A DNA stretch of 64,000 nucleotides from Acidobacteriota bacterium (lineage in GTDB: Bacteria > Acidobacteriota > Terriglobia > Acidiferrales > UBA7541): positions 22,889 to 86,888 of the forward strand of contig QHYE01000034.1 of the NCBI GenBank assembly GCA_003224055.1. Reading direction: 5' to 3'. Positions 1-64,000 of this stretch are shown piece after piece (the first letter of the stretch is position 1; the number at the start of each line of letters is the position of its first letter). Made by a program: the position numbers and the translations under genes. Below the pieces are notes generated by a model. That model did not search any database, had not been told where the DNA came from, and saw nothing but the letters and a program-made list of their open reading frames with translations.

Positions 1-6
1 GGAAGC

Positions 7-666
7 ATGAATGAATACCCTGCGGAGGCAGTCATGAAAGCGGTCCTGGCGCTCATCATCATCTACGTTGGCACATTTTTCCTCGTGATTCAGGGGGCAT
101 CGCAGAACCCCGTGCAAGCATTGCCGCAGAGCAATTCCTCAGCAGGGCCATCAAATTCCATGGACGCAACGAAGGAAACGGACATCCGTTCACTAATGGA
201 GCTCGTGGGGGCGCGGGACATGGTGCAGGACGGCGCGAGCAACGCCATCGAACAATCCCGGGAAAAGCTTCTCGCTTCCGTGTCCAACAACGACAAGGGC
301 CAGGCGTTTGTAAAGGCGTTCGCTGCCAGCTACCAGAAAAAATTCGATGTAGGACAGGTGACCGAACAATTGGTCAGCGTCTACGACAAGCATTTCACCC
401 AAGAGGAAATCAAGGGTTTGCTGCAGTTTTACGGTTCTCCGTTAGGACAAAAGGTTGCCTCGGAGATGCCCAAGATCAGCCGCGAAATCCAGTCGGCCAC
501 CCGCGCGGCCGGCAACAAAGCGGCCAAGGAAGCGCTGGCGGAATTGAAACAGCAGAATCCGGAAGTGGGCCAATCCGCGCGGCTCGGACTTGGACAGAGC
601 CGCTGGCAGCAGCGCCGCGGACAGCAGCAATCGCAACAATCTGCACAACGGCAACCCCCGCAGTAA
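7..666 (+). CDS. DUF2059-like secreted/membrane-anchored protein
   Basis: N-terminal hydrophobic segment, then a helical region with FxxxYxxxFtqeEikgLlqFYgSPlGqKv, typical of DUF2059. Confidence 0.7.
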   Translation: MNEYPAEAVMKAVLALIIIYVGTFFLVIQGASQNPVQALPQSNSSAGPSNSMDATKETDIRSLMELVGARDMVQDGASNAIEQSREKLLASVSNNDKGQAFVKAFAASYQKKFDVGQVTEQLVSVYDKHFTQEEIKGLLQFYGSPLGQKVASEMPKISREIQSATRAAGNKAAKEALAELKQQNPEVGQSARLGLGQSRWQQRRGQQQSQQSAQRQPPQ

Positions 667-697
667 GGCCAACCGCGTCCTGAAAAGTGCGGCGCGA

Positions 698-3600
698 CTA
701 CTTGAAGCGCTTCTTTATCTTTATGTCGATGCCAAACGTGCCGTTCTGGTCGCGCAATCCCACAATCGAAACGTTCCGGTCCACGTTGTACTCCACTTGA
801 ATCACCTGCTGCTGTGTCGAGCTCACATTCGAAACATAAGTGATGGTGAGGTTCCGGGCGATCTGTTGCTCCACGGTGATGCGTGCCGCGGCGTTCTGCT
901 CCGACCCCGTCGAGCCCACTCCCGCAAGGCCCGGATCAACGCGGAAACGCGTAATCCCAAACAAGCGCTCGAGCCGCCCGCCCAATTGGCTGGAGATTGC
1001 TTCCGAGAGAATCGCTGAAGCCCCGGCGGTTCCGCTTTGCGATGTGCCACCGCTGCGCGCTGTGGACTCGGAGCTGGTTTGGCCCAGCGCCAGTAGCGTG
1101 ATGATGTCGTTCGCGGGAAGCGGCGGGTCGGAGCGATACGCCAGCGTCAGCTTGCTGGCCGGCCCATTGAAATTCAGCGTGATTTCGTATTGTTGGATCG
1201 TCGTTGTCGCTTCCACGTTCAAAACTGGATCGAGCCGGAAAGGGTTTGCGAAGTTCAAGTCGCCGCGCGAAACGCGGTAACGATTTCCCGCGAAATACAA
1301 CTCACCGGAAAGAATGTGGATGTGTCCCAACAGAATCGGATGCTCCCAGGTCCCGCGCACTCGCAGATTCGCTTCGGCCTGCAGCACTGCACCAGGCCAT
1401 TCCATCCGCGCATCCGGCGCAGATACGGCTTCAACGTCGAATTGCAAATTGCGCAGAAACGGTGAACCGGTAGACGGTCCCGTGATGCCTTCCTTAGCGG
1501 AGACCAGCATTCCAGCAACTTCCAGGCCTTGAGTAAGGGTCACGCGCTCGATCATCACGCGCCCGGAAAGAACGCCTCCCATTGGCGTGCCTGTCAGCCG
1601 CAATGAACCCCCTAAGAGCCAACTCATGCCCACTGGATACCGGATGCGCACCCGATCGGAGCGCAGGCTGACGTCATAGCGCAGCGGACTCTCTGCGTAA
1701 TTTACACTGCCCGTAAGGTGCAGCGTGCCGCCACCAGCTTCCGCGCTTACATCCTCGAAATACAACCGCGTCGCATCAAATACCAAATCGCCCTTGATGG
1801 TGCTCAGTCCCGTGGGAAAATCCACCGCACGGGCGGATGCATTTTCGATGTGAACACGGCCCGTGATGCGTGGGCGATCCAGCGTGCCTTCAACGGACGC
1901 ATTGATCTGCGCTGGACCGCGCGCATCAAGGCCCGGCACAAATCCGCTGATGAGCCGCAGATCCAATCCACCGTTGAGGCGTAACGCCACGGTTCGGCGT
2001 CCCGCAAACAAGATCGAACCTGAGATTTGCAGATTGGTGTCTGCACCTCGCAGCGTCGCCGGATCGATCTCCAGGCTTTCTTTTGCCGATCGAAAGTGGA
2101 CCGGCCCCACGTTTTCCAGCCGGACGGTTACGTACGTCAGCACCAGGCGCGAGAAACTCGCATCCACCACGATGCTTTCCGGCTGTTTCAATGAACCCGT
2201 CAGCAAAATGTCACCATCCGCATCCGCATGGCCTCCGGATTTTCCCAGGTGCAAAGCGGTTTGCAGGAAAGGGTCCAGGTTGATGTTCTTGATCGAGATC
2301 TTTCCGTTCAACGGATAGGGATTAGCAAGCCCGACGGTGCCCCCACCGGATATTTCTCCCGTCGTCATGGCCGAACCAAGTTCGAGATGAGCAGTGTGCC
2401 CGTCTGACGTTAGGCCGCCGTCGAAACTCCCGATGACCTCTTGACCAACTCGGAGATCCACGACCCTGAAGGTCCCCTCGCCAAGAGGAGCCGTCACTGG
2501 ACCACTGGCTTTCAGCTTGAAACTGACTTGCCCCCCTACCGGGAGACGCGCCGACTGAAGTTTCTCGAAATTCTCGAGCGGCAGCGCCGCGCCGACAAGT
2601 TCGGCGGAGATGGTTTTGTCCGCATAGCGATAGCTTACTGAACCGGTAATGATTCCTGCGCCGCGTCCTCTTTCTTTCCCAGGGGGGAAGAAGCGCAACT
2701 CCGCATTGGCAATACGCGCTTCCTCTCGCGAAACGCCCAGTTGTCCGCGCAAGCGATTAAATGCGAGCCCGTAAACATTTCCCTCCGCGAGGTCAAACAG
2801 CCCCGCGGCACTGGGCTCTTCGCGTGTGCCGCGCCCATGAAATTGACCCGTCAACAGGCCCCTTACCGGGTACGACCAGCCGGCGAGCTGTTCGATGCCT
2901 TCGACAGGGACTTTTTCGAAATTCACATCCGCCGACCACTCACTCTTCGGTAGAAAGTTCCAGTCGGTCAGGGAAAGAGTTCCTTCGACATCCGTTCCCA
3001 TCTCGCCCCGGCGGGCATGCCCGTGCGCCAGCGATAACTGGGTGGGAGAATAGGTGAGGTCCCCGTCGAGGGAATCCAGGAACACTCCGTCGTAGCGCAC
3101 GCGCTCGCCACGCACGTGCCCCTGAAACGTCGGCCCGCCGGAAGGTCCAAGGATCTTGCCATCCCAACGGACGCTGCCCGAGATCGGTCTCGCCGCCTTA
3201 GGAGAACCCGGCTTGGCGCCGGCGAGCGCATCAATGAAATCTTTGTACGTTTCCAGTGCGCCTGCTTCGAATTTCAGATTGATTGCGGAATTGCGTGGTG
3301 CCAATACTCCATCGATGTTTCCGCGCGAGGAAGGAGTCTCGAATTCGCCTGATGCGATAGTAAGGAGATTCGGGTCGTAACGGTAACGGAATTTCCAGGC
3401 AGCGTTTACCGATTGATGGCGGCTCGCGGGTTGCTCCGGTGCCTCCCACACGGTCGTCACGCCAATTTCAAAATGCCGGAACGGGCCGCTCCAGGTTTCG
3501 ACCGTGTCCGCCGTGATCAGCGCATCCCAGTGCAGTTCGTCGATCGGGAAGCCGCGGTGCTCGATGGCCGGCAAAACTCCGGCCAGCCTGACGTTTTGGA

Positions 3601-4699
3601 CATGCGTGTCCGCGCGGAATTGCAGGCCGTCGAAGCGCATGGTGATCCGCCCGGTTACGCTCCCGCCAAACGCTCCGGCGAAAAAGTCCGGCACTTCCAG
3701 GCCGGCGTTGTCGATCCGGTAGCTTCCACGGCTCGTGAGACCGGTGGCATGAAAGTCGTCGTAGGGAAGAGCGATGTTTTGCCCGGAATAACTGCCGCTT
3801 CCCTTGAATTGGCCGCCGGCCCATTGTCCTTCTCCGTGCAAGTCCACTCGCCCCGCCGGCACCATGGGCTCGCGCAGCGTATCGCGAAAATCCAGCAGGT
3901 CCATCCAGCCGCGATAGCGAAACGTCCATTGCGGCTTCACGAAACTGTTCATTTCCGCTTGCACATCGAGATGCGAGCGCCCCGCACTGAGCGCGCCTTG
4001 TTCGAGCGCGAAGCCATCGCGCCAGAGCGTGAATTTTGCAGAAAGACTGCCGGCCAATGGCGCGTAGCGCTTCGATGTGAATTGCACGGAGTGCCATTCC
4101 AGGTTGCCGAGATACAAAGGATTCTCCGGTGTGCCGCTCGCATCGAGCGCAAGCCGTAAAGTGCCACCCTTCACGGCTACCGGGGTCTTCACGTCGTTGT
4201 AGAGGATCCAGCCATCCTCCAGCAGCAGACTCCGGATGCGCAATTCGAAAAGTGTCTCGCGTGTGGTTTTATTCGACAAAGCGGGGCGCGGCGGCGTCGG
4301 CACGTTGGTCGCGCCATTCTTATCGACGCGCACGTGCACGTGTGGTTTCTGAACCCGAAGTTCGTTCACCGAAACTCTGCGCGCCCAGATCGAATCGATC
4401 CGCAGCCCCGCCCGAACTTCCTCCGCGGAAAAAAGCGGCTCCGCCCCCGCAGGCTCCTTCCCGTGAATCACCAGGCCTTTCAACGTCGCGCGCATCGCCA
4501 GCCACTGAATGGACAACGAGCGCAACTCAACTTTCCCGCCCGTCATGACTTCCAGCCGATGAGTAATCAGCCGGGTCAGCAGTGGATTCCCGGCGCCGCT
4601 CCCGAAAAAAGCAATGACGGAGAGGATCCCGAGAACCGCCAATACCCACGGCGTATGAATAATCCAGCTCCAGATCGGGTGGCGTGTATTGCGCTTCAT
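698..4699 (-). CDS. tamB: TamB-like translocation/assembly module (AsmA/DUF490 C-terminus)
   Basis: 1333 aa, N-terminal TM, long beta-repeat body, C-terminal GxLYFAGNRYRVSRGDLNFANPFRLDPVLNVEATTTI...; next to Omp85 gene. Confidence 0.85.
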   Translation of the reverse strand: MKRNTRHPIWSWIIHTPWVLAVLGILSVIAFFGSGAGNPLLTRLITHRLEVMTGGKVELRSLSIQWLAMRATLKGLVIHGKEPAGAEPLFSAEEVRAGLRIDSIWARRVSVNELRVQKPHVHVRVDKNGATNVPTPPRPALSNKTTRETLFELRIRSLLLEDGWILYNDVKTPVAVKGGTLRLALDASGTPENPLYLGNLEWHSVQFTSKRYAPLAGSLSAKFTLWRDGFALEQGALSAGRSHLDVQAEMNSFVKPQWTFRYRGWMDLLDFRDTLREPMVPAGRVDLHGEGQWAGGQFKGSGSYSGQNIALPYDDFHATGLTSRGSYRIDNAGLEVPDFFAGAFGGSVTGRITMRFDGLQFRADTHVQNVRLAGVLPAIEHRGFPIDELHWDALITADTVETWSGPFRHFEIGVTTVWEAPEQPASRHQSVNAAWKFRYRYDPNLLTIASGEFETPSSRGNIDGVLAPRNSAINLKFEAGALETYKDFIDALAGAKPGSPKAARPISGSVRWDGKILGPSGGPTFQGHVRGERVRYDGVFLDSLDGDLTYSPTQLSLAHGHARRGEMGTDVEGTLSLTDWNFLPKSEWSADVNFEKVPVEGIEQLAGWSYPVRGLLTGQFHGRGTREEPSAAGLFDLAEGNVYGLAFNRLRGQLGVSREEARIANAELRFFPPGKERGRGAGIITGSVSYRYADKTISAELVGAALPLENFEKLQSARLPVGGQVSFKLKASGPVTAPLGEGTFRVVDLRVGQEVIGSFDGGLTSDGHTAHLELGSAMTTGEISGGGTVGLANPYPLNGKISIKNINLDPFLQTALHLGKSGGHADADGDILLTGSLKQPESIVVDASFSRLVLTYVTVRLENVGPVHFRSAKESLEIDPATLRGADTNLQISGSILFAGRRTVALRLNGGLDLRLISGFVPGLDARGPAQINASVEGTLDRPRITGRVHIENASARAVDFPTGLSTIKGDLVFDATRLYFEDVSAEAGGGTLHLTGSVNYAESPLRYDVSLRSDRVRIRYPVGMSWLLGGSLRLTGTPMGGVLSGRVMIERVTLTQGLEVAGMLVSAKEGITGPSTGSPFLRNLQFDVEAVSAPDARMEWPGAVLQAEANLRVRGTWEHPILLGHIHILSGELYFAGNRYRVSRGDLNFANPFRLDPVLNVEATTTIQQYEITLNFNGPASKLTLAYRSDPPLPANDIITLLALGQTSSESTARSGGTSQSGTAGASAILSEAISSQLGGRLERLFGITRFRVDPGLAGVGSTGSEQNAAARITVEQQIARNLTITYVSNVSSTQQQVIQVEYNVDRNVSIVGLRDQNGTFGIDIKIKKRFK

Positions 4700-5346
4700 T
4701 TCGCCCCCTCTTCGAGGAGTTTCTCAATGTGCAGGCGCAGTCTGCTCTCCTTCAGCCACCGATCGGCTTGCTCGTTAATCCTTTGTTGAATCAGCGCTTC
4801 CTGAATCGAGTCGCGCGCGGCCTCCAGTGATGGCGGTTCCTGCCCGCGAGACTTGGCTACCGGCAAGACCGCTGTCTGATAGAAGTCTTCAATCGCCTTG
4901 GGATCAATCTGCACACTGGGCCGAAAACGCGAATCAAGATAATTGCTCAAGTAAAGTTGAGAGCCCACGATTCGCCGGATTTCAGAATCATCCAGGCCGC
5001 TTTGCTTCTTTCTCGCTTCGTACTCCTCGGCCGACGCAAACGATTTCTGAAGCCTGCTCAGGCCGCGGTCAATGTCGGCGTCCAAGGGCTGCGGGAAATG
5101 AGCAACATCCGCTTCCGTTCGCACGATCCACTGATCGATCAGCCGGTCCAAAATCTGCTCTTGGGTCTCCGACTTTCCATCGACGAGTTGCTGGTAACGG
5201 CTTAGTGCTTGAATGTCGCTCAATAAAATGATGTCGTTTTCCACCCGCGCGACAATGCGGTCCAGGATCTCCTGCGCGCCGAGAAAGCCTCCCGCCGCCA
5301 TCGTGGCCAGGATTGCCAACAGCGCGCGAATCGTCGGACTACGCAT
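4696..5346 (-). CDS. SurA N-terminal-domain-like periplasmic chaperone, no visible PPIase domain
   Basis: EILDRIVARVENDIILLSDIQAL... SurA-N-like motif; start overlaps upstream stop and end overlaps tamB start. Confidence 0.7.
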   Translation of the reverse strand: MRSPTIRALLAILATMAAGGFLGAQEILDRIVARVENDIILLSDIQALSRYQQLVDGKSETQEQILDRLIDQWIVRTEADVAHFPQPLDADIDRGLSRLQKSFASAEEYEARKKQSGLDDSEIRRIVGSQLYLSNYLDSRFRPSVQIDPKAIEDFYQTAVLPVAKSRGQEPPSLEAARDSIQEALIQQRINEQADRWLKESRLRLHIEKLLEEGAK

Positions 5347-8300
5347 CAAAAGCTCGACCCCAGATTGAAGAATATTTGGAACCCGGGCAGCCGCGTGCCT
5401 TGCTGGCCTAGCGACCCCAGCTGGCAAGTCGGCGTGTTCCGGGGACACGGAATCGGAATGACAAACGACGGGCGATTGAGCTGATAGCCAAAATCAACGC
5501 GAATCGGGCCTACTGGGGTCTTGTAGCGGACCCCCAAACCGAGAGAGTGCGCGAAATAGTTCAGTTCATTGCTGCAGTTCGTGAGGCACACGTTCACGTT
5601 CGTTGGTCCGGGAGGCAGCGCAGGATTTTGCAACCCGAATGTTGGCGCTGGCAGCGTCGTCCTGAAAGAGATCCTCGTCAGCCGGCTGTAAACATTTCCG
5701 CCGTCATAAAATATGGCGCCGCCGAGTGCCGTGCCAAAGAATGGCAAGCGCATTGGAAAGCGAAATTCCTGGTTCAAGACCAGCAGCGCTTGCCCTCCGA
5801 CGGGAAAACCTGTGCCGGAATCGCGTGGCCCAGCCTGGTTCAGCGCAAAACCCCGCAGCGAAGTGCCGCCACCAGCGAAGTATCGCTCGGGCAGCGGCAT
5901 GACCGTTGGAAGGGTACAGGTGGGCGATCCCCCCGGGCACGTCGGAGCGGGAAAAGTCAGCGAGACGGTATCGCGATATGGCGTCAGAATCCCGAAGCGC
6001 GTGGAACGCGCGAAGCTAAACCGCCTTTTGATGGGATAGTAAGTCGAATTCTGAAAGAAAAAGCGCAGAAAACTGGCGCTGGAACCCCAATACGTGTCCG
6101 CATCGCTGAAGTCCACGCTATTAAAACTTCCCTTGGTGGCGTCGGCGGGATTGTCCCGCGAGTCGCGGAACCAGGTCACACCGAATTGCGAAACCAGCGT
6201 TGGCTGCTGGAACAACGGGATTTCCTGCGAAGGAATATTCAAGTTCGAAACCAGCACTTTGCGGAAAGCATACCGGTACAGCATCGTGGTCCGAGTTGAA
6301 ATCTGGTCCGTTAACTGAACCGCCCCCTCGTACCGCTGCTCCGTGAACGTGTTGATGTCCCGCGTCTTTTCCGCGAATACCGTCGCCTGAAAGCTGAAGT
6401 GCGGGTTGCCGAACGTGTTCGGCACGAAATACCCCAGCAGCGCGCGCCCTTGCAACGTGCTGCCGCGCAGTTTGAATGACAGCGAGTCCGCGCGTCCTGT
6501 CAAGTTCAGTTTGCTGACCTCGATGATTCCGCGAGGGGCGGCTTGCACCTGCCCGCCGGTAGGGTTCGTTGTGCTGGCCAGCCGCTGCACTTCGAATCCT
6601 CCGCCGTAAGCCACCGTGTACCGTTTGGCTTCTTCGACCAGCACGGCGATGTCTTTATCCGGATTTGTTCCGCTTGGATTCTGCGGTTCGATTGTCACCC
6701 GGTTGAAGACACCAAGGCTGTAAAGCCGCTGCTGCGACTCCACGACCTCGCCTTGGCGCAGAGGTTCACTGGGCTTGATCCGAATCTCTCGGCGAATCAC
6801 GCCCTGCCGCGTATGTTCGTAACCGCTTATCAAAATCCGGCGCGCCCGCGTTTGCGGGCCTTCCTGAATGCGGTACACCAACCGCACGGGATCCGCTTGT
6901 TCGAACGCCGGCTTCGAATCCTTTTCCCCCGTATCTTTGGAAGAAGTCCCGTTCCTGGCGCCCCCGCTAGTCGAAGCCACATTCGTCGCCACCTGTTCCG
7001 CTGTGTAGGTAAAGCTGGCCTCCGGGAATCCTTCATTGTAATAAAGTGCCAGGATGTTATCGCGATCGGTGGTGACACCAAACTCGGAGTACGGCTGTCC
7101 CCGCGACGAATCAATTACTCTAAGAAGTTCCTCTTCCTTGAATGCATGAACGCCCTCGATCGACAGCGAGGCCACGCGCGTCTGCTTCCCTTCTTGCACT
7201 CTGAAGTGGATGAACAGGTCGCCCTCTTTGCCGTCGTAGTCATCTTCAATATCGGCCATAATCTGCGCATCCAGAAATCCGTTTGCCTGATAAATAAGCT
7301 GCATCGATCGCGCGTCGGATTCCACCAGCCTCCGGCTGAATCGCCCGCGCGAAGCGAAGGCCCCCCGAAAAATCTGCAGCCGGCTTCGGAGCAATTCCTC
7401 GTCAAAGTACTTGTTCCCGGTAATCTCGATCCCGATTAATTTGTGCCGTTCGCCGCGCTGCACCGTATACGTGATGATTTCTTCGGTGCCCTGCCAGCCC
7501 TTCCCGTTGCCCTTCACTTCATGCGTGTCCGTTTCATAGTCCACTTCGGAGTCGAAATATCCTTCCCGTTCAAGCCGCTCCTGCAAGTTGCGCTTCCCTT
7601 CTTCCAGGAGGTCGGCATCTACGGCGCCCTCCTGATAGATCGGGATGAGCTTTTTCAAGTCGCCTTTCGAAAACTTCGCTCCGGTTACTGTCACCTTCAC
7701 TCGCGGACCTTCTGTCACGTCCAGATCGAGAGGGATCGTATTCTTTGCCGCATCATATTCACCCCGGCGCACCGCCGCTCGTGCGCTCAGATGCCCTTTC
7801 TTTACAAGAAATTTCCGGATGCGGTCGGTCCCGCGCTGCAGCCGGGCGGACGTGATTTCCCGCCCGGGCCGCATCTTCAACCGGGAAAGGATTTCGGCAT
7901 CGCGATATTCGGTATTGTTCTTGAGGCGAACGGCTTCGAGACGCGCGCGCGGTCCGGGCTTTACGTGGACGACAATGTCCATCTCGTGCGTCTCCGCATG
8001 CGGCAACTCTTCCGCCCAGAGCTCCGCCCGGTACAGGCCCTCATCCCGAAGCGTCTCCTTCAGCCGCTCCAGTGCTTCAGTGACCAAGCTTTTCCGGTAA
8101 GTTTGCCCCAGAGTAAGCTGCATCGCCGCGGCCGCCGACGCGTCGCTGGGCGGGGCGGAGAGTCCTTCGATGCGCACTTGATTGAAAAACAGATTCTCTC
8201 TCGCCACGAAGTCCAGCCGGATTCCGCCCTCGACGGGAAACGCCACCGCACGCAAGTCGGAATAATTCCCCGTCCGGTACAGCGCGCGCATGCTTTCCGC

Positions 8301-8522
8301 GACCTTTCCTCGGTCCAGCCCTTTCCCGGTTTCCACCGCGATTCCCGCGGGCGCTTCCGAGAGAACCGTTCCGTCTTCTTTGACGATGCGGACCGCTACG
8401 ACTTTCGCAGCGGCATTCGCGGCCACAGATTCCGGCGGTTCTTGGGCGCGCGTCAGCGCAGCTCCCGTCAGGAGCGCGAGTGCGGCAATGCCTCGCAACC
8501 CATTAGCCCAGCCCAATTTCAT
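5346..8522 (-). CDS. Omp85 family outer membrane protein (BamA/TamA-like, POTRA repeats + barrel)
   Basis: 1058 aa, signal peptide, repeated POTRA-like segments (e.g. RRILISGYEHTRQGVIRREI), C-terminal barrel with RGFALNQAGPRD and terminal F. Confidence 0.88.
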   Translation of the reverse strand: MKLGWANGLRGIAALALLTGAALTRAQEPPESVAANAAAKVVAVRIVKEDGTVLSEAPAGIAVETGKGLDRGKVAESMRALYRTGNYSDLRAVAFPVEGGIRLDFVARENLFFNQVRIEGLSAPPSDASAAAAMQLTLGQTYRKSLVTEALERLKETLRDEGLYRAELWAEELPHAETHEMDIVVHVKPGPRARLEAVRLKNNTEYRDAEILSRLKMRPGREITSARLQRGTDRIRKFLVKKGHLSARAAVRRGEYDAAKNTIPLDLDVTEGPRVKVTVTGAKFSKGDLKKLIPIYQEGAVDADLLEEGKRNLQERLEREGYFDSEVDYETDTHEVKGNGKGWQGTEEIITYTVQRGERHKLIGIEITGNKYFDEELLRSRLQIFRGAFASRGRFSRRLVESDARSMQLIYQANGFLDAQIMADIEDDYDGKEGDLFIHFRVQEGKQTRVASLSIEGVHAFKEEELLRVIDSSRGQPYSEFGVTTDRDNILALYYNEGFPEASFTYTAEQVATNVASTSGGARNGTSSKDTGEKDSKPAFEQADPVRLVYRIQEGPQTRARRILISGYEHTRQGVIRREIRIKPSEPLRQGEVVESQQRLYSLGVFNRVTIEPQNPSGTNPDKDIAVLVEEAKRYTVAYGGGFEVQRLASTTNPTGGQVQAAPRGIIEVSKLNLTGRADSLSFKLRGSTLQGRALLGYFVPNTFGNPHFSFQATVFAEKTRDINTFTEQRYEGAVQLTDQISTRTTMLYRYAFRKVLVSNLNIPSQEIPLFQQPTLVSQFGVTWFRDSRDNPADATKGSFNSVDFSDADTYWGSSASFLRFFFQNSTYYPIKRRFSFARSTRFGILTPYRDTVSLTFPAPTCPGGSPTCTLPTVMPLPERYFAGGGTSLRGFALNQAGPRDSGTGFPVGGQALLVLNQEFRFPMRLPFFGTALGGAIFYDGGNVYSRLTRISFRTTLPAPTFGLQNPALPPGPTNVNVCLTNCSNELNYFAHSLGLGVRYKTPVGPIRVDFGYQLNRPSFVIPIPCPRNTPTCQLGSLGQQGTRLPGFQIFFNLGSSF

Positions 8523-8631
8523 GCGCCCAATCGCTCAGACGCAGGGTAGCACAGCGGAGTTTCCTGCCCTGTGCACTTTGGGGCTATCATGTTGCTAAGT
8601 AGGCGCTTCCTGCGCGCCTGCCGGGGCTACA

Positions 8632-9666
8632 TTGCTCGTGGAAGACTCGCTCCAGCAAAAATATTCGCGCCAGATGCTTTTCGCCGGGATCGGTCCGGAA
8701 GGTCAGGAACGGCTGCTCGCTTCCCGCGCCGTCATCATCGGGTGCGGTGCCATCGGCGCTGCCACCGCCAATCTTCTGATCCGCGCTGGCGTCGGTCAAC
8801 TGCGAATCATTGACCGCGATTTCGTCGAGCCCTCCAACTTGCAGCGCCAAACGCTTTTTGACGAATCGGATGCCCAGAAAGCCCTGCCCAAAGCGGTTGC
8901 CGCGGAGCAAAAGTTGCGCTCCATCAATTCCAGCGTCGCCGTGGAAGGTATCGTCGCCGACCTCAGCCCCCGCAACGTGCACGAACTCCTCGGCCCGTTC
9001 GATCTCCTCCTCGATGGCACGGACAATTTCGAAACGCGATTCCTCATCAATGATTTTGCCGTGAACTCCGCGCGGCCCTGGATCTACGCCGCCGCTGTCG
9101 CCAGCTATGGCCTCACCATGACGATTCGCCCCGGCCTGACGGCTTGCCTCTCCTGCCTCCTCGAATCCTCCAACGGCACTCCCGGTCTCGAGCAAACCTG
9201 CGACACCATCGGAGTCCTGGCTCCCATCGTAAACCTCATCGCCTCCCTCGAAGTCGCCGAAGCCTTGAAGCTCCTCTCCGGTCATCCGGAAGCCCTCACC
9301 GGCCGCTTGATTTCCTGCGATATCTGGAGCGGCCGCATGCAATCGCTCCGCGTGGCCCGCAATCCGGAATGCCGCGCCTGCGCAAAACAGGATTTCACTT
9401 TTCTCAATGGCCAGGCCCAGCCGCACGTTACCCTGTGCGGCCGCGATTCCGTGCAAATCCACGAGACGGGCCGCGCCATGGATCTCCACGCTCTCAAGTT
9501 GCGCCTGACCTCCGTTGTGGACGACGTGCGCCAGAATGATTTTCTTCTTCGCTTCCGTGTCGCTCCCTATGAAATGACCGTTTTCGCCGACGGCCGCGCC
9601 ATCCTCAAAGGCACCAAAGACCCCGCCGTTGCTCGCTCGCTGTATGCGCGATACATCGGCGCCTGA
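8632..9666 (+). CDS. ThiF/MoeB/HesA family adenylyltransferase
   Basis: GCGAIGAATANLLIRAGVGQLRIIDRDFVEPSNLQRQ... E1-like Rossmann motif; CxxC pairs (CLSC, CRAC). Confidence 0.85.
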   Translation: MLVEDSLQQKYSRQMLFAGIGPEGQERLLASRAVIIGCGAIGAATANLLIRAGVGQLRIIDRDFVEPSNLQRQTLFDESDAQKALPKAVAAEQKLRSINSSVAVEGIVADLSPRNVHELLGPFDLLLDGTDNFETRFLINDFAVNSARPWIYAAAVASYGLTMTIRPGLTACLSCLLESSNGTPGLEQTCDTIGVLAPIVNLIASLEVAEALKLLSGHPEALTGRLISCDIWSGRMQSLRVARNPECRACAKQDFTFLNGQAQPHVTLCGRDSVQIHETGRAMDLHALKLRLTSVVDDVRQNDFLLRFRVAPYEMTVFADGRAILKGTKDPAVARSLYARYIGA

Positions 9667-9701
9667 CCCTCAATACCGATCGAAATTTCCTGGATTCTGA
9701 T

Positions 9702-10052
9702 TCAGCGGAGCGGATGGCTGGAACGCCCGAAAGAACTTCTCATGTTCGACCGGTCGAGATTTTCCCGGAGATTCATCAGCGTCAGAAATGTGCTGAGGAT
9801 CCGCGCCTTCAAGTCGTCCGTGAGATGCAGCCCGCTGGTGGCCACGCGCGCCAGCCGCTCCCCATTTTCCGTGATGAAGCGCATGATGTCCCGCTGGCGA
9901 TCCTGGGGAGCGTTGCCGAGCGCCGTCTCCCGGCGCATCTCCGCGCAGCTTGCTTCCAGCGAGAGCGTAAAGTGCAGGACGCACAGCCGCTGCTCCGCAA
10001 TAGCCTGCGGCGCTTCGTTCTTGCAACCCGAAATCTGACAAGGCGTTCCCAT
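9702..10052 (-). CDS. Hypothetical small protein with N-terminal C-x4-C-x13-C-x2-H motif
   Basis: ORF MGTPCQISGCKNEAPQAIAEQRLCVLHF... followed by helical region. Confidence 0.45.
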   Translation of the reverse strand: MGTPCQISGCKNEAPQAIAEQRLCVLHFTLSLEASCAEMRRETALGNAPQDRQRDIMRFITENGERLARVATSGLHLTDDLKARILSTFLTLMNLRENLDRSNMRSSFGRSSHPLR

Positions 10053-10204
10053 GGGACCCGTGGTATTGCCCGAGACGATAGGTTACATCCTCTGCGCAGA
10101 AAATCCAGCACCCCTCGCGCAAGTGCTGCGAATCTTACATGAGGCCCTTCTTTCTTGTCTTGGTCCTTCCCAGGCCGCCGCCGGCAGAAATATTCCGCAA
10201 GGGG

Positions 10205-10240
10205 TTGACAGGAGTATGCAGTCTCCTGTATAAAAATACA
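10205..10240 (+). promoter_or_regulatory. argR promoter (TTGACA, 18 bp, TATAAA) overlapped by candidate ARG box TGTATAAAAATACA
   Basis: -35 at 10205-10210, -10 at 10229-10234, perfect inverted repeat TGTAT-AAAA-ATACA at 10227-10240. Confidence 0.6.
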
Positions 10241-10263
10241 TAGGGACGCAATGTTCGGACTCT

Positions 10264-10713
10264 ATGAGCACGGGAAAAACATTTCGGCACGGTCAAATCC
10301 TCCGCCTGGTTGCTGATCCGAGGATCGGCAACCAGGAAGAGTTGCGCCGCCGCCTCGCCGCGCAAAAACTCCGCGTTACCCAGGCCACTCTTTCGCGCGA
10401 CCTGCAGGAGCTGCGCCTCGTAAAAACCCAGTCGGGTTACAAACCAGCCGCTGCGCTCCCGGAGGAATCCACCCCGTTGCCTCCCTTGGCGCGGGCCCTC
10501 GGTGAGTTTCTTCTCGATATTCGTCCCGCCGAAAATCTGCTCGTTCTGAAAACCCCGCCTAGCGGCGCGCAGCCCCTCGCTGCCGCCGTCGATGGCGCAA
10601 AATTTCCGGAAATCGCCGGAACCATTGCCGGCGACGACACTGTTTTGATCATTACGCCCAATAAAAAATCACGCGAGTCCCTGCAAAAAAAGATTGAAGC
10701 CTTCTTGAAATGA
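10264..10713 (+). CDS. argR: Arginine repressor ArgR
   Basis: 149 aa wHTH: RLVADPRIGNQEELRRRLAAQKLRVTQATLSRDLQELRLVK. Confidence 0.93.
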   Translation: MSTGKTFRHGQILRLVADPRIGNQEELRRRLAAQKLRVTQATLSRDLQELRLVKTQSGYKPAAALPEESTPLPPLARALGEFLLDIRPAENLLVLKTPPSGAQPLAAAVDGAKFPEIAGTIAGDDTVLIITPNKKSRESLQKKIEAFLK

Positions 10714-11741
10714 GAGACTCTCGACAGATCGCAGTCGTGGGTGTCACCGGTTATACCGGTCTGGAGCTGGCGCGGGTCCTTCTGCGCCATCCCGAGTTGC
10801 GGGCGCCGGTGTTCTACGTTCGCGAAACCAACGGCGCGAAATGCCTAGCCGAGCTCTTCCCGCAGTTCCGCGGCTGGGGCGAAGCTCCGCTTCGTCCGCT
10901 TTCGGTGGAAGCCATCCTTTCAAGCAACGCCGGCACCGCGTTCCTCGCCACGCCGCATGAAGTTTCTGCCGAGTTGGCGCCACCCTTGCTCAGCGCGGGA
11001 ATCCGCGTTGTGGATCTCAGCGGTGCATTCCGTTTTCGTGAGGCGGAAACCTTCACCTCCTGGTACAAGCTCGCCGCGCCCCACTCCGATTGGCTCAAGG
11101 AAGCCGTTTACGGCATTCCTGAACTCTACTCGACCCAGATTTCAACCGCCCGATTGGTCGCCAATCCCGGTTGCTATGCCACCAGCGTGATCCTGGCCCT
11201 GCGCCCTCTCACGGAAGCCGGTTGGATCGCCGCGGACTCCAGCGTTATCTGCGATTGCAAGTCCGGCGCGAGCGGCGCCGGCAAGGATCCTCGCCGGGAC
11301 CTCCATTTCGTCGAAGTGGATGAGAATTTCAAGGCCTACGGGCTCTTCACCCACAGGCACACCCCGGAGATTCTCGAGCACACCGGTCTCAGCGAGAATC
11401 AAGTCGTGTTCTCCACTCATCTGCTGCCGCTCGCGCGCGGCATTCTTTCCACAATCTATGTGAATCTCGCGGAACCGCAAACCACAGCGGACATCGAGGC
11501 GCTCTACCGCAAGTTCTACGCCGGCCGGCCCATGGTCCGTATCTGGCCCGCTGGGACGCTGCCCGAATTGCAGCACGTCGCGCACACCAATTTCTGCGAT
11601 ATCGGCTTTGCCCTGGATAAATCCAGACGCCGTCTCGTGATCGTCTCCTGTCTAGACAATCTCGGGAAAGGCGCCGCCGGGCAGGCCGTGCAGAATTTCA
11701 ACCACATGCTGGGGATCCAGGAGCAAACCGCACTCCAATGA
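10710..11741 (+). CDS. argC: N-acetyl-gamma-glutamyl-phosphate reductase
   Basis: VTGYTGLELARVLLRHPE, NPGCYATS, HRHTPEI motifs; overlaps argR. Confidence 0.95.
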   Translation: MRDSRQIAVVGVTGYTGLELARVLLRHPELRAPVFYVRETNGAKCLAELFPQFRGWGEAPLRPLSVEAILSSNAGTAFLATPHEVSAELAPPLLSAGIRVVDLSGAFRFREAETFTSWYKLAAPHSDWLKEAVYGIPELYSTQISTARLVANPGCYATSVILALRPLTEAGWIAADSSVICDCKSGASGAGKDPRRDLHFVEVDENFKAYGLFTHRHTPEILEHTGLSENQVVFSTHLLPLARGILSTIYVNLAEPQTTADIEALYRKFYAGRPMVRIWPAGTLPELQHVAHTNFCDIGFALDKSRRRLVIVSCLDNLGKGAAGQAVQNFNHMLGIQEQTALQ

Positions 11742-12589
11742 GAATCGTAATCAAGTTCGCAGGAGCATTACTCGAAGACGATGCCACGGTGCGCGCCCTC
11801 GCGCGGCAAGTGGCGGCTCTCGCTCAGGAGGATCACGAAATTCTTGTCGTGCATGGTGGCGGCCGCCTGTTCACCGCCACGCTTGAGCGCATGGCTATCG
11901 AAAGCAAGTTCGTCGCCGGTCTGCGCGTCACCGACCGCGAAACACGCGACGTGGCCGTAATGGTTTTCGCCGGTCTGTTGAACAAGAAGCTCGTGGCCGC
12001 GATCTCGGCGGAAGGCCAACCTGCCATAGGCGTTTCCGCCGCGGATGCACAATGTTTCGTCGCCGAGCCGATGGTGCACAACGAAGTGCAGGGCAGTCTC
12101 GGTTTCGTCGGCTATCTCACGGGCCTGAACGCGCAGCTCATCGAATCATTCTGGCGCGAGGGACTCCTCCCTGTCGCGCCATGTCTCGGCATCGGCTCGG
12201 ACAACGAGCTCTACAACATCAACGCGGACCACATGGCCGCCGCATGCGCCGAATATCTTGGCGCGGATCAGCTGATCTACCTCACCGATGTCGCAGGCGT
12301 GCTCGACGGGGAAAAAGTCCTCGCCGCCGTCACCTGCGAAGAAATCGAACGCCTGGTACAGTGCCACGTCGTTTCCGGAGGCATGGTGCTGAAACTGGAA
12401 GCCGCCAAGCGCGCCATCGAAGGCGGCGTCCGTGAAGTCCGCATCGTTGGTGGCGCTTCCTCAGATGCATTGTTGCTTGCGTCGCGCGCAGCCGGGGCAA
12501 TGGAAAATGACGGCGCTGCGCTGATTCCAGGCACGCGCGTCCTGCGCGAACCACTTTCCGCCTCTCGCGCGGCTCTTTCGGCGGCATGA
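11738..12589 (+). CDS. argB: Acetylglutamate kinase
   Basis: IKFAGALL, VHGGGRLF, YNINADHMAAACAEYLGADQLIYLTDVAGVLDG. Confidence 0.93.
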   Translation: MRIVIKFAGALLEDDATVRALARQVAALAQEDHEILVVHGGGRLFTATLERMAIESKFVAGLRVTDRETRDVAVMVFAGLLNKKLVAAISAEGQPAIGVSAADAQCFVAEPMVHNEVQGSLGFVGYLTGLNAQLIESFWREGLLPVAPCLGIGSDNELYNINADHMAAACAEYLGADQLIYLTDVAGVLDGEKVLAAVTCEEIERLVQCHVVSGGMVLKLEAAKRAIEGGVREVRIVGGASSDALLLASRAAGAMENDGAALIPGTRVLREPLSASRAALSAA

Positions 12590-13938
12590 TGCGTACTTCT
12601 CACAAGAAAAAAACCGTTTCGCGTGCGGCCTTCAAGTCCAAGGCCGCGGGCATGCAAACCGTCAAGCAGGACGCGCGTCTGCTGGATGCCGAAAAGTTTC
12701 TCTTGCCCACTTACAAACGGCCGCCCGTGGTCATGACGCACGGGCGCGGCGCTTATGTTTTTGACGCCACCGGGAAGAGGTATCTCGATTTTCTCGGTGG
12801 CATAGCCGTCAACGCCCTCGGTCACGCGCATCCCCGCGTCGTGAAAGTAATCCGCCGCGAAGCGGCCCGCGCGATTCATCTTTCGAATCTCTATCACAAC
12901 GCGCGCCAGGGCCCGCTCGCCCGCAAACTCGCCGCTTGGTCCGGTCTCGATCGCGTCTTCTTCACGAATAGCGGTACGGAAGCCATTGACGGTGCGATGA
13001 AGCTGGCTAGGCTTGTTGCACGCAAGCCGGAAGAAGCCCCCGGGACGGCTGCGAAGCAGCACCGCTTCCTCGCGCTGGAGAATTCGTTCCACGGCCGCAC
13101 CTTCGGCGCCATCAGCGTCACCTCCACGGAAAAATATCGCCTGCCCTTTGCACCCGTGGTTCCCGGCGCCGAATTCGTGCGCTTCAACGATGTGGCGGAT
13201 CTCGAATCGAAGTTTGACGGCACCATCTGTGCCATCCTCCTCGAAACGATTCAGGGCGAAGGCGGTATCCATCCTGTCAGCGAAGTTTTCTGGAATCGCG
13301 CTCGCGCGCTCGCCACGCAGCACGGCGCTCTCTTGATCGCCGATGAAATTCAATGCGGCCTCGGCCGTACCGGCCGCTATTTTGCCTACCAGAAATTTTC
13401 TTCCAAGCCGGACATCGCTCTGATCGCCAAGCCTCTCGCTGCGGGTCTGCCGCTCGGTGCGATTCTTACGTCGGAGGCGGTTGCTTCTCGCGTTTCTCCC
13501 GGCATGCACGGGACAACATTTGGCGGCGGTCCGCTCGCTTGCGCGACCGCGCTCGAATTCCTCGAAACCGTCGAGAGCGAAAAGCTCCTCGAAAACATCC
13601 GCGCGCGTGGTGCGGAGCTTCGCGAAGGCCTCGCGAAACTCGCCGCCAAATTTGACTTCATCCGCGAAATTCGCGGAGAAGGGCTGATGGTCGGCGTCGA
13701 ACTCTCCGTCGAAGGCGCGCCATTTGTAGCGGAAGCCATGCAGCGCGGCTTGCTGATCAATTGCACTCACGATTTCACGTTGCGTTTGCTTCCTACGTTC
13801 ATCATCAACCGCGCGCAGGTGCGCGAATTTCTCCGGCTCTTCGAACTCATTCTCGCGACTACGCCGCAACAGGCCTCCGCATCGGATTCCGGCAAGACCG
13901 CGGAATCAGCGCGCGTCGCCCATGCCGCGGCAAGGTGA
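12586..13938 (+). CDS. argD: Acetylornithine aminotransferase
   Basis: PLP class III: FTNSGTEAIDGAMKLAR, ADEIQCGLGRTG, AKPLAAGLPLGA, HGTTFGGGPLAC. Confidence 0.93.
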   Translation: MMRTSHKKKTVSRAAFKSKAAGMQTVKQDARLLDAEKFLLPTYKRPPVVMTHGRGAYVFDATGKRYLDFLGGIAVNALGHAHPRVVKVIRREAARAIHLSNLYHNARQGPLARKLAAWSGLDRVFFTNSGTEAIDGAMKLARLVARKPEEAPGTAAKQHRFLALENSFHGRTFGAISVTSTEKYRLPFAPVVPGAEFVRFNDVADLESKFDGTICAILLETIQGEGGIHPVSEVFWNRARALATQHGALLIADEIQCGLGRTGRYFAYQKFSSKPDIALIAKPLAAGLPLGAILTSEAVASRVSPGMHGTTFGGGPLACATALEFLETVESEKLLENIRARGAELREGLAKLAAKFDFIREIRGEGLMVGVELSVEGAPFVAEAMQRGLLINCTHDFTLRLLPTFIINRAQVREFLRLFELILATTPQQASASDSGKTAESARVAHAAAR

Positions 13939-13943
13939 AAAAT

Positions 13944-14894
13944 ATGACCACGACGACTCTAGTTGCCCCTATTTCTTTGTCGAATGATCTCCTCACCGGA
14001 GCGGAATGGAGCCCCGCGCACACGCGCGAACTCCTTCAACTCTCCGCCGACGTGAAGGCCCGCCCCGGGCGCTACGCCTCCACGCTGAGCGGCAAGTTCA
14101 TCGCGCTCATTTTTGAGAAGCCTTCGCTTCGCACGCGCGTCACCTTCGAGGTCGGTATCCAGAGCATGGGTGGCTCGGTCGTTTTCCTGGACCACACGCA
14201 AGCGTCCGCATCGCTCGGTGCGCGCGAATCCATCGCCGATGTCGCGCGGAATCTCGAGCGCTGGGTGCAGGGCATCGTCGCGCGCGTGTACCACCAACGC
14301 GTCCTCGAAGAAATGGCCGCGAACGCGAATATTCCCGTCATCAACGCGCTCTCGGATAAATTTCATCCCTGCCAGGCTCTCGCCGATTTCTTCACCCTCG
14401 AGGAAAAATTTGGCGCGCTGCGCGGCTTCAAGCTGGCCTACGTCGGCGACGGCAACAACGTTTGCAATTCGCTGATCTATCTCGCCGCGCGTCTCGGCGT
14501 TCATCTCCGCATCGCCACTCCTGCGGAGTACGCGCCCTCTCCGGAAGTCGTCGCCGATGGCAAGCGTGTGGCCCGCGAAACGAAAGCCAAAATCGAAGTG
14601 ATGACGGACCCGCGCGAGGCGGTCAGCGGTGCCATGGCCGTCTACACGGATTCGTGGACCAGCATGGGCTTCGAAGCCGAGGAGAAAGTGCGCAGCGCGG
14701 TGTTCCAGCCGTACCAGGTGAACGTAGAACTCATGTCGCTTGCTGCGCCGGACGCTGTCTTCATGCACTGTCTTCCGGCACACCGTGGGTGCGAAGTTAC
14801 GCCGGAAGTTCTCGACGGGCCCCAATCGGTGGTCCTCGACCAATCCGAAAACCGCATGTACGTGCAGAAGGCCATCCTGCATACTCTGTTTTAG
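13944..14894 (+). CDS. argF: Ornithine carbamoyltransferase
   Basis: FEKPSLRTRVTFEVG, HPCQALADFFTL, FMHCLPAHRGCEVTPEV. Confidence 0.93.
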   Translation: MTTTTLVAPISLSNDLLTGAEWSPAHTRELLQLSADVKARPGRYASTLSGKFIALIFEKPSLRTRVTFEVGIQSMGGSVVFLDHTQASASLGARESIADVARNLERWVQGIVARVYHQRVLEEMAANANIPVINALSDKFHPCQALADFFTLEEKFGALRGFKLAYVGDGNNVCNSLIYLAARLGVHLRIATPAEYAPSPEVVADGKRVARETKAKIEVMTDPREAVSGAMAVYTDSWTSMGFEAEEKVRSAVFQPYQVNVELMSLAAPDAVFMHCLPAHRGCEVTPEVLDGPQSVVLDQSENRMYVQKAILHTLF

Positions 14895-14937
14895 CTTTGC
14901 GATGCTCTTCATCGTGTCGCTTGGAATTTTCTTTGTA

Positions 14938-14960
14938 GGGGCGCAGCGCCGCTGCGCCCC
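14938..14960. repeat. Palindrome GGGGCGCAGC-GCC-GCTGCGCCCC preceded by TTCTTTGTA
   Basis: 10-bp perfect inverted repeat; 14-bp lead TTCTTTGTAGGGGC shared with the palindrome at 63773-63793. Confidence 0.8.
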
Positions 14961-14993
14961 AGCTTGGCAACACCAAAACGCAAGAGAGGAATC

Positions 14994-16211
14994 GTGAAAC
15001 AGCCATTGAACAAATCGAAAAAAGTTGTGCTGGCCTACTCCGGAGGACTGGACACTTCCATCATCATCCCGTGGCTCAAGGAAAACTACGGCTGCGAAGT
15101 CATCGCTGTCATCGGCGACGTCGGCCAGCAGGAAGATCTCGAAGCCGCGCGCAAGAAAGCGCTTGCCACCGGCGCTTCCACGGCGTACGTCGAAGATCTG
15201 CGCGAAGAATTCGTTCGCGACTACATCTGGCCGACGCTGCGCGCCGGCGCCGTCTACGAGCACACCTATCTCCTCGGCACTTCGATGGCGCGGCCCGTCA
15301 TCGCCAAGCGCCAGGCGGAAATCGCGCTGAAACTCGGCGCCGATGGCCTCTCCCACGGCTGCACCGGCAAAGGCAACGATCAGGTGCGATTCGAACTGGC
15401 TTACAAAGCCATCGCGCCGAATATTCAGATCATCGCGCCGTGGCGCGAGTGGGACATTGACTCGCGCGAAGACGCTATCGCCTACGCGCAAAAGCACAAC
15501 GTGCCCGTCGAGCAGAGCAAGAAAAATATCTACAGCCGCGACCGCAACATCTGGCACCTCAGCCACGAAGGCGGTGAACTCGAAGATCCCGCCAACGCTC
15601 CGAACGAAGCGATGTGGCAATGGGTCGTTTCACCCGAAAAAGCTCCGGACAAAGCCGAAGAGGTCGAAATTGGCTTCGAGTCCGGCACTCCCGTCTCTGT
15701 GAACGGCGCAAAACTCGGCCCCGTGGTTCTGCTCAATACACTCAACGAAATCGCCGCGAAGCACGGCATCGGCCGCACCGACCTCGTCGAAAATCGCCTC
15801 GTTGGAATGAAATCTCGAGGCGCATACGAAACTCCTGGCGGAACCCTGCTCGTCAAAGCGCATCAAGAACTCGAGCGCCTGACAATCGACCGCGAGACCG
15901 CGCATTTCCAGCAAGCACTTTCGCTGCGGTTCGCCGAGCTGGTTTACTACGGCCTGTGGTTCGCGCCGTTGCGCGAAGCGCTCGACGGATTTTTCAACGT
16001 CGCACAACAGCGCGTTACCGGCGCTGTCGGCTTGAAACTCTGGAAGGGTACGCTCAACGTCACCAAGCGCGTTTCGCCCTTCTCTCTTTATCGCGCCGAC
16101 CTGGCCAGTTTCACAATGGGCCGCTACAACCCCAAGGACGCCGAGGGCTTCATCAATTTGTTTGCGCTGCCCGTCACCGTCCGGCCCAAAGCAAAGGCAG
16201 AAGGGAATTGA
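14994..16211 (+). CDS. argG: Argininosuccinate synthase (GTG start likely)
   Basis: [35 protein letters not shown]. Confidence 0.95.
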
Positions 16212-16264
16212 GTAGGACGATTTTCTTGTCTGTCCATTCTTTGTTGACGGACGACATAACCGGG

Positions 16265-16286
16265 ACAGGCAAGAATGCCTGTCCTA
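16265..16286. repeat. Palindrome GGACAGGCA-AGAA-TGCCTGTCC in argG-argH gap
   Basis: 9-bp perfect inverted repeat ending 10 bp before argH ATG. Confidence 0.75.
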
Positions 16287-16296
16287 CGAATAACGA

Positions 16297-17724
16297 ATGA
16301 CCGAACGCAAAGACGACCGGCTGTGGGGCGGACGCTTCGAGCGTGAGCCAAATGCTCAGTTCGACGCGTTCCAGCGTTCGTTCACCTTCGATCGCCGTCT
16401 CCTCGTGTATGAAATTGCGGTTGATTCCGTTTGGGCTATCGCCCTCGAAAAGATCGGCATTCTCACAGGTGCCGAACTGAGTCAAATGATGGATGCGCTG
16501 GTCAAGATTTCCAAGCGTGCTCAGGCTGACACCGCGTGGCTCGAAAAATTCGGCGCCGATGCGGAAGACGTGCACCACTTCGTCGAAAAGGCCCTCGTGG
16601 AAGAACTTGGCCCGCTCGGCTGGAAATTGCACACGGGACGCAGCCGCAATGAACTTGTCGCTACCGATCTCCGCTTGTTCGTCATGGATTCCGTCCTTGA
16701 GATAAAGCGCGGCCTGTACGCCTTGCTCAGTGCCCTCTTGGAGCAGGCGAAAGGCAACATTGGAGCGCCCATGGCCGGGATGACGCACTTGCAGCATGCC
16801 CAGCCGATTTTGCTTTCGCATTTCTTGCTGGCACACACCGAAGCCTTCAAGCGAGACATCACGCGGCTGCAACACGCCAGCGAGAGCGCGGACGAATGTC
16901 CCATGGGTTCCGGTGCTCTCGCTGGAAATTCGTTTGCTATCGATCGCCAATTCATTGCTCATTACCTTTGTTTTTCTCGCATCACGGCAAACAGCCTCGA
17001 CGCGGTCAGCGACCGCGACTTTGCGCTCGATTACCTGTTCGCGCTTACCGGCATTGTGACGCATCTTTCGCGCCTCGCCGAGGATTTCGTGATCTTCGCG
17101 TCGCAAGAATTTTCGTATGTGATTCTTCCCGACGAATACTCCACCGGCAGCAGCCTGATGCCGCAAAAGAAGAATCCCGATTGCTGGGAATTGATCCGCG
17201 GCAAAACCGGCCGCATCACCGGCGCGTTGCTCGGTTTGCTCACGACGCTGAAGGGCTTGCCAACGAGTTACCAGCGCGACCTTCAGGAAGACAAAGAAGC
17301 GCTCTTCGCCGCGCACGATCAAGTCGCAGACATGATTGCTGTTGCGACCGGCGCTGTCGCTGCCACGAAATTCAACGCCCAGCGATTGAAATCTGCCGCG
17401 TCCAATCCCGCGCTGCTCGCCACCGAAGCCGCGGACTATCTCGTACACAAAGGTATTCCCTTCCGACAGGCTCACGACATCGTCGGCAAAGTGCTGCGCG
17501 AAGCCGAGAAACAAAATATTTCGTGGACGGCACTGCCTCTCGACGCCCTCAAGAAAATCTCCCCAGCTTTTGCAGCCGATTTCGCGCAGAGCCTTAACGT
17601 CGAGGCGGCGCTTAGCACGAAAAAAGTTCCAGGCGGCACGGCGCCAGAAAACGTGCGTGCCGCGATCGCCGATTTGGAAGCACGTCTCAACAAAAAAGCC
17701 AGCAAAACAGGAGCCAAGCCATGA
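16297..17724 (+). CDS. argH: Argininosuccinate lyase
   Basis: LWGGRFE, HTGRSRNE, GSSLMPQKKNPD signature. Confidence 0.95.
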   Translation: MTERKDDRLWGGRFEREPNAQFDAFQRSFTFDRRLLVYEIAVDSVWAIALEKIGILTGAELSQMMDALVKISKRAQADTAWLEKFGADAEDVHHFVEKALVEELGPLGWKLHTGRSRNELVATDLRLFVMDSVLEIKRGLYALLSALLEQAKGNIGAPMAGMTHLQHAQPILLSHFLLAHTEAFKRDITRLQHASESADECPMGSGALAGNSFAIDRQFIAHYLCFSRITANSLDAVSDRDFALDYLFALTGIVTHLSRLAEDFVIFASQEFSYVILPDEYSTGSSLMPQKKNPDCWELIRGKTGRITGALLGLLTTLKGLPTSYQRDLQEDKEALFAAHDQVADMIAVATGAVAATKFNAQRLKSAASNPALLATEAADYLVHKGIPFRQAHDIVGKVLREAEKQNISWTALPLDALKKISPAFAADFAQSLNVEAALSTKKVPGGTAPENVRAAIADLEARLNKKASKTGAKP

Positions 17725-17826
17725 ATGCAAGCCAAGCAGTGAAACAACAATCCTCCCTCGCTGCGGTTGCGGAGGATCGGAGGTCCCTTCCGGGGCCGGC
17801 GCGCTAGTCCTGCGGATCTTCCGTTG

Positions 17827-19041
17827 ATGAAGCACGCACTCTCCGAGGCTTCTTTGCCGCGCGGGTTCCGCTTCGCCGCCACTGCCTGCGGCCTGAAGAA
17901 AACCGGCGCGCTCGATCTCGCGATTCTTTCGAGCGATGTGCCGGCTTCGGCTGCCGCGGTCTTCACGCAAAACCTCGTTGTTGCCGCACCCGTGCAGATT
18001 TCCAAACAAAACTTGCGTGCGTCGAAAGGGCGCATGCGCGCCGTGGTGGTGAACGCCGGGAACGCGAATTGCGCCACCGGCGAAGCGGGCCATACTGCCG
18101 CTTTGCGAACGGTTGCCGAAGCTGCGAAGCGGCTGGGTTGCACTCCGCAAGAGCTTTTTGTTTGCTCCACAGGAGTGATCGGCGTGCAGATGCCGCTGGA
18201 GAAAATCCTTCGCGCCCTGCCGGTCATCGCGCGGCACCGGCGTCCTTCCGCGCGCTCGTTCGCGGAGACTTCGCTGGCGATCTGTACGACCGACACACGC
18301 CCAAAAACCGCGGCCGCTTCGTTCAAGATGGCTGGGAAACGCATTCATCTCGTCGGCTGCGCCAAGGGCGCGGGGATGATTCATCCGAATATGGCGACAA
18401 TGCTGGCGTTCATCGCAACAGATGCGGCGATTGCTCCGTCCCTGCTGCAAAGGACGCTGCGCGAGGTTACATCGCGGACGTTCAACGCGATCAGCGTGGA
18501 TGGCGACACTTCTACAAACGACACGCTGCTGGTTCTCGCGAACGGTGAAGCCGGCGCGCCGACGATCAAGGCCGGAACGTCGGCGCATCGCGCGTTCACT
18601 GCCGCGCTCGAAGAAGTCTGCCGCTCGCTCGCGCTGCAAATCGTTGCCGATGGCGAAGGTGCGCAGCGCGTGATCGAAATCGAAGTGCGCCACGCGAAGA
18701 CGGAGGCCGCCGCGAAACGTATTGCGGAAACCATCGCCACTTCGCCGCTGGTAAAGACGGCCTTTGCGGGCGGCGACCCGAACTGGGGCCGCATCTTCGC
18801 TGCCGCCGGCCGCGCGGGCGTAAAGTTTGATCCCGCACTGGTAGACATCAAGATGGCGGGCATTCCCGTTTTGCGGCGCGGTCAGCCGCTGGATTTCAAC
18901 GAGCGCGCCGCCAGCAACAAACTTCTCACGGAGCACGTTCTGCTCGTCGTGGATCTGCATGCGGGCAAAGCCATGGCGCGCTACTGGACTTGCGATTTCA
19001 CTGCGGAGTACGTGCGCATTAATGCGTCGTACCGCACCTAA
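17827..19041 (+). CDS. argJ: Bifunctional glutamate N-acetyltransferase/N-acetylornithine acetyltransferase
   Basis: GNANCATGEAG, KGAGMIHPNMATMLAFIATDA with catalytic Thr context; ATG at 17827. Confidence 0.92.
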   Translation: MKHALSEASLPRGFRFAATACGLKKTGALDLAILSSDVPASAAAVFTQNLVVAAPVQISKQNLRASKGRMRAVVVNAGNANCATGEAGHTAALRTVAEAAKRLGCTPQELFVCSTGVIGVQMPLEKILRALPVIARHRRPSARSFAETSLAICTTDTRPKTAAASFKMAGKRIHLVGCAKGAGMIHPNMATMLAFIATDAAIAPSLLQRTLREVTSRTFNAISVDGDTSTNDTLLVLANGEAGAPTIKAGTSAHRAFTAALEEVCRSLALQIVADGEGAQRVIEIEVRHAKTEAAAKRIAETIATSPLVKTAFAGGDPNWGRIFAAAGRAGVKFDPALVDIKMAGIPVLRRGQPLDFNERAASNKLLTEHVLLVVDLHAGKAMARYWTCDFTAEYVRINASYRT

Positions 19042-19100
19042 GAAAAAATCAACATTCGATAGTTCAAAGTTGAAAGTAAAAAGTGACTGGTGATTCGTGA

Positions 19101-19244
19101 CCCCGACGGGGTCGGGGCAGGTTGGTGACTGGAAAGGGAGGAAACCCTTCCGGCGGGGCCGGAATCTGCGATCAACTTTCTTCGGTCGCGCAGAAAAAGC
19201 ATCCTTCGCCGGATAGAAGTGAACTCCTCTCCGGCAGGGCCGGA
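19101..19244. repeat. Cluster of three short hairpins with 3-nt GGG/AGG loops
   Basis: CCCCGAC-GGG-GTCGGGG (19101-19117), TTCCGGC-GGG-GCCGGAA (19148-19164), TCCGGC-AGG-GCCGGA (19230-19244). Confidence 0.65.
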
Positions 19245-19299
19245 ATGTACCCTCGGCTACCGATGGTTCCAGAGAATGGGAATCCTGATTCGCGTTTCT

Positions 19300-19403
19300 A
19301 GTTAAAAATAGTATCCCCCACCCCCATGTTTTTCATAAGTGTTGATTCTAAAGAGGGTTGAAGTTGTTTGTTTTGATAGACTTTTGTAAGTGTTGATTCT
19401 AAA
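19300..19403 (-). repeat. Dispersed repeat copy A (core 19328-19403) with C-rich left edge (G-rich on minus strand)
   Basis: 76-bp core is 74/76 identical to the reverse complement of 47935-48010; contains TAAGTGTTGATTCTAAA twice, 51 bp apart. Confidence 0.9.
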
Positions 19404-19952
19404 TGGTTTAGAGAGATAGAGGGAGAGTTGAATAGTGGGTAGGGGGGTACACCTTCGTCGCGGTGAAAAGAGTGCCGAAGTGATTGATAAACAAAGGGTT
19501 GTGAGAGGCCCGTCACGGAAGAGAGTGCGCAAACTTCTGAAAGGAAAAGACTTGCATGAGCGGACGGCAGAAATGGAAGTGGCGCGAGGAGAGAAGGCCG
19601 TGATTTGCGAGTGGCAAACACGCGGGAGAATAGCACAAAAGTACACTGCGTGTCAATTACTTTCTTGTTAGCATTCGAATGGACCCGCAAGACGCTGAAA
19701 TTGCTGGCGGTTAAAGCCGAAGTCAAATTTCCAACCTTGCGTAACCAACTCCGAAGGTGGACCGCCGGCACAAAATTGTGCCAGGAGGGTGGTGAGTAGA
19801 AACTTGCATGGGAAGAGGCTACCCGTCCTTTGGAACAGTAACCCGCAAGCGAACGAGGGACCGGAGTTCTATTGCGTCGCCTCGGAATGGACCGATAGCT
19901 TTAACGGTATAGCTCCAAATTTCGCCGCGAGAGCGAAAAGAGAGGGGACCTC

Positions 19953-20984
19953 ATGTGGGATGACTTCATCAGCCGGCAAATCCGGCGGACCAATCGCAAT
20001 CTTCTCCTAATCGGTGCCGGCATTCTGACCGTCCTTGGACTACTGCTGGCAGCAGGCTGGCGCGACACGTACAACTTCATTTTCGGCCCATTCCCCGTTC
20101 AGAATTCGCAACTGGTTGCCATCTCTAATCCCGACGCGCCAAAGCACTATTTCTTGAAGGTACGAGGCGAGGAATCTTTCGCGACCGGGATGCGGGAAGT
20201 CGACGCGGGGAACCATGACAAGATTCGCGCGGAAGTGGTCGCCCTTGTTGTCGAAAAGCGGCTTTTGTTGGTGAAGACGCCGACGGACAATCACCAGCTT
20301 GAATTTACGGGCATTCTCACGGCGGTTCCCGCGGAGCTTCTCAATGATTTGGTCCGCAAGGAGGAGGCGAAAAATCCTGAGTTAAAGGGCGCTTTTCTTC
20401 CTTTTATGCTGGATGCCACCGGCTTCCGAAAGGGCGACAACGTTTGGGTGGCGATTGCCGGCGCGGGCTTTGGCCTCCTGGGGGTATTTCTGACGGGACT
20501 CTCCCTTCGCAGACGACTTCAGCCGGAGAACCATCCCCTGCTCAAAGTACTCGCCAAATATGGCGGGCTGCAGGACGTGCGGATGCGCATCGATTCAGAG
20601 ATTCGCAGCGAAGGCGGAGGCGAAAAATTCGGGTCGATGCAAATCACAACCAACTGGCTGATCCACGCCGCGGCCTACAAGACAAACGTGATGGCGACAA
20701 GAGATGTCGTGTGGGTCTATCCCAAAGTGACGAAGCACTATCACAATGGAATTCCGACGGGGAAGAGCTATTCCGCGATGATCTACGACTCCAAGGGGCA
20801 GTCTTTGGAAATCAGCGGGAAGAAGGATTCGGTTCCCAAACTACTGGAGTCCCTGCAGCGGCGCATGCCCTGGGTTCTGGTAGGTTTCAGCAAGGAGCTC
20901 GAGGCGCTTTGGTTGAAAGAAAAGCCCCAATTCTTTCAGCTCATCGAGGAGCGCCGCGCGAAGTTATCGCCGGCGATGCGTTAG
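19953..20984 (+). CDS. Hypothetical membrane protein with two predicted TM segments
   Basis: 343 aa ORF with NLLLIGAGILTVLGLLLAAGW and VAIAGAGFGLLGVFLTGLSL hydrophobic segments. Confidence 0.65.
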   Translation: MWDDFISRQIRRTNRNLLLIGAGILTVLGLLLAAGWRDTYNFIFGPFPVQNSQLVAISNPDAPKHYFLKVRGEESFATGMREVDAGNHDKIRAEVVALVVEKRLLLVKTPTDNHQLEFTGILTAVPAELLNDLVRKEEAKNPELKGAFLPFMLDATGFRKGDNVWVAIAGAGFGLLGVFLTGLSLRRRLQPENHPLLKVLAKYGGLQDVRMRIDSEIRSEGGGEKFGSMQITTNWLIHAAAYKTNVMATRDVVWVYPKVTKHYHNGIPTGKSYSAMIYDSKGQSLEISGKKDSVPKLLESLQRRMPWVLVGFSKELEALWLKEKPQFFQLIEERRAKLSPAMR

Positions 20985-22585
20985 GACTCCCATTTCCAAT
21001 CGGCAAATTGTTCGCGCAACGCGAGCTTTTTGAATTTGCCGACGGAAGTGCGGGGAATCGCGTCGATGAAGACGAAAGCGTCCGGGAGCTGCCATTTGGC
21101 GAAGGATTTCGCAAGGAAGCAGCGAAGCTCCTCCGGCGTAGCCTGCGCGCCATCTTTCAGAACGACGGCAGCGAGCGGGCGCTCCTGCCATTTCGGATGT
21201 GGGATGCCGACCACGCAGGCTTCCTTCACCGCGGGGTGGCCCATCAAGGTGTTCTCCAGGTCTACGGAGCTGATCCATTCGCCGCCGGACTTCACGAGGT
21301 CTTTTGCGCGGTCGACGATCTTGATGTAACCGTCCTCGTCCATGGTGGCGACGTCTCCAGTGCGGAACCAACCGTCGGCGGACCAGCGATGGGCCTGATC
21401 GGGCGCTTCGTAATAACTATCGGCGATCCATGGTCCGCGGATTTCAATTTCGCCGGAGGTCACCCCGTCACGGGGAGCTTGTCCTTCGGGCCGCATCAAA
21501 CGAATCTCTACAAAAGGCGCGGGCCAGCCTTGCTTAGCGCGGACTTCATACTTTTCTTGGTCGGGCCAATCCAGCATATGCGGACGGAGTCCCCCCGAAG
21601 TTCCGATGGGCGTCGTTTCCGTCATGCCCCAGAGATGCTGGATGTGCAGACCGAAGCGGTCGAGGCATCGCATGAGCTCGAGGGGTGGCGCGGTTCCTCC
21701 ACACACGATCTTGACCGGCGCGGCAAATTTCCAGCGGTCCGGATATTTGTCGAGTGCTTCGAGGATGGCGATCCAGACGGTTGGAACGCCGCACGCGACG
21801 GTCACACGTTCCGTTACGAGCAATCCCAGGATACTTTCCGGGTCCACATTCGGGCCAGGGAGCACCAGGCGTGCGCCGAGCATGGTGCACGCGAAAGGCA
21901 GGCCCCAGGCATTGGCGTGGAACATGGGGGCAACGGGCAGGACGGTGTCGAATTGATGCAAGCCAAAAACTTCCCTCAGACCGCAAGCGAAGGAGTGCAG
22001 CACGAGAGCGCGGTGGGAGTAGACGACGCCTTTCGAACAGCCGGTCGTCCCGGAAGTAAAACACATGACAGCGCCGTCGTTTTCGTCGAGAGACGGGTAT
22101 TGAAAATCGTCGCCGGCGTCGGCCAGCAATTTTTCATAGTTCAAGAAGCCTTCCGGGACGCTGCCGCAACCGTACGGCACGACAATGACTTTTTCGAAGG
22201 GGGCAGCGTCGCGAAACTTTTCGTACACCGGGAGAAGCACATCGTCGATGATGAGAAAGCGATCACGGGCATGGTTCGCGATGGTCGCGATTTCGTCGGG
22301 ATGGAGCCGCAGGTTGAGCGTATGCAAAATGCCGCCGGCGCACGGCACGCCGAAGAAGGCTTCGAGGTGGCCCGAGTGATTCCACATCATCGAAGCGACG
22401 CGGTCACCGGGTTTCATGCCAAACGCCGTTAGCGCGGAAGCCAGGCGGCGCGCTCGCCGATAGAATTCGCCGTAGCACGTGCGAACGATGGATTTGTCCG
22501 GCCTGCGGGAGACGATTTCAACGCGCGAAAAGATCTTCCCGGCACGCTCCAGGATAGTGGGCAGCGTCAAGGGGAAATCCATCAT
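20981..22585 (-). CDS. Acyl-CoA synthetase (AMP-binding, medium/long-chain fatty-acid-CoA ligase)
   Basis: MCFTSGTTGCSKGVVYSHRA, GWFRTGDVATMDEDGYIKIVDRAKDLVKSGGEWIS; start MMDFPLTLPTILERA proposed. Confidence 0.9.
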   Translation of the reverse strand: MMDFPLTLPTILERAGKIFSRVEIVSRRPDKSIVRTCYGEFYRRARRLASALTAFGMKPGDRVASMMWNHSGHLEAFFGVPCAGGILHTLNLRLHPDEIATIANHARDRFLIIDDVLLPVYEKFRDAAPFEKVIVVPYGCGSVPEGFLNYEKLLADAGDDFQYPSLDENDGAVMCFTSGTTGCSKGVVYSHRALVLHSFACGLREVFGLHQFDTVLPVAPMFHANAWGLPFACTMLGARLVLPGPNVDPESILGLLVTERVTVACGVPTVWIAILEALDKYPDRWKFAAPVKIVCGGTAPPLELMRCLDRFGLHIQHLWGMTETTPIGTSGGLRPHMLDWPDQEKYEVRAKQGWPAPFVEIRLMRPEGQAPRDGVTSGEIEIRGPWIADSYYEAPDQAHRWSADGWFRTGDVATMDEDGYIKIVDRAKDLVKSGGEWISSVDLENTLMGHPAVKEACVVGIPHPKWQERPLAAVVLKDGAQATPEELRCFLAKSFAKWQLPDAFVFIDAIPRTSVGKFKKLALREQFADWKWES

Positions 22586-22875
22586 GGTGCCGCGCATAGC
22601 GCCTCTCGGGCGGGAATCAAATTGAGCGAATCCTACCACCATTTGGAGGGAATGGGGAAAAGCGCGAGGAGTTTGCCCGGCGGCAAATCATCGCCGGCTG
22701 GCGGACAATTTCAGGTTGCAAAAGGGGTCAATTTCCGCGACCATGCAACAGACCGCTGAAGTCCCAGTCTCGCGCCCGCGGTGGCTCGGCGTTTCCCGAC
22801 TGCCCGTGAACGATTGCTGCTTCTTCAGCGCGCTCCGCGACTCGAAAGTGGGTTCCGGACAGAAGGAGTGGGCAG

Positions 22876-23277
22876 GTGAAGAAGCTCTATATCGGGAATC
22901 TTCCGTTTTCCGCGACGGAAGAGCAGCTCAACGAGTGGTTCTCGCAGGTTGGCGTCACACCCTCGGGCGTCAACCTAATCCGCGACCGATTCACGGGCCA
23001 GTCACGTGGTTTTGCCTTCGTCGAGGTTACGAACGACGAAGATGCAGACCGCGCGATCAATTCCCTGAATGGTCAGAATTTTGGCGGGCGAAACCTCGTT
23101 GTGAATGAAGCGCGTCCCCAGGCGGAGCGCGGCGGCGGTGGTGGCGGCGGACGCGGTGGTGGGTACGGCGGCGGACGCGGCGGCCATGGTGGTGGCGGCG
23201 GTGGACGCGGCGGCGGTGGTGGCGGACGCGGCGGTGATCGCGGCGGAGATCGCGGCGACCGCGGTAACCGCTGGTAA
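22876..23277 (+). CDS. RRM RNA-binding protein with Gly/Arg-rich (RGG) tail
   Basis: KKLYIGNLPFSATEEQL (RNP2), RGFAFVEV (RNP1), then GGGGRGGGYGGGRGG... tail. Confidence 0.93.
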   Translation: MKKLYIGNLPFSATEEQLNEWFSQVGVTPSGVNLIRDRFTGQSRGFAFVEVTNDEDADRAINSLNGQNFGGRNLVVNEARPQAERGGGGGGGRGGGYGGGRGGHGGGGGGRGGGGGGRGGDRGGDRGDRGNRW

Positions 23278-23769
23278 GCAAGCATTCCGGAACTGAGTAC
23301 GCGGCGCTCCTGCTGATCCGGGGCGCGTCACTCCTCTCAAGAAGTTCAAAGCGGTAGTTCTGCGCCTAACTGGATTCGTGGAGCCTCTCACCTTCGCTCC
23401 GCTGGGCCGTCCAATCCGGTTGTAGAGCGACAACGGCGGGATGGATGAGCTATCGGTATGATTTGATTCTGGCCAATCCCTGCAATCGCGTGTAGTATCC
23501 CCGCGATTTATTGACGGATCGAAAGTGCCGGATGCAGGGGCGCTCCCCCGCCTCGCCCTGGGAAGACTGTCTCGCGAAACAATTGGCCCCGTAACGTGTT
23601 TGAAACAATAGGCAAGGAAAATCCCTTGACGCTTGCTTTGTGAAGTATATGAATAGCGCGGAGACTGGCGAGGCTGATTTCCTCAGGAGTAATGCCCGGC
23701 GGAAACCCGGTGAACCTTCTGGGCGGGCCGCGCATCCAAAAGGTTGAGTGAGACGTATTACGGAATAGC

Positions 23770-24045
23770 ATGACGACCTGGCACAAACGCGATTGGCAAC
23801 AATTTTACGAGCTGGCCCGCCGCCCTTGGCAGCGTCACCGGCCGCCGCGGCCTGTCTACCCGACGGGTTTGAATCGCGTACTGCCGGCGCAGGGTTTTAG
23901 CCTGTCCGAGTTGGACGACGCCGGTGTGGATCTCGACCTGGCCGAGCGCCTCGGCCTGCCGGTGGACGCCGGACGCATCGGCGTTTACGGGCCAAACGTT
24001 ACCGTTCTGCGCGATTTCATCCGCTCCTCCCGCCAGCCGCTGTAA
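23770..24045 (+). CDS. Small eL13 (ribosomal protein L13e)-like protein
   Basis: 91 aa; RVLPAQGFSLSELDDAGVDLDLAERLGLPVDAGRIG...NVTVLRDF resembles eL13 GFTLEELKAAGI...ARTIGIAVDxRR... Confidence 0.55.
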   Translation: MTTWHKRDWQQFYELARRPWQRHRPPRPVYPTGLNRVLPAQGFSLSELDDAGVDLDLAERLGLPVDAGRIGVYGPNVTVLRDFIRSSRQPL

Positions 24046-24137
24046 AGCTTCTCGCAAATTAGACAGCGAACTTGGTACGAGGGTTCGTTTGTGCGCTAAC
24101 TTAGAAACGCGTAAAATAGAGGTTTCGCGCGAACTCC

Positions 24138-25058
24138 ATGGCCTCACCTTTCAACATCATCTCGAACTCACCGGCGCCGCCGGTCTTCGCGCCGAATGCA
24201 CATCCGCGGCCGGATTGGCTGCGCGTGAAGTTTTTTGGCGGCGAGAGGTATCAAGACCTGAAACGCATCATGCGCACGCTGGATCTGCACACCGTGTGCG
24301 AGAGCGCGCGCTGCCCGAACATGGGCGAGTGCTGGGAGCACGGCACGGCGACGTTCATGATCCTCGGGGATATTTGCACGCGCGCCTGCGGATTTTGCGC
24401 GGTGCCTTCGGGCAAGCCGGTTGGCCCGCCGGACGAGGATGAACCGTTTCGCGTGGCGGAGGCCGTCGCAAAGATGGGACTGCGGTACGCGGTGGTGACT
24501 TCCGTCAACCGCGACGACCAGGCCGACGGCGGCGCGCACATTTTTGCCCGCACCATCGAAGAAATTCGACGCCGCGTCCCCGGCTGCAAAGTGGAAGTCC
24601 TGATTCCCGATTTTCGCGGGGACTGGGACGCTTTGGACGTCGTCCTTGCCGTGCGGCCGGATATCCTCAACCACAACACCGAAACGGTGCCGCGCCTCTA
24701 TCGCCAGGTGCGCAAAGGCGCCGTGTACGAACGGTCGCTGGAGCTGCTCCGGCGTTCGAAAGCAGCGCATCCCGAAGTGCCCACCAAGACGGGCCTGATG
24801 CTCGGCCTCGGCGAAGAAAAAGACGAAGTGCTCGCCACGCTGCAAGACCTCGCCGCGCAGGGCACGGACATCCTCACACTCGGACAGTATCTGCAGCCCA
24901 CGCGGGAACATCTCCCGATCGTGCGCTACGTCCACCCCAAGGAGTTCGCTGAATATAAGGTCCTCGGCGAAGCCATGGGCTTCAAGCACGTCGAAGCCGG
25001 CCCCCTTGTTCGCTCCTCGTACCACGCTTTCGACCAAGCTGAGTCGGCCGTTCGCTAA
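24138..25058 (+). CDS. lipA: Lipoyl synthase
   Basis: CESARCPNMGECW, CTRACGFCAV radical SAM cluster, NHNTETVPRLYRQVRKGA. Confidence 0.96.
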   Translation: MASPFNIISNSPAPPVFAPNAHPRPDWLRVKFFGGERYQDLKRIMRTLDLHTVCESARCPNMGECWEHGTATFMILGDICTRACGFCAVPSGKPVGPPDEDEPFRVAEAVAKMGLRYAVVTSVNRDDQADGGAHIFARTIEEIRRRVPGCKVEVLIPDFRGDWDALDVVLAVRPDILNHNTETVPRLYRQVRKGAVYERSLELLRRSKAAHPEVPTKTGLMLGLGEEKDEVLATLQDLAAQGTDILTLGQYLQPTREHLPIVRYVHPKEFAEYKVLGEAMGFKHVEAGPLVRSSYHAFDQAESAVR

Positions 25059-25186
25059 CATAGCCATTCAGACGGTTCGGCATCGACGCTGCACACCACG
25101 CAGACGAAAGTCTGCGGCGGTGCAGTCGCGAAAGATTTGTTTAAGGTGTGCTCCGGGGGGCAGATCGAAAAGGCAGATTGCAGCAG

Positions 25187-25414
25187 CTATTGCTTCATGC
25201 GGGGCCCGAGCAGAACGAGCCCGATTCCTGCAGCGAGCAAAACAATGGAAACGGCAACCGGGACTTGAACCTCTTTTTCTTCGTTGACGGTGGCTTGGAT
25301 GGGGCCGATCTTCGCTACTTCTTCTTTCTGGTGGTACGTGAAAACTGGGTGCACGAGTCCCACTACACCCAAGACCACAAGGATGACGCCAAGAATGATG
25401 ACGAAGCGCTTCAT
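25187..25414 (-). CDS. Small two-TM protein (DUF3185-like)
   Basis: MKRFVIILGVILVVLGVVGLVHPVFTY...VPVAVSIVLLAAGIGLVLLGPRMKQ. Confidence 0.6.
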   Translation of the reverse strand: MKRFVIILGVILVVLGVVGLVHPVFTYHQKEEVAKIGPIQATVNEEKEVQVPVAVSIVLLAAGIGLVLLGPRMKQ

Positions 25415-25518
25415 GGATGTAAACCTATCACAAACCTTGATTTCCGAGCGAGGAAAGCAAGCAGACACACCCCTGCACCGGTCTGGCGCAGGGATCTGGA
25501 ATTTGAGGGACTTGGAGC

Positions 25519-25863
25519 TTACGACCGGCTTGCTGCAGCGGCTGCAGCAGCTTTCTTGGCGGCTTTGGCTGCGGTCGAGGCTTTGCGCCGCCGCTTGGTC
25601 TTTGGCGGTGTGGCCGGTGCTTCGCCGATCAGCTCGGCCGTCATGATGCTGGTGACGAAGAGCTTGGCGCCGTGATCGTCAAAGTCCACTGCGGTGCGTT
25701 CCTGGTCGGAAGCCGTCACGATTCCCAGGCCGTACACTTCGTGCTTGATGGTCTGACCTTCTTGCATCACTTGCACAACGTCCTCCTTGGCCACTCTCGC
25801 TGTAAATCTCGATTCGAAACTTGACTTGCGGAAGCCCCGGTCGCTGCTGGGGCCCCCAATCAC
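25519..25863 (-). CDS. Small protein with UvrD/PcrA C-terminal Tudor-like segment and Lys/Ala-rich tail
   Basis: GQTIKHEVYGLGIVTASDQERTAVDFDDHGAKLFVTSI then KTKRRRKASTAAKAAKKAAAAAAASRS. Confidence 0.5.
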   Translation of the reverse strand: MIGGPSSDRGFRKSSFESRFTARVAKEDVVQVMQEGQTIKHEVYGLGIVTASDQERTAVDFDDHGAKLFVTSIMTAELIGEAPATPPKTKRRRKASTAAKAAKKAAAAAAASRS

Positions 25864-25866
25864 AGG

Positions 25867-26172
25867 CTAGAGGCTGGTAACGTTCTCCGCCTGAAGGCCT
25901 TTGGGACCTTTCGTCACTTCAAATTCCACCGCTTGGCCTTCGTTCAGGGACTTGTAACCGTCCATCTGGATCGCGGAGAAGTGTACGAAAACATCTTCTC
26001 CTGTCTGGCGCTGGATGAATCCGTAGCCCTTTGAAGCATTAAACCACTTCACTGTTCCTTGTTCCTTCACTTCCACTACCTCGATATTGGAATTGCTTTG
26101 CTTCTCCTGGTCCGTTTCTTGGTGATGGCGGTGCGGCTTGTTACCGGCAATCGCGGAACGATTGCCGCCCAC
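25867..26172 (-). CDS. Cold shock protein (CspA family); true start probably internal near 26073
   Basis: [31 protein letters not shown]. Confidence 0.93.
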
Positions 26173-26422
26173 TTCTCCAAGCGCCGTAACTTCCCCCAGC
26201 CCGCAAAAAAAGGCCGCAAAGAGCGTCCTTGCAGCCTCCTCAAACGAGTCAAAAGGCCATACAAGAGCAACAAAGACTATAAGTATAATACTATAAAATG
26301 AAGGGTTTGTCCACTAGAGGACACGCTCTTGTAGGAAGGCGATTATTCCCGTAAGCTATTGTATTTATTAAACTTAAGTCGATAGGTAGGCGAGACTGGC
26401 CCAGGGAATCGTCGAAAATTGC

Positions 26423-26872
26423 CTACTCCAAGGACTCCGGTTCCAGGCTCAAATCGGCCTCCCCGGATTCCTTCTTTTCCCAGTATTTGTGAACCCAGGC
26501 TTCCCAGCTCTTCCCGGCAGCCGTGTCCCGCCCCGAAAAGGCAATTGCCGCAATATCGGCATAGGCGATCTTCAACCTCTGCCCCGAATCTTTGGGCAGC
26601 ACGCGCACAAAACTCGTCGCAAGCGTTGCGCCGCTCACGCGGTCAAAAATATAACCTTCGATTTTTGAATTGTCTTTGAGGGTCAGTGTAACATCGCCAC
26701 GATAGTCGAAAGCCTTCTCGAGTGCGATCCGCAGTTCTTCTTCCGTCGCGAGTTCCGGCACCCAGCCCTGCACGCTTTCGTGGACAGTTCCGGGAGCAAC
26801 TTCGAGCTTGTCTGGGTCGAGCGGCGATCCTTCCGTGTGGCTCGGGCGGTCGGCATGGCGCGGACCGGTCAT
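26423..26872 (-). CDS. Conserved hypothetical coupled to hpnH
   Basis: ORF overlaps hpnH stop by 4 nt; GDVTLTLKDNSKIEGYIFDR...IAYADIAAIAFSGRDTAAGKSWEAWVHKY. Confidence 0.65.
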   Translation of the reverse strand: MTGPRHADRPSHTEGSPLDPDKLEVAPGTVHESVQGWVPELATEEELRIALEKAFDYRGDVTLTLKDNSKIEGYIFDRVSGATLATSFVRVLPKDSGQRLKIAYADIAAIAFSGRDTAAGKSWEAWVHKYWEKKESGEADLSLEPESLE

Positions 26873-27996
26873 GCGCGGGTCTCTTCGAGCTGGCTCTTGC
26901 CGGCGTCGATTTGCACCAGCGGATTGTAGGAATGCACGGGCTTGACCGGCTCATTGAGCATTGCCAGCGCGTCGGGATCTTCGTACTTAGTGGATAAAGC
27001 TGCTTTCGCCGTGGCCCAGAGTCCGCGGAGGCCGCTAAACGTGTGATCCACAGCAGAAGCTTCATAACCGCTGTGCACCATACAGTTGGCGCACTTGGGA
27101 TTGCCGGATTCCGTGCCGTAATTTCCCCACTCTGTGGAATCGAGCATTTCCTGGAACGTGTCGGCATAGCCGTCCTGCAGCAGATAGCAAGGTTTTTGCC
27201 ACCCGAAAACGTTGTAGGTCGGCATGCCCCAGGGCGTGCAGGCATAGGTCTTCTTGCCCATCAAGAACTCGAGAAACAGCGGCGATTGATTGAATTGCCA
27301 GCTCTTCTTGCGGTTCGAAAGGATCGCGCGGAACAGCCGCCGCGTGCGGGCCCGCCCGAGGAAGTGCTTCTGGTCCGGGGCTTTATCGTAGGAATAGCCG
27401 GGCGAGAGCATCATGCCCTCGACGCCCAGCTCCATCATTTCATCAAAAAACGCGCGGACGCTCTTGGGGTCGGCGCCATCGAAAAGCGTGGTGTTCGTGG
27501 TAACGCGGAAGCCGCGCTTGAGCGCTTCCTTAATGCCATCGAGCGCCAGCTCATAGCCGCCCACCCGGCAAACCGAGAAATCGTGGTGTTCTTTCTGCCC
27601 GTCCACGTGCACCGAGAACGTCAAGTACTTGCTGGGCTTGAAAAGATGCAACTTTTCTTTCAGGAGCAGCGCGTTGGTGCAGAGATAAATGTACTTTTTC
27701 CGCGCAACCAGCCCCTCGACGATTTTGTCGATCTGCGAGTGCATCAGCGGTTCGCCGCCGGGGATCGAAACCATCGGCGTTCCGCATTCATCCACGGCTT
27801 TGAAGCATTCTTCCGGCGTCAATTCCGTTTTCAAAATGTGCGCCGGATACTGGATCTTGCCGCAACCGGCGCAGGCCAGGTTGCAGCGAAAGAGCGGCTC
27901 CAGCATCAGCACGAACGGATAGCGCTTGCGCCCCGCGAGCTTCTGTTTCAGGACGTACGTTGCAACCGTCCACGCTTGTGAAATGGGTACTGGCAT
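26869..27996 (-). CDS. hpnH: Adenosyl-hopene transferase HpnH (radical SAM)
   Basis: LEPLFRCNLACAGCGKIQYPA radical SAM CxxxCxxC; CxPWGMPTYNVFGWQKPCYLLQDGYA. Confidence 0.92.
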   Translation of the reverse strand: MPVPISQAWTVATYVLKQKLAGRKRYPFVLMLEPLFRCNLACAGCGKIQYPAHILKTELTPEECFKAVDECGTPMVSIPGGEPLMHSQIDKIVEGLVARKKYIYLCTNALLLKEKLHLFKPSKYLTFSVHVDGQKEHHDFSVCRVGGYELALDGIKEALKRGFRVTTNTTLFDGADPKSVRAFFDEMMELGVEGMMLSPGYSYDKAPDQKHFLGRARTRRLFRAILSNRKKSWQFNQSPLFLEFLMGKKTYACTPWGMPTYNVFGWQKPCYLLQDGYADTFQEMLDSTEWGNYGTESGNPKCANCMVHSGYEASAVDHTFSGLRGLWATAKAALSTKYEDPDALAMLNEPVKPVHSYNPLVQIDAGKSQLEETRA

Positions 27997-28144
27997 CGTC
28001 TCCGCTTCAATCCAAAAGGAATGGGAATACTTTCAGAACCCCCCAGCCCCTTCTATTGTAACCGACATTGTACCGCTTCGCTGAGAGTCCTTTAATCAGA
28101 TGCCAGGGCCTGTTCTTCGATGGCACGGGACGTGCCCTTCAGTA

Positions 28145-28164
28145 GCACAGGCTTTAGCCTGTGC
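28145..28164. repeat. Palindrome GCACAGGC-TTTA-GCCTGTGC
   Basis: 8-bp perfect inverted repeat in intergenic space. Confidence 0.7.
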
Positions 28165-28255
28165 GAGCGCAGAAGCCTGTACGGACAAGAGCCTGCCCAG
28201 CCACCGCGGGGCGTAGAATCGAGCTATCTAAAGGCCTCTAGGAACCACGGCAACC

Positions 28256-30814
28256 ATGCCAAGAAAGAACCTGTTGAGTCTCTTCGCTGACTTCGCACGC
28301 TTCGCTGACGATGCGGCTGTCGTCCGAACACGCGGCTACCGTCGAGAAAAGCTGACGTATCGGGAGCTTCACGGCCACGTTCTATTCTGGAGTTACGCTC
28401 TCGCTGGGCGCGGAATTTCTCCCGGGGACCGCATCCTCCTCTGGGGCCCCAACTCCGCAGGGTGGATTGCGTGTTTTTGGGGAATTTTATTGCGCGGTGC
28501 CATCGTGGTGCCGATGGATTCTGCAGCGTCGCCCGATTTCGTTCAGCGCGTCATCACAGACGCGGGGGTCAAGCTCATCTTGCGCGACCGGCAGCAAGCG
28601 GAGCTTTCCGGCGCGCCACCGTCGATGGTCATCAATGATCTCAAAGATGTCGTGGCCAGCCCTCCTCCCTCTCTGCAAGCTGATGTAGACCCGGGTGATG
28701 CATCCACGCGAAGCACGATCGCCCAGATTCTCTACACATCCGGTACGACGGGCGAGCCGCGTGGCGTCGTGCTGACGCATGGCAATTTCCTGGCAAATCT
28801 CGAACCGCTGGAGCGCGGCATCGATCCCTACCGCACGTACGAGCGCTGGCTCCATCCCTTACGCTTTGTCTCGCTGGTTCCACTGAGCCATGTTTTTGGA
28901 CAATTCATGACGCTGTTCGTCCCACCGCTGTTGGGCGCCACGGTTGTTTTCGAACCGTCCGCGAATCCAGCGAAAATCCTTCGAACCGTAAAACGTGAAC
29001 GCGCTACCGCGCTGATAGCCGTTCCGCGCATGCTCGATGCGCTGCGCGCGGGAATCGATGGCGAAATGGAAATCCGTGGGCGGGCGCCATGGTTCCAACG
29101 CAGGTTCGAAAGCGCGAAGGGCAGGAAATTCCTACGGCGCGCCTGGATGTTTCGCCGCATTCATCGCCGCTTCGGCTGGAAATTCTGGGCGTTCATCTCC
29201 GGCGGTGCGGCGCTTTCGAATGACACCGAGGATTTTTTCAAGCGTATGGGTTACGCCGTCGTTCAGGGCTACGGGATGACCGAAACTGCGTCGCTCATCA
29301 GCCTCAATCATCCGTTCCGCGCAACCGAAGGCTCGGTTGGAAAAATTCTTCCCGACCGCGAATTCAAACTTGCCGAGGACGGCGAAATCCTGGTCCGCGG
29401 CGAAAACGTTTCCGCTGCCTACTGGGAAAAAGGTGCGCCGAAGCAGGCCTCGAACGAAACTGACGGCTGGCTCCGCACCGGAGACCTCGGTGAACTCGAC
29501 GCTGCGGGTAATCTTCGCTTCCGCGGGCGCAAGAAAAGCGTGATCGTCACCCCTGCCGGCCTCAACGTCTATCCCGAAGATCTGGAGACCGCAGTCAAGA
29601 AACAGTTGGCGATTCGTGATTGCGTGGTCGTTCCACTGGATCGCGGCGGGAATGCCGAGCCTTGCGCAGTCCTGCTTCTCAATCCTCCGCATTCGAATGG
29701 CGAGGCGGCGGCACGAGGCGCCATCGCATCCGCGAACGCTGGTCTTGCCGAATATCAGCGCATGCGCACCTGGATCCTTTGGCCGGAGCCGGATTTCCCG
29801 CGCACGCCTACAGGCAAGCCGCGGCTCTCGGTGATTGCCAGCCGCGCGGTCCAAATTCTAACTGGTGGGCCGCCAGACAATGCCGCCAACGAAGCGCTGA
29901 ATCCGGTGCGCGACGTACTCTCAAGATTCACGCAATCCGTTGCTCCTGCGAATCATGTCGAAAAGGAGCTGAATCTCTCTTCCCTCGACCGCGTCGAACT
30001 GATGAGTGCTCTCGAGGAGAAGTTCCACGTGGAACTCAACGAAACCGAGTTCTCCACCGCAAAAACCGTCGCCGACGTCGAGCGCCTCCTGCAGCAACCC
30101 GCGGCCCGGCGCACTAAATACCGCTACCCTCGCTGGACCCAACGCGCGCCCGTCCGCTGGCTGCGCCTCGCGGTCTACTACGCGCTCGTCTGGCCCGCGA
30201 CGCAAATTCTTGGTCATCCCCGCATTCTGGGCCGCGAAAATATCCGCAGCTTGCGCGGACCAATTCTCATCGTTTCGAATCACATCACCCGCCGCGCCGA
30301 TATCGGCTTGATTCTCGCAGCCCTCCCGCCGCGCTACCGCCATCGCCTGGCCATCGCCATGGGCGGAGAAACACTTCAGGAAATGCGTCATCCGCCGCGC
30401 GACTGGTTCATCGCCAAACGCTGGGCCTACCAACTCGGCTACTGGCTCGTTACCGCCCTCTTCAACGTTTTTCCGCTCCCGCAATTTTCTGGTTTTCGCG
30501 AGAGTTTTCGCTTTGCCGGCGAATCCGTCGACCGCGGCTACAGCGTCCTGGTTTTTCCCGAAGGCGAAGTGAACAACACGGCCACCGGCGAAATGGCCCC
30601 GTTCCAAAGCGGCATCGGCCTGCTCGCGGAAAATCTTGGCCTCTCGATTATTCCTGTGCGCCTCGACGGCGTGTGGCAAATGAAGCGCGAGCACCGCCGC
30701 CTGGCCCGCTCCGGCGAACTCACCGTTCGAATCGGCGCGCCTCTTTCGTTTCCACTGGGCACTCCAGCCGAGGCTGTCGCAAGAAAACTGGAGAACGCGG
30801 TTCGTACTTTGTAG
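28256..30814 (+). CDS. Fusion: AMP-binding acyl ligase + ACP domain + PlsC-like acyltransferase
   Basis: ILYTSGTTGEPRGVVLTHGN; LSSLDRVELMSALEEKFHVEL (ACP site); ILIVSNHITRRADIG and VLVFPEGEVNNTATGEMAPFQSG (PlsC). Confidence 0.88.
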   Translation: MPRKNLLSLFADFARFADDAAVVRTRGYRREKLTYRELHGHVLFWSYALAGRGISPGDRILLWGPNSAGWIACFWGILLRGAIVVPMDSAASPDFVQRVITDAGVKLILRDRQQAELSGAPPSMVINDLKDVVASPPPSLQADVDPGDASTRSTIAQILYTSGTTGEPRGVVLTHGNFLANLEPLERGIDPYRTYERWLHPLRFVSLVPLSHVFGQFMTLFVPPLLGATVVFEPSANPAKILRTVKRERATALIAVPRMLDALRAGIDGEMEIRGRAPWFQRRFESAKGRKFLRRAWMFRRIHRRFGWKFWAFISGGAALSNDTEDFFKRMGYAVVQGYGMTETASLISLNHPFRATEGSVGKILPDREFKLAEDGEILVRGENVSAAYWEKGAPKQASNETDGWLRTGDLGELDAAGNLRFRGRKKSVIVTPAGLNVYPEDLETAVKKQLAIRDCVVVPLDRGGNAEPCAVLLLNPPHSNGEAAARGAIASANAGLAEYQRMRTWILWPEPDFPRTPTGKPRLSVIASRAVQILTGGPPDNAANEALNPVRDVLSRFTQSVAPANHVEKELNLSSLDRVELMSALEEKFHVELNETEFSTAKTVADVERLLQQPAARRTKYRYPRWTQRAPVRWLRLAVYYALVWPATQILGHPRILGRENIRSLRGPILIVSNHITRRADIGLILAALPPRYRHRLAIAMGGETLQEMRHPPRDWFIAKRWAYQLGYWLVTALFNVFPLPQFSGFRESFRFAGESVDRGYSVLVFPEGEVNNTATGEMAPFQSGIGLLAENLGLSIIPVRLDGVWQMKREHRRLARSGELTVRIGAPLSFPLGTPAEAVARKLENAVRTL

Positions 30815-30839
30815 TGCGTTCTTTCAACCAAACAAAGGT

Positions 30840-32090
30840 CTACGGCGTTCCGACCTGATGGAGCCGCGCCACAGCTCCACTCGAATATCTCGCCACATAC
30901 AACTCGCCATTCGCGTCCTGGCCGAATCCAGCCAGGTCTCCACCACCGGTGTTGACGAGAAAAGTCCGTACCCACTGGCCCTGTCCGTTTTGTGCGAGAG
31001 ACCAGACGCGTCCACTGATGAAGTCACCGAAAACATAATTGCCGGCGAGTGCGGCGATGTTTGTTCCGTGATAGACGTAGCCTCCGATAACGGTTGCGTC
31101 GCCCTGCGAGTGGTCGTAGTCGAAGATCGGATCCAGAAACGTCAGACCCTGGCAGTTGGCGCTGAAATTGAAATTGTGTGTGCCTTCTTTGCAGCGCCAG
31201 CCCATGTTCGACCCACCCTGTGCCGGTGTCACCCGGTCCACCTCTTCGAACGAGCTCTGGCCGACGTCACCAATCCATAGATTTCCTGTCGCTTGATCGA
31301 CAGAGAAGCGAAACGGGTTCCGCAATCCATAGAGCCAAATCTCTTTCGCAGCAGTGGTGTTCGTGACAAACGGGTTATCGCTCGGCACAGTAAATGTTCC
31401 GTTACAGGTCACACTGATGCGTAGCATCTTGCCCAGCCGCGTCGTGAGGTCCTGTCCATTGCCGATCGTGCCGTGCACGTCACCACCGCCTCCCCCGTCC
31501 CCCAGCGCGATGTACAGAAATCCGTCTTTGCCGAACGCTAGCCCCCCGCCGTTGTGATTCGCCTCCGGCTGATCGACGATGATCAGACGTTGCTCGGTAG
31601 CTGTGTTCACAGTGTTTGCCCCTACCGGCGCTGCCCGAAACTCCGCGATGACCGTTTGGAGGATATTATTCAAGCGAGTAGTCGTGTAGTTGACATAAAA
31701 GCAGCCGTTGGTGCTATAACTCGGATGAAAAGCAAGCCCCAGCAAGCCTTCCTCGCCGCCGAACACAATCAAGCTGGAAACGTCGAGATACGGTGTCCCG
31801 AGAACGCTGCCATTCTGAATAATCTTGATCTTCCCGCCTTGCTCGACGACAAAGAGACGCCCCGAAGCGTCACCTGCCTGTTGGATGTCCAGCGGGCTGG
31901 AGAAGCCGCTGGCCACGGGGACCAATTCCACCTGCAGAGTCGGTGGAGGAGGAGGCGGAGGCGGCGTTGTCATCGAGCCTCCGTTACACCCAAAGCACGC
32001 AAGCGCCACGCACAAAGCTAGGACAGCCCTTCGTCGAAACCTGGAAGAACGGCTCTCTTGCATGATGCCTCCCCAGCCAGATTTCTCCAT
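30840..32090 (-). CDS. PQQ-dependent sugar dehydrogenase-like (glucose/sorbosone dehydrogenase) lipoprotein
   Basis: ALACFGCNGGS lipobox-like; NHNGGGLAFGKDGFLYIALGDGGGGGD, GLRNPFRFSVD. Confidence 0.88.
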   Translation of the reverse strand: MEKSGWGGIMQESRSSRFRRRAVLALCVALACFGCNGGSMTTPPPPPPPPTLQVELVPVASGFSSPLDIQQAGDASGRLFVVEQGGKIKIIQNGSVLGTPYLDVSSLIVFGGEEGLLGLAFHPSYSTNGCFYVNYTTTRLNNILQTVIAEFRAAPVGANTVNTATEQRLIIVDQPEANHNGGGLAFGKDGFLYIALGDGGGGGDVHGTIGNGQDLTTRLGKMLRISVTCNGTFTVPSDNPFVTNTTAAKEIWLYGLRNPFRFSVDQATGNLWIGDVGQSSFEEVDRVTPAQGGSNMGWRCKEGTHNFNFSANCQGLTFLDPIFDYDHSQGDATVIGGYVYHGTNIAALAGNYVFGDFISGRVWSLAQNGQGQWVRTFLVNTGGGDLAGFGQDANGELYVARYSSGAVARLHQVGTP

Positions 32091-32209
32091 TCTGCCGAAA
32101 GGAGAGACCCTGCGTCGAGTGATTCTCCGCTACGACTTGTCCACAATTCTCGGTAGGTCAGCTTCAAAAAGCGTTCTGTGGCAAAATAGAAAGTTCACAG
32201 AGCTTATTT

Positions 32210-34783
32210 ATGGCACACCGTACAACCCTGGAAGAAGAGCGACCCGCAAAAGCGTCGAAGACGGCCAAGAAGCCCGCAGATGACGGTAGCGCGAAAGCGG
32301 CCGTCAACAACGAACGTGAGCGCATTTTTGAGGCTTTCCGCCGCTGGGGCTATCTGGAAGCAACACTCGATCCCCTCGGCTTGTTCGAGCCCCTCAAACA
32401 TCCCGCTCTGGAGGCACTGACGGGCGAAATTGCGGACGACGCGCGCCGCATCTATTGCGGCACGATCGGTGCTGATTTCACGCACTTGCCGGAACTCGAT
32501 CGCCAGCGCTGGATTGCAGCGCGCATCGAAGCCCCCGCGCACGAAGTCGATCAGCAAGAAATTCTCGAACGCCTGATTCGCGCCGATCTCTTCGAACAGG
32601 TTTTGCAGGCCCGCTATCTCGGCACCAAACGCTTCTCCCTGGAAGGCGTCACCGCGCTGATCCCGCTGCTCGATTCCATCCTGGACTCCGCCGCCGAGAG
32701 TGGCGCCGTCGAATCCGTCATGGCCATGAGTCATCGCGGCCGCCTGAACGTAATGGTCCACGCCGCGTGCAAGACGCCGCACGAAGTGGTCGCAGGTTTT
32801 GAAGACGTCGACCCTCGCAGCGTTCTCGGCGCGGGCGACGTGAAATATCACGTGGGCGCAACGGGCACTTATGTCACCAGCACCGGCAAGAAAATCGGCA
32901 TCCATCTCGTTTCGAATCCCAGCCATCTCGAAGCCGTCGATCCCGTAGCCGTGGGCCGCGCCCGCGCCAAGCAAACGCGCTACGGCTTGCGCGGCCCTTA
33001 CGTGGACCGTTCGCCGGAAACGCTGAACAAGGTCGTCCCCATCGTGATGCACGGCGACGCGGCCTTCGCGGGCCAGGGCGTTTTTGCGGAAACGATGAAT
33101 TTCGCGGACTTGAAGGCCTATACCGTCGGTGGCACGATTCACATCATCGTGAACAATCTGATCGGCTTCACCACCCGCCCCGCGCAGGAACACTCCTCGC
33201 GCTTCGCATCCGATCTCGCCAAGCGCCAGTCCGTGCCGATCTTCCACGTGAACGGAGAGGACCCGGACGCTGTCGTGCGCATCGGAAAGCTTGCCGCGGA
33301 ATATCGCGCCACGTTCGGCAGCGACGTCGTCGTGGACATCATCGGATACCGCCGCCACGGCCACAGCGAAGTCGACGATCCAACCATCACCCAACCGCTG
33401 CTTTATGAGCGCATCAAGAATCATGCGCCGCTTTGGAAAATTTACGCCGAGAACACTGGCATCGACTCGACCCAGATGGTCGAAGCCGTCCGCAAGGAAT
33501 ACGAAGAAGAACAAACCAAGGCGCGCGCGCTGAGAAAAATACCGCACTTGCGCAAGCTGCCGGACTACTGGGCGCCCTACCAGCATGGCTGTTATGACGT
33601 CTCCTACGAAGTCGATACCGGCCTCACTGCTGAGAAGCTCGCGGAAATCACCGATGGCCTTGTGCGCGTTCCGGAGGGTTTTCACCTCCACCCGAAAATC
33701 GCGAAACTCCTCGAACAGCGCGCGGAGATGGGCCACGGCAAGCGCGCCGTCGATTACGGCTTTGCCGAAGCGCTGGCTTTCGGCTCTGTACTTCTGGAAG
33801 GGAATCCCGTGCGCCTCACGGGACAGGATACCGAGCGCGGCACATTCAGCCAGCGCCACTCGGTGCTCATTGATACGCAAACCGAGCACAACTACCTCAC
33901 TCTCTCCCATCTCTCCAAGCAGCAGGCCTTCTGCGAGATTCACAACTCTTCTCTTTCCGAAGCGGGCTGCCTCGGATTCGAATACGGTTTCAGCCGCGAC
34001 TATCCCGAAGCGCTCGTCTTGTGGGAGGCGCAGTTCGGTGATTTCGCCAACGGCGCGCAAGTCATCATCGACCAGTTCATCAGCGCGGGCGAGGACAAGT
34101 GGAATTTGCCCGCTGGTCTCGTCATGCTCCTTCCGCACGGCTACGAAGGCCAGGGCCCGGAACATTCCAGTGCCCGTCTTGAGCGTTTTATGCAACTGGC
34201 GGCCGAAGACAACATGCAAATTTGCCAGCCGTCGACCGCCGCCCAGTATTTTCACATGCTGCGCCGTCAGGTGCGCCGCCCCTGGCGCAAGCCGCTGATT
34301 GTCTTTACGCCAAAAAGCATGCTGCGCCATCCCGACGCCAGCTCGAAGATCGAAGAATTCACGCGGCCCCGGTTTCTGCCACTCGTCCCCGATCGCGAGG
34401 TGCAGGACGCCAGGCGCATCCTGATCGCCAGCGGCAAGGTCGGCCACGAGCTGCGCGGCGAACGCCGCCGCCGTAAAGATACAACCACGGCGATCTTCTT
34501 TCTCGATCAGCTTTATCCCTTGCCGCGCACGGAAATCACCGCCGCCATCGGCGAACATCCCAATGCCCGCGAAATCGTCTGGGTCCAGGAAGAACCCGCT
34601 AATATGGGCGCGCATTTTTACGTCTTGCCTAGGCTGGAACGCCTCGCGAAAGCCAGTGGACTGCGCGTTCGATCGGTGAAACGCTCCGGCAGCGCCAGCC
34701 CGGCCACGGGCTCCGCCAAAGCGCACGAGTTGGAGCAAAAGACGCTCCTCGCGCTGGCTTTCACCACCTCGAGCACTAACTAG
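32210..34783 (+). CDS. sucA: 2-oxoglutarate dehydrogenase E1 component
   Basis: MSHRGRLNVM, GDAAFAGQGVFAETMN, GYRRHGHSEVDDP, LPHGYEGQGPEHSSARLERFMQL. Confidence 0.95.
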   Translation: MAHRTTLEEERPAKASKTAKKPADDGSAKAAVNNERERIFEAFRRWGYLEATLDPLGLFEPLKHPALEALTGEIADDARRIYCGTIGADFTHLPELDRQRWIAARIEAPAHEVDQQEILERLIRADLFEQVLQARYLGTKRFSLEGVTALIPLLDSILDSAAESGAVESVMAMSHRGRLNVMVHAACKTPHEVVAGFEDVDPRSVLGAGDVKYHVGATGTYVTSTGKKIGIHLVSNPSHLEAVDPVAVGRARAKQTRYGLRGPYVDRSPETLNKVVPIVMHGDAAFAGQGVFAETMNFADLKAYTVGGTIHIIVNNLIGFTTRPAQEHSSRFASDLAKRQSVPIFHVNGEDPDAVVRIGKLAAEYRATFGSDVVVDIIGYRRHGHSEVDDPTITQPLLYERIKNHAPLWKIYAENTGIDSTQMVEAVRKEYEEEQTKARALRKIPHLRKLPDYWAPYQHGCYDVSYEVDTGLTAEKLAEITDGLVRVPEGFHLHPKIAKLLEQRAEMGHGKRAVDYGFAEALAFGSVLLEGNPVRLTGQDTERGTFSQRHSVLIDTQTEHNYLTLSHLSKQQAFCEIHNSSLSEAGCLGFEYGFSRDYPEALVLWEAQFGDFANGAQVIIDQFISAGEDKWNLPAGLVMLLPHGYEGQGPEHSSARLERFMQLAAEDNMQICQPSTAAQYFHMLRRQVRRPWRKPLIVFTPKSMLRHPDASSKIEEFTRPRFLPLVPDREVQDARRILIASGKVGHELRGERRRRKDTTTAIFFLDQLYPLPRTEITAAIGEHPNAREIVWVQEEPANMGAHFYVLPRLERLAKASGLRVRSVKRSGSASPATGSAKAHELEQKTLLALAFTTSSTN

Positions 34784-34828
34784 GTTCGCGGAGGAGCGTC
34801 CGAGGAGGCTCCAACCACCGCAGTTAGC

Positions 34829-34850
34829 ATTCACACTCCATTCACATTCA
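34829..34850. promoter_or_regulatory. Candidate Pho box upstream of phoB
   Basis: ATTCACACTCC|ATTCACATTCA; ATTCACA repeated with 11-nt period. Confidence 0.5.
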
Positions 34851-35004
34851 TGTAAACGCCGCGTTACCTCCCGGCGCGGCACTCCTGCGACAATTCAGCG
34901 TGTTTCGACAACTCCCGGATGGTCAAAAATTTCCCAATGCCTATCGCAATCCCGCGCCGTACGGTACACTTTCGCCAGGCCGGCGTGCGATGCGCTCTAT
35001 CACC

Positions 35005-35700
35005 ATGAAACGCATCCTGATTATCGAAGACGATCGCGATATCGTCGAGCTCGTGCGCTACAATCTCGCCAATGAAGGCTATCAGGTCAGCGCTGCTCAT
35101 GACGGCAGCACCGGCCTGAGCACATTGAAAAAGACTCCGCCCGACCTCCTGCTTCTCGACCTCATGCTCCCGAAACTTTCCGGCCTCGAAATTTGCCGCG
35201 AAGTTCGCCGGGACGATTCACTCAATCGTTTGCCCATCCTGATGCTTACCGCGCGCGGCGAGGAAGCCGACCGCGTCGTCGGTCTGGAGATGGGCGCTGA
35301 CGACTACGTGACTAAGCCGTTCAGCCCTCGCGAACTGCTCGCGCGCGTCAAGGCGCTGCTTCGCCGCGCCGAGCCGCCCAGCGATACGCCCCGCGTCATC
35401 GAAATTGGGAAACTGGCGATCGATCCGGCCTCTTATCGCGTCAGCCATTCCGGAAAGCCCGTGCCGCTTAGCACGCTCGAATTCCGGCTGCTCTACTATC
35501 TTGCTTCGCGCCCGAACCGCGTTTTTACGCGGGATCAGCTCCTCGATGCCGTGTGGGGCACGGACCGGTTTGTCACGCCGCGTAGCGTGGACGTTTACGT
35601 TCGCCGGCTGCGCGAAAAAATCGAATCCGATCCCGAAAATCCCGCGCATTTGAAGACCGTTCGCGGCGCGGGCTATTTGTTTGAAACCCGTGCGGCTTAA
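35005..35700 (+). CDS. phoB: PhoB-like OmpR-family response regulator
   Basis: [21 protein letters not shown], winged helix [31 protein letters not shown]. Confidence 0.92.
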
Positions 35701-37495
35701 TCTCTTCTGGAAACTCGGTTTTGCGTTCTTCGCTCTGCTGATCGCGGTCCTGCTGCCCGTCGAGTTCTATGCCGAGCGGGCCCTGAGACGTGGCTACGAA
35801 CGAGCCGGTTTCGAAGAACTCGCCGCCATCGCGCGTGTTGCACTGGCCCATCCTCCGCAACCGGCGGATCTCATCTCCCAGGTGCCCGCCAAGAGTGCGC
35901 CGCTTCTTGACTGGGTTGCGCAGTTGGCTGCCAGCGGCATCCGTGTCACCGTCATCGCTTCGGATGGTCGGGTACTCGCGGATTCCCAGGCCGATCCATC
36001 AACCATGGAAAACCACGCCGGACGCCCGGAGATTCAGGATGCTTTCGCGAAGGGTAACGGGCAATCCATTCGCCGCAGCGCCACGATCAATCGTGACCTC
36101 TTGTACTACGCCGTGCGCCAGCCTGTGCCCGGCGGGACTCCGGTGGTCCTGCGTTTTGCATTGCCTCTTCAGACGGTGGATGAGGTTTTGTGGGAGTTTC
36201 GCAAACGCCTTTGGCTCGCTTCCCTCGTCGTGCTTCTCGTGACCGGGGCTGCCGCGCTGCTGATCTCACGCTCCCTCTCGGATCGCGTGGACCGTTTGAC
36301 TGCGTTTTCGCGCCGCGTTGCCGAAGGCGATTTTCGTCCCATTGATGCAGACCGCTCCGGCGACGCATTGGAAGCTTTGGCGGTGTCCCTGAATGAGACG
36401 GCCGCACGCCTCGACCGTACCATCCGCACGCTCACCGAAGAGCGCAATCTCTCTTCCGCGATTCTCGGCAGCATGGTGGAAGGCGTCGCGGTCGTGAACG
36501 CCTCGGAACGTCTGCTCTTCGCGAATCCAGGGTTCGAGGAAATCCTGGATCTCGACGTGCCCCCGCAATCGGGAAGCGCGCTTGTGGAGATCGTAAGACA
36601 GACGGAACTGCTCGAAGCGGTGCGCCAGGTCTTGAAGGGAGAGCCGCGCGTCGAAACCGAGATCGTCACCGGCACGCTGCGCCAGCGATTTTTCGCCGTC
36701 ACCGTTGCCGCCGTCACCGCCGCCGAGACTTCCGGCGCCGTCATCGTCTTGCACGACATCACCGAACTGCGCAAACTCGAACGCGTCCGGCGCGATTTCG
36801 TCGCCAATGTCTCCCACGAATTGAAGACTCCCCTAACCGCCATCCAGGGCTTCGCGGAAACGCTCCTTGCCGGCGCCATTGACGATCCGAAGAACCGCGT
36901 CCGCTTTCTGGAGATCATTCTCGATCATTCGCGCCGCCTCGCCCGTCTGACCGACGATTTGCTCAGGCTTTCGAAAATGGATGCGGACCGGCTCGATCTC
37001 GAGATTCAACGCCTGGGCGTGGCTCATTTTGTGGAAAGTTGTGTGGAAACTGCCCAGCGTCCTGCCGCCGAAAAAGACCTACGCATCTCTGTGAATTTGC
37101 AGGAGCGATTGCCGGATATCGCGGCGGACCGCCGGCGTCTCGCCGAAGTTCTGCAGAATCTGCTCGACAATGCGATCCAATACACCTCGCCCGGCGGCCA
37201 GATCATGCTCAGCGCCTCGGCCGACCCCGGCGAAGTCAAATTCACCGTCTCGGACACTGGCATCGGCATTCCCCAGGCTGACCAGCCTCGCATTTTCGAA
37301 CGTTTCTATCGTGTGGACGCGGCCCGTTCCCGCGAAGTTGGCGGTACGGGGCTCGGCTTGGCCATCGCCAAGCATCTCGTCGAAGCCCACAGCGGCCGCA
37401 TTTGGGTGGAGAGCGAAGTCGGCCAAGGCTCGCAGTTTTATTTCACCGTTCCGATCTTCGATTCGGAACGCTCCTCCTCCCGTAACGGGCGCTAG
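35681..37495 (+). CDS. phoR: PhoR-like sensor histidine kinase (HAMP, PAS, HisKA, HATPase)
   Basis: [66 protein letters not shown]. Confidence 0.92.
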
Positions 37496-37595
37496 ACTCG
37501 CTTCTCACCACGAGAACACCGATTCTCAGCCTGATCTCGTTGCCTTCGCCAGCTTGAGCGAAGCGCGCCTTCCCTTTTCCCGCATTTTCACACTT

Positions 37596-37617
37596 TTGTG
37601 AACAAGCTGTAATCATT
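37596..37617 (+). promoter_or_regulatory. Candidate Pho box upstream of first phoU
   Basis: TTGTGAACAAG|CTGTAATCATT, 11-nt tandem half sites, 64 bp before ATG. Confidence 0.55.
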
Positions 37618-37680
37618 CCCAAGCAAACTCTTGCTTACGAGCGGGATTGTGACTTCTTGACCTCCGCTCCGAGGGAACTC

Positions 37681-38475
37681 ATGGCCTCAGCCGCTGGACT
37701 CACGGAAGTCGTGCTTTACGACACGCTGGTGAACTACCTGGTTTCAATGGCCCGTACCGTCGAAGGCGCGATGAATCGCGCGCTGGACGCCATTGTCAGC
37801 CTGGAAAGCCCCCGAACCGCGGCTCTGCCCGGCGAGGTATTTCTTCTCGAGCCGCGCATCAACGAAATGGAAATCGTTATCGATGAGCACGCCATCCGGC
37901 TTCTCCGCCGCGGCTCGTACTCGGATGACGAAATGCGCCTGATCGTCGCTGCTCTGAAAATTACCAACGACCTGGAACGCATCGGCGACCTCGCCGTGAA
38001 TCTCGCCCAAGGCGTCATCTCTCTCCGCGAAATGACGGGTGCCCAAGTCCCGCAGGAACTCGCCCCTATGGCCTCCGCCGTACGCGCTATGGTCAGCAAG
38101 AGCCTTGGCGCTCTTATTTTTCGCAACGTCGAAATGGCCACGCAGGTTCTAGAAAGCGACGATGTGGTCGATCAATACCGCGACCGCATTTTCGAGCAGC
38201 TCCTTCAGGGCATGACCCGGGAGCCTGCGCTCGTGAGTCCGGGCCTGCAGTTCATTCTGGCCACGCGCCATCTCGAGCGCATCGCCGACCACGCCACCAA
38301 CATCGCCGAAGACATCATCTTCTGGGTCCGTGGCCTCGATGTCCGCCACGGCCGCGGCCTCGCCGTGCTCTCAGAGCCGTCCTCGCTTCCCGCAACGGAC
38401 GACTCGAACGTTACGCAGAATTCACATGCTCTTCATTCGGATGTGACTCCAGTTGGAAATACTGAGCAAGCTTGA
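37681..38475 (+). CDS. phoU: PhoU family protein (copy 1)
   Basis: LERIGDLAVNLAQGV and LERIADHATNIAEDIIFWVRG. Confidence 0.9.
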   Translation: MASAAGLTEVVLYDTLVNYLVSMARTVEGAMNRALDAIVSLESPRTAALPGEVFLLEPRINEMEIVIDEHAIRLLRRGSYSDDEMRLIVAALKITNDLERIGDLAVNLAQGVISLREMTGAQVPQELAPMASAVRAMVSKSLGALIFRNVEMATQVLESDDVVDQYRDRIFEQLLQGMTREPALVSPGLQFILATRHLERIADHATNIAEDIIFWVRGLDVRHGRGLAVLSEPSSLPATDDSNVTQNSHALHSDVTPVGNTEQA

Positions 38476-38601
38476 TCTTCAATCCATGTCCTACCTTGGG
38501 GACCGGTGCACCCCTGGCTCCGGTCCCCTTCTCCTCCCACCCGCAGCGAAGCAACCCACCTCCCGTTCAGAAACTTCAATTTGTAATCTTAGATGACCCG
38601 C

Positions 38602-38634
38602 GTGTTACAGAATATTCACATGCGATTCAAGGTC
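38602..38634 (-). promoter_or_regulatory. Candidate Pho box upstream of porin
   Basis: Reverse strand reads TTGAATCGCA-TGTGAATATTC-TGTAACAC with 11-nt periodic TGT(G/A)A. Confidence 0.4.
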
Positions 38635-38756
38635 TGTTGACCCTGCCTCTCTAGGATTCCCACATCAATCAAGTGCGCTTCTATCGGGTTGTGCGCGTTC
38701 GTGATGCAGTGCAGTCGGTGTGCTTAGGACGATTCGAATTAAATCGGAGGATATAG

Positions 38757-40568
38757 ATGCGTAGGACTTGGATCGCTTTGTTGTTATCTGCCCTCGTGAC
38801 TGTGACGGCGTCTCGGGCAACGGATGGGCCGGACAAGGAGGCTGCGGCGAAAGAAGCTCCGGCACAGACGGCTGCCAAAAAGAGGCCGGCCACTGCGGCG
38901 AAGAAGCCCGCCGAGAAATCTGTAACGGATGCCCTGAGCGCCGAAGTCGAGCAGTTGCGCCAGATGATGGCGCGGCAGTCGCAGCAGATGGAAGCACAAC
39001 AGAAAATGATGCGTGAGCAGCAGGAAAAGCTCAATGCGCTGACCGAAGAGTTGCGTTCCGCGCAAGCCGCGGCCTCTTCAGCAGCAGCGGCCGCCCAGGA
39101 AGCCAAGGCGGAGCAGGGGAATGCCAAGGTGACGGAAGGCCAGTTGGAGGCCGTTGCGGACGCTACGAGTGACCTCACCAAGAAAGTTGCCGCGCTTGAC
39201 AAGGACTACCAGGGCGAGAAGAAATCCCTCGATGGAAGGATCAAAGCCATTGGCCCATTCAGCTTCAGCGGCGACATGCGCGTGCGCGATGAGCCCTTCA
39301 TCGGGGGGCCGTGCACAGCCACCAATTGCGATTCCCAAGTGCGCAATCGCATGCGCTTCCGCCTTCGCTTTAATATCAACGCAAAATTCAACGACGACAT
39401 CAGCGGCGGGTTCTCGCTGGCCTCCGGCGATTTGAATGATCCGATTTCGACCAACCAGACGGACATCCAGTTCTACGCCCGCAAGCCGATCGCGATTGAT
39501 CGCGCGTTCGTCACTTATACTCCCCACCAGTTCAAGCCGTTGGTGTTCACCGGCGGTAAGATTGCCTATCCTTTCTATCGCACGGAGCTCGTTTGGGATA
39601 ACGACCTTAACCCCGAAGGCGTCGCGCAAACCTTGCAATGGAATTTTCACGATAGCACGCCGGTCATCCGGCGATTTGCCGTAGTCGGGTTTGCGTTGCC
39701 GTTCACCGAGCTCCAGCACACTACTGGGGTAAACCGGAGCCGCGTGGAGAGCGAAGTGTACGGCGGCCAGGTCCAGGCCGTATGGCAATTGGGCAGCTGG
39801 CTTAGATTGAGCACCTACGGCGCTTTCTACAACTATCACAACCCTGACCCCATCGCTTTCGCCACTGCTGTCGCGGGCGGCAATCCCCAGACTCCGCTCA
39901 ACGGCCTCCTTCCTCTCGCCGGAGCCAGCGTTCAGAACTCCATCACCACGACCACGGTGACCAACATCGTGACCGATGTAGACACTGACCTTGTTACCGG
40001 TCTCCCTGTCACCACGACGACCGCCACGGGCGTCAAGACGATTACCAACGCGCAGTTCGCTTCCAAGTTTGGACTCTTGGACGCGATCGCGCGTTTTGAC
40101 ATTAAGACTCCCTACGCGCGACTCCCGCTCGTTGTTCTTGGCGACTACGTCCAGAACACCCGGGCCTGCGCCAACGTTGGCAATCTCCCCGCGCTGGGGA
40201 CTACGACCACTGCCGCTACGATTACCACCGTTACCAGAGCTGGCGGGGCCTGCTTCTCCCGTGAGCGCCGTGGCTATTGGCTGGAAGGCCGCATCGGCCG
40301 CCAATCGGAAGCCAAGGATATTCAGTTCGCCTACACGCGCATGTTCATCGAACGCGAAGCCGTCATGGGTGCCTTCAACTTCAGCGACTTACGCCAGAAC
40401 AGCAACGTTAGCCAGCACCGCGTCGAAGTCTTCTACCAGGCCTATAAGAACGTTCAGTTGGCCTTCACCGGTCTGATCGGTCGCCCGCTCAACTGGCATG
40501 TCGCCGCCGGCACTCCGCCGGAGCCGTGGCTGAAGCGCCTCCAGTTTGACGTAATCTACAAGTTCTAG
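38757..40568 (+). CDS. Outer-membrane porin-like protein with N-terminal coiled coil
   Basis: Signal peptide, K/A-rich linker, coiled coil, beta-barrel-like C-terminus ending in LQFDVIYKF. Confidence 0.75.
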   Translation: MRRTWIALLLSALVTVTASRATDGPDKEAAAKEAPAQTAAKKRPATAAKKPAEKSVTDALSAEVEQLRQMMARQSQQMEAQQKMMREQQEKLNALTEELRSAQAAASSAAAAAQEAKAEQGNAKVTEGQLEAVADATSDLTKKVAALDKDYQGEKKSLDGRIKAIGPFSFSGDMRVRDEPFIGGPCTATNCDSQVRNRMRFRLRFNINAKFNDDISGGFSLASGDLNDPISTNQTDIQFYARKPIAIDRAFVTYTPHQFKPLVFTGGKIAYPFYRTELVWDNDLNPEGVAQTLQWNFHDSTPVIRRFAVVGFALPFTELQHTTGVNRSRVESEVYGGQVQAVWQLGSWLRLSTYGAFYNYHNPDPIAFATAVAGGNPQTPLNGLLPLAGASVQNSITTTTVTNIVTDVDTDLVTGLPVTTTTATGVKTITNAQFASKFGLLDAIARFDIKTPYARLPLVVLGDYVQNTRACANVGNLPALGTTTTAATITTVTRAGGACFSRERRGYWLEGRIGRQSEAKDIQFAYTRMFIEREAVMGAFNFSDLRQNSNVSQHRVEVFYQAYKNVQLAFTGLIGRPLNWHVAAGTPPEPWLKRLQFDVIYKF

Positions 40569-40579
40569 CTGCTCCGCGG

Positions 40580-40601
40580 CTGTAACACTGCTGAAACAAT
40601 T
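40580..40601 (+). promoter_or_regulatory. Candidate Pho box upstream of pstS
   Basis: CTGTAACACTG|CTGAAACAATT, 11-nt tandem half sites, 41 bp before ATG. Confidence 0.6.
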
Positions 40602-40641
40602 GGGGTCCATACTTGAGCACGAATACGAAGGAGGAAAGAAG

Positions 40642-41562
40642 ATGAGAAAAATCTCGAAATTGGCCCTGGGTACTGCCGCGTTGCTGATCACTGGCGCCGT
40701 GGCCTTGATGGCGGAAGGCCGCAACATTACTGTGAAGGGTTCGGACACACTGGTTATTCTTGGCCAGCGCTGGGCCGAAGTCTTCATGAGCAAGAATCCC
40801 GGCTTAACCATCCAAGTCACTGGCGGTGGCTCCGGAACGGGCATAGCGGCCCTCATCAACGGAACCACGGATATCTGCGAGGCCTCCCGCCCTATGAAAG
40901 ACGCCGAAAAGGCCGATGCTAAGGCCAAGCGCGGCAAGGACGTCATCGAATTGCCGGTCGCCGTGGATGGCCTCGCGGTGTACGTCAATGAAGCCAACCC
41001 CATCACTGAACTCACGCTCGCGCAGATCAAGTCCATTTACACCGGCGCCGTCAAGAACTGGAAGGATGTCGGCGGCAGCGACCAGAAGATCATTCTCTAC
41101 AGCCGCGAAAACAATTCCGGCACCTACGTCTACTTCAAGGAGCACGTCCTTGAAAATAGCGACTACTACCCGACAGCGCAGACCCTCCCGGGCACCGCAG
41201 CAGTCATCAATGCTGTTGCCAAGGACCCCCGCGGCGTCGGCTACGGCGGCATCGCTTACGGCAAAGGCATCAAGCACCTGAATATCAAGAAAGATGCGAA
41301 CAGCCCGGCCGTTGCACCCACCATGGAAAACGTCCTGGCCGCGAAGTACCCCATCAGCCGCTATCTCTACTGGTATGTTGCCGGCCAGCCTCAAGGGGAC
41401 GCTGCCAAACTCGTGGATTGGGTCTACTCCAAGGAAGGGCAGGAAATCGTGGAGAAGGTCGGCTACTATCCATTGACCGAGACCGATCGCTTGAATTTCG
41501 CTGCGCGTGCTTCGGGCGGTACGATGAAAGCCGCTGCCGCCCCGGCGAAGAAAAAGAGTTAG
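40642..41562 (+). CDS. pstS: Phosphate ABC transporter substrate-binding protein
   Basis: KGSDTLVILGQRWAEVFM, GGGSGTGIAALINGTTDI, SRENNSGTYVYFKEHVL. Confidence 0.93.
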   Translation: MRKISKLALGTAALLITGAVALMAEGRNITVKGSDTLVILGQRWAEVFMSKNPGLTIQVTGGGSGTGIAALINGTTDICEASRPMKDAEKADAKAKRGKDVIELPVAVDGLAVYVNEANPITELTLAQIKSIYTGAVKNWKDVGGSDQKIILYSRENNSGTYVYFKEHVLENSDYYPTAQTLPGTAAVINAVAKDPRGVGYGGIAYGKGIKHLNIKKDANSPAVAPTMENVLAAKYPISRYLYWYVAGQPQGDAAKLVDWVYSKEGQEIVEKVGYYPLTETDRLNFAARASGGTMKAAAAPAKKKS

Positions 41563-41583
41563 ACCGTAATCCTTTCCGGCAGG

Positions 41584-41614
41584 CGCCCGGCTGTTGCATA
41601 CAGCCGGGCGTTTG
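41584..41614 (+). terminator. Intercistronic hairpin between pstS and pstC
   Basis: CGCCCGGCTGT-TGCAT-ACAGCCGGGCG (11-bp stem) followed by TTTGT. Confidence 0.7.
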
Positions 41615-41628
41615 TCCTTGAGAAACCC

Positions 41629-42618
41629 ATGAGCACTCTCGCCAGGCCCGTCACTCCCCTGGAAGCCACTGATATCCGCCACCGGCGGATTACCGACGCC
41701 ATTACCGAAAAAATCATTTATGCCTCTGCCCTCGTTTCCATCACCATCATCTTTCTAATTTTTCTCTTTGTCGGCAAGGAAGCCCTCCCGGTTTTCACCA
41801 GCGCCCAAGTCCACCAGGAAGTCACCCTGCAGAAGATGATCTTGCCGCAGAATTACGGCAGCCCGGAAGCTCCCGTGCGCTACATGTGGCAGCCTGTTTC
41901 ACTGGTTCCCAAGTACAGCCTGATGCCCCTCCTCCTCGGGACCCTCAAAGTCACGCTGATGGCCATGCTCTTTGCCACCCCACTTTCCGTTCTCGCGGCC
42001 ATCTATTGCACCTAATTCGCTCCGCGCTGGGTCCGCGAAATCGTCAAGCCCGCTATCGAGCTGCTCGCGGGTATCCCCTCCGTCGTGCTCGGATTTTTCG
42101 CCCTTATCGTCCTTGCCAGTTGGATCCAAAAGCTTTTTGATTTCGATTACCGCTTGAATGCCGTCAACGCCGGCATTGCCCTCGGACTTGCCGTGATTCC
42201 TGTCATGTTCACTATCATGGAAGACGCGCTCACCGCCGTGCCGCGCAAACAGCGAGACGCCGCGAGAGCCCTCGGCGCCACGCCCTGGCAAACCGCCTGG
42301 CAAGTCGTTCTGCCTTCCGCTCTCCCAGGTGTGCTCGCGGGTTTCATTCTCGGATTCGGCCGCGCCATGGGCGAAACCATGATCGTCCTTATGGCTTCGG
42401 GCAACGCCGCCATCACCTCCTGGAGCTTCACGGAATCCGTCCGCACCATTTCCGCAACGATCGCTGCTGAACTGGCCGAAGTTGTTTTCGGCAGCCCGCA
42501 TTACCACGTTCTCTTCTTCCTCGGCACTCTGCTTTTCGCCATCACGTTTGTCCTCAACTGGCTCGGCACTCGCATCGTCAACCGCTTGCGCCGCCAGCTC
42601 TCCGGAGCCGTCGTATGA
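41629..42618 (+). pseudogene. pstC: Phosphate ABC transporter permease PstC interrupted by in-frame TAA at 42013-42015
   Basis: ORFs 41629-42015 and 42085-42618 are in the same frame; conceptual read-through gives ...LAAIYCT*FAPRWVREIVKPAIELLAGIPSVVLGFF... with no frameshift. Confidence 0.85.
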
Positions 42619-43517
42619 AGCTCCGCATCATGGACAAGACGTTTGTCTATCTCACCGGGCTCGCCGTCCTGATTATTCTTGCGCTTCTCTTCACGATTCT
42701 TGGCAATATCGTCGCCAACGGTTGGACTCGCATCTCCTGGGAATTTCTCAGCGCCAACCCGCGTGAAGGCATGACCGAGGGCGGCATTTTCCCGGCCATC
42801 TTTGGCACCGCGCTTCTCGTCCTCTTGATGTCCATTTTCGTTGTGCCTCTCGGCGTTCTCGTCGCTATCTATTTCTCGGAGTACGCCAATCGAACCTCCA
42901 TGCTGTACCGCTGGTCGCGCTCCGCGGTGGATAATTTGGCCGGTGTTCCGTCCATCGTCTTTGGACTCTTCGGCCTCGGTTTTTTTGTCCAGTGGGTCGG
43001 TCGCGGCGTGGATAAAGCATTCTTCGGCGGCCACCTGGCCTTCGGTCAGCCCGCCCTTATTTGGGCGGCTCTGACTATGGCTGTCCTAACCCTGCCTGTC
43101 GTCATCGTCAGCGTGGAAGAGGCTCTGCGCGCCGTTCCTCAATCCTTCCGGGAAGCCAGCTACGCCCTCGGCGCAACCAAGAGCCAGACCACCTTCCGCG
43201 TTGTCCTCCCGGACGCTGTCTCCGGGGTGCTTACTGGTGGTATTCTCGCCGTGAGCCGCGGTGCGGGTGAGGTCGCTCCCATCTTGTTCGTCGGCGCGGC
43301 TTATTTTCTCCCTCACCTGCCATCTAAACTAAACGACCAGTTCATGGAGCTCGGTTATCATATTTTCGTTCTCACCACGCAGTCGCCCGACGTCGAGGCG
43401 ACCAAGCCCTTGTTGTACGCAACGGTTCTCGTGCTTCTTGGTTTGACGTTTCTCCTCAACGTCGTGGCCATCGTCGTGCGCGCGCGGTTGCGAGTTCTCT
43501 CCGGAGCGGCACGATGA
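42615..43517 (+). CDS. pstA: Phosphate ABC transporter permease PstA
   Basis: [60 protein letters not shown]. Confidence 0.93.
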
Positions 43518-44365
43518 GCACGTCCGGCACAGGCGCCACCATGGCAAATCAATTTCCTCTATTAAAGACGGAAGTCAAAGCGCAGTCCGCCCCGGCTCTC
43601 GCTTCGGCGGACGCAAAGATGTCGCTGGACTGCTTGGACGCCTATTACGGGAAACGGCTCGCCGTGGATAAGGTCACCATGCCATTCCGCGAAAAACTGA
43701 TTACCGCCATCATCGGCCCGTCCGGGTGCGGAAAGACCACGCTGCTTCGCACCCTCAACCGCATGAACGATTCCATTCCGGGCTTTCGCGTCGAGGGCAA
43801 AGTCCTCCTCGATGGCAACGACATTTACCATTCCAAGACGGACGTCATCGGCCTGCGCCGCCGCGTTGGCATGGTCTTTCAGCAGCCCAATCCGTTTCCC
43901 AAGTCCATCTTTGACAACGTAGCCTTCGGCATGCGCATCAACGGCCTCGTCAAGGACCACTCCGTCCTTGTCGAGCGCGTGGAGCAGGCGCTCCGGCACG
44001 CCGCGCTTTGGGATGTCGTCAAGGACCGTCTTCAGAAGAGTGCCATGATGCTCTCCGGCGGCGAACAGCAGCGTCTCTGCATTGCGCGCGCTCTCGCTGT
44101 CCAGCCCGAGGTCCTGCTCATGGATGAGCCGGCTTCCGCGCTGGACCCCATTTCGACCGCCAAGATCGAGGAGCTGATGGTCGAGCTGAAGAAGGACTAC
44201 ACCATCGTCATCGTCACCCACAACATGCAGCAGGCCGCGCGCGTCAGCGATTTCACCGCCTTCCTGCTCAACGGACACCTGATCGAATGTTGCCCGACGC
44301 CGCAGCTCTTCACCACGCCCGGTGATCCGCGCACGGAGGCTTACATCACCGGACGCTTCGGATGA
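43514..44365 (+). CDS. pstB: Phosphate ABC transporter ATPase PstB
   Basis: [53 protein letters not shown]. Confidence 0.96.
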
Positions 44366-44406
44366 GCGATTGTGTTCATCCTTGGCAAGAGTCGTTTCTT
44401 GGAGTT

Positions 44407-44440
44407 GTCATCCCGAGCGAAGCGAGGGATCTGCTTTTTG
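44407..44440. repeat. Dispersed repeat GTCATCCCGAGCGAAGCGAGGGATCTGCTTTTTG (HPERSEGS repeat)
   Basis: Related to 61789-61828; encodes HPERSEGSAFC in the spurious N-terminal extension of the phoU ORF. Confidence 0.85.
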
Positions 44441-44477
44441 CTTAAGAGCAAATTCTCCGGAAAAGGGCGGAGACGTC

Positions 44478-45143
44478 ATGGAACGCCATTTCGAAAAAGA
44501 CATCAACGAGCTGAAAGAGCGGCTCCTCTGGATGGGCAGCCTCGCCGAGCGCGCCGTTCACCAGGCCGTTCACGCTGTCCTGGAATCCGATGAGCCGCTC
44601 GCCAGGCGCGTCCTCGAGGAAGAAGACGCCATCAACGAGCTCCAGCTGGAAATCGACGATCGCGTCGTTCAGCTTCTTGCCTTGCACCAGCTCATGGCCG
44701 TGGATCTCCGTTTTGCGCTGGCTGTTTCGCGCATCAACATCGACCTCGAGCGCATCGGCGATCAGGCCGTGAATATCGCCCAGGGGGCCCTCCGCATCCT
44801 TCGCCACCCGCGCGTGAAGCCCTACGTCGACCTGCCGCGCATGAGCGAGCTCGCCGAAGAAATGGTCCGCGACGCCCTCAACGCCGTCGTTCGCCGCGAC
44901 GTCGACCTCGCGCAAAAAGTCCTCGCCACCGACGACCGCGTGGACCACTACCGCGACCAGATTTTCCGTGAATTGTTGACCTACATGATGGGCGATTCCA
45001 GCGTGGTCTTCCCCGCGTTCGAATTGATTCTCGTCGCCAAAAACCTCGAGCGCATCGGCGACCACGCCACCAACATCGCCGAGGACGTCATCTACCTCGT
45101 CCAGGGCCAGGACGTCCGCCACCCCACCGTCGACCGCCGGTAG
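44478..45143 (+). CDS. phoU: PhoU family protein (copy 2)
   Basis: MERHFEKDINELKERLLWMGSLAERAVHQAV; LERIGDHATNIAEDVIYLVQG. Confidence 0.93.
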   Translation: MERHFEKDINELKERLLWMGSLAERAVHQAVHAVLESDEPLARRVLEEEDAINELQLEIDDRVVQLLALHQLMAVDLRFALAVSRINIDLERIGDQAVNIAQGALRILRHPRVKPYVDLPRMSELAEEMVRDALNAVVRRDVDLAQKVLATDDRVDHYRDQIFRELLTYMMGDSSVVFPAFELILVAKNLERIGDHATNIAEDVIYLVQGQDVRHPTVDRR

Positions 45144-45188
45144 CGGCGTCTCTCGCGGATTGCTCTATTCCATCTTGACGCGAACCTT

Positions 45189-46028
45189 CTATTCGATGAC
45201 TCCGAAGCTGTAGAGCTTCCCAGACTGCATCGACCCGCCCTGCACTGTTTGTCCGCTCGCTCCGCCGCCAGTGGCGCCGACAGAGCCCCCTCCTGGAGGA
45301 AGGATGCCGTATTCACCCTTCTTCAGGCCGGCCAGAACTATCTTGTAGGTTCGTGGTGCAATTTTTTGAAAATCAAATTTGATTGCATCCTTCTGTGCGC
45401 CACCGGAGGAGTGATAGACGCCACCGGTAACCGCACGGAATTCGCGGCGGTCGCCCTTCTCGTCTAGTTTGAGCAGCATGTATTCGCTGGGTGTAACGCC
45501 CTCGGAGCACTTGATCACGAGTTCGGCAGGCAGTCCAAACTGGAGCTTGCTCTTGGGTCCGCTGACCGTGGCGTTCACGTGCCCCTTTGTCATGCCCATG
45601 GACAGCATGCTCTTGCCTACGCCACCGGACTTCCAGCTCACCACTTCGGCGTACATCTCGACAAGCGACCCTTTCAATTTGGTGTAAACCCCCATGTCTT
45701 CGGGAACATCCGGATTTGCCGCGGGCGCCGGAGCAGCTGCGGCCACCGCCGGTTTTGCCGCTTCCGCCTTTTTCTTCGTCGCGGCCAGCATCGCTGAAAT
45801 CACTTTCTCGCTGACGCCCGCAGCCTTTAGCGCCATCAATGCTTGCACGGAGTTGTCAAAATTCGTGTCGGCTGATTCGATGGCCGCAACCGTGGTGGAC
45901 TCATCGAAGCCGCCCTTCACCATCTGGACTACGTCGTCGTTGGTGAGGGGCTTATTCGACTGAGCAAAAACCAGTCCTGGGGAAAGAAGCAAGATCGCTG
46001 CAAGCAGCAGAGTACACTTCGCACGCAT
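45189..46028 (-). CDS. Secreted hypothetical with N-terminal LTNDDVVQMVKGGFDE... helical domain
   Basis: Signal peptide MRAKCTLLLAAILLLSPGLVFAQ; shares helical domain with 46275..47084. Confidence 0.7.
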   Translation of the reverse strand: MRAKCTLLLAAILLLSPGLVFAQSNKPLTNDDVVQMVKGGFDESTTVAAIESADTNFDNSVQALMALKAAGVSEKVISAMLAATKKKAEAAKPAVAAAAPAPAANPDVPEDMGVYTKLKGSLVEMYAEVVSWKSGGVGKSMLSMGMTKGHVNATVSGPKSKLQFGLPAELVIKCSEGVTPSEYMLLKLDEKGDRREFRAVTGGVYHSSGGAQKDAIKFDFQKIAPRTYKIVLAGLKKGEYGILPPGGGSVGATGGGASGQTVQGGSMQSGKLYSFGVIE

Positions 46029-46274
46029 ATTCGTCCTCCGTGAAGAATTCCTCCGCATCCGCAGAGGTGCATCACTCGCATGTCCCCATTCCAAGGCACA
46101 AAAGTTCTCAGCTGAAGAAGCTTTTTCCATTTTGCAGAATGACGCCAAGAACCAGCCGAAGAACAGGTCTATTGTGGTAGGAGTCTATTGCAGGAAATTA
46201 AAATCAGCAAGCCTTTGCTATAGTGTGGTTACGTAAGAGGACACGGAATGAGCTGAACGGGGAAAAGGAATTCT

Positions 46275-47084
46275 TTACTGTCTTGCCTGTCCAAGATTCG
46301 GGCCAAGCGGTGCTTCCTGACTTTTCGGGGCAGGCAAGATGGGCGCCAGAATGTTGACCTTCCGGGTGCCATAAGTAAACGCGACGGATTCCTCTCCCTT
46401 GCCGACCGTCACTGCCTTCTGCGCATTGAGTTCATCACCGGAGATTCCGCCTCCGCCACGCAGCGGCAACCGCTGGCCGTCGACAGCTTCCACGTCCAGG
46501 ATGCTCCATTCGAGCCGCGCAGCTTGCCCCGTGCGCGAGCGATCCTTGGAGTCCAGCAAGCGTCCCCGCACTCTTGCTCCTTTGGCGATCACTCTCAGTC
46601 CTCTGATTCGGACGTCTTCAAGCACGTGGAAGTAGATGATGTAACCCGGCGTTTGGACATTGGAGTCAAGGTCCTCCGAAAGGCCTATTTTGATCGGTGT
46701 GCTGTCAGGGATCACAACGGGAATCCGGCCCTTTGTGGCTGGAGGAAGCTCTGGCGCCTTCATCATCGCCAGGACAACGTTGTAGGGAACGTTTGCCGCG
46801 TGCAGCGCCTCCAGCCCTGCGGCGGACTTGTCAAATTTGCAAGGTGAATTGTGAATTCGCCTGATGACCGCAAGCGGCGTCATCCCGCTGCCCAGCATCT
46901 CAATCACGTCCTGATTGGTAAGAAGACGGTCCGGGATGTCGTCAAGGGACCTTTGCGCTGCCGCGACAGAGGTGACAGTGAGAAGCAGAACGCCGATGAG
47001 AGCGCACCATCTTTCTGTGCCGAGGGAAGGCTTCTCTCGATTTCTCAAACGAGTTTCCTTGCGCGAGCAAACATTGGATTCCAA
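46275..47084 (-). CDS. Secreted hypothetical with the same N-terminal helical domain
   Basis: LLTNQDVIEMLGSGMTPLAVIRRIHNSPCKFDKSAAGLEALHAANVPYNVVLAMMKAPE. Confidence 0.7.
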   Translation of the reverse strand: MESNVCSRKETRLRNREKPSLGTERWCALIGVLLLTVTSVAAAQRSLDDIPDRLLTNQDVIEMLGSGMTPLAVIRRIHNSPCKFDKSAAGLEALHAANVPYNVVLAMMKAPELPPATKGRIPVVIPDSTPIKIGLSEDLDSNVQTPGYIIYFHVLEDVRIRGLRVIAKGARVRGRLLDSKDRSRTGQAARLEWSILDVEAVDGQRLPLRGGGGISGDELNAQKAVTVGKGEESVAFTYGTRKVNILAPILPAPKSQEAPLGPNLGQARQ

Positions 47085-47265
47085 CGGACGCTCACATCCG
47101 GGCCGTTAGAACTGCCGGCAATCCAAAGTATATCAAGGGCTTGCGGAAAGCAGACGCGCGCCTCCGTGAGGCGGGATCGCGTGAACACTGTCCCAAACAA
47201 GTCTTGCCGCACACGCCTGGGAATGCTCGTTCCAATCTTTAGCTCTACAATCCCATAGATTTCTC

Positions 47266-47295
47266 TTGACAGTACCGTAACTACTCTGGTATATT
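47266..47295 (+). promoter_or_regulatory. Sigma70-type promoter for 47370 CDS
   Basis: TTGACA-N18-TATATT. Confidence 0.55.
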
Positions 47296-47369
47296 ATTCG
47301 AGTAAAGTAGCCCGCCTCGCCTTCCGCGAGATCCTCTTACAATCTAAATCCTTTTTTCTGGAGACTTCC

Positions 47370-47900
47370 ATGTCCACTAATCGCTCCGTTGACCGCTTTG
47401 CGGTCACACATAAAAACGACCGTTCCTGCTTGTGTGCCTTCACCTTTGCCGACGGCCGTCGCTGCCGTACTCCGCGGCTCACTGGCCACCCGCGCCTCTG
47501 CTGCTTCCATGCCAAAAGGGAAGCGCAATCCCTCGCCGCCCAGCAGGTCGGCCGTGACGTATCCTCTTTCCTCTCCGGCAGTTATCTCTCCGCCTGCGAT
47601 CTCAGCTCCGCCTTGGCCCGCGTCTTCTCCGCCGTCGCCGAAGGCCATGTCAAACCCAAAACCGCCTCCACCCTCGCCTATCTCGGCCAAACCTTGATTC
47701 AATCCATCCAGGTCGCCGAGCACGAATACATCAACGCCTTCGGCACCGATTCCTGGCGTGACATGGTGGCCTTCTCCTTCGCTCCTCCCGGCACTCAAGA
47801 GGACGAGGATCCCCAACCAGCCCCAGCGCCGCACACCCCCTTGCCTCCGACGAGCACCGAATTCGTTCAGCGTATACTGGCCGGTCGCAACTTGTCCTGA
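47370..47900 (+). CDS. Hypothetical 176-aa protein with N-terminal C-x9-C-x11-C-x2-H putative zinc knuckle and helical domain
   Basis: CAFTFADGRRCRTPRLTGHPRLCCFHAKREAQ; own promoter; 34 bp upstream of repeat copy B. Confidence 0.7.
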   Translation: MSTNRSVDRFAVTHKNDRSCLCAFTFADGRRCRTPRLTGHPRLCCFHAKREAQSLAAQQVGRDVSSFLSGSYLSACDLSSALARVFSAVAEGHVKPKTASTLAYLGQTLIQSIQVAEHEYINAFGTDSWRDMVAFSFAPPGTQEDEDPQPAPAPHTPLPPTSTEFVQRILAGRNLS

Positions 47901-47934
47901 GCGTAACTGTCACCAGCCACGAGCCACTAACTCT

Positions 47935-48041
47935 TTTAGAATGAACACTTACAAAAGTCTATCAAAACAAACAACTTTAACCCTCTTTAGAATCAACACT
48001 TATGAAAAACAGGGGGGAGGGGGTGGGTGTTATGGTTAACT
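47935..48041 (+). repeat. Dispersed repeat copy B (core 47935-48010) with G-rich right edge
   Basis: Reverse complement of copy A, 74/76 in core; GGGGGGAGGGGGTGGG edge. Confidence 0.9.
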
Positions 48042-48080
48042 GACAAGCCCGCGCTAAGTTCAGCGTCACGGCGGCTTTGG

Positions 48081-49820
48081 TCAAGGGCTCGCGGACAGGA
48101 GACGCTGGCCCCCGGCGTTGAACAACGCGAGAAGCGCCAGCAACCCGGCCACGGAAACGAAGATCCCCAGGATGCGGTCCGGCGTTCGCACAAATTTCAC
48201 GGCGATGTGTTGCGTCCCCGCAGGCAGCCGCAGCATCATCTGGCCGCTCGTCTCTGCGTGCTGCGGTGTTGCCACCTTCCCGTTCACTTCCACGCGCCAC
48301 GCCGGATAGTCCAGCAGCCGCAGCGCCACCCGCACCGGCTTCTGCGACGATACTTGCAGCTCCCGTTCTTCTGCGCTCCATCGCAGAACGTGTACCTCGG
48401 CCCGTGGTGCTGCTCCTCCCGATTCCTCCTCCGGCAGAATCGCAACCCGCGGCGCTTTTTCTGGCAAATTGGTGTGGTCGTCATCCATCGGATCGTATTC
48501 ATCCGTGCCTTCAAAACCCTGGTCATTCGCGATGGCTTCCCGCAAAGCCGGAATTTCGTCCGAATCCCACCACGTCTGTTGTACCAGGAACGCACCCGTT
48601 GCCGCGGAAACGACAATCACCGCCGCGCCCAGGATCCAGCCGGCACGCCGCCGCGACATCGCGGCCGCTATAAAACAGGAATACGGCACCGCCAGGATGG
48701 ACATCCATCTCCACGGAAACTGCACAAAACGCAGCTTGAACAGGTGTTCCCAGAAAACCGAACTCGGGCGAATCATCATGAAAATCGCCGCTGCCGAGAG
48801 AAACAGCAGTACGCGCCACAGTTTTCTCGCTTCCTCCGTCTCTCCGTTTTTGGCAGCGCTTCGGTGCGCCGCGATGGCCGCGATCCCCGTCATCACCATC
48901 AGCACGATCGCCACGCTCGAAGCCACCCAATTGAACACGTTGTGCTCCGGATCGTTGGTCATCGTATTGAGAAAATTGTCGGAAGGATGCAGTCCCGGCG
49001 AAAGCGCCTGCGTGATGTTCACCCAGCGCTGTTCGTAAGCCGCGGGGAAGAGATAGAAACTTGCGAGGGCAAAGCCCAGCGTTACACCGGCCATTCCGCG
49101 CCACAGCGGTCGCGATGACTTCTCCGCGAATGCGGCCCATACAAAAAAAAGTGCCACGCTGTAGCTCGCCAGCACCGCGGCAGGCGCATTGGACAGCCAC
49201 ACCGCCGCAAACACCACTGCGAATAACGCCAGCGCTCGCGGTTGGGAACGCCCGCCGACCAGCCCGCAGACTTGTAGCGCCGCCAGCAGCACCACGGGCA
49301 TCAGCGCGCACGCCAGCAATTCCGCAAAATCGCTGCGCATGTAAATAACCAGCAGCGTGTAAGGATTCGCCGCATAAGCCGCCGCTCCAAAAAGCGCCGC
49401 GCCCCGCGCCGCGAACCGCCGCGCCAGTGCATACGAACTCAGGCCCGCGATCGTCTGCACCAGCGCGATAAATATTCCCGGCACCGCATTCCACGGCGCC
49501 AAAAAGCCCAGCGCCGCACCCAGCATCCACGAAAGCGGCGGATAAAAAATAAACCGCGGCTCGCCAAATCCGTGGTTCGCCCACTCCGTCCACCTGGGAT
49601 ACGCGATCCCTTCTCTCCACTGGCCCGCCGTATCCAGCCAGGACGCTGCGTGAAATCCAAAATCATGGCCGGATGCGTTCCCCAGCCAGAAAAATGGCGC
49701 AATCACCAGCAGCGCGGTCCCGAACGATACGCCCAGCGCCACGAGCCACTCGCGGGAAGTTGTACCGCGCTTCAATCTGTTTGGAAGTTCCACCGAAGAT
49801 GTCATGCAGTGCGCATACAA
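48081..49820 (-). CDS. Polytopic membrane protein (PTPS-related/YfhO-like membrane domain)
   Basis: Multiple TM segments, GHDFGFHAASWLDTAGQWREGIAYPRWTEWANHGFGEPRFIFYPPLSWMLGA. Confidence 0.7.
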   Translation of the reverse strand: MYAHCMTSSVELPNRLKRGTTSREWLVALGVSFGTALLVIAPFFWLGNASGHDFGFHAASWLDTAGQWREGIAYPRWTEWANHGFGEPRFIFYPPLSWMLGAALGFLAPWNAVPGIFIALVQTIAGLSSYALARRFAARGAALFGAAAYAANPYTLLVIYMRSDFAELLACALMPVVLLAALQVCGLVGGRSQPRALALFAVVFAAVWLSNAPAAVLASYSVALFFVWAAFAEKSSRPLWRGMAGVTLGFALASFYLFPAAYEQRWVNITQALSPGLHPSDNFLNTMTNDPEHNVFNWVASSVAIVLMVMTGIAAIAAHRSAAKNGETEEARKLWRVLLFLSAAAIFMMIRPSSVFWEHLFKLRFVQFPWRWMSILAVPYSCFIAAAMSRRRAGWILGAAVIVVSAATGAFLVQQTWWDSDEIPALREAIANDQGFEGTDEYDPMDDDHTNLPEKAPRVAILPEEESGGAAPRAEVHVLRWSAEERELQVSSQKPVRVALRLLDYPAWRVEVNGKVATPQHAETSGQMMLRLPAGTQHIAVKFVRTPDRILGIFVSVAGLLALLALFNAGGQRLLSASP

Positions 49821-49883
49821 TTCTAATCGCTATCGAAGCGAACCGTCGAGCTTCGCAAACGCGAAAACTGGCACAACTCTGCT

Positions 49884-52010
49884 TTATTCCTTTTCTTTCT
49901 TCTCCGTTGCCGCAGGTGCTGCAAGCGGCGCCGGCTTCTCGCCCCAGATATACTGCGCGAACCACTTCTCATTTTCTTCCATCACCGCGCGTTGCTGCTT
50001 CGGCTTGTTGATTCCGTGCCCGAATCCTTTGTACACCACCATTTTCACCGGCACACCCCGGTCTTCCAGCGCTTGCCGCAATTCATACGCGTTCGGTATC
50101 GGCACGCGGCGGTCATTCTCACCATGTTGGATCAGAGTCGGCGTTTTCGCTTTCGCAACATAAGTTATCGGCGAAGTCTTCCGGTAAATTTCCGGATCGT
50201 CCCACGGCGTGCCGTGCAGATACTGCTGCGTGAACGGCGTAATGTCCGTATTCACGTAATAGGTCATCCAGTCCGAAATTCCTGCACCGACCGATACCGC
50301 CTTGAAGCGGTCGCTCGACGCGGTGATGAATGCGGAAATGTACCCGCCCTGGCTCCAGCCCATCGCCCCAACCCGCTCCTTATCTACGGAGCCCTTGGCG
50401 ATCAGCGCGTCCACGCCGGAAATCACGTCCGCATAATCTCCGACTCCGAGATTGCGTACATTTAGCGCGCGGAATTTTTCTCCGTAACCTGCCGAGCCCC
50501 GGTAATTCGGCCGCAGCACCAGCGCCCCCTTGGCCACAAAACGTTCGATCGGATAATACCGGTCCGCGTTCACCACCGGCTGGTCCACCCCGGTCGGCCC
50601 TCCGTGAATCACCACGAGCAGCGGATATTTTTTCTTCGCATCAAAATCGCCTGGCGTGTAGAGAATGCCCTCGATTTTCGTTCCGTCCGCCGACGTCCAC
50701 GAAATCACCTCGCGATGGGCGAGCTTGAATGGCTTTAACTGTTCGCCGAGCGACGTCAGCTTCTTCGCTTTCCACGGCGCGACGCTCGCCGCATAAATTT
50801 CACCGTACTCGTTCTCCAGCGCCGCGCGAAACGCCGCGTGCTTGAAATCGCGCGCGAACGAAAATCCAAACGCCACGGCATGTTCCGGCGTGTCCAGTTT
50901 TTCCACGGCCTTTGTTTCGGGGTTCACTCGAAACACGTGCACGTACGTCTTCTGCACCGCCTCAAAATAAATTCCGTCCGGCCCCCAATCGATGAGATCG
51001 GGATCTTCGTCGAAAGCCGCCGTCACCACTTCCGGCGTTCCTCCTTCGGCCGGCACCACCGCGATTCGGCCATTCGTGTAGAAGTAATATTTCGAGCCCG
51101 CCGCTGTGTGGTACGCGATTTTCTTTCCATCCGGCGACCATTTCGGATTTGTATCCGGCCCCGGCGTGTTCACAATTTTTTTCACCGCCTTGTCCGCCAC
51201 CGTCAGGATGTATATGTCGCTGGAGAAAGACGAAATAAAATCTGGGTCTTTTTGGCCGCTGAACGCGATGCGCGTTCCATCCGGCGACCACGCAAAACTC
51301 CCCACGCTGAACGCCTCTCCTTCCGTCAGCCGCTTTGCTTCCGGCACAGCGTTCGTCGTTCCATCCGGGAGATCAATCGCCCAGAGATGCGCCATCTGAT
51401 AGTCCGCATGCACCACCGAATACTCGCCATATTTTTCCTTGCGATCCTTCAGCGTCTTGGGCTCGGGATCCGTTGCGGCAAACGCGATTCGCCGCGAATC
51501 CGGCGCCCACTCGAACCCGCCAACGTCGGTTTCCGATTTGCTGAGCTGCTGGGCTTCTCCGCCATCCGCCGAAATCACGTACAACTGTTTTTTATCCGCG
51601 GTCGAGCCGGATATTTGCGCCGGCCGGTCGGAAACAAACGCGATCCATTTTCCATCCGGCGACCAATTCGCGCCGGTGCTCGACTTCTTCGCGGACGTCA
51701 GCTGCCGCACTTCTCCGTTCGCGATGTCCGCGATCCACAAATTCCGGTCAAACGAATTGTCTTCCCAGTTCGTCGATTGCAGTTCGTACACCACGCGGCG
51801 TCCATCCGGCGAAATCTTTGGATTGAACGCGCTTTTCCATTCCAGCGACTGGTCGATCGTCGGCGTTTTGGAAACCGCCGCCAGCGTGGACTTCGGCGCT
51901 TCCTGGGCCGCGGCGCGGACTCCTGCGCATCCGTAAATGGCCATTGCAACCGCGATCAAACACACCTTTCGCATCCCTCTATCCCTCCAACTTTTCCAAG
52001 AGACGTTCAC
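49884..52010 (-). CDS. S9 family prolyl oligopeptidase-like peptidase
   Basis: WD40-like TolB repeats, GAMGWSQGGYISAF (GxSxGG), QHGENDRRVP. Confidence 0.93.
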   Translation of the reverse strand: MNVSWKSWRDRGMRKVCLIAVAMAIYGCAGVRAAAQEAPKSTLAAVSKTPTIDQSLEWKSAFNPKISPDGRRVVYELQSTNWEDNSFDRNLWIADIANGEVRQLTSAKKSSTGANWSPDGKWIAFVSDRPAQISGSTADKKQLYVISADGGEAQQLSKSETDVGGFEWAPDSRRIAFAATDPEPKTLKDRKEKYGEYSVVHADYQMAHLWAIDLPDGTTNAVPEAKRLTEGEAFSVGSFAWSPDGTRIAFSGQKDPDFISSFSSDIYILTVADKAVKKIVNTPGPDTNPKWSPDGKKIAYHTAAGSKYYFYTNGRIAVVPAEGGTPEVVTAAFDEDPDLIDWGPDGIYFEAVQKTYVHVFRVNPETKAVEKLDTPEHAVAFGFSFARDFKHAAFRAALENEYGEIYAASVAPWKAKKLTSLGEQLKPFKLAHREVISWTSADGTKIEGILYTPGDFDAKKKYPLLVVIHGGPTGVDQPVVNADRYYPIERFVAKGALVLRPNYRGSAGYGEKFRALNVRNLGVGDYADVISGVDALIAKGSVDKERVGAMGWSQGGYISAFITASSDRFKAVSVGAGISDWMTYYVNTDITPFTQQYLHGTPWDDPEIYRKTSPITYVAKAKTPTLIQHGENDRRVPIPNAYELRQALEDRGVPVKMVVYKGFGHGINKPKQQRAVMEENEKWFAQYIWGEKPAPLAAPAATEKKEKE

Positions 52011-52316
52011 TCAGTATTTGCGATTCCAGCGGGTGAACCCGATGAAAAGACCAATCGCCACGATGGCAAAACCAAGGTACACGTACCATCCATGCAGCAC
52101 CGTTGCTGAAACGACCGCCCCCAGGGCGGAAAGCACCAGCAACAGGGCAGCCCTGCCCTTCGTTAGCCGCTTCTGTTCGACCACTCGCGCTTCGCTTCTC
52201 GCCGCCGTGAGGCCCACTCTGCATCGCACCGGCGCTTTTCCTGAGCTTAAGTCCTCGCCAACTCTCGCGTCAGGTACACCATCTGGCCCACATGATGATA
52301 CGCATGCCCCGCACAA
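52011..52316 (-). CDS. Small membrane hypothetical; true start probably downstream
   Basis: Hydrophobic segments ALLLVLSALGAVVSATVLHGWYVYLGFAIVAIGLFIGF; 5' part overlaps DinB-like gene. Confidence 0.4.
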   Translation of the reverse strand: MCGACVSSCGPDGVPDARVGEDLSSGKAPVRCRVGLTAARSEARVVEQKRLTKGRAALLLVLSALGAVVSATVLHGWYVYLGFAIVAIGLFIGFTRWNRKY

Positions 52317-52714
52317 CGAATGAAAATTTGCATTCGATCCGTGGCTTCCGGCTCGCGCTCGGCAGTGTACGCTTTTCCCCAGTCCTCCGCCCTTTGTTTT
52401 CGTATCGTCGTCACCACCATGGCGATGGTGCGGTCCAATGCGCGCAGGGCTTGCTCTTTGCTTGGCGGCTGTTTATCCGTAAACTCCCTTTCGCGGTCCC
52501 GCACATATCCGGTTTCCGCCACGCGCGCCCCAATGTAGTAGTTCAAATTGCCGGTCAGGTGCAGCACCAGGTGCCCGATGCTATTTCCGTACGGATACGG
52601 CTTGCGCCAGAACCGTTCATTCGAAAGCGGGTCCACCGACTTGTGCAACTGGGCCGCAACATATTCGTAATACGCCGCCAGCCCATCAGCCACCGTTTCG
52701 TTCAGTTCGGCCAT
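52247..52714 (-). CDS. DinB-like (DUF1572) protein
   Basis: Conserved His pattern: GHLVLHLTGNLNYYIG...HAYHHVGQMVYL. Confidence 0.82.
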   Translation of the reverse strand: MAELNETVADGLAAYYEYVAAQLHKSVDPLSNERFWRKPYPYGNSIGHLVLHLTGNLNYYIGARVAETGYVRDREREFTDKQPPSKEQALRALDRTIAMVVTTIRKQRAEDWGKAYTAEREPEATDRMQIFIRCAGHAYHHVGQMVYLTRELART

Positions 52715-52980
52715 GAATCGAGAACCCGGAACGCCGACAATAGCCCGTCTCCACAAAATGTCAAGGATTTCGCACTCGCCCAACCGGATTCGCCTGGATT
52801 AATTCGCCCTCGATGGAAAGACGAAACATGGCATCTCCGAAAAACCCTGGGCGAAAATTCTCCGTGAAAAACTACATCTGCAAGTACGCCCCGAGCGCGC
52901 AAGCTGCTTTGGCAGGGCTCTCATAGTCTGGCGGCTAATTCAATAGGGTCTGCGAGTTATACTAGAACACGAGGAGGAGC

Positions 52981-53334
52981 ATGGCAGAACCAAACTACGT
53001 CTGTCCTAAGTGCGGCTTCAACCTTCGGCCGTCTCACTTGCGCCTTGATGGCAGTTCGTACTTTCAGTGCCCTTCTTGCAAGGAAAAATTACGCGTCACT
53101 GTTGCTTATAGACGATTCCTGCTATTCGGACAGGTCGTAATCTCAATTGCTGTACCATTTGTGCTCGGAATCCGAAATGTACTCGCGTATGTCGCTGTTG
53201 CGATGGTTGCATTCTTCCCAGTGATTGTAGGCTTTACCTATCTCATGAGGACTATTTATCCTGCGCGGTTTGAACTATACCCTCCGAGTTCTTCTGACCT
53301 CACGTTTACGAAAGGTACGAGAAACGACTCATAA
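52981..53334 (+). CDS. Small zinc-ribbon plus two-TM hypothetical
   Basis: YVCPKCGF...FQCPSCKEK (CxxC x2) followed by two hydrophobic segments. Confidence 0.6.
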   Translation: MAEPNYVCPKCGFNLRPSHLRLDGSSYFQCPSCKEKLRVTVAYRRFLLFGQVVISIAVPFVLGIRNVLAYVAVAMVAFFPVIVGFTYLMRTIYPARFELYPPSSSDLTFTKGTRNDS

Positions 53335-53436
53335 ACTGCGCAGGCCTTCCAGCGCCCCGCTTTTCCACAATCCTCAGAGGGGGGTCCTTCCGTACTATTG
53401 ACCCTGTTACTACCCGGCACGGAAACTACGTACAGT

Positions 53437-53811
53437 ATGGCTCGTTTCTCCGCCTTTCTGGGGCGCAGTGTGGAGGTGCAATATCGCGCCGGCGATATCC
53501 TTCTGCCCGCTTCCGGCATCTTCGTCGCTGATTCCGGCCGCTCCATCTTCCTCGAGCAGAATTTCGAACAGCGCGGCCAGCATAAGCATTTTCGCTGGGA
53601 GATTCCTTATCAATACCTCGTGCGCATCGAGGAAAAGCCCGATCCCGGCGCCACTATCAACCCAGATTCCTCTGCCGCTGCTCCCGCTTCCTCGCCCGAA
53701 GCTCCCGTTGCCTCAAAGTCCAACGAAGAGCCTCGCAGCGCGGCTGCCGCCGCCGCGGCCGGCGGCGCCCCCGGTATCCTCCCTCTCTCCCACCGCCCCA
53801 AAACCGCCTGA
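53437..53811 (+). CDS. Hypothetical protein with Ala/Pro-rich C-terminus
   Basis: MARFSAFLGRSVEVQYRAGDILLPASGIFVADSGRSIFLEQ. Confidence 0.5.
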   Translation: MARFSAFLGRSVEVQYRAGDILLPASGIFVADSGRSIFLEQNFEQRGQHKHFRWEIPYQYLVRIEEKPDPGATINPDSSAAAPASSPEAPVASKSNEEPRSAAAAAAAGGAPGILPLSHRPKTA

Positions 53812-54159
53812 AAAAGGCCCTTCTCCCCCGCGATCCCCCAGAGACAAAATGCCAACTTCTCGGCCAAGTAGTTGCGAACGATGGTTTCTGAGTAGCCGAC
53901 CTCCACGATAAGTCCGTGTCAAGACTTCGCCCGTGGGCACGTGCGGCCGACAGTGTTTCTCGAAGGCTTCTTCCTGACTTTGACTACGGACTACCCGGAA
54001 GTTAGCGCCAGAAGGATCGTAACTTCCGGATTGCCGACGATTCGGGAGTTATCGCATGGTGGCTAGAATCGAAAATGCCGAGCATCGCCACTGCTACAAG
54101 TCGCGCGTTACATGTCAGTGTAAGTCCGCCCTCTCTTAGAACTATAATGACGCCCACGG

Positions 54160-57100
54160 ATGGCACTGACCTCTGGCACAAAACTCGGTCCCTATGAGAT
54201 CCAATCCCCACTTGGTGCGGGCGGCATGGGAGAGGTGTACCGGGCGCGGGATACGCGACTTGATCGCAGTGTTGCGATCAAGATTCTGTCCGCCGCATTC
54301 TCCGCAGACTGTGACCGGTTGGTCCGCTTCGAGCAGGAAGCGCGCTCGGCATCTGCCCTCAACCACCCCAGTATCGTTACCATCTACGAACTCGGACAGG
54401 ACGGTTCGACTCATTACATTGCGATGGAGCTGGTAGAGGGGAAGACGCTGCGCGAGTTGCTTGTCTCCGGCTTGCTGCCAATGCGAAAGGCAATTGAAAT
54501 CGCGGCGCAGGCTGCGGAGGGTCTGACCAAGGCTCATGAAGCGGGCATCACGCACAGGGACCTAAAGCCCGAGAATCTGATGGTCTCTCATGATGGCTTC
54601 GTCAAAATCCTCGACTTTGGCTTGGCGAAGCACGGGTCGCCAAGCGGAGAACACTCAGACATGTTCAATACGTCCATGTCACTGACTGCACCGGGTCTGG
54701 TTCTAGGAACGGTGGGATACATGTCACCGGAGCAGGCCGGCGGCCGGCCGCTGGACTTCCGGTCAGACCAGTTTTCTTTCGGTTTGGTGCTCTACGAGAT
54801 GGTTACCGGAAAGCGCCCATTTCAGAGAGACACAGCAGCGGAGACACTGGTGGCCATTCTCCGGGAACAGGCCGAACCGATCGTAGCGCAAAACCGCGAC
54901 GCCCCCGCTCCGTTGTGTTGGGCGATTGAGAGGTGTCTGGCGAAAGAGCCCGACAAGCGCTACGTCTCTACCCGAGAACTCGCACGGGAACTTGCAGCCA
55001 TACGCGACCGCTTCTCGGAAAAGCCAGCTATGCACGTGGAAACCCGCCCGACCAATCTTCCTGTGTTGCGGACCGGGTTTGTGGGGCGAGAGAAGGAAGT
55101 GGCCGCCGCCAAAGAACTCCTGCTGCGTCAGGATGTGCGCTTGGTTACGGTCACGGGTCCAGGCGGAATCGGGAAAACGCGTCTCGCGGTGGAAGTGGCA
55201 GGTGGCCTTATCGAGATGTTTCCGGGTGGGATCCATTTTGTCCCGCTCTCCCCGCTAAGCGATCCGGGCTTGATCGCTTCCGTGATCGTTCAGACGCTGG
55301 GGATCCGGGAGGCAGGAGGTCAGTCGCCGCTCGAAATACTCAAAAAGAATTTACAGGATTCATTGCGCGCACCGATGCTGTTCCTGCTGGACAACTTCGA
55401 GCACCTGATTCAGGCGGCGCCTACCGTGGCGGAACTGCTGGCCGCGGCCCCCAATCTTAAAATCCTGGTAACGAGCCGTGCAGCGCTGCACGTGTACGGA
55501 GAACATGAATTTCCGGTGCCGCCGCTGGCGCTGCCGGATTCACGGTCCGTGCCTTCTTTGGATGTCCTCTCACAGTACCCTGCGGTCGCGCTATTCGTTC
55601 AACGCGCCGTCGCTGCCAAGCCAGATTTTGAACTTAACCGAGAGAACGCGTCCGCCGTCACTGAGATTTGCGCGCGACTGGATGGTCTGCCTCTCGCGAT
55701 CGAGCTCGCAGCCGCCCGGGTCAAAGTCCTTTCACCCTCTTCTCTGCTGACACGCCTGGCGAGCCGGTTGCAGCTATTAACGGGGGGCGCAAGGGACCTG
55801 CCACAGAGGCAACAGACGCTTCGTGCTGCCATGGATTGGAGCTACGACCTGTTGAACGCTGCAGAGCAGAAGCTTTTCCGAAGATTATCGGTGTTCGTGG
55901 GGGGATGCACTCTGGAAGGCGTGGAAGCTGTGTGCGACACCAAAGGTGATCTCGATTTGGACTTGCTCGACGGTATGGCATCCATGGTGGACAAGAGCCT
56001 GGCGCAGCAGGTCGAACAAGCGAAGGGTGAGTCGCGGTTCGTGATGTTGGAAACCATTCGCGAGTACGCTCTGGAAAAACTGCAGGCGAGCGGGGAGCGG
56101 GCCTCGACGAAACGCGGTCATGCGGCCTACTGCCTGGTGCTGGCAGAAGAAGAGGCTTCGGATCCTAGCGGCGCGCAAGGGACAGAATGGATAGGACGCT
56201 TCGCGCTCGAACATGACAATTTTCGCGCGAGCCTTGAGTGGCTAACCGAAACCGGAGATGCGGAGTGGGGTCTGCGTCTGGCCACCGCCCTGTTTCGCTT
56301 TTGGGAGATTCGCGAGTATCTCGCTGAGGGCAGAGACAGGTTGGGCAGGCTGCTGAAGCTCACAGGAGCGGCAGCTCCCACGAAGGCGCGCACGCGCGCG
56401 CTTTTTGCAGCAGGCGTCCTCGCCGGCGAGCAGGGAGATTACGCCTCGGCGGAGATGCATATCAGCGAAAGCCAAAACATCGCGCGTCAGTTGGGCGACA
56501 ATACGGGCGTCGCCGTCTCCCTAAACGCGCTGGCGGTCTTTGCTCGTGACCGGGGTAGCGTCGCAAAGGCGCGCGCCCTGTTCGAAGAAAGCCTCGCGCT
56601 TTGGAGAGAATTAGGCGACTTGAAGGCCGTCGCTCGCGCTCTCAGCAACTTGGCGAATGTCGTCAAATTGCAGGGAGACTACGACCGCGCGCGCTCCCTT
56701 TACGCGGAGTGCCTTTCCATCTTCCGAGGACTGGAAGATCGGACAGGTGTCGCCTGGTCGCTTAACTACCAGGGGGATGTCGCACGCGATCAAGGTGACT
56801 CCGCCGCCGCGGGCACATTGTACGAACAGTGCCTGGCGATCTTTCGGGAGCTCGGTGACCGTTGGGGCATTGCTGGCACACTGGCTGATCTAGGAAGCTT
56901 GGCGAGGGAACAGCGGGATTATCCCTGTGCGCACTCTCTGTACCGGGAAAGCATAATCATTTTCCAGGAGCTGGATCATAAACGCGGAATCGCCCGCCTG
57001 CTGGAGTGTTTCGCGTGCTCGGCGGCCGCTCAATTCAAGGCAGAGCGTTCGCTGCGGCTGGCAGGCGCAGCGGCTGCGCTGCGCCAAAATATTGGCGCTC

Positions 57101-57267
57101 CGCTCACGCCAGCAGAACAGGCCAAACTGGAAGCCTTTCTGGACCCGGCACGGCTGGCATTGGCCAACACGGCAGGCGCGACGGCCTGGCTAGAAGGTTG
57201 GGCTTTGCCGGTCGAGAAAGTTATTGAGGACGTGCTGCTGCCCGAGGCGGCATCTCCTTCGTGTTAG
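54160..57267 (+). CDS. Ser/Thr protein kinase - STAND-type ATPase - TPR fusion
   Basis: GAGGMGEVYRARD, HRDLKPENLM, ILDFGLAKH; VTGPGGIGKTRLAVEVAGG; LFLLDNFEHL; repeated TPR units. Confidence 0.92.
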   Translation: MALTSGTKLGPYEIQSPLGAGGMGEVYRARDTRLDRSVAIKILSAAFSADCDRLVRFEQEARSASALNHPSIVTIYELGQDGSTHYIAMELVEGKTLRELLVSGLLPMRKAIEIAAQAAEGLTKAHEAGITHRDLKPENLMVSHDGFVKILDFGLAKHGSPSGEHSDMFNTSMSLTAPGLVLGTVGYMSPEQAGGRPLDFRSDQFSFGLVLYEMVTGKRPFQRDTAAETLVAILREQAEPIVAQNRDAPAPLCWAIERCLAKEPDKRYVSTRELARELAAIRDRFSEKPAMHVETRPTNLPVLRTGFVGREKEVAAAKELLLRQDVRLVTVTGPGGIGKTRLAVEVAGGLIEMFPGGIHFVPLSPLSDPGLIASVIVQTLGIREAGGQSPLEILKKNLQDSLRAPMLFLLDNFEHLIQAAPTVAELLAAAPNLKILVTSRAALHVYGEHEFPVPPLALPDSRSVPSLDVLSQYPAVALFVQRAVAAKPDFELNRENASAVTEICARLDGLPLAIELAAARVKVLSPSSLLTRLASRLQLLTGGARDLPQRQQTLRAAMDWSYDLLNAAEQKLFRRLSVFVGGCTLEGVEAVCDTKGDLDLDLLDGMASMVDKSLAQQVEQAKGESRFVMLETIREYALEKLQASGERASTKRGHAAYCLVLAEEEASDPSGAQGTEWIGRFALEHDNFRASLEWLTETGDAEWGLRLATALFRFWEIREYLAEGRDRLGRLLKLTGAAAPTKARTRALFAAGVLAGEQGDYASAEMHISESQNIARQLGDNTGVAVSLNALAVFARDRGSVAKARALFEESLALWRELGDLKAVARALSNLANVVKLQGDYDRARSLYAECLSIFRGLEDRTGVAWSLNYQGDVARDQGDSAAAGTLYEQCLAIFRELGDRWGIAGTLADLGSLAREQRDYPCAHSLYRESIIIFQELDHKRGIARLLECFACSAAAQFKAERSLRLAGAAAALRQNIGAPLTPAEQAKLEAFLDPARLALANTAGATAWLEGWALPVEKVIEDVLLPEAASPSC

Positions 57268-57340
57268 CACACAGGCGCCCGGACGGGCTGGCGCCGATAG
57301 CGAAGGAAATTCCGATGCCACCTGAAGGTTCAGCGGCCAC

Positions 57341-57613
57341 TTACTCTGCGGTTGCCGGGTCGATGAGTCGGCGCACGGCGGAGACTCGATTGGCGGGAAT
57401 GCCCACGCGCTTCGCGTGTTCTTGGATGAGTGCCTCGTCTGGAGCGAGGTAGACGCAGTACACCTTATCACCCGTCACGTAGCTATGAAGCCACTGAATC
57501 TCGGGACCCAATCCCTTCAAAACGTTAACTGATTTTTGGGAGATTTCCCGCAATTGCGCGTCTGTTAGATTTCCCGCTCCCGGGACTTCGCGTTCGATGA
57601 CGAATTTGGGCAT
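57341..57613 (-). CDS. DUF4242-like protein
   Basis: MPKFVIEREVPGAGNLTDAQLREIS...WLHSYVTGDKVYCVYLAPDEALIQEHAKRVGIPANRV. Confidence 0.82.
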   Translation of the reverse strand: MPKFVIEREVPGAGNLTDAQLREISQKSVNVLKGLGPEIQWLHSYVTGDKVYCVYLAPDEALIQEHAKRVGIPANRVSAVRRLIDPATAE

Positions 57614-57626
57614 GGCCGTTTACCTG

Positions 57627-58235
57627 ATGGCCACGCATGCTAGCATGCAACTGGAGCGGCTTCAACAAGGCTTGGCCAAAGCTGCCCCGGTCAGCGAAAA
57701 CGGCCAAGAACAACAGATTGAGGTTGCCATGGATCTTCGCTCTCTCCAGAAGCCGCTGAAAGAGAAATACCGCAATGACCCAAATGCTTCGCAAATCACT
57801 CTCCGGGCGAAAGGCGGGCAGACGGATGTTCCGGTTACATGTTCGGTCGATATAGGGCGTACCATCTACCACGCCGAAGCCCACAAGGGCGTTGGAGGCG
57901 CCGGAGCCGGCGCCTGTTCTGGCGACCTTTTGCTTGGGGCTCTGGCGGCTTGTGCACAAATCACCTGTCAGATGGTGGCTGCGGCCATGGGCATACCAAC
58001 CGAACGCATTGAGGTCACGGTGGAGGGAGAGTTGGATCTTCGAGGCACCCTTGGCATATCAAAAGACGTGCCTGTCGGCTTTGAGAGCGTTCATCTTCAT
58101 TTTGACGTGGCTGCTTCTAAAGCAACTCCGGAGCAACTGCGCGGATTGCAAGAGAAAACAGAACAGTATTGCGTGGTGATGCAGACCTTAATGCGGCCGC
58201 CGAGGCTGCAAACCGAGTGGGTTCGTCACAATTGA
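57627..58235 (+). CDS. OsmC-like protein
   Basis: GACSGDLLLGALAACAQITCQMVAAAMGIP OsmC Cys motif. Confidence 0.82.
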   Translation: MATHASMQLERLQQGLAKAAPVSENGQEQQIEVAMDLRSLQKPLKEKYRNDPNASQITLRAKGGQTDVPVTCSVDIGRTIYHAEAHKGVGGAGAGACSGDLLLGALAACAQITCQMVAAAMGIPTERIEVTVEGELDLRGTLGISKDVPVGFESVHLHFDVAASKATPEQLRGLQEKTEQYCVVMQTLMRPPRLQTEWVRHN

Positions 58236-58356
58236 ACGCACGGCCCCACGAGTCGCCCGCCGCGCTGCTTCCTCCCCGCAATTCCGCTACAATCGTCTCC
58301 TCGTTTTAAGGAAACACCGGCGCGCTTCGTGCCCGCCGCTTTCGAGGAGGCTTTCT

Positions 58357-59238
58357 TTGGAATCCGCCGCCGCTCCCCAAAAAATCGGACTCATCGGACT
58401 CGGCCTCATGGGCCGTCCCATGGGCATGAATCTCTTGAAAGCCGGCCACGCGCTCACGGTCTGGAACCGCACCGCTTCCCGCGCGGATGAACTCGTCGCT
58501 GCCGGCGCCAAGCTCGCCAAATCCCCGCAAGAAGTTGCCGCCGCTTCCGATTTCCTCCTCACCATGGTCAGCGATCCTCTCGCCCTCGAAGAAGTTCTCT
58601 GGGGCCCCGCCGGCGCCATGCAAGCCCTCAAGCGCGGCGCCATCTACGTGGACTCCAGCACTATCTCTCCCGCCCTCGCCCGCAAAATCGCCGCGGCCTG
58701 CGCCGAACGCGGCGCACGTTTTCTGGACGCACCGGTCACCGGCGGCGACTGGGGCGCCAAAAAAGGAGAGTTGCTCTTCATGGTCGGCGGCGACGCCGAG
58801 ACGCTCAAGGAAGCCGAGCCCATCCTCGCCGTGATGGGCAAAAAGATTTTTCAGCTTGGCCCGCACGGCGCCGGTCAAACCATCAAGCTCGCCATGAATC
58901 TGATCCTCGCGTTGCAGGTGGACGCGCTCGCCGAAGCTCTCGCTCTCGTTACCCGCGCCGGCCTCCAAGGCGAAAAACTCGTCGAAGTCCTGCAATCCAG
59001 CATGGCCCGCTCCGGCGTCCTCGACGTCAAGGCTCCCAATCTCCTCAAAGGCGAATACGTCCCCAGTTTTCCTCTGCGACTGATGCACAAGGATCTCGGG
59101 CTCGCTCTCGATCTCGCCAATCAACTCGGCGTCGCCCTTCCCGCCACCGCCGCCGCCCGCGAAACCTATAATTATGTCAAGGGAGCCGCCAAAGAAGATC
59201 TCGACTATTCCGCCGTCATGAAATTCTGGAAGCCCTGA
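58357..59238 (+). CDS. NAD(P)-dependent 3-hydroxyisobutyrate dehydrogenase family oxidoreductase (TTG start)
   Basis: IGLIGLGLMGRPMGMNLLKAGHALTVWNRT; FLDAPVTGGDWGAKKGEL; GAGQTIKLAMN. Confidence 0.9.
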   Translation: MESAAAPQKIGLIGLGLMGRPMGMNLLKAGHALTVWNRTASRADELVAAGAKLAKSPQEVAAASDFLLTMVSDPLALEEVLWGPAGAMQALKRGAIYVDSSTISPALARKIAAACAERGARFLDAPVTGGDWGAKKGELLFMVGGDAETLKEAEPILAVMGKKIFQLGPHGAGQTIKLAMNLILALQVDALAEALALVTRAGLQGEKLVEVLQSSMARSGVLDVKAPNLLKGEYVPSFPLRLMHKDLGLALDLANQLGVALPATAAARETYNYVKGAAKEDLDYSAVMKFWKP

Positions 59239-59284
59239 CGCACGTTCCTCCCTCTGCTACAATTTCTCAAGACGGAGGCTTCTC

Positions 59285-60172
59285 ATGAGTACGCCGGGCA
59301 CTTCTCCCGACCCCGCAAAAATTCAAATGTTTCGCACCCGCCTCCGGGAAGAATGGACCGGCGAGAGAACCGTCGCCGCGTGGCGCAAATGGCACGCGCA
59401 AATCGCCGCCTTCACTCGCGGCGCCACCGAAGCCATCCTCGAAGCCGCGCATCTTCGTCCCGACATGCGCGTTCTCGATCTCGCGTGTGGCGTCGGCGAT
59501 CCCGCGCTCTCCATCGCCGCCGAAGTCGCCCCTTCCGGCCGCGTCACCGCCACGGACCTGGGCCCCGGCATGATGTCGCTCGCCGAAGAACTCGCCCGTA
59601 AGAAAGGCCTCGCCAACATCGAGTTCCGCGAAGCCAACGCCGAATCCCTTCCGTTCGCCGATGCTTCCTTCGACGTCCTCAGCTGCCGCTTCGGCATCAT
59701 GTTTTTTCCCGATCTCGCCAAGGCTCTCCGCGAATGTCTCCGCGTTCTCAAGCCCGGCGGCCGCGCCGCTTTCGTCGCCTGGGGAAAAAAGGAACAACCC
59801 TTCTTCAGCACCACCGCGGGCATCATCCTCAAGCGCGTTCCCGTTCCGCCGCCTCCGCCCGACCCCGATGGTCCCAGCCTGTTCATGTTCGGCGAACGCG
59901 ACCGGCTCCGCCGGGCGCTTGAGTCTGCCGGCTTCGCCAACGTCCACGAAGAAGACCGCATCATCCCCGGCCGCTGGTCCGGCTCCGTCGAGGAATACTG
60001 GGAACAGTTCACCGAAGTCGCCGCGCCTTTCCGCCCGCTCCTCGACCAGCTCACTACCGAACAGCGTGCCCAGGCCCGCGACGAAAGCCTCCTCGCCGTC
60101 AAGAAGTTTTGGGACGGCCGCGAAATCAATCTGCCCCTCGAAATCGTAATCGGCTCCGGCATCCGCCCTTGA
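59285..60172 (+). CDS. Class I SAM-dependent methyltransferase
   Basis: VLDLACGVGDPALSIAAEV; SFDVLSCRFGIMFFPD. Confidence 0.9.
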   Translation: MSTPGTSPDPAKIQMFRTRLREEWTGERTVAAWRKWHAQIAAFTRGATEAILEAAHLRPDMRVLDLACGVGDPALSIAAEVAPSGRVTATDLGPGMMSLAEELARKKGLANIEFREANAESLPFADASFDVLSCRFGIMFFPDLAKALRECLRVLKPGGRAAFVAWGKKEQPFFSTTAGIILKRVPVPPPPPDPDGPSLFMFGERDRLRRALESAGFANVHEEDRIIPGRWSGSVEEYWEQFTEVAAPFRPLLDQLTTEQRAQARDESLLAVKKFWDGREINLPLEIVIGSGIRP

Positions 60173-60345
60173 ACGATAGGGCAAATGGTCTTGACCGCAT
60201 TCTCCTCGTTCTTGGGAAGTTCTTGTAAAATAGTAGGTTAGTGAGGGTGGTTCTGGCTGTCCCATATTGAGACGAAGTTGGGTCAGAGCACGACCTCCGT
60301 CCCGCCACAGGGCTAGCGCCCACCCTTGCCAATCGGAGAGACCTA

Positions 60346-61728
60346 ATGGTCCGCTCGCGATTTCTACGAGAGCTAGCCACCCTGGTGGCCCTTGCCGCCG
60401 TGTACTTCGTGGCTGGCAAGCTCGGCTTGAGACTGGCCTACGTCAACGCCAGCGCCACTCCCGTCTGGCCCTGCACTGGGATCGCCCTCGCCGCCTTTCT
60501 GGTCCTCGGCTACCGCGCATGGCCCGCCATTCTTGCCGGAGCTTTCCTCGTCAACTTCGCCACCGCCGGCACTCTCGCCACCTCTCTCGGCATCGCCGTC
60601 GGAAACACACTCGAAGGCGTCGTCGGCTGCTACCTGGTTAATCGCTTTGCCGCTGGTCGTCATGCCTTTGAACACGCGCAGGACATTTTCAAATTCGCGT
60701 TCCTTGTCGGCATCCTTAGCACCACGGTCAGCGCCACCATCGGCGTCTCCACCCTCGCCTTAGCCGGATTTGCGCCTTGGTCCTTCTACGGCTCCATCTG
60801 GTCCACGTGGTGGCTGGGCGATGCTGTCGGCGCCGTGGTTGTCACTCCCCTCGTTCTCCTCTGGTGGGAGAATCCCCGCTTGCATTGGACTCGCAGGCAG
60901 CTCATCGAACTGGCCTTCTTATTTGCAGGACTGTTTTTCGCCTGCTGGGTCGTCTTCGGCGGCCGTTTTCATTCCGCCTTGAAAAACTATCCCCTCGAGT
61001 TCCTTTGCGTTCCATTTTTGATCTGGGCCGCCTTCAGCTTCGGCCGCCGCAGAGCCGCCACCGCCATTGCCTTCCTGGCCGCGATGGCCACCTGGGGCAC
61101 CACGCACGGCTTCGGCCCGTTTTCCCGCGAATCGCAAAATACCTCTTTGCTCTTGTTGCAGGCCTTCGTCGGCGTCATGGCCATTACCACCATGGTTCTC
61201 GCCGCCGAAGTGACCGAACACAAGCGCGCTGATGAACACGTGCATCATTTGGCCGTCACGGATCCGCTCACGGGCCTCGCCAACTACCGGCGGCTTCTCG
61301 ACGCCCTCGATTCCGAAATCAAGCGCTACGAACGCACTCCCCGCACGTTTGCCCTCGTGCTCCTCGATCTGGACGGCCTGAAAAAGATCAATGACACCTA
61401 CGGCCATCTCGTGGGCAGCGAAGCCATCTGCCGGCTGGGAAACATTCTTCGCATTCATTGCCGCGCCATTGACACCGCTGCGCGTTACGGAGGGGACGAA
61501 TTCGTGCTTGTTCTTCCCGAAACGGACTCCCCTGCCGCTCTGCGGGTTGCCGATCGCATTGCCGAGCGGCTCAGCACCGATGGCGACGAGCCACCCGTCA
61601 CCGTAAGTACTGGAATAGCCGTCTACCCGCATGATGGCAAGACCATCGATGAGCTCCTCTCCGCGGCCGACCATGTCCTCTATCGCAAGAAAGCCTCCGC
61701 CAAACGTAAACTCCCCCAGTCCACTTGA
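60346..61728 (+). CDS. MASE1-type membrane sensor diguanylate cyclase
   Basis: 8-TM MASE1-like N-terminus; DPLTGLANYRRLLDAL; RYGGDEFVLVLPETD. Confidence 0.9.
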   Translation: MVRSRFLRELATLVALAAVYFVAGKLGLRLAYVNASATPVWPCTGIALAAFLVLGYRAWPAILAGAFLVNFATAGTLATSLGIAVGNTLEGVVGCYLVNRFAAGRHAFEHAQDIFKFAFLVGILSTTVSATIGVSTLALAGFAPWSFYGSIWSTWWLGDAVGAVVVTPLVLLWWENPRLHWTRRQLIELAFLFAGLFFACWVVFGGRFHSALKNYPLEFLCVPFLIWAAFSFGRRRAATAIAFLAAMATWGTTHGFGPFSRESQNTSLLLLQAFVGVMAITTMVLAAEVTEHKRADEHVHHLAVTDPLTGLANYRRLLDALDSEIKRYERTPRTFALVLLDLDGLKKINDTYGHLVGSEAICRLGNILRIHCRAIDTAARYGGDEFVLVLPETDSPAALRVADRIAERLSTDGDEPPVTVSTGIAVYPHDGKTIDELLSAADHVLYRKKASAKRKLPQST

Positions 61729-61788
61729 CGCGCGCTCTGCGATCCGGCCTTTATCCTTTCTTCGTCTTCGCACTTGCATACGCGTTCC

Positions 61789-61828
61789 GTCATCCCGAGC
61801 CCGCCGCAGCGGGAGGGATCTGCTTTTC
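61789..61828. repeat. Dispersed repeat GTCATCCCGAGCCCGCCGCAGCGGGAGGGATCTGCTTTTC
   Basis: Variant of 44407-44440 with a longer central stem. Confidence 0.8.
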
Positions 61829-61887
61829 CGGTCAGCCGCGGAAATCCTCGCCACCGGCCAGGTTCCCCTTGCATCAAAGAAGGACTA

Positions 61888-63086
61888 TGCCCCGCAAAGC
61901 TCATCCTTGGGGCGCGCCGCCTTGGACCGTGGATTTCTGTCCCGCCCCGCGCGCGCTCCCAGATCACGTGGATTTCGCCATTGTTGGAGGCGGCTTGTCC
62001 GGCCTTTCCGCTGCGGCCTGGCTGCGCAGGTTGGCGCCCGGGCGCTCCGTCCTTGTGCTCGAGTCTGCTTCGCTCGGTGAAGGCGCTAGCGGCCGCACCG
62101 GCGGCATGGCGCTCGCGGAAACGGCGGCCGGCAATCTCCCCGGCCTCGGAGACGTCCTCGCCGGCTACAAGAAAATTTTGCGCGCTTTGCGAATCGACTC
62201 GCGCTTAACGCTTCCCGGCGTTTGGGAACTGAGCCGCTCCGGCCCGGCGAAAAAGCATTCGCCGATCTGCTGGAGCGATTCCGGCGATCTGAAAATCGTC
62301 CGCCGCGTGCCCGGCGGCACGGTGAACCCGGGCAAAGTCCTCGCCGGTCTGGCGCGCGCCGCGGAAAACGCCGGCGCCCAAATCGTGGAGCACGCAGAAG
62401 TTCGCGCGTTGGACTTCTCGAATCCCGTGCGCCTGCGCGTCCGCTGCAACCGCCGCGGCCGCATCCACCGCAAAGAAATCCGCACGGAGCAAGTCCTTCT
62501 CGCCACCAACGCCTTCTCCCTGGAATTATCCGGCCTGCGCGCCGCTGCCGAGCCGAAGCTCACCTTTGCGCTGGCCACCGCTCCGCTTTCCGCCGCGCAG
62601 CTCAAAGCCCTCGGCCTCTCCTCGCGCCGCCCGTTTTACACTGTGGACCTTCCATATCTTTGGGGACGCTTGCTCGAATCGAACGGCGTCATCTTCGGCG
62701 CCGGCCTTGTCCCACCGTACGTGGGCACGCCTTCTCGCTTTCCCTTCCACTCCAACTCGATCAAAAACCGCACGCACGATTTGCGCCGCTATGATGTTCG
62801 CAAAGGCGAAGCCGCCGCACGCCTCCGCTGGCTCGAAAGCCGCGTTCGCCATTTGCACCCTGCGCTTGAAAACGTACGCATCACCCAGCGCTGGGGCGGC
62901 CCGATTCTCTTCACCGAAAAAATGCTCCCCATTTTCCGCTGGTTTATCTCGAAGGACCATCCTCGCAGCAAACGCGTGATGATCCTCGCTGGCTACAACG
63001 GTCACGGCGTGGCCCTCTCCGTCTACCTCGGCAAATGGGCCGCCCAAGCCCTCCTCGCCCGCCGCCCCCTCCCCCATTGGCGCTGA
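61888..63086 (+). CDS. FAD-dependent oxidoreductase (DAO family)
   Basis: VDFAIVGGGLSGLSAAAWLRRLAPGRSVLVLE; GYNGHGVALSVYLGKW; start after HPERSEGS-type repeat. Confidence 0.88.
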
Positions 63087-63206
63087 TCAAACCTTCTCGC
63101 TGCTCCCACGATAAGTGGCGCAACTCTTCCTCCAATTCCATCCTCTCTCTGGGTATAGAATGGTTTTCCGAAGTTCAAAACGAGAGAGCCAGAAACGAGA
63201 CCAACC

Positions 63207-63734
63207 ATGAGAAAAGTGCTTTTCGCATTTCTTCTATTGTTTAGTGCGCGCCCCTTGCTCGCGCAAGCGCCGCCGGAAGGACTCTGGCAGGGATATGACG
63301 GTGAGTGGCGCCACGTATCCAGCCAATTGCTCGTATTGGCCGAGGTCATGCCCGAGGAGAAATTCGCCTGGCGTCCCGCACCCGGAGTGCGCTCCACCAG
63401 CGAAGTCTTCATGCACATCGCTCTCGCGAATTTCTACCTGCTCAGCGTGACCGGTCCCAAAATGCCGGCCGACATGAAAGAAAGGCTGGAGAAATCGGTC
63501 ACCTCGAAAGCCGACGTCATCAGCTGGCTGAAACGTTCCCTCGACGCCGTGAAGTCCGCCCACTTGGCGGTCACGCCCAAAGACCTCGAGCGCAAGGTCC
63601 ACATTGTCGATCGCGACGCCACCGTGGACGGCATGTATCTGCGCATCATCGTTCATGCCAACGAGCACATGGGCCAGCTCATCGCCTACGCCCGCATGAC
63701 CGGCGTCGCTCCCCCCTGGTCCAAAAACCAGTAA
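63207..63734 (+). CDS. DinB family secreted protein
   Basis: Signal peptide; EVFMHIALANFYLL...IIVHANEHMGQLIAYARMTGVAPPW. Confidence 0.88.
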   Translation: MRKVLFAFLLLFSARPLLAQAPPEGLWQGYDGEWRHVSSQLLVLAEVMPEEKFAWRPAPGVRSTSEVFMHIALANFYLLSVTGPKMPADMKERLEKSVTSKADVISWLKRSLDAVKSAHLAVTPKDLERKVHIVDRDATVDGMYLRIIVHANEHMGQLIAYARMTGVAPPWSKNQ

Positions 63735-63772
63735 CCGCCGTTCTTCTGGATGGTCGGTTTCTCTTCTTTGTA

Positions 63773-63793
63773 GGGGCACGATACATCGTGCCC
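63773..63793. repeat. Palindrome GGGCACGAT-AC-ATCGTGCCC preceded by TTCTTTGTAG
   Basis: 9-bp inverted repeat; lead sequence TTCTTTGTAGGGGC shared with 14938-14960. Confidence 0.75.
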
Positions 63794-63843
63794 TCTCTTA
63801 GGTTGTTGCAGCGGCCGCCTTCCGAGGCGGGCGCTTCTCGTTG

Positions 63844-64000
63844 GTGTGCCGAGCATGTTCGATCGCTTGGGGGTGAAAGTCCCCTACCCAACTTGATGGA
63901 GGTGAAGGGTTAGTGAAGCGCAAGGACGTCGTCGCGAGGCGAGGTCTGAAAGAAGCGTGGAGCAAACACGCGAGCCGATGGACAAGAACTGGATTGGAGG
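63844..64000 (+). mobile_element. 5' end of group II intron (domain I), truncated by window edge
   Basis: GTGTGCC 5' end; GGGGGTGAAAGTCCCC; GATGGAGGTGAAGGGTTAGTGAAGCGCAAGG; GCGAGGCGAGGTCTGAAAGAAGCGTGGAGCAAACACGCGAGCCGATGGACAAGAAC. Confidence 0.75.

Follow-up and report, generated by a model that had tools for sequence, protein, structure and literature searches.

A Cys/His protein gene and a dispersed family of promoter-plus-repeat units in a genus of soil acidobacteria

In the 64,000-nucleotide stretch of DNA that we have analysed (the window), which is part of the draft acidobacterial genome G000 (4.53 Mb, 136 contigs), the gene of a 176-residue Cys/His protein is preceded by a promoter and followed by a repeat, and the three together form a unit at positions 47266-48040 of the forward strand; its components are listed in Table 1, along with those of a second unit that lacks an open reading frame (ORF). 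The repeat of the coding unit, copy B, contains two direct 17-bp copies of TTTAGAATSAACACTTA (47936-47952 and 47987-48003), followed by a run of G residues and then by GTTATGGTTAAC (48029-48040), while copy A, the second repeat copy of the window, is 93% matched (19315-19411, minus strand). The ORF, the promoter, the Cys/His motif and the downstream repeat that an earlier, sequence-only reading had proposed are all real, and its distance of 34 bp between the stop codon and the repeat is correct when counted from TTTTAG, becoming 26 bp if the repeat is taken to start at CTAAC (47927). The 5' boundary of the unit is placed at the point where similarity ends: similarity to a unit of genome G027 starts at about 47259, and the L001/L043 alignment begins 668 bp before the repeat. 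The leader hairpin CCTCGCCTTCCGCGAG is a decayed version of the terminator-like hairpin that paralogs have in their leaders. On both sides, the module is flanked by a 25-bp stretch that copies the 3' end of yfhO (47133-47157 and 48081-48105; 22/25 identical); it has been weighed as a target-site duplication, but a gene remnant is as likely, because tandem yfhO copies occur in other species. Elsewhere in the window, two diverged copies of a gene segment that is presumably PhoU-like (37970-38349 and 44743-45122) share stretches that are about 78-83% identical, and GGN-type tandem repeats form a coding-like, glycine-rich stretch at 23129-23272.

Table 1. Features of the coding unit and of the ORF-less unit of the window.
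Feature	Position	Strand	Basis or remark
Repeat copy A, type 1, of the ORF-less unit	19302..19411	-	sequence comparison within the window
Promoter of the ORF-less unit, TTGACA-N18-TATTCT	19627..19656	-	preceded by conserved CATTCGAATGCTAACAAGAAAGTAA
Lineage-specific DNA around copy A	19045..19809, approximate		not present between argJ and gene2 at the orthologous site of two related species
Sigma70-like promoter, TTGACA-N18-TATATT	47266..47295	+	sequence; -35 TTGACA at 47266-47271, spacer of 18 bp, -10 TATATT at 47290-47295; 5' boundary of the unit
Leader hairpin CCTCGCCTTCCGCGAG	47315..47331	+	sequence, and leaders of L032, L033, L018 and L025
Ribosome-binding site GGAG	47360..47363	+	putative, from sequence
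Cys/His protein ORF, 176 aa	47370..47900	+	ATG at 47370, TGA at 47898-47900
Architecture of the Cys/His protein	47370..47900	+	knuckle C22-H47, helical domain, Pro-rich tail
Repeat copy B, type 1	47927..48040	+	CTAAC, box F1, AAAAGTCTATCAAAACAAACAACTTTAAC, box F3, AAAAAC, G-run, GTTATGGTTAAC
Box F1 TTTAGAATGAACACTTA, 17 bp	47936..47952	+	sequence
Box F3 TTTAGAATCAACACTTA, 17 bp	47987..48003	+	sequence
G-run GGGGGGAGGGGGTGGG	48012..48027	+	sequence; conserved among copies

The Cys/His motif of the protein, C22-x9-C32-x11-C44-x2-H47, is common to 19 aligned homologs with a mean column identity of 28%: C32, C44 and H47 never vary, C22 is conserved at 90% or more, and the only other invariant or near-invariant residues of the alignment are A48 and A99. 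In the AlphaFold2 model (pLDDT 80, pTM 0.43), the knuckle is followed by long helices at residues 45-68, 75-90, 96-124 and 126-137; a fold search of the PDB with this model, which is of moderate confidence, has returned no match at E < 1, ToxN-type nucleases included. The protein has no Pfam match at E <= 10, the CsrA family included, no family of NCBIfam or PHROGs fits it, and no homolog occurs in the phage and plasmid collections; no known catalytic motif has been recognised in it. The protein is probably zinc-binding, and we consider it probably nucleic-acid-binding as well. The dN/dS ratio is 0.30 between the window protein and its G027 homolog and ranges from 0.18 to 0.46 across seven pairs of gene copies, and therefore the ORF is maintained by purifying selection. 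A search of 61 genomes has found the protein in 25, almost all belonging to the same genus, while a profile search of 396 genomes across the phylum has detected it in only 5, the window's genome among them.

The association of the gene with the repeat recurs across genomes, which is the test that the sequence-only reading had set. In 16 of 20 close homologs, from loci that were mostly fetched by protein match alone and scanned for the repeat afterwards, the repeat starts between -40 and +112 bp from the stop codon on the same strand, with the stop codon itself falling within the repeat in many of them; in a seventeenth (L047, genome G013), the 3' end of the gene and the repeat are inverted as a block. 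A recognisable repeat is missing from four of the 20 (L032, L044, L045 and L133). Linkage by chance would be expected at about 0.001 per gene, given a maximum of 60 copies spread over 4-5 Mb. The earlier idea of a cognate repeat extends to the wider family: in distant paralogs, two of which belong to another genus (G036), a related box array and G-run are located between the promoter and the start codon, so that the ORF precedes the boxes in the close subfamily and follows the G-run in the distant subfamily. A strict box pattern occurs downstream of close homologs 0.65 times per gene, compared with 0.02 in shuffled sequences (about 30-fold), and upstream of distant homologs 0.5 times per gene, compared with 0.07 (7-fold); on the opposite side of the ORF, neither subfamily has a clear excess. 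On the protein tree, where the label of a 5' array was assigned by eye, the position and type of the array change 10 times, against 20.1 in shuffles; the two arrangements cluster, while the split between type 1 and type 2 inside the close subfamily is not settled by the tree. The number of repeats per genome follows the best protein match (Spearman 0.74), with a median of 34.5 copies in genomes that have a close homolog and 4 in those that do not; these counts use a repeat model built from G000, by which divergent copies may be undercounted.

Tandem boxes paired with a small ORF, preceded by a promoter and a hairpin, are also what a type III toxin-antitoxin-like system would present, with the repeat RNA as the partner of the protein, and the boxes of the distant subfamily are indeed 5' of the ORF. 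We regard this explanation as very improbable: the predicted zinc knuckle and helices have given no PDB match at E < 1, there are dozens of orphan arrays, and the close subfamily has its boxes 3' of the ORF.

The scheme of a protein with its cognate repeat, as proposed from the window, holds as far as the linkage is concerned, but the unit exceeds it, since most repeat copies have no ORF and many of these retain the promoter. In the core unit, a sigma70-like promoter is joined to a box array and a G-run, and some copies add the Cys/His ORF. BLAST has identified 44 repeat copies in G000, and a 68-position profile 46, which is far above chance. The repeats are of two types: type 1 contains boxes F1 and F3, and type 2 contains F1, an inverted box R and F3. 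A strong sigma70-like promoter, scored with an E. coli-type matrix, precedes the repeat by no more than 350 bp in 37% of the 100 copies examined; the control regions give lower figures, with 1% for downstream DNA, 4% for the opposite strand and 6% for more distant upstream DNA. The element CATTCGAA is located upstream of the promoter in several promoter classes, a terminator-like hairpin is frequent in the leaders, and we infer that the ORF-less units are transcribed.

Several other elements adjoin the repeats. REP-like hairpins (GGTGCCCCATCCTTGC...GCAAGGGTGGGG and CCTGAGCGA...GAAGGACCTCTC) are found next to many units, either upstream of the promoter (L013, L007, L006) or after GTTAAC (L005, L007, L025). 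An insertion sequence at 1409-3412 of locus L101 (G000:C77), with ends CGGGATTGTATACTTGACACC, has been recognised by eye and is taken to be of the IS1595/ISXO2 type; an IS of this type occupies an identical site within the type-1 repeat (CTTTAACC/CTTCAACT) in L101, in L180 of G013 (near 583) and in L124 of G027 (near 1495), with an apparent 8-bp duplication at the insertion in the G000 repeat. Judging from this shared position, the IS appears to target the type-1 repeat, as some insertion sequences target REPs. In Rfam, only a tmRNA and a tRNA have been matched, as neighbours of two repeat copies; in L104 (G000:C136:25100-28100), a repeat unit immediately precedes the tmRNA gene in the same orientation. 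In the literature on acidobacterial repeats, we have found no description of this repeat.

The units are dispersed lineage by lineage, differ in presence between orthologous sites and have deletion derivatives. The repeat occurs in 32 of the 36 genomes of the genus, with a maximum of 58 copies per genome, and is absent from the 25 genomes searched outside it. Of 132 copies, 69 have their closest relative within their own genome (expected 25.7, at most 46 in 2000 shuffles), and in G000 this is true of 40 of 45 copies: the copies have been amplified within lineages. Around copy A, about 765 bp are missing between the same two genes (argJ and gene2) in G027 and G013. The yfhO locus presents the protein with the repeat in G000, G008 and G013, the repeat only in G023 and G027, a remnant in G028, and directly adjacent neighbours in G012 and G032. 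The window unit shares 72% identity with a G027 unit located elsewhere, from the promoter to GTTAAC, and none beyond; in L025/L041, an internal deletion has fused about 30 N-terminal codons to the repeat. In G014 and G033, the contigs break within near-identical gene copies that have unrelated upstream flanks; all of the genomes compared are drafts, and some are perhaps misassembled at repeats. Many copies are at shared positions in the related species G013 and G027, and therefore activity is not clearly recent everywhere.

The strongest rival to a mobile-element reading is a post-transcriptional regulator, where the protein would bind the boxes in the untranslated region (UTR) of its own mRNA and thus regulate itself, with the ORF-less units acting as sponge RNAs. 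CsrA, with its CsrB/C sponge RNAs, is a small protein that recognises repeated short boxes; the present family shares with it a small protein, short repeated boxes and ORF-less units that are apparently promoter-driven, and differs in the absence of any Pfam match and in a far higher copy number and dispersal. The units do resemble transcription units, with strong promoters, terminator-like leader hairpins and boxes in the UTR on one or the other side of the ORF. In the F1-R hairpin of type-2 repeats, a key position varies on both sides (34 T-A, 14 G-C, 9 mismatched; Fisher p 2e-6, with kinship between copies ignored), a two-sided change that fits an RNA hairpin and a palindromic protein site equally well. 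Compared with shuffles, the repeats fold with z values from -4.7 to -0.4, some being more stable, but the folding of the type-1 repeats L001 and L003 is ordinary (z -0.9 and -0.4). Furthermore, copy numbers of 40 to 58 in the genomes of several species, the lineage-specific amplification and the patchy loss are a better fit to a selfish element, and several genomes contain repeats where a close protein homolog is absent. Both readings predict that the protein binds the boxes; we regard the regulator as possible, though doubtful.

The REP-associated tyrosine transposases (RAYTs) and their REP repeats (PMC2817692, PMC3116915) are defined by a Y1 transposase domain with an HUH motif and a catalytic tyrosine, and by a gene that is located between two inverted REPs (PMC2817692). 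The sequence-only reading had pointed to a resemblance with this system, and the layout bears it out: a gene is paired with a cognate multi-copy intergenic repeat, the repeats outnumber the genes, their placement coevolves with the protein and non-coding copies are dispersed. The defining features, on the other hand, are lacking: the Cys/His protein has no Y1/HUH domain, and its Pfam scan contains no recognisable transposase domain, in agreement with what had been read from the window; the repeat is one-sided and on the same strand, instead of two inverted REPs, and the unit has its own promoter. Mobilisation by a resident Y1/RAYT gene is unsupported, with two Y1-like matches in the genome, one of them partial. 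More generally, the repeats could be mobilised by an unrelated transposase, with the Cys/His ORF as a passenger or a later recruit; a protein that lacks a catalytic motif and a degraded Y1 transposase located about 0.4 kb from one repeat copy would fit such an arrangement, but the linkage to the ORF is systematic while Y1-like matches are scarce, and the position of the boxes tracks the protein tree, which makes it improbable in our judgement.

The ORF-less copies also recall MITEs and other non-autonomous IS derivatives, in that internal-deletion copies keep the promoter and the 3' repeat and lose the ORF. They differ from these in their parent ORF, which does not encode any known transposase. 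No target-site duplication, terminal inverted repeat or defined 5' terminus of the unit has been seen, the comparison covering one empty site with approximate boundaries. A likeness to integron gene cassettes, where a promoter is followed by an exchangeable ORF that ends in an attC-like site, is found in the order of the ORF and the partly palindromic repeat, and an exchanged interior has been seen once: the orthologous units L181 (G013:C51) and L125 (G027:C9) have kept the leader and the 3' part, while the interior differs, being about 0.1 kb of non-coding DNA in the former and, in the latter, about 0.6 kb that includes an unrelated ORF (at least 163 aa). Nevertheless, no match to the integron integrase model TIGR02249 in the 36 genomes reaches the curated cut-off (the weak, sub-threshold matches are seen in 14 of 14 control genomes too), the units are single and dispersed, and nearly all of their ORFs belong to the same Cys/His family; the integron reading has been dropped as excluded for practical purposes.

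Our best reading, in which we place about even confidence, is that the unit of the window is one of the coding members of a family of dispersed elements that is restricted to the genus and apparently transcribed, similar in layout to RAYT/REP but with an unrelated and probably nucleic-acid-binding protein. The Cys/His protein would fold around one zinc ion, recognise the boxes, either in DNA or in the transcript, and favour the propagation of the units that carry them; coding units would be the autonomous members of the family and ORF-less units the non-autonomous ones, by analogy with RAYT/REP. Because the protein has no known catalytic motif, the copying chemistry would probably be provided by the host or by other enzymes. 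In a more tentative form, which we consider rather unlikely as it stands, the family may represent a new bacterial system of repeat propagation, where a transcribed unit of promoter, boxes and G-run would spread by the action, or in the company, of a small zinc-knuckle protein that lacks a transposase chemistry and instead marks box-bearing nucleic acid for host enzymes. Selfish or regulatory, the promoter-plus-repeat system looks undescribed.

RAYT/REP is the best-known case of a bacterial dispersed intergenic repeat with a dedicated protein, and a second, unrelated pair of protein and repeat would show that such partnerships have arisen more than once. In a single genus of soil acidobacteria, the unit family explains a considerable number of intergenic repeats, with dozens of protein-less promoter-plus-repeat copies per genome throughout the genus; about 30 species are available for comparing coding, deletion-derived and solo copies, and a protein family that lacks a database match is offered a testable function.
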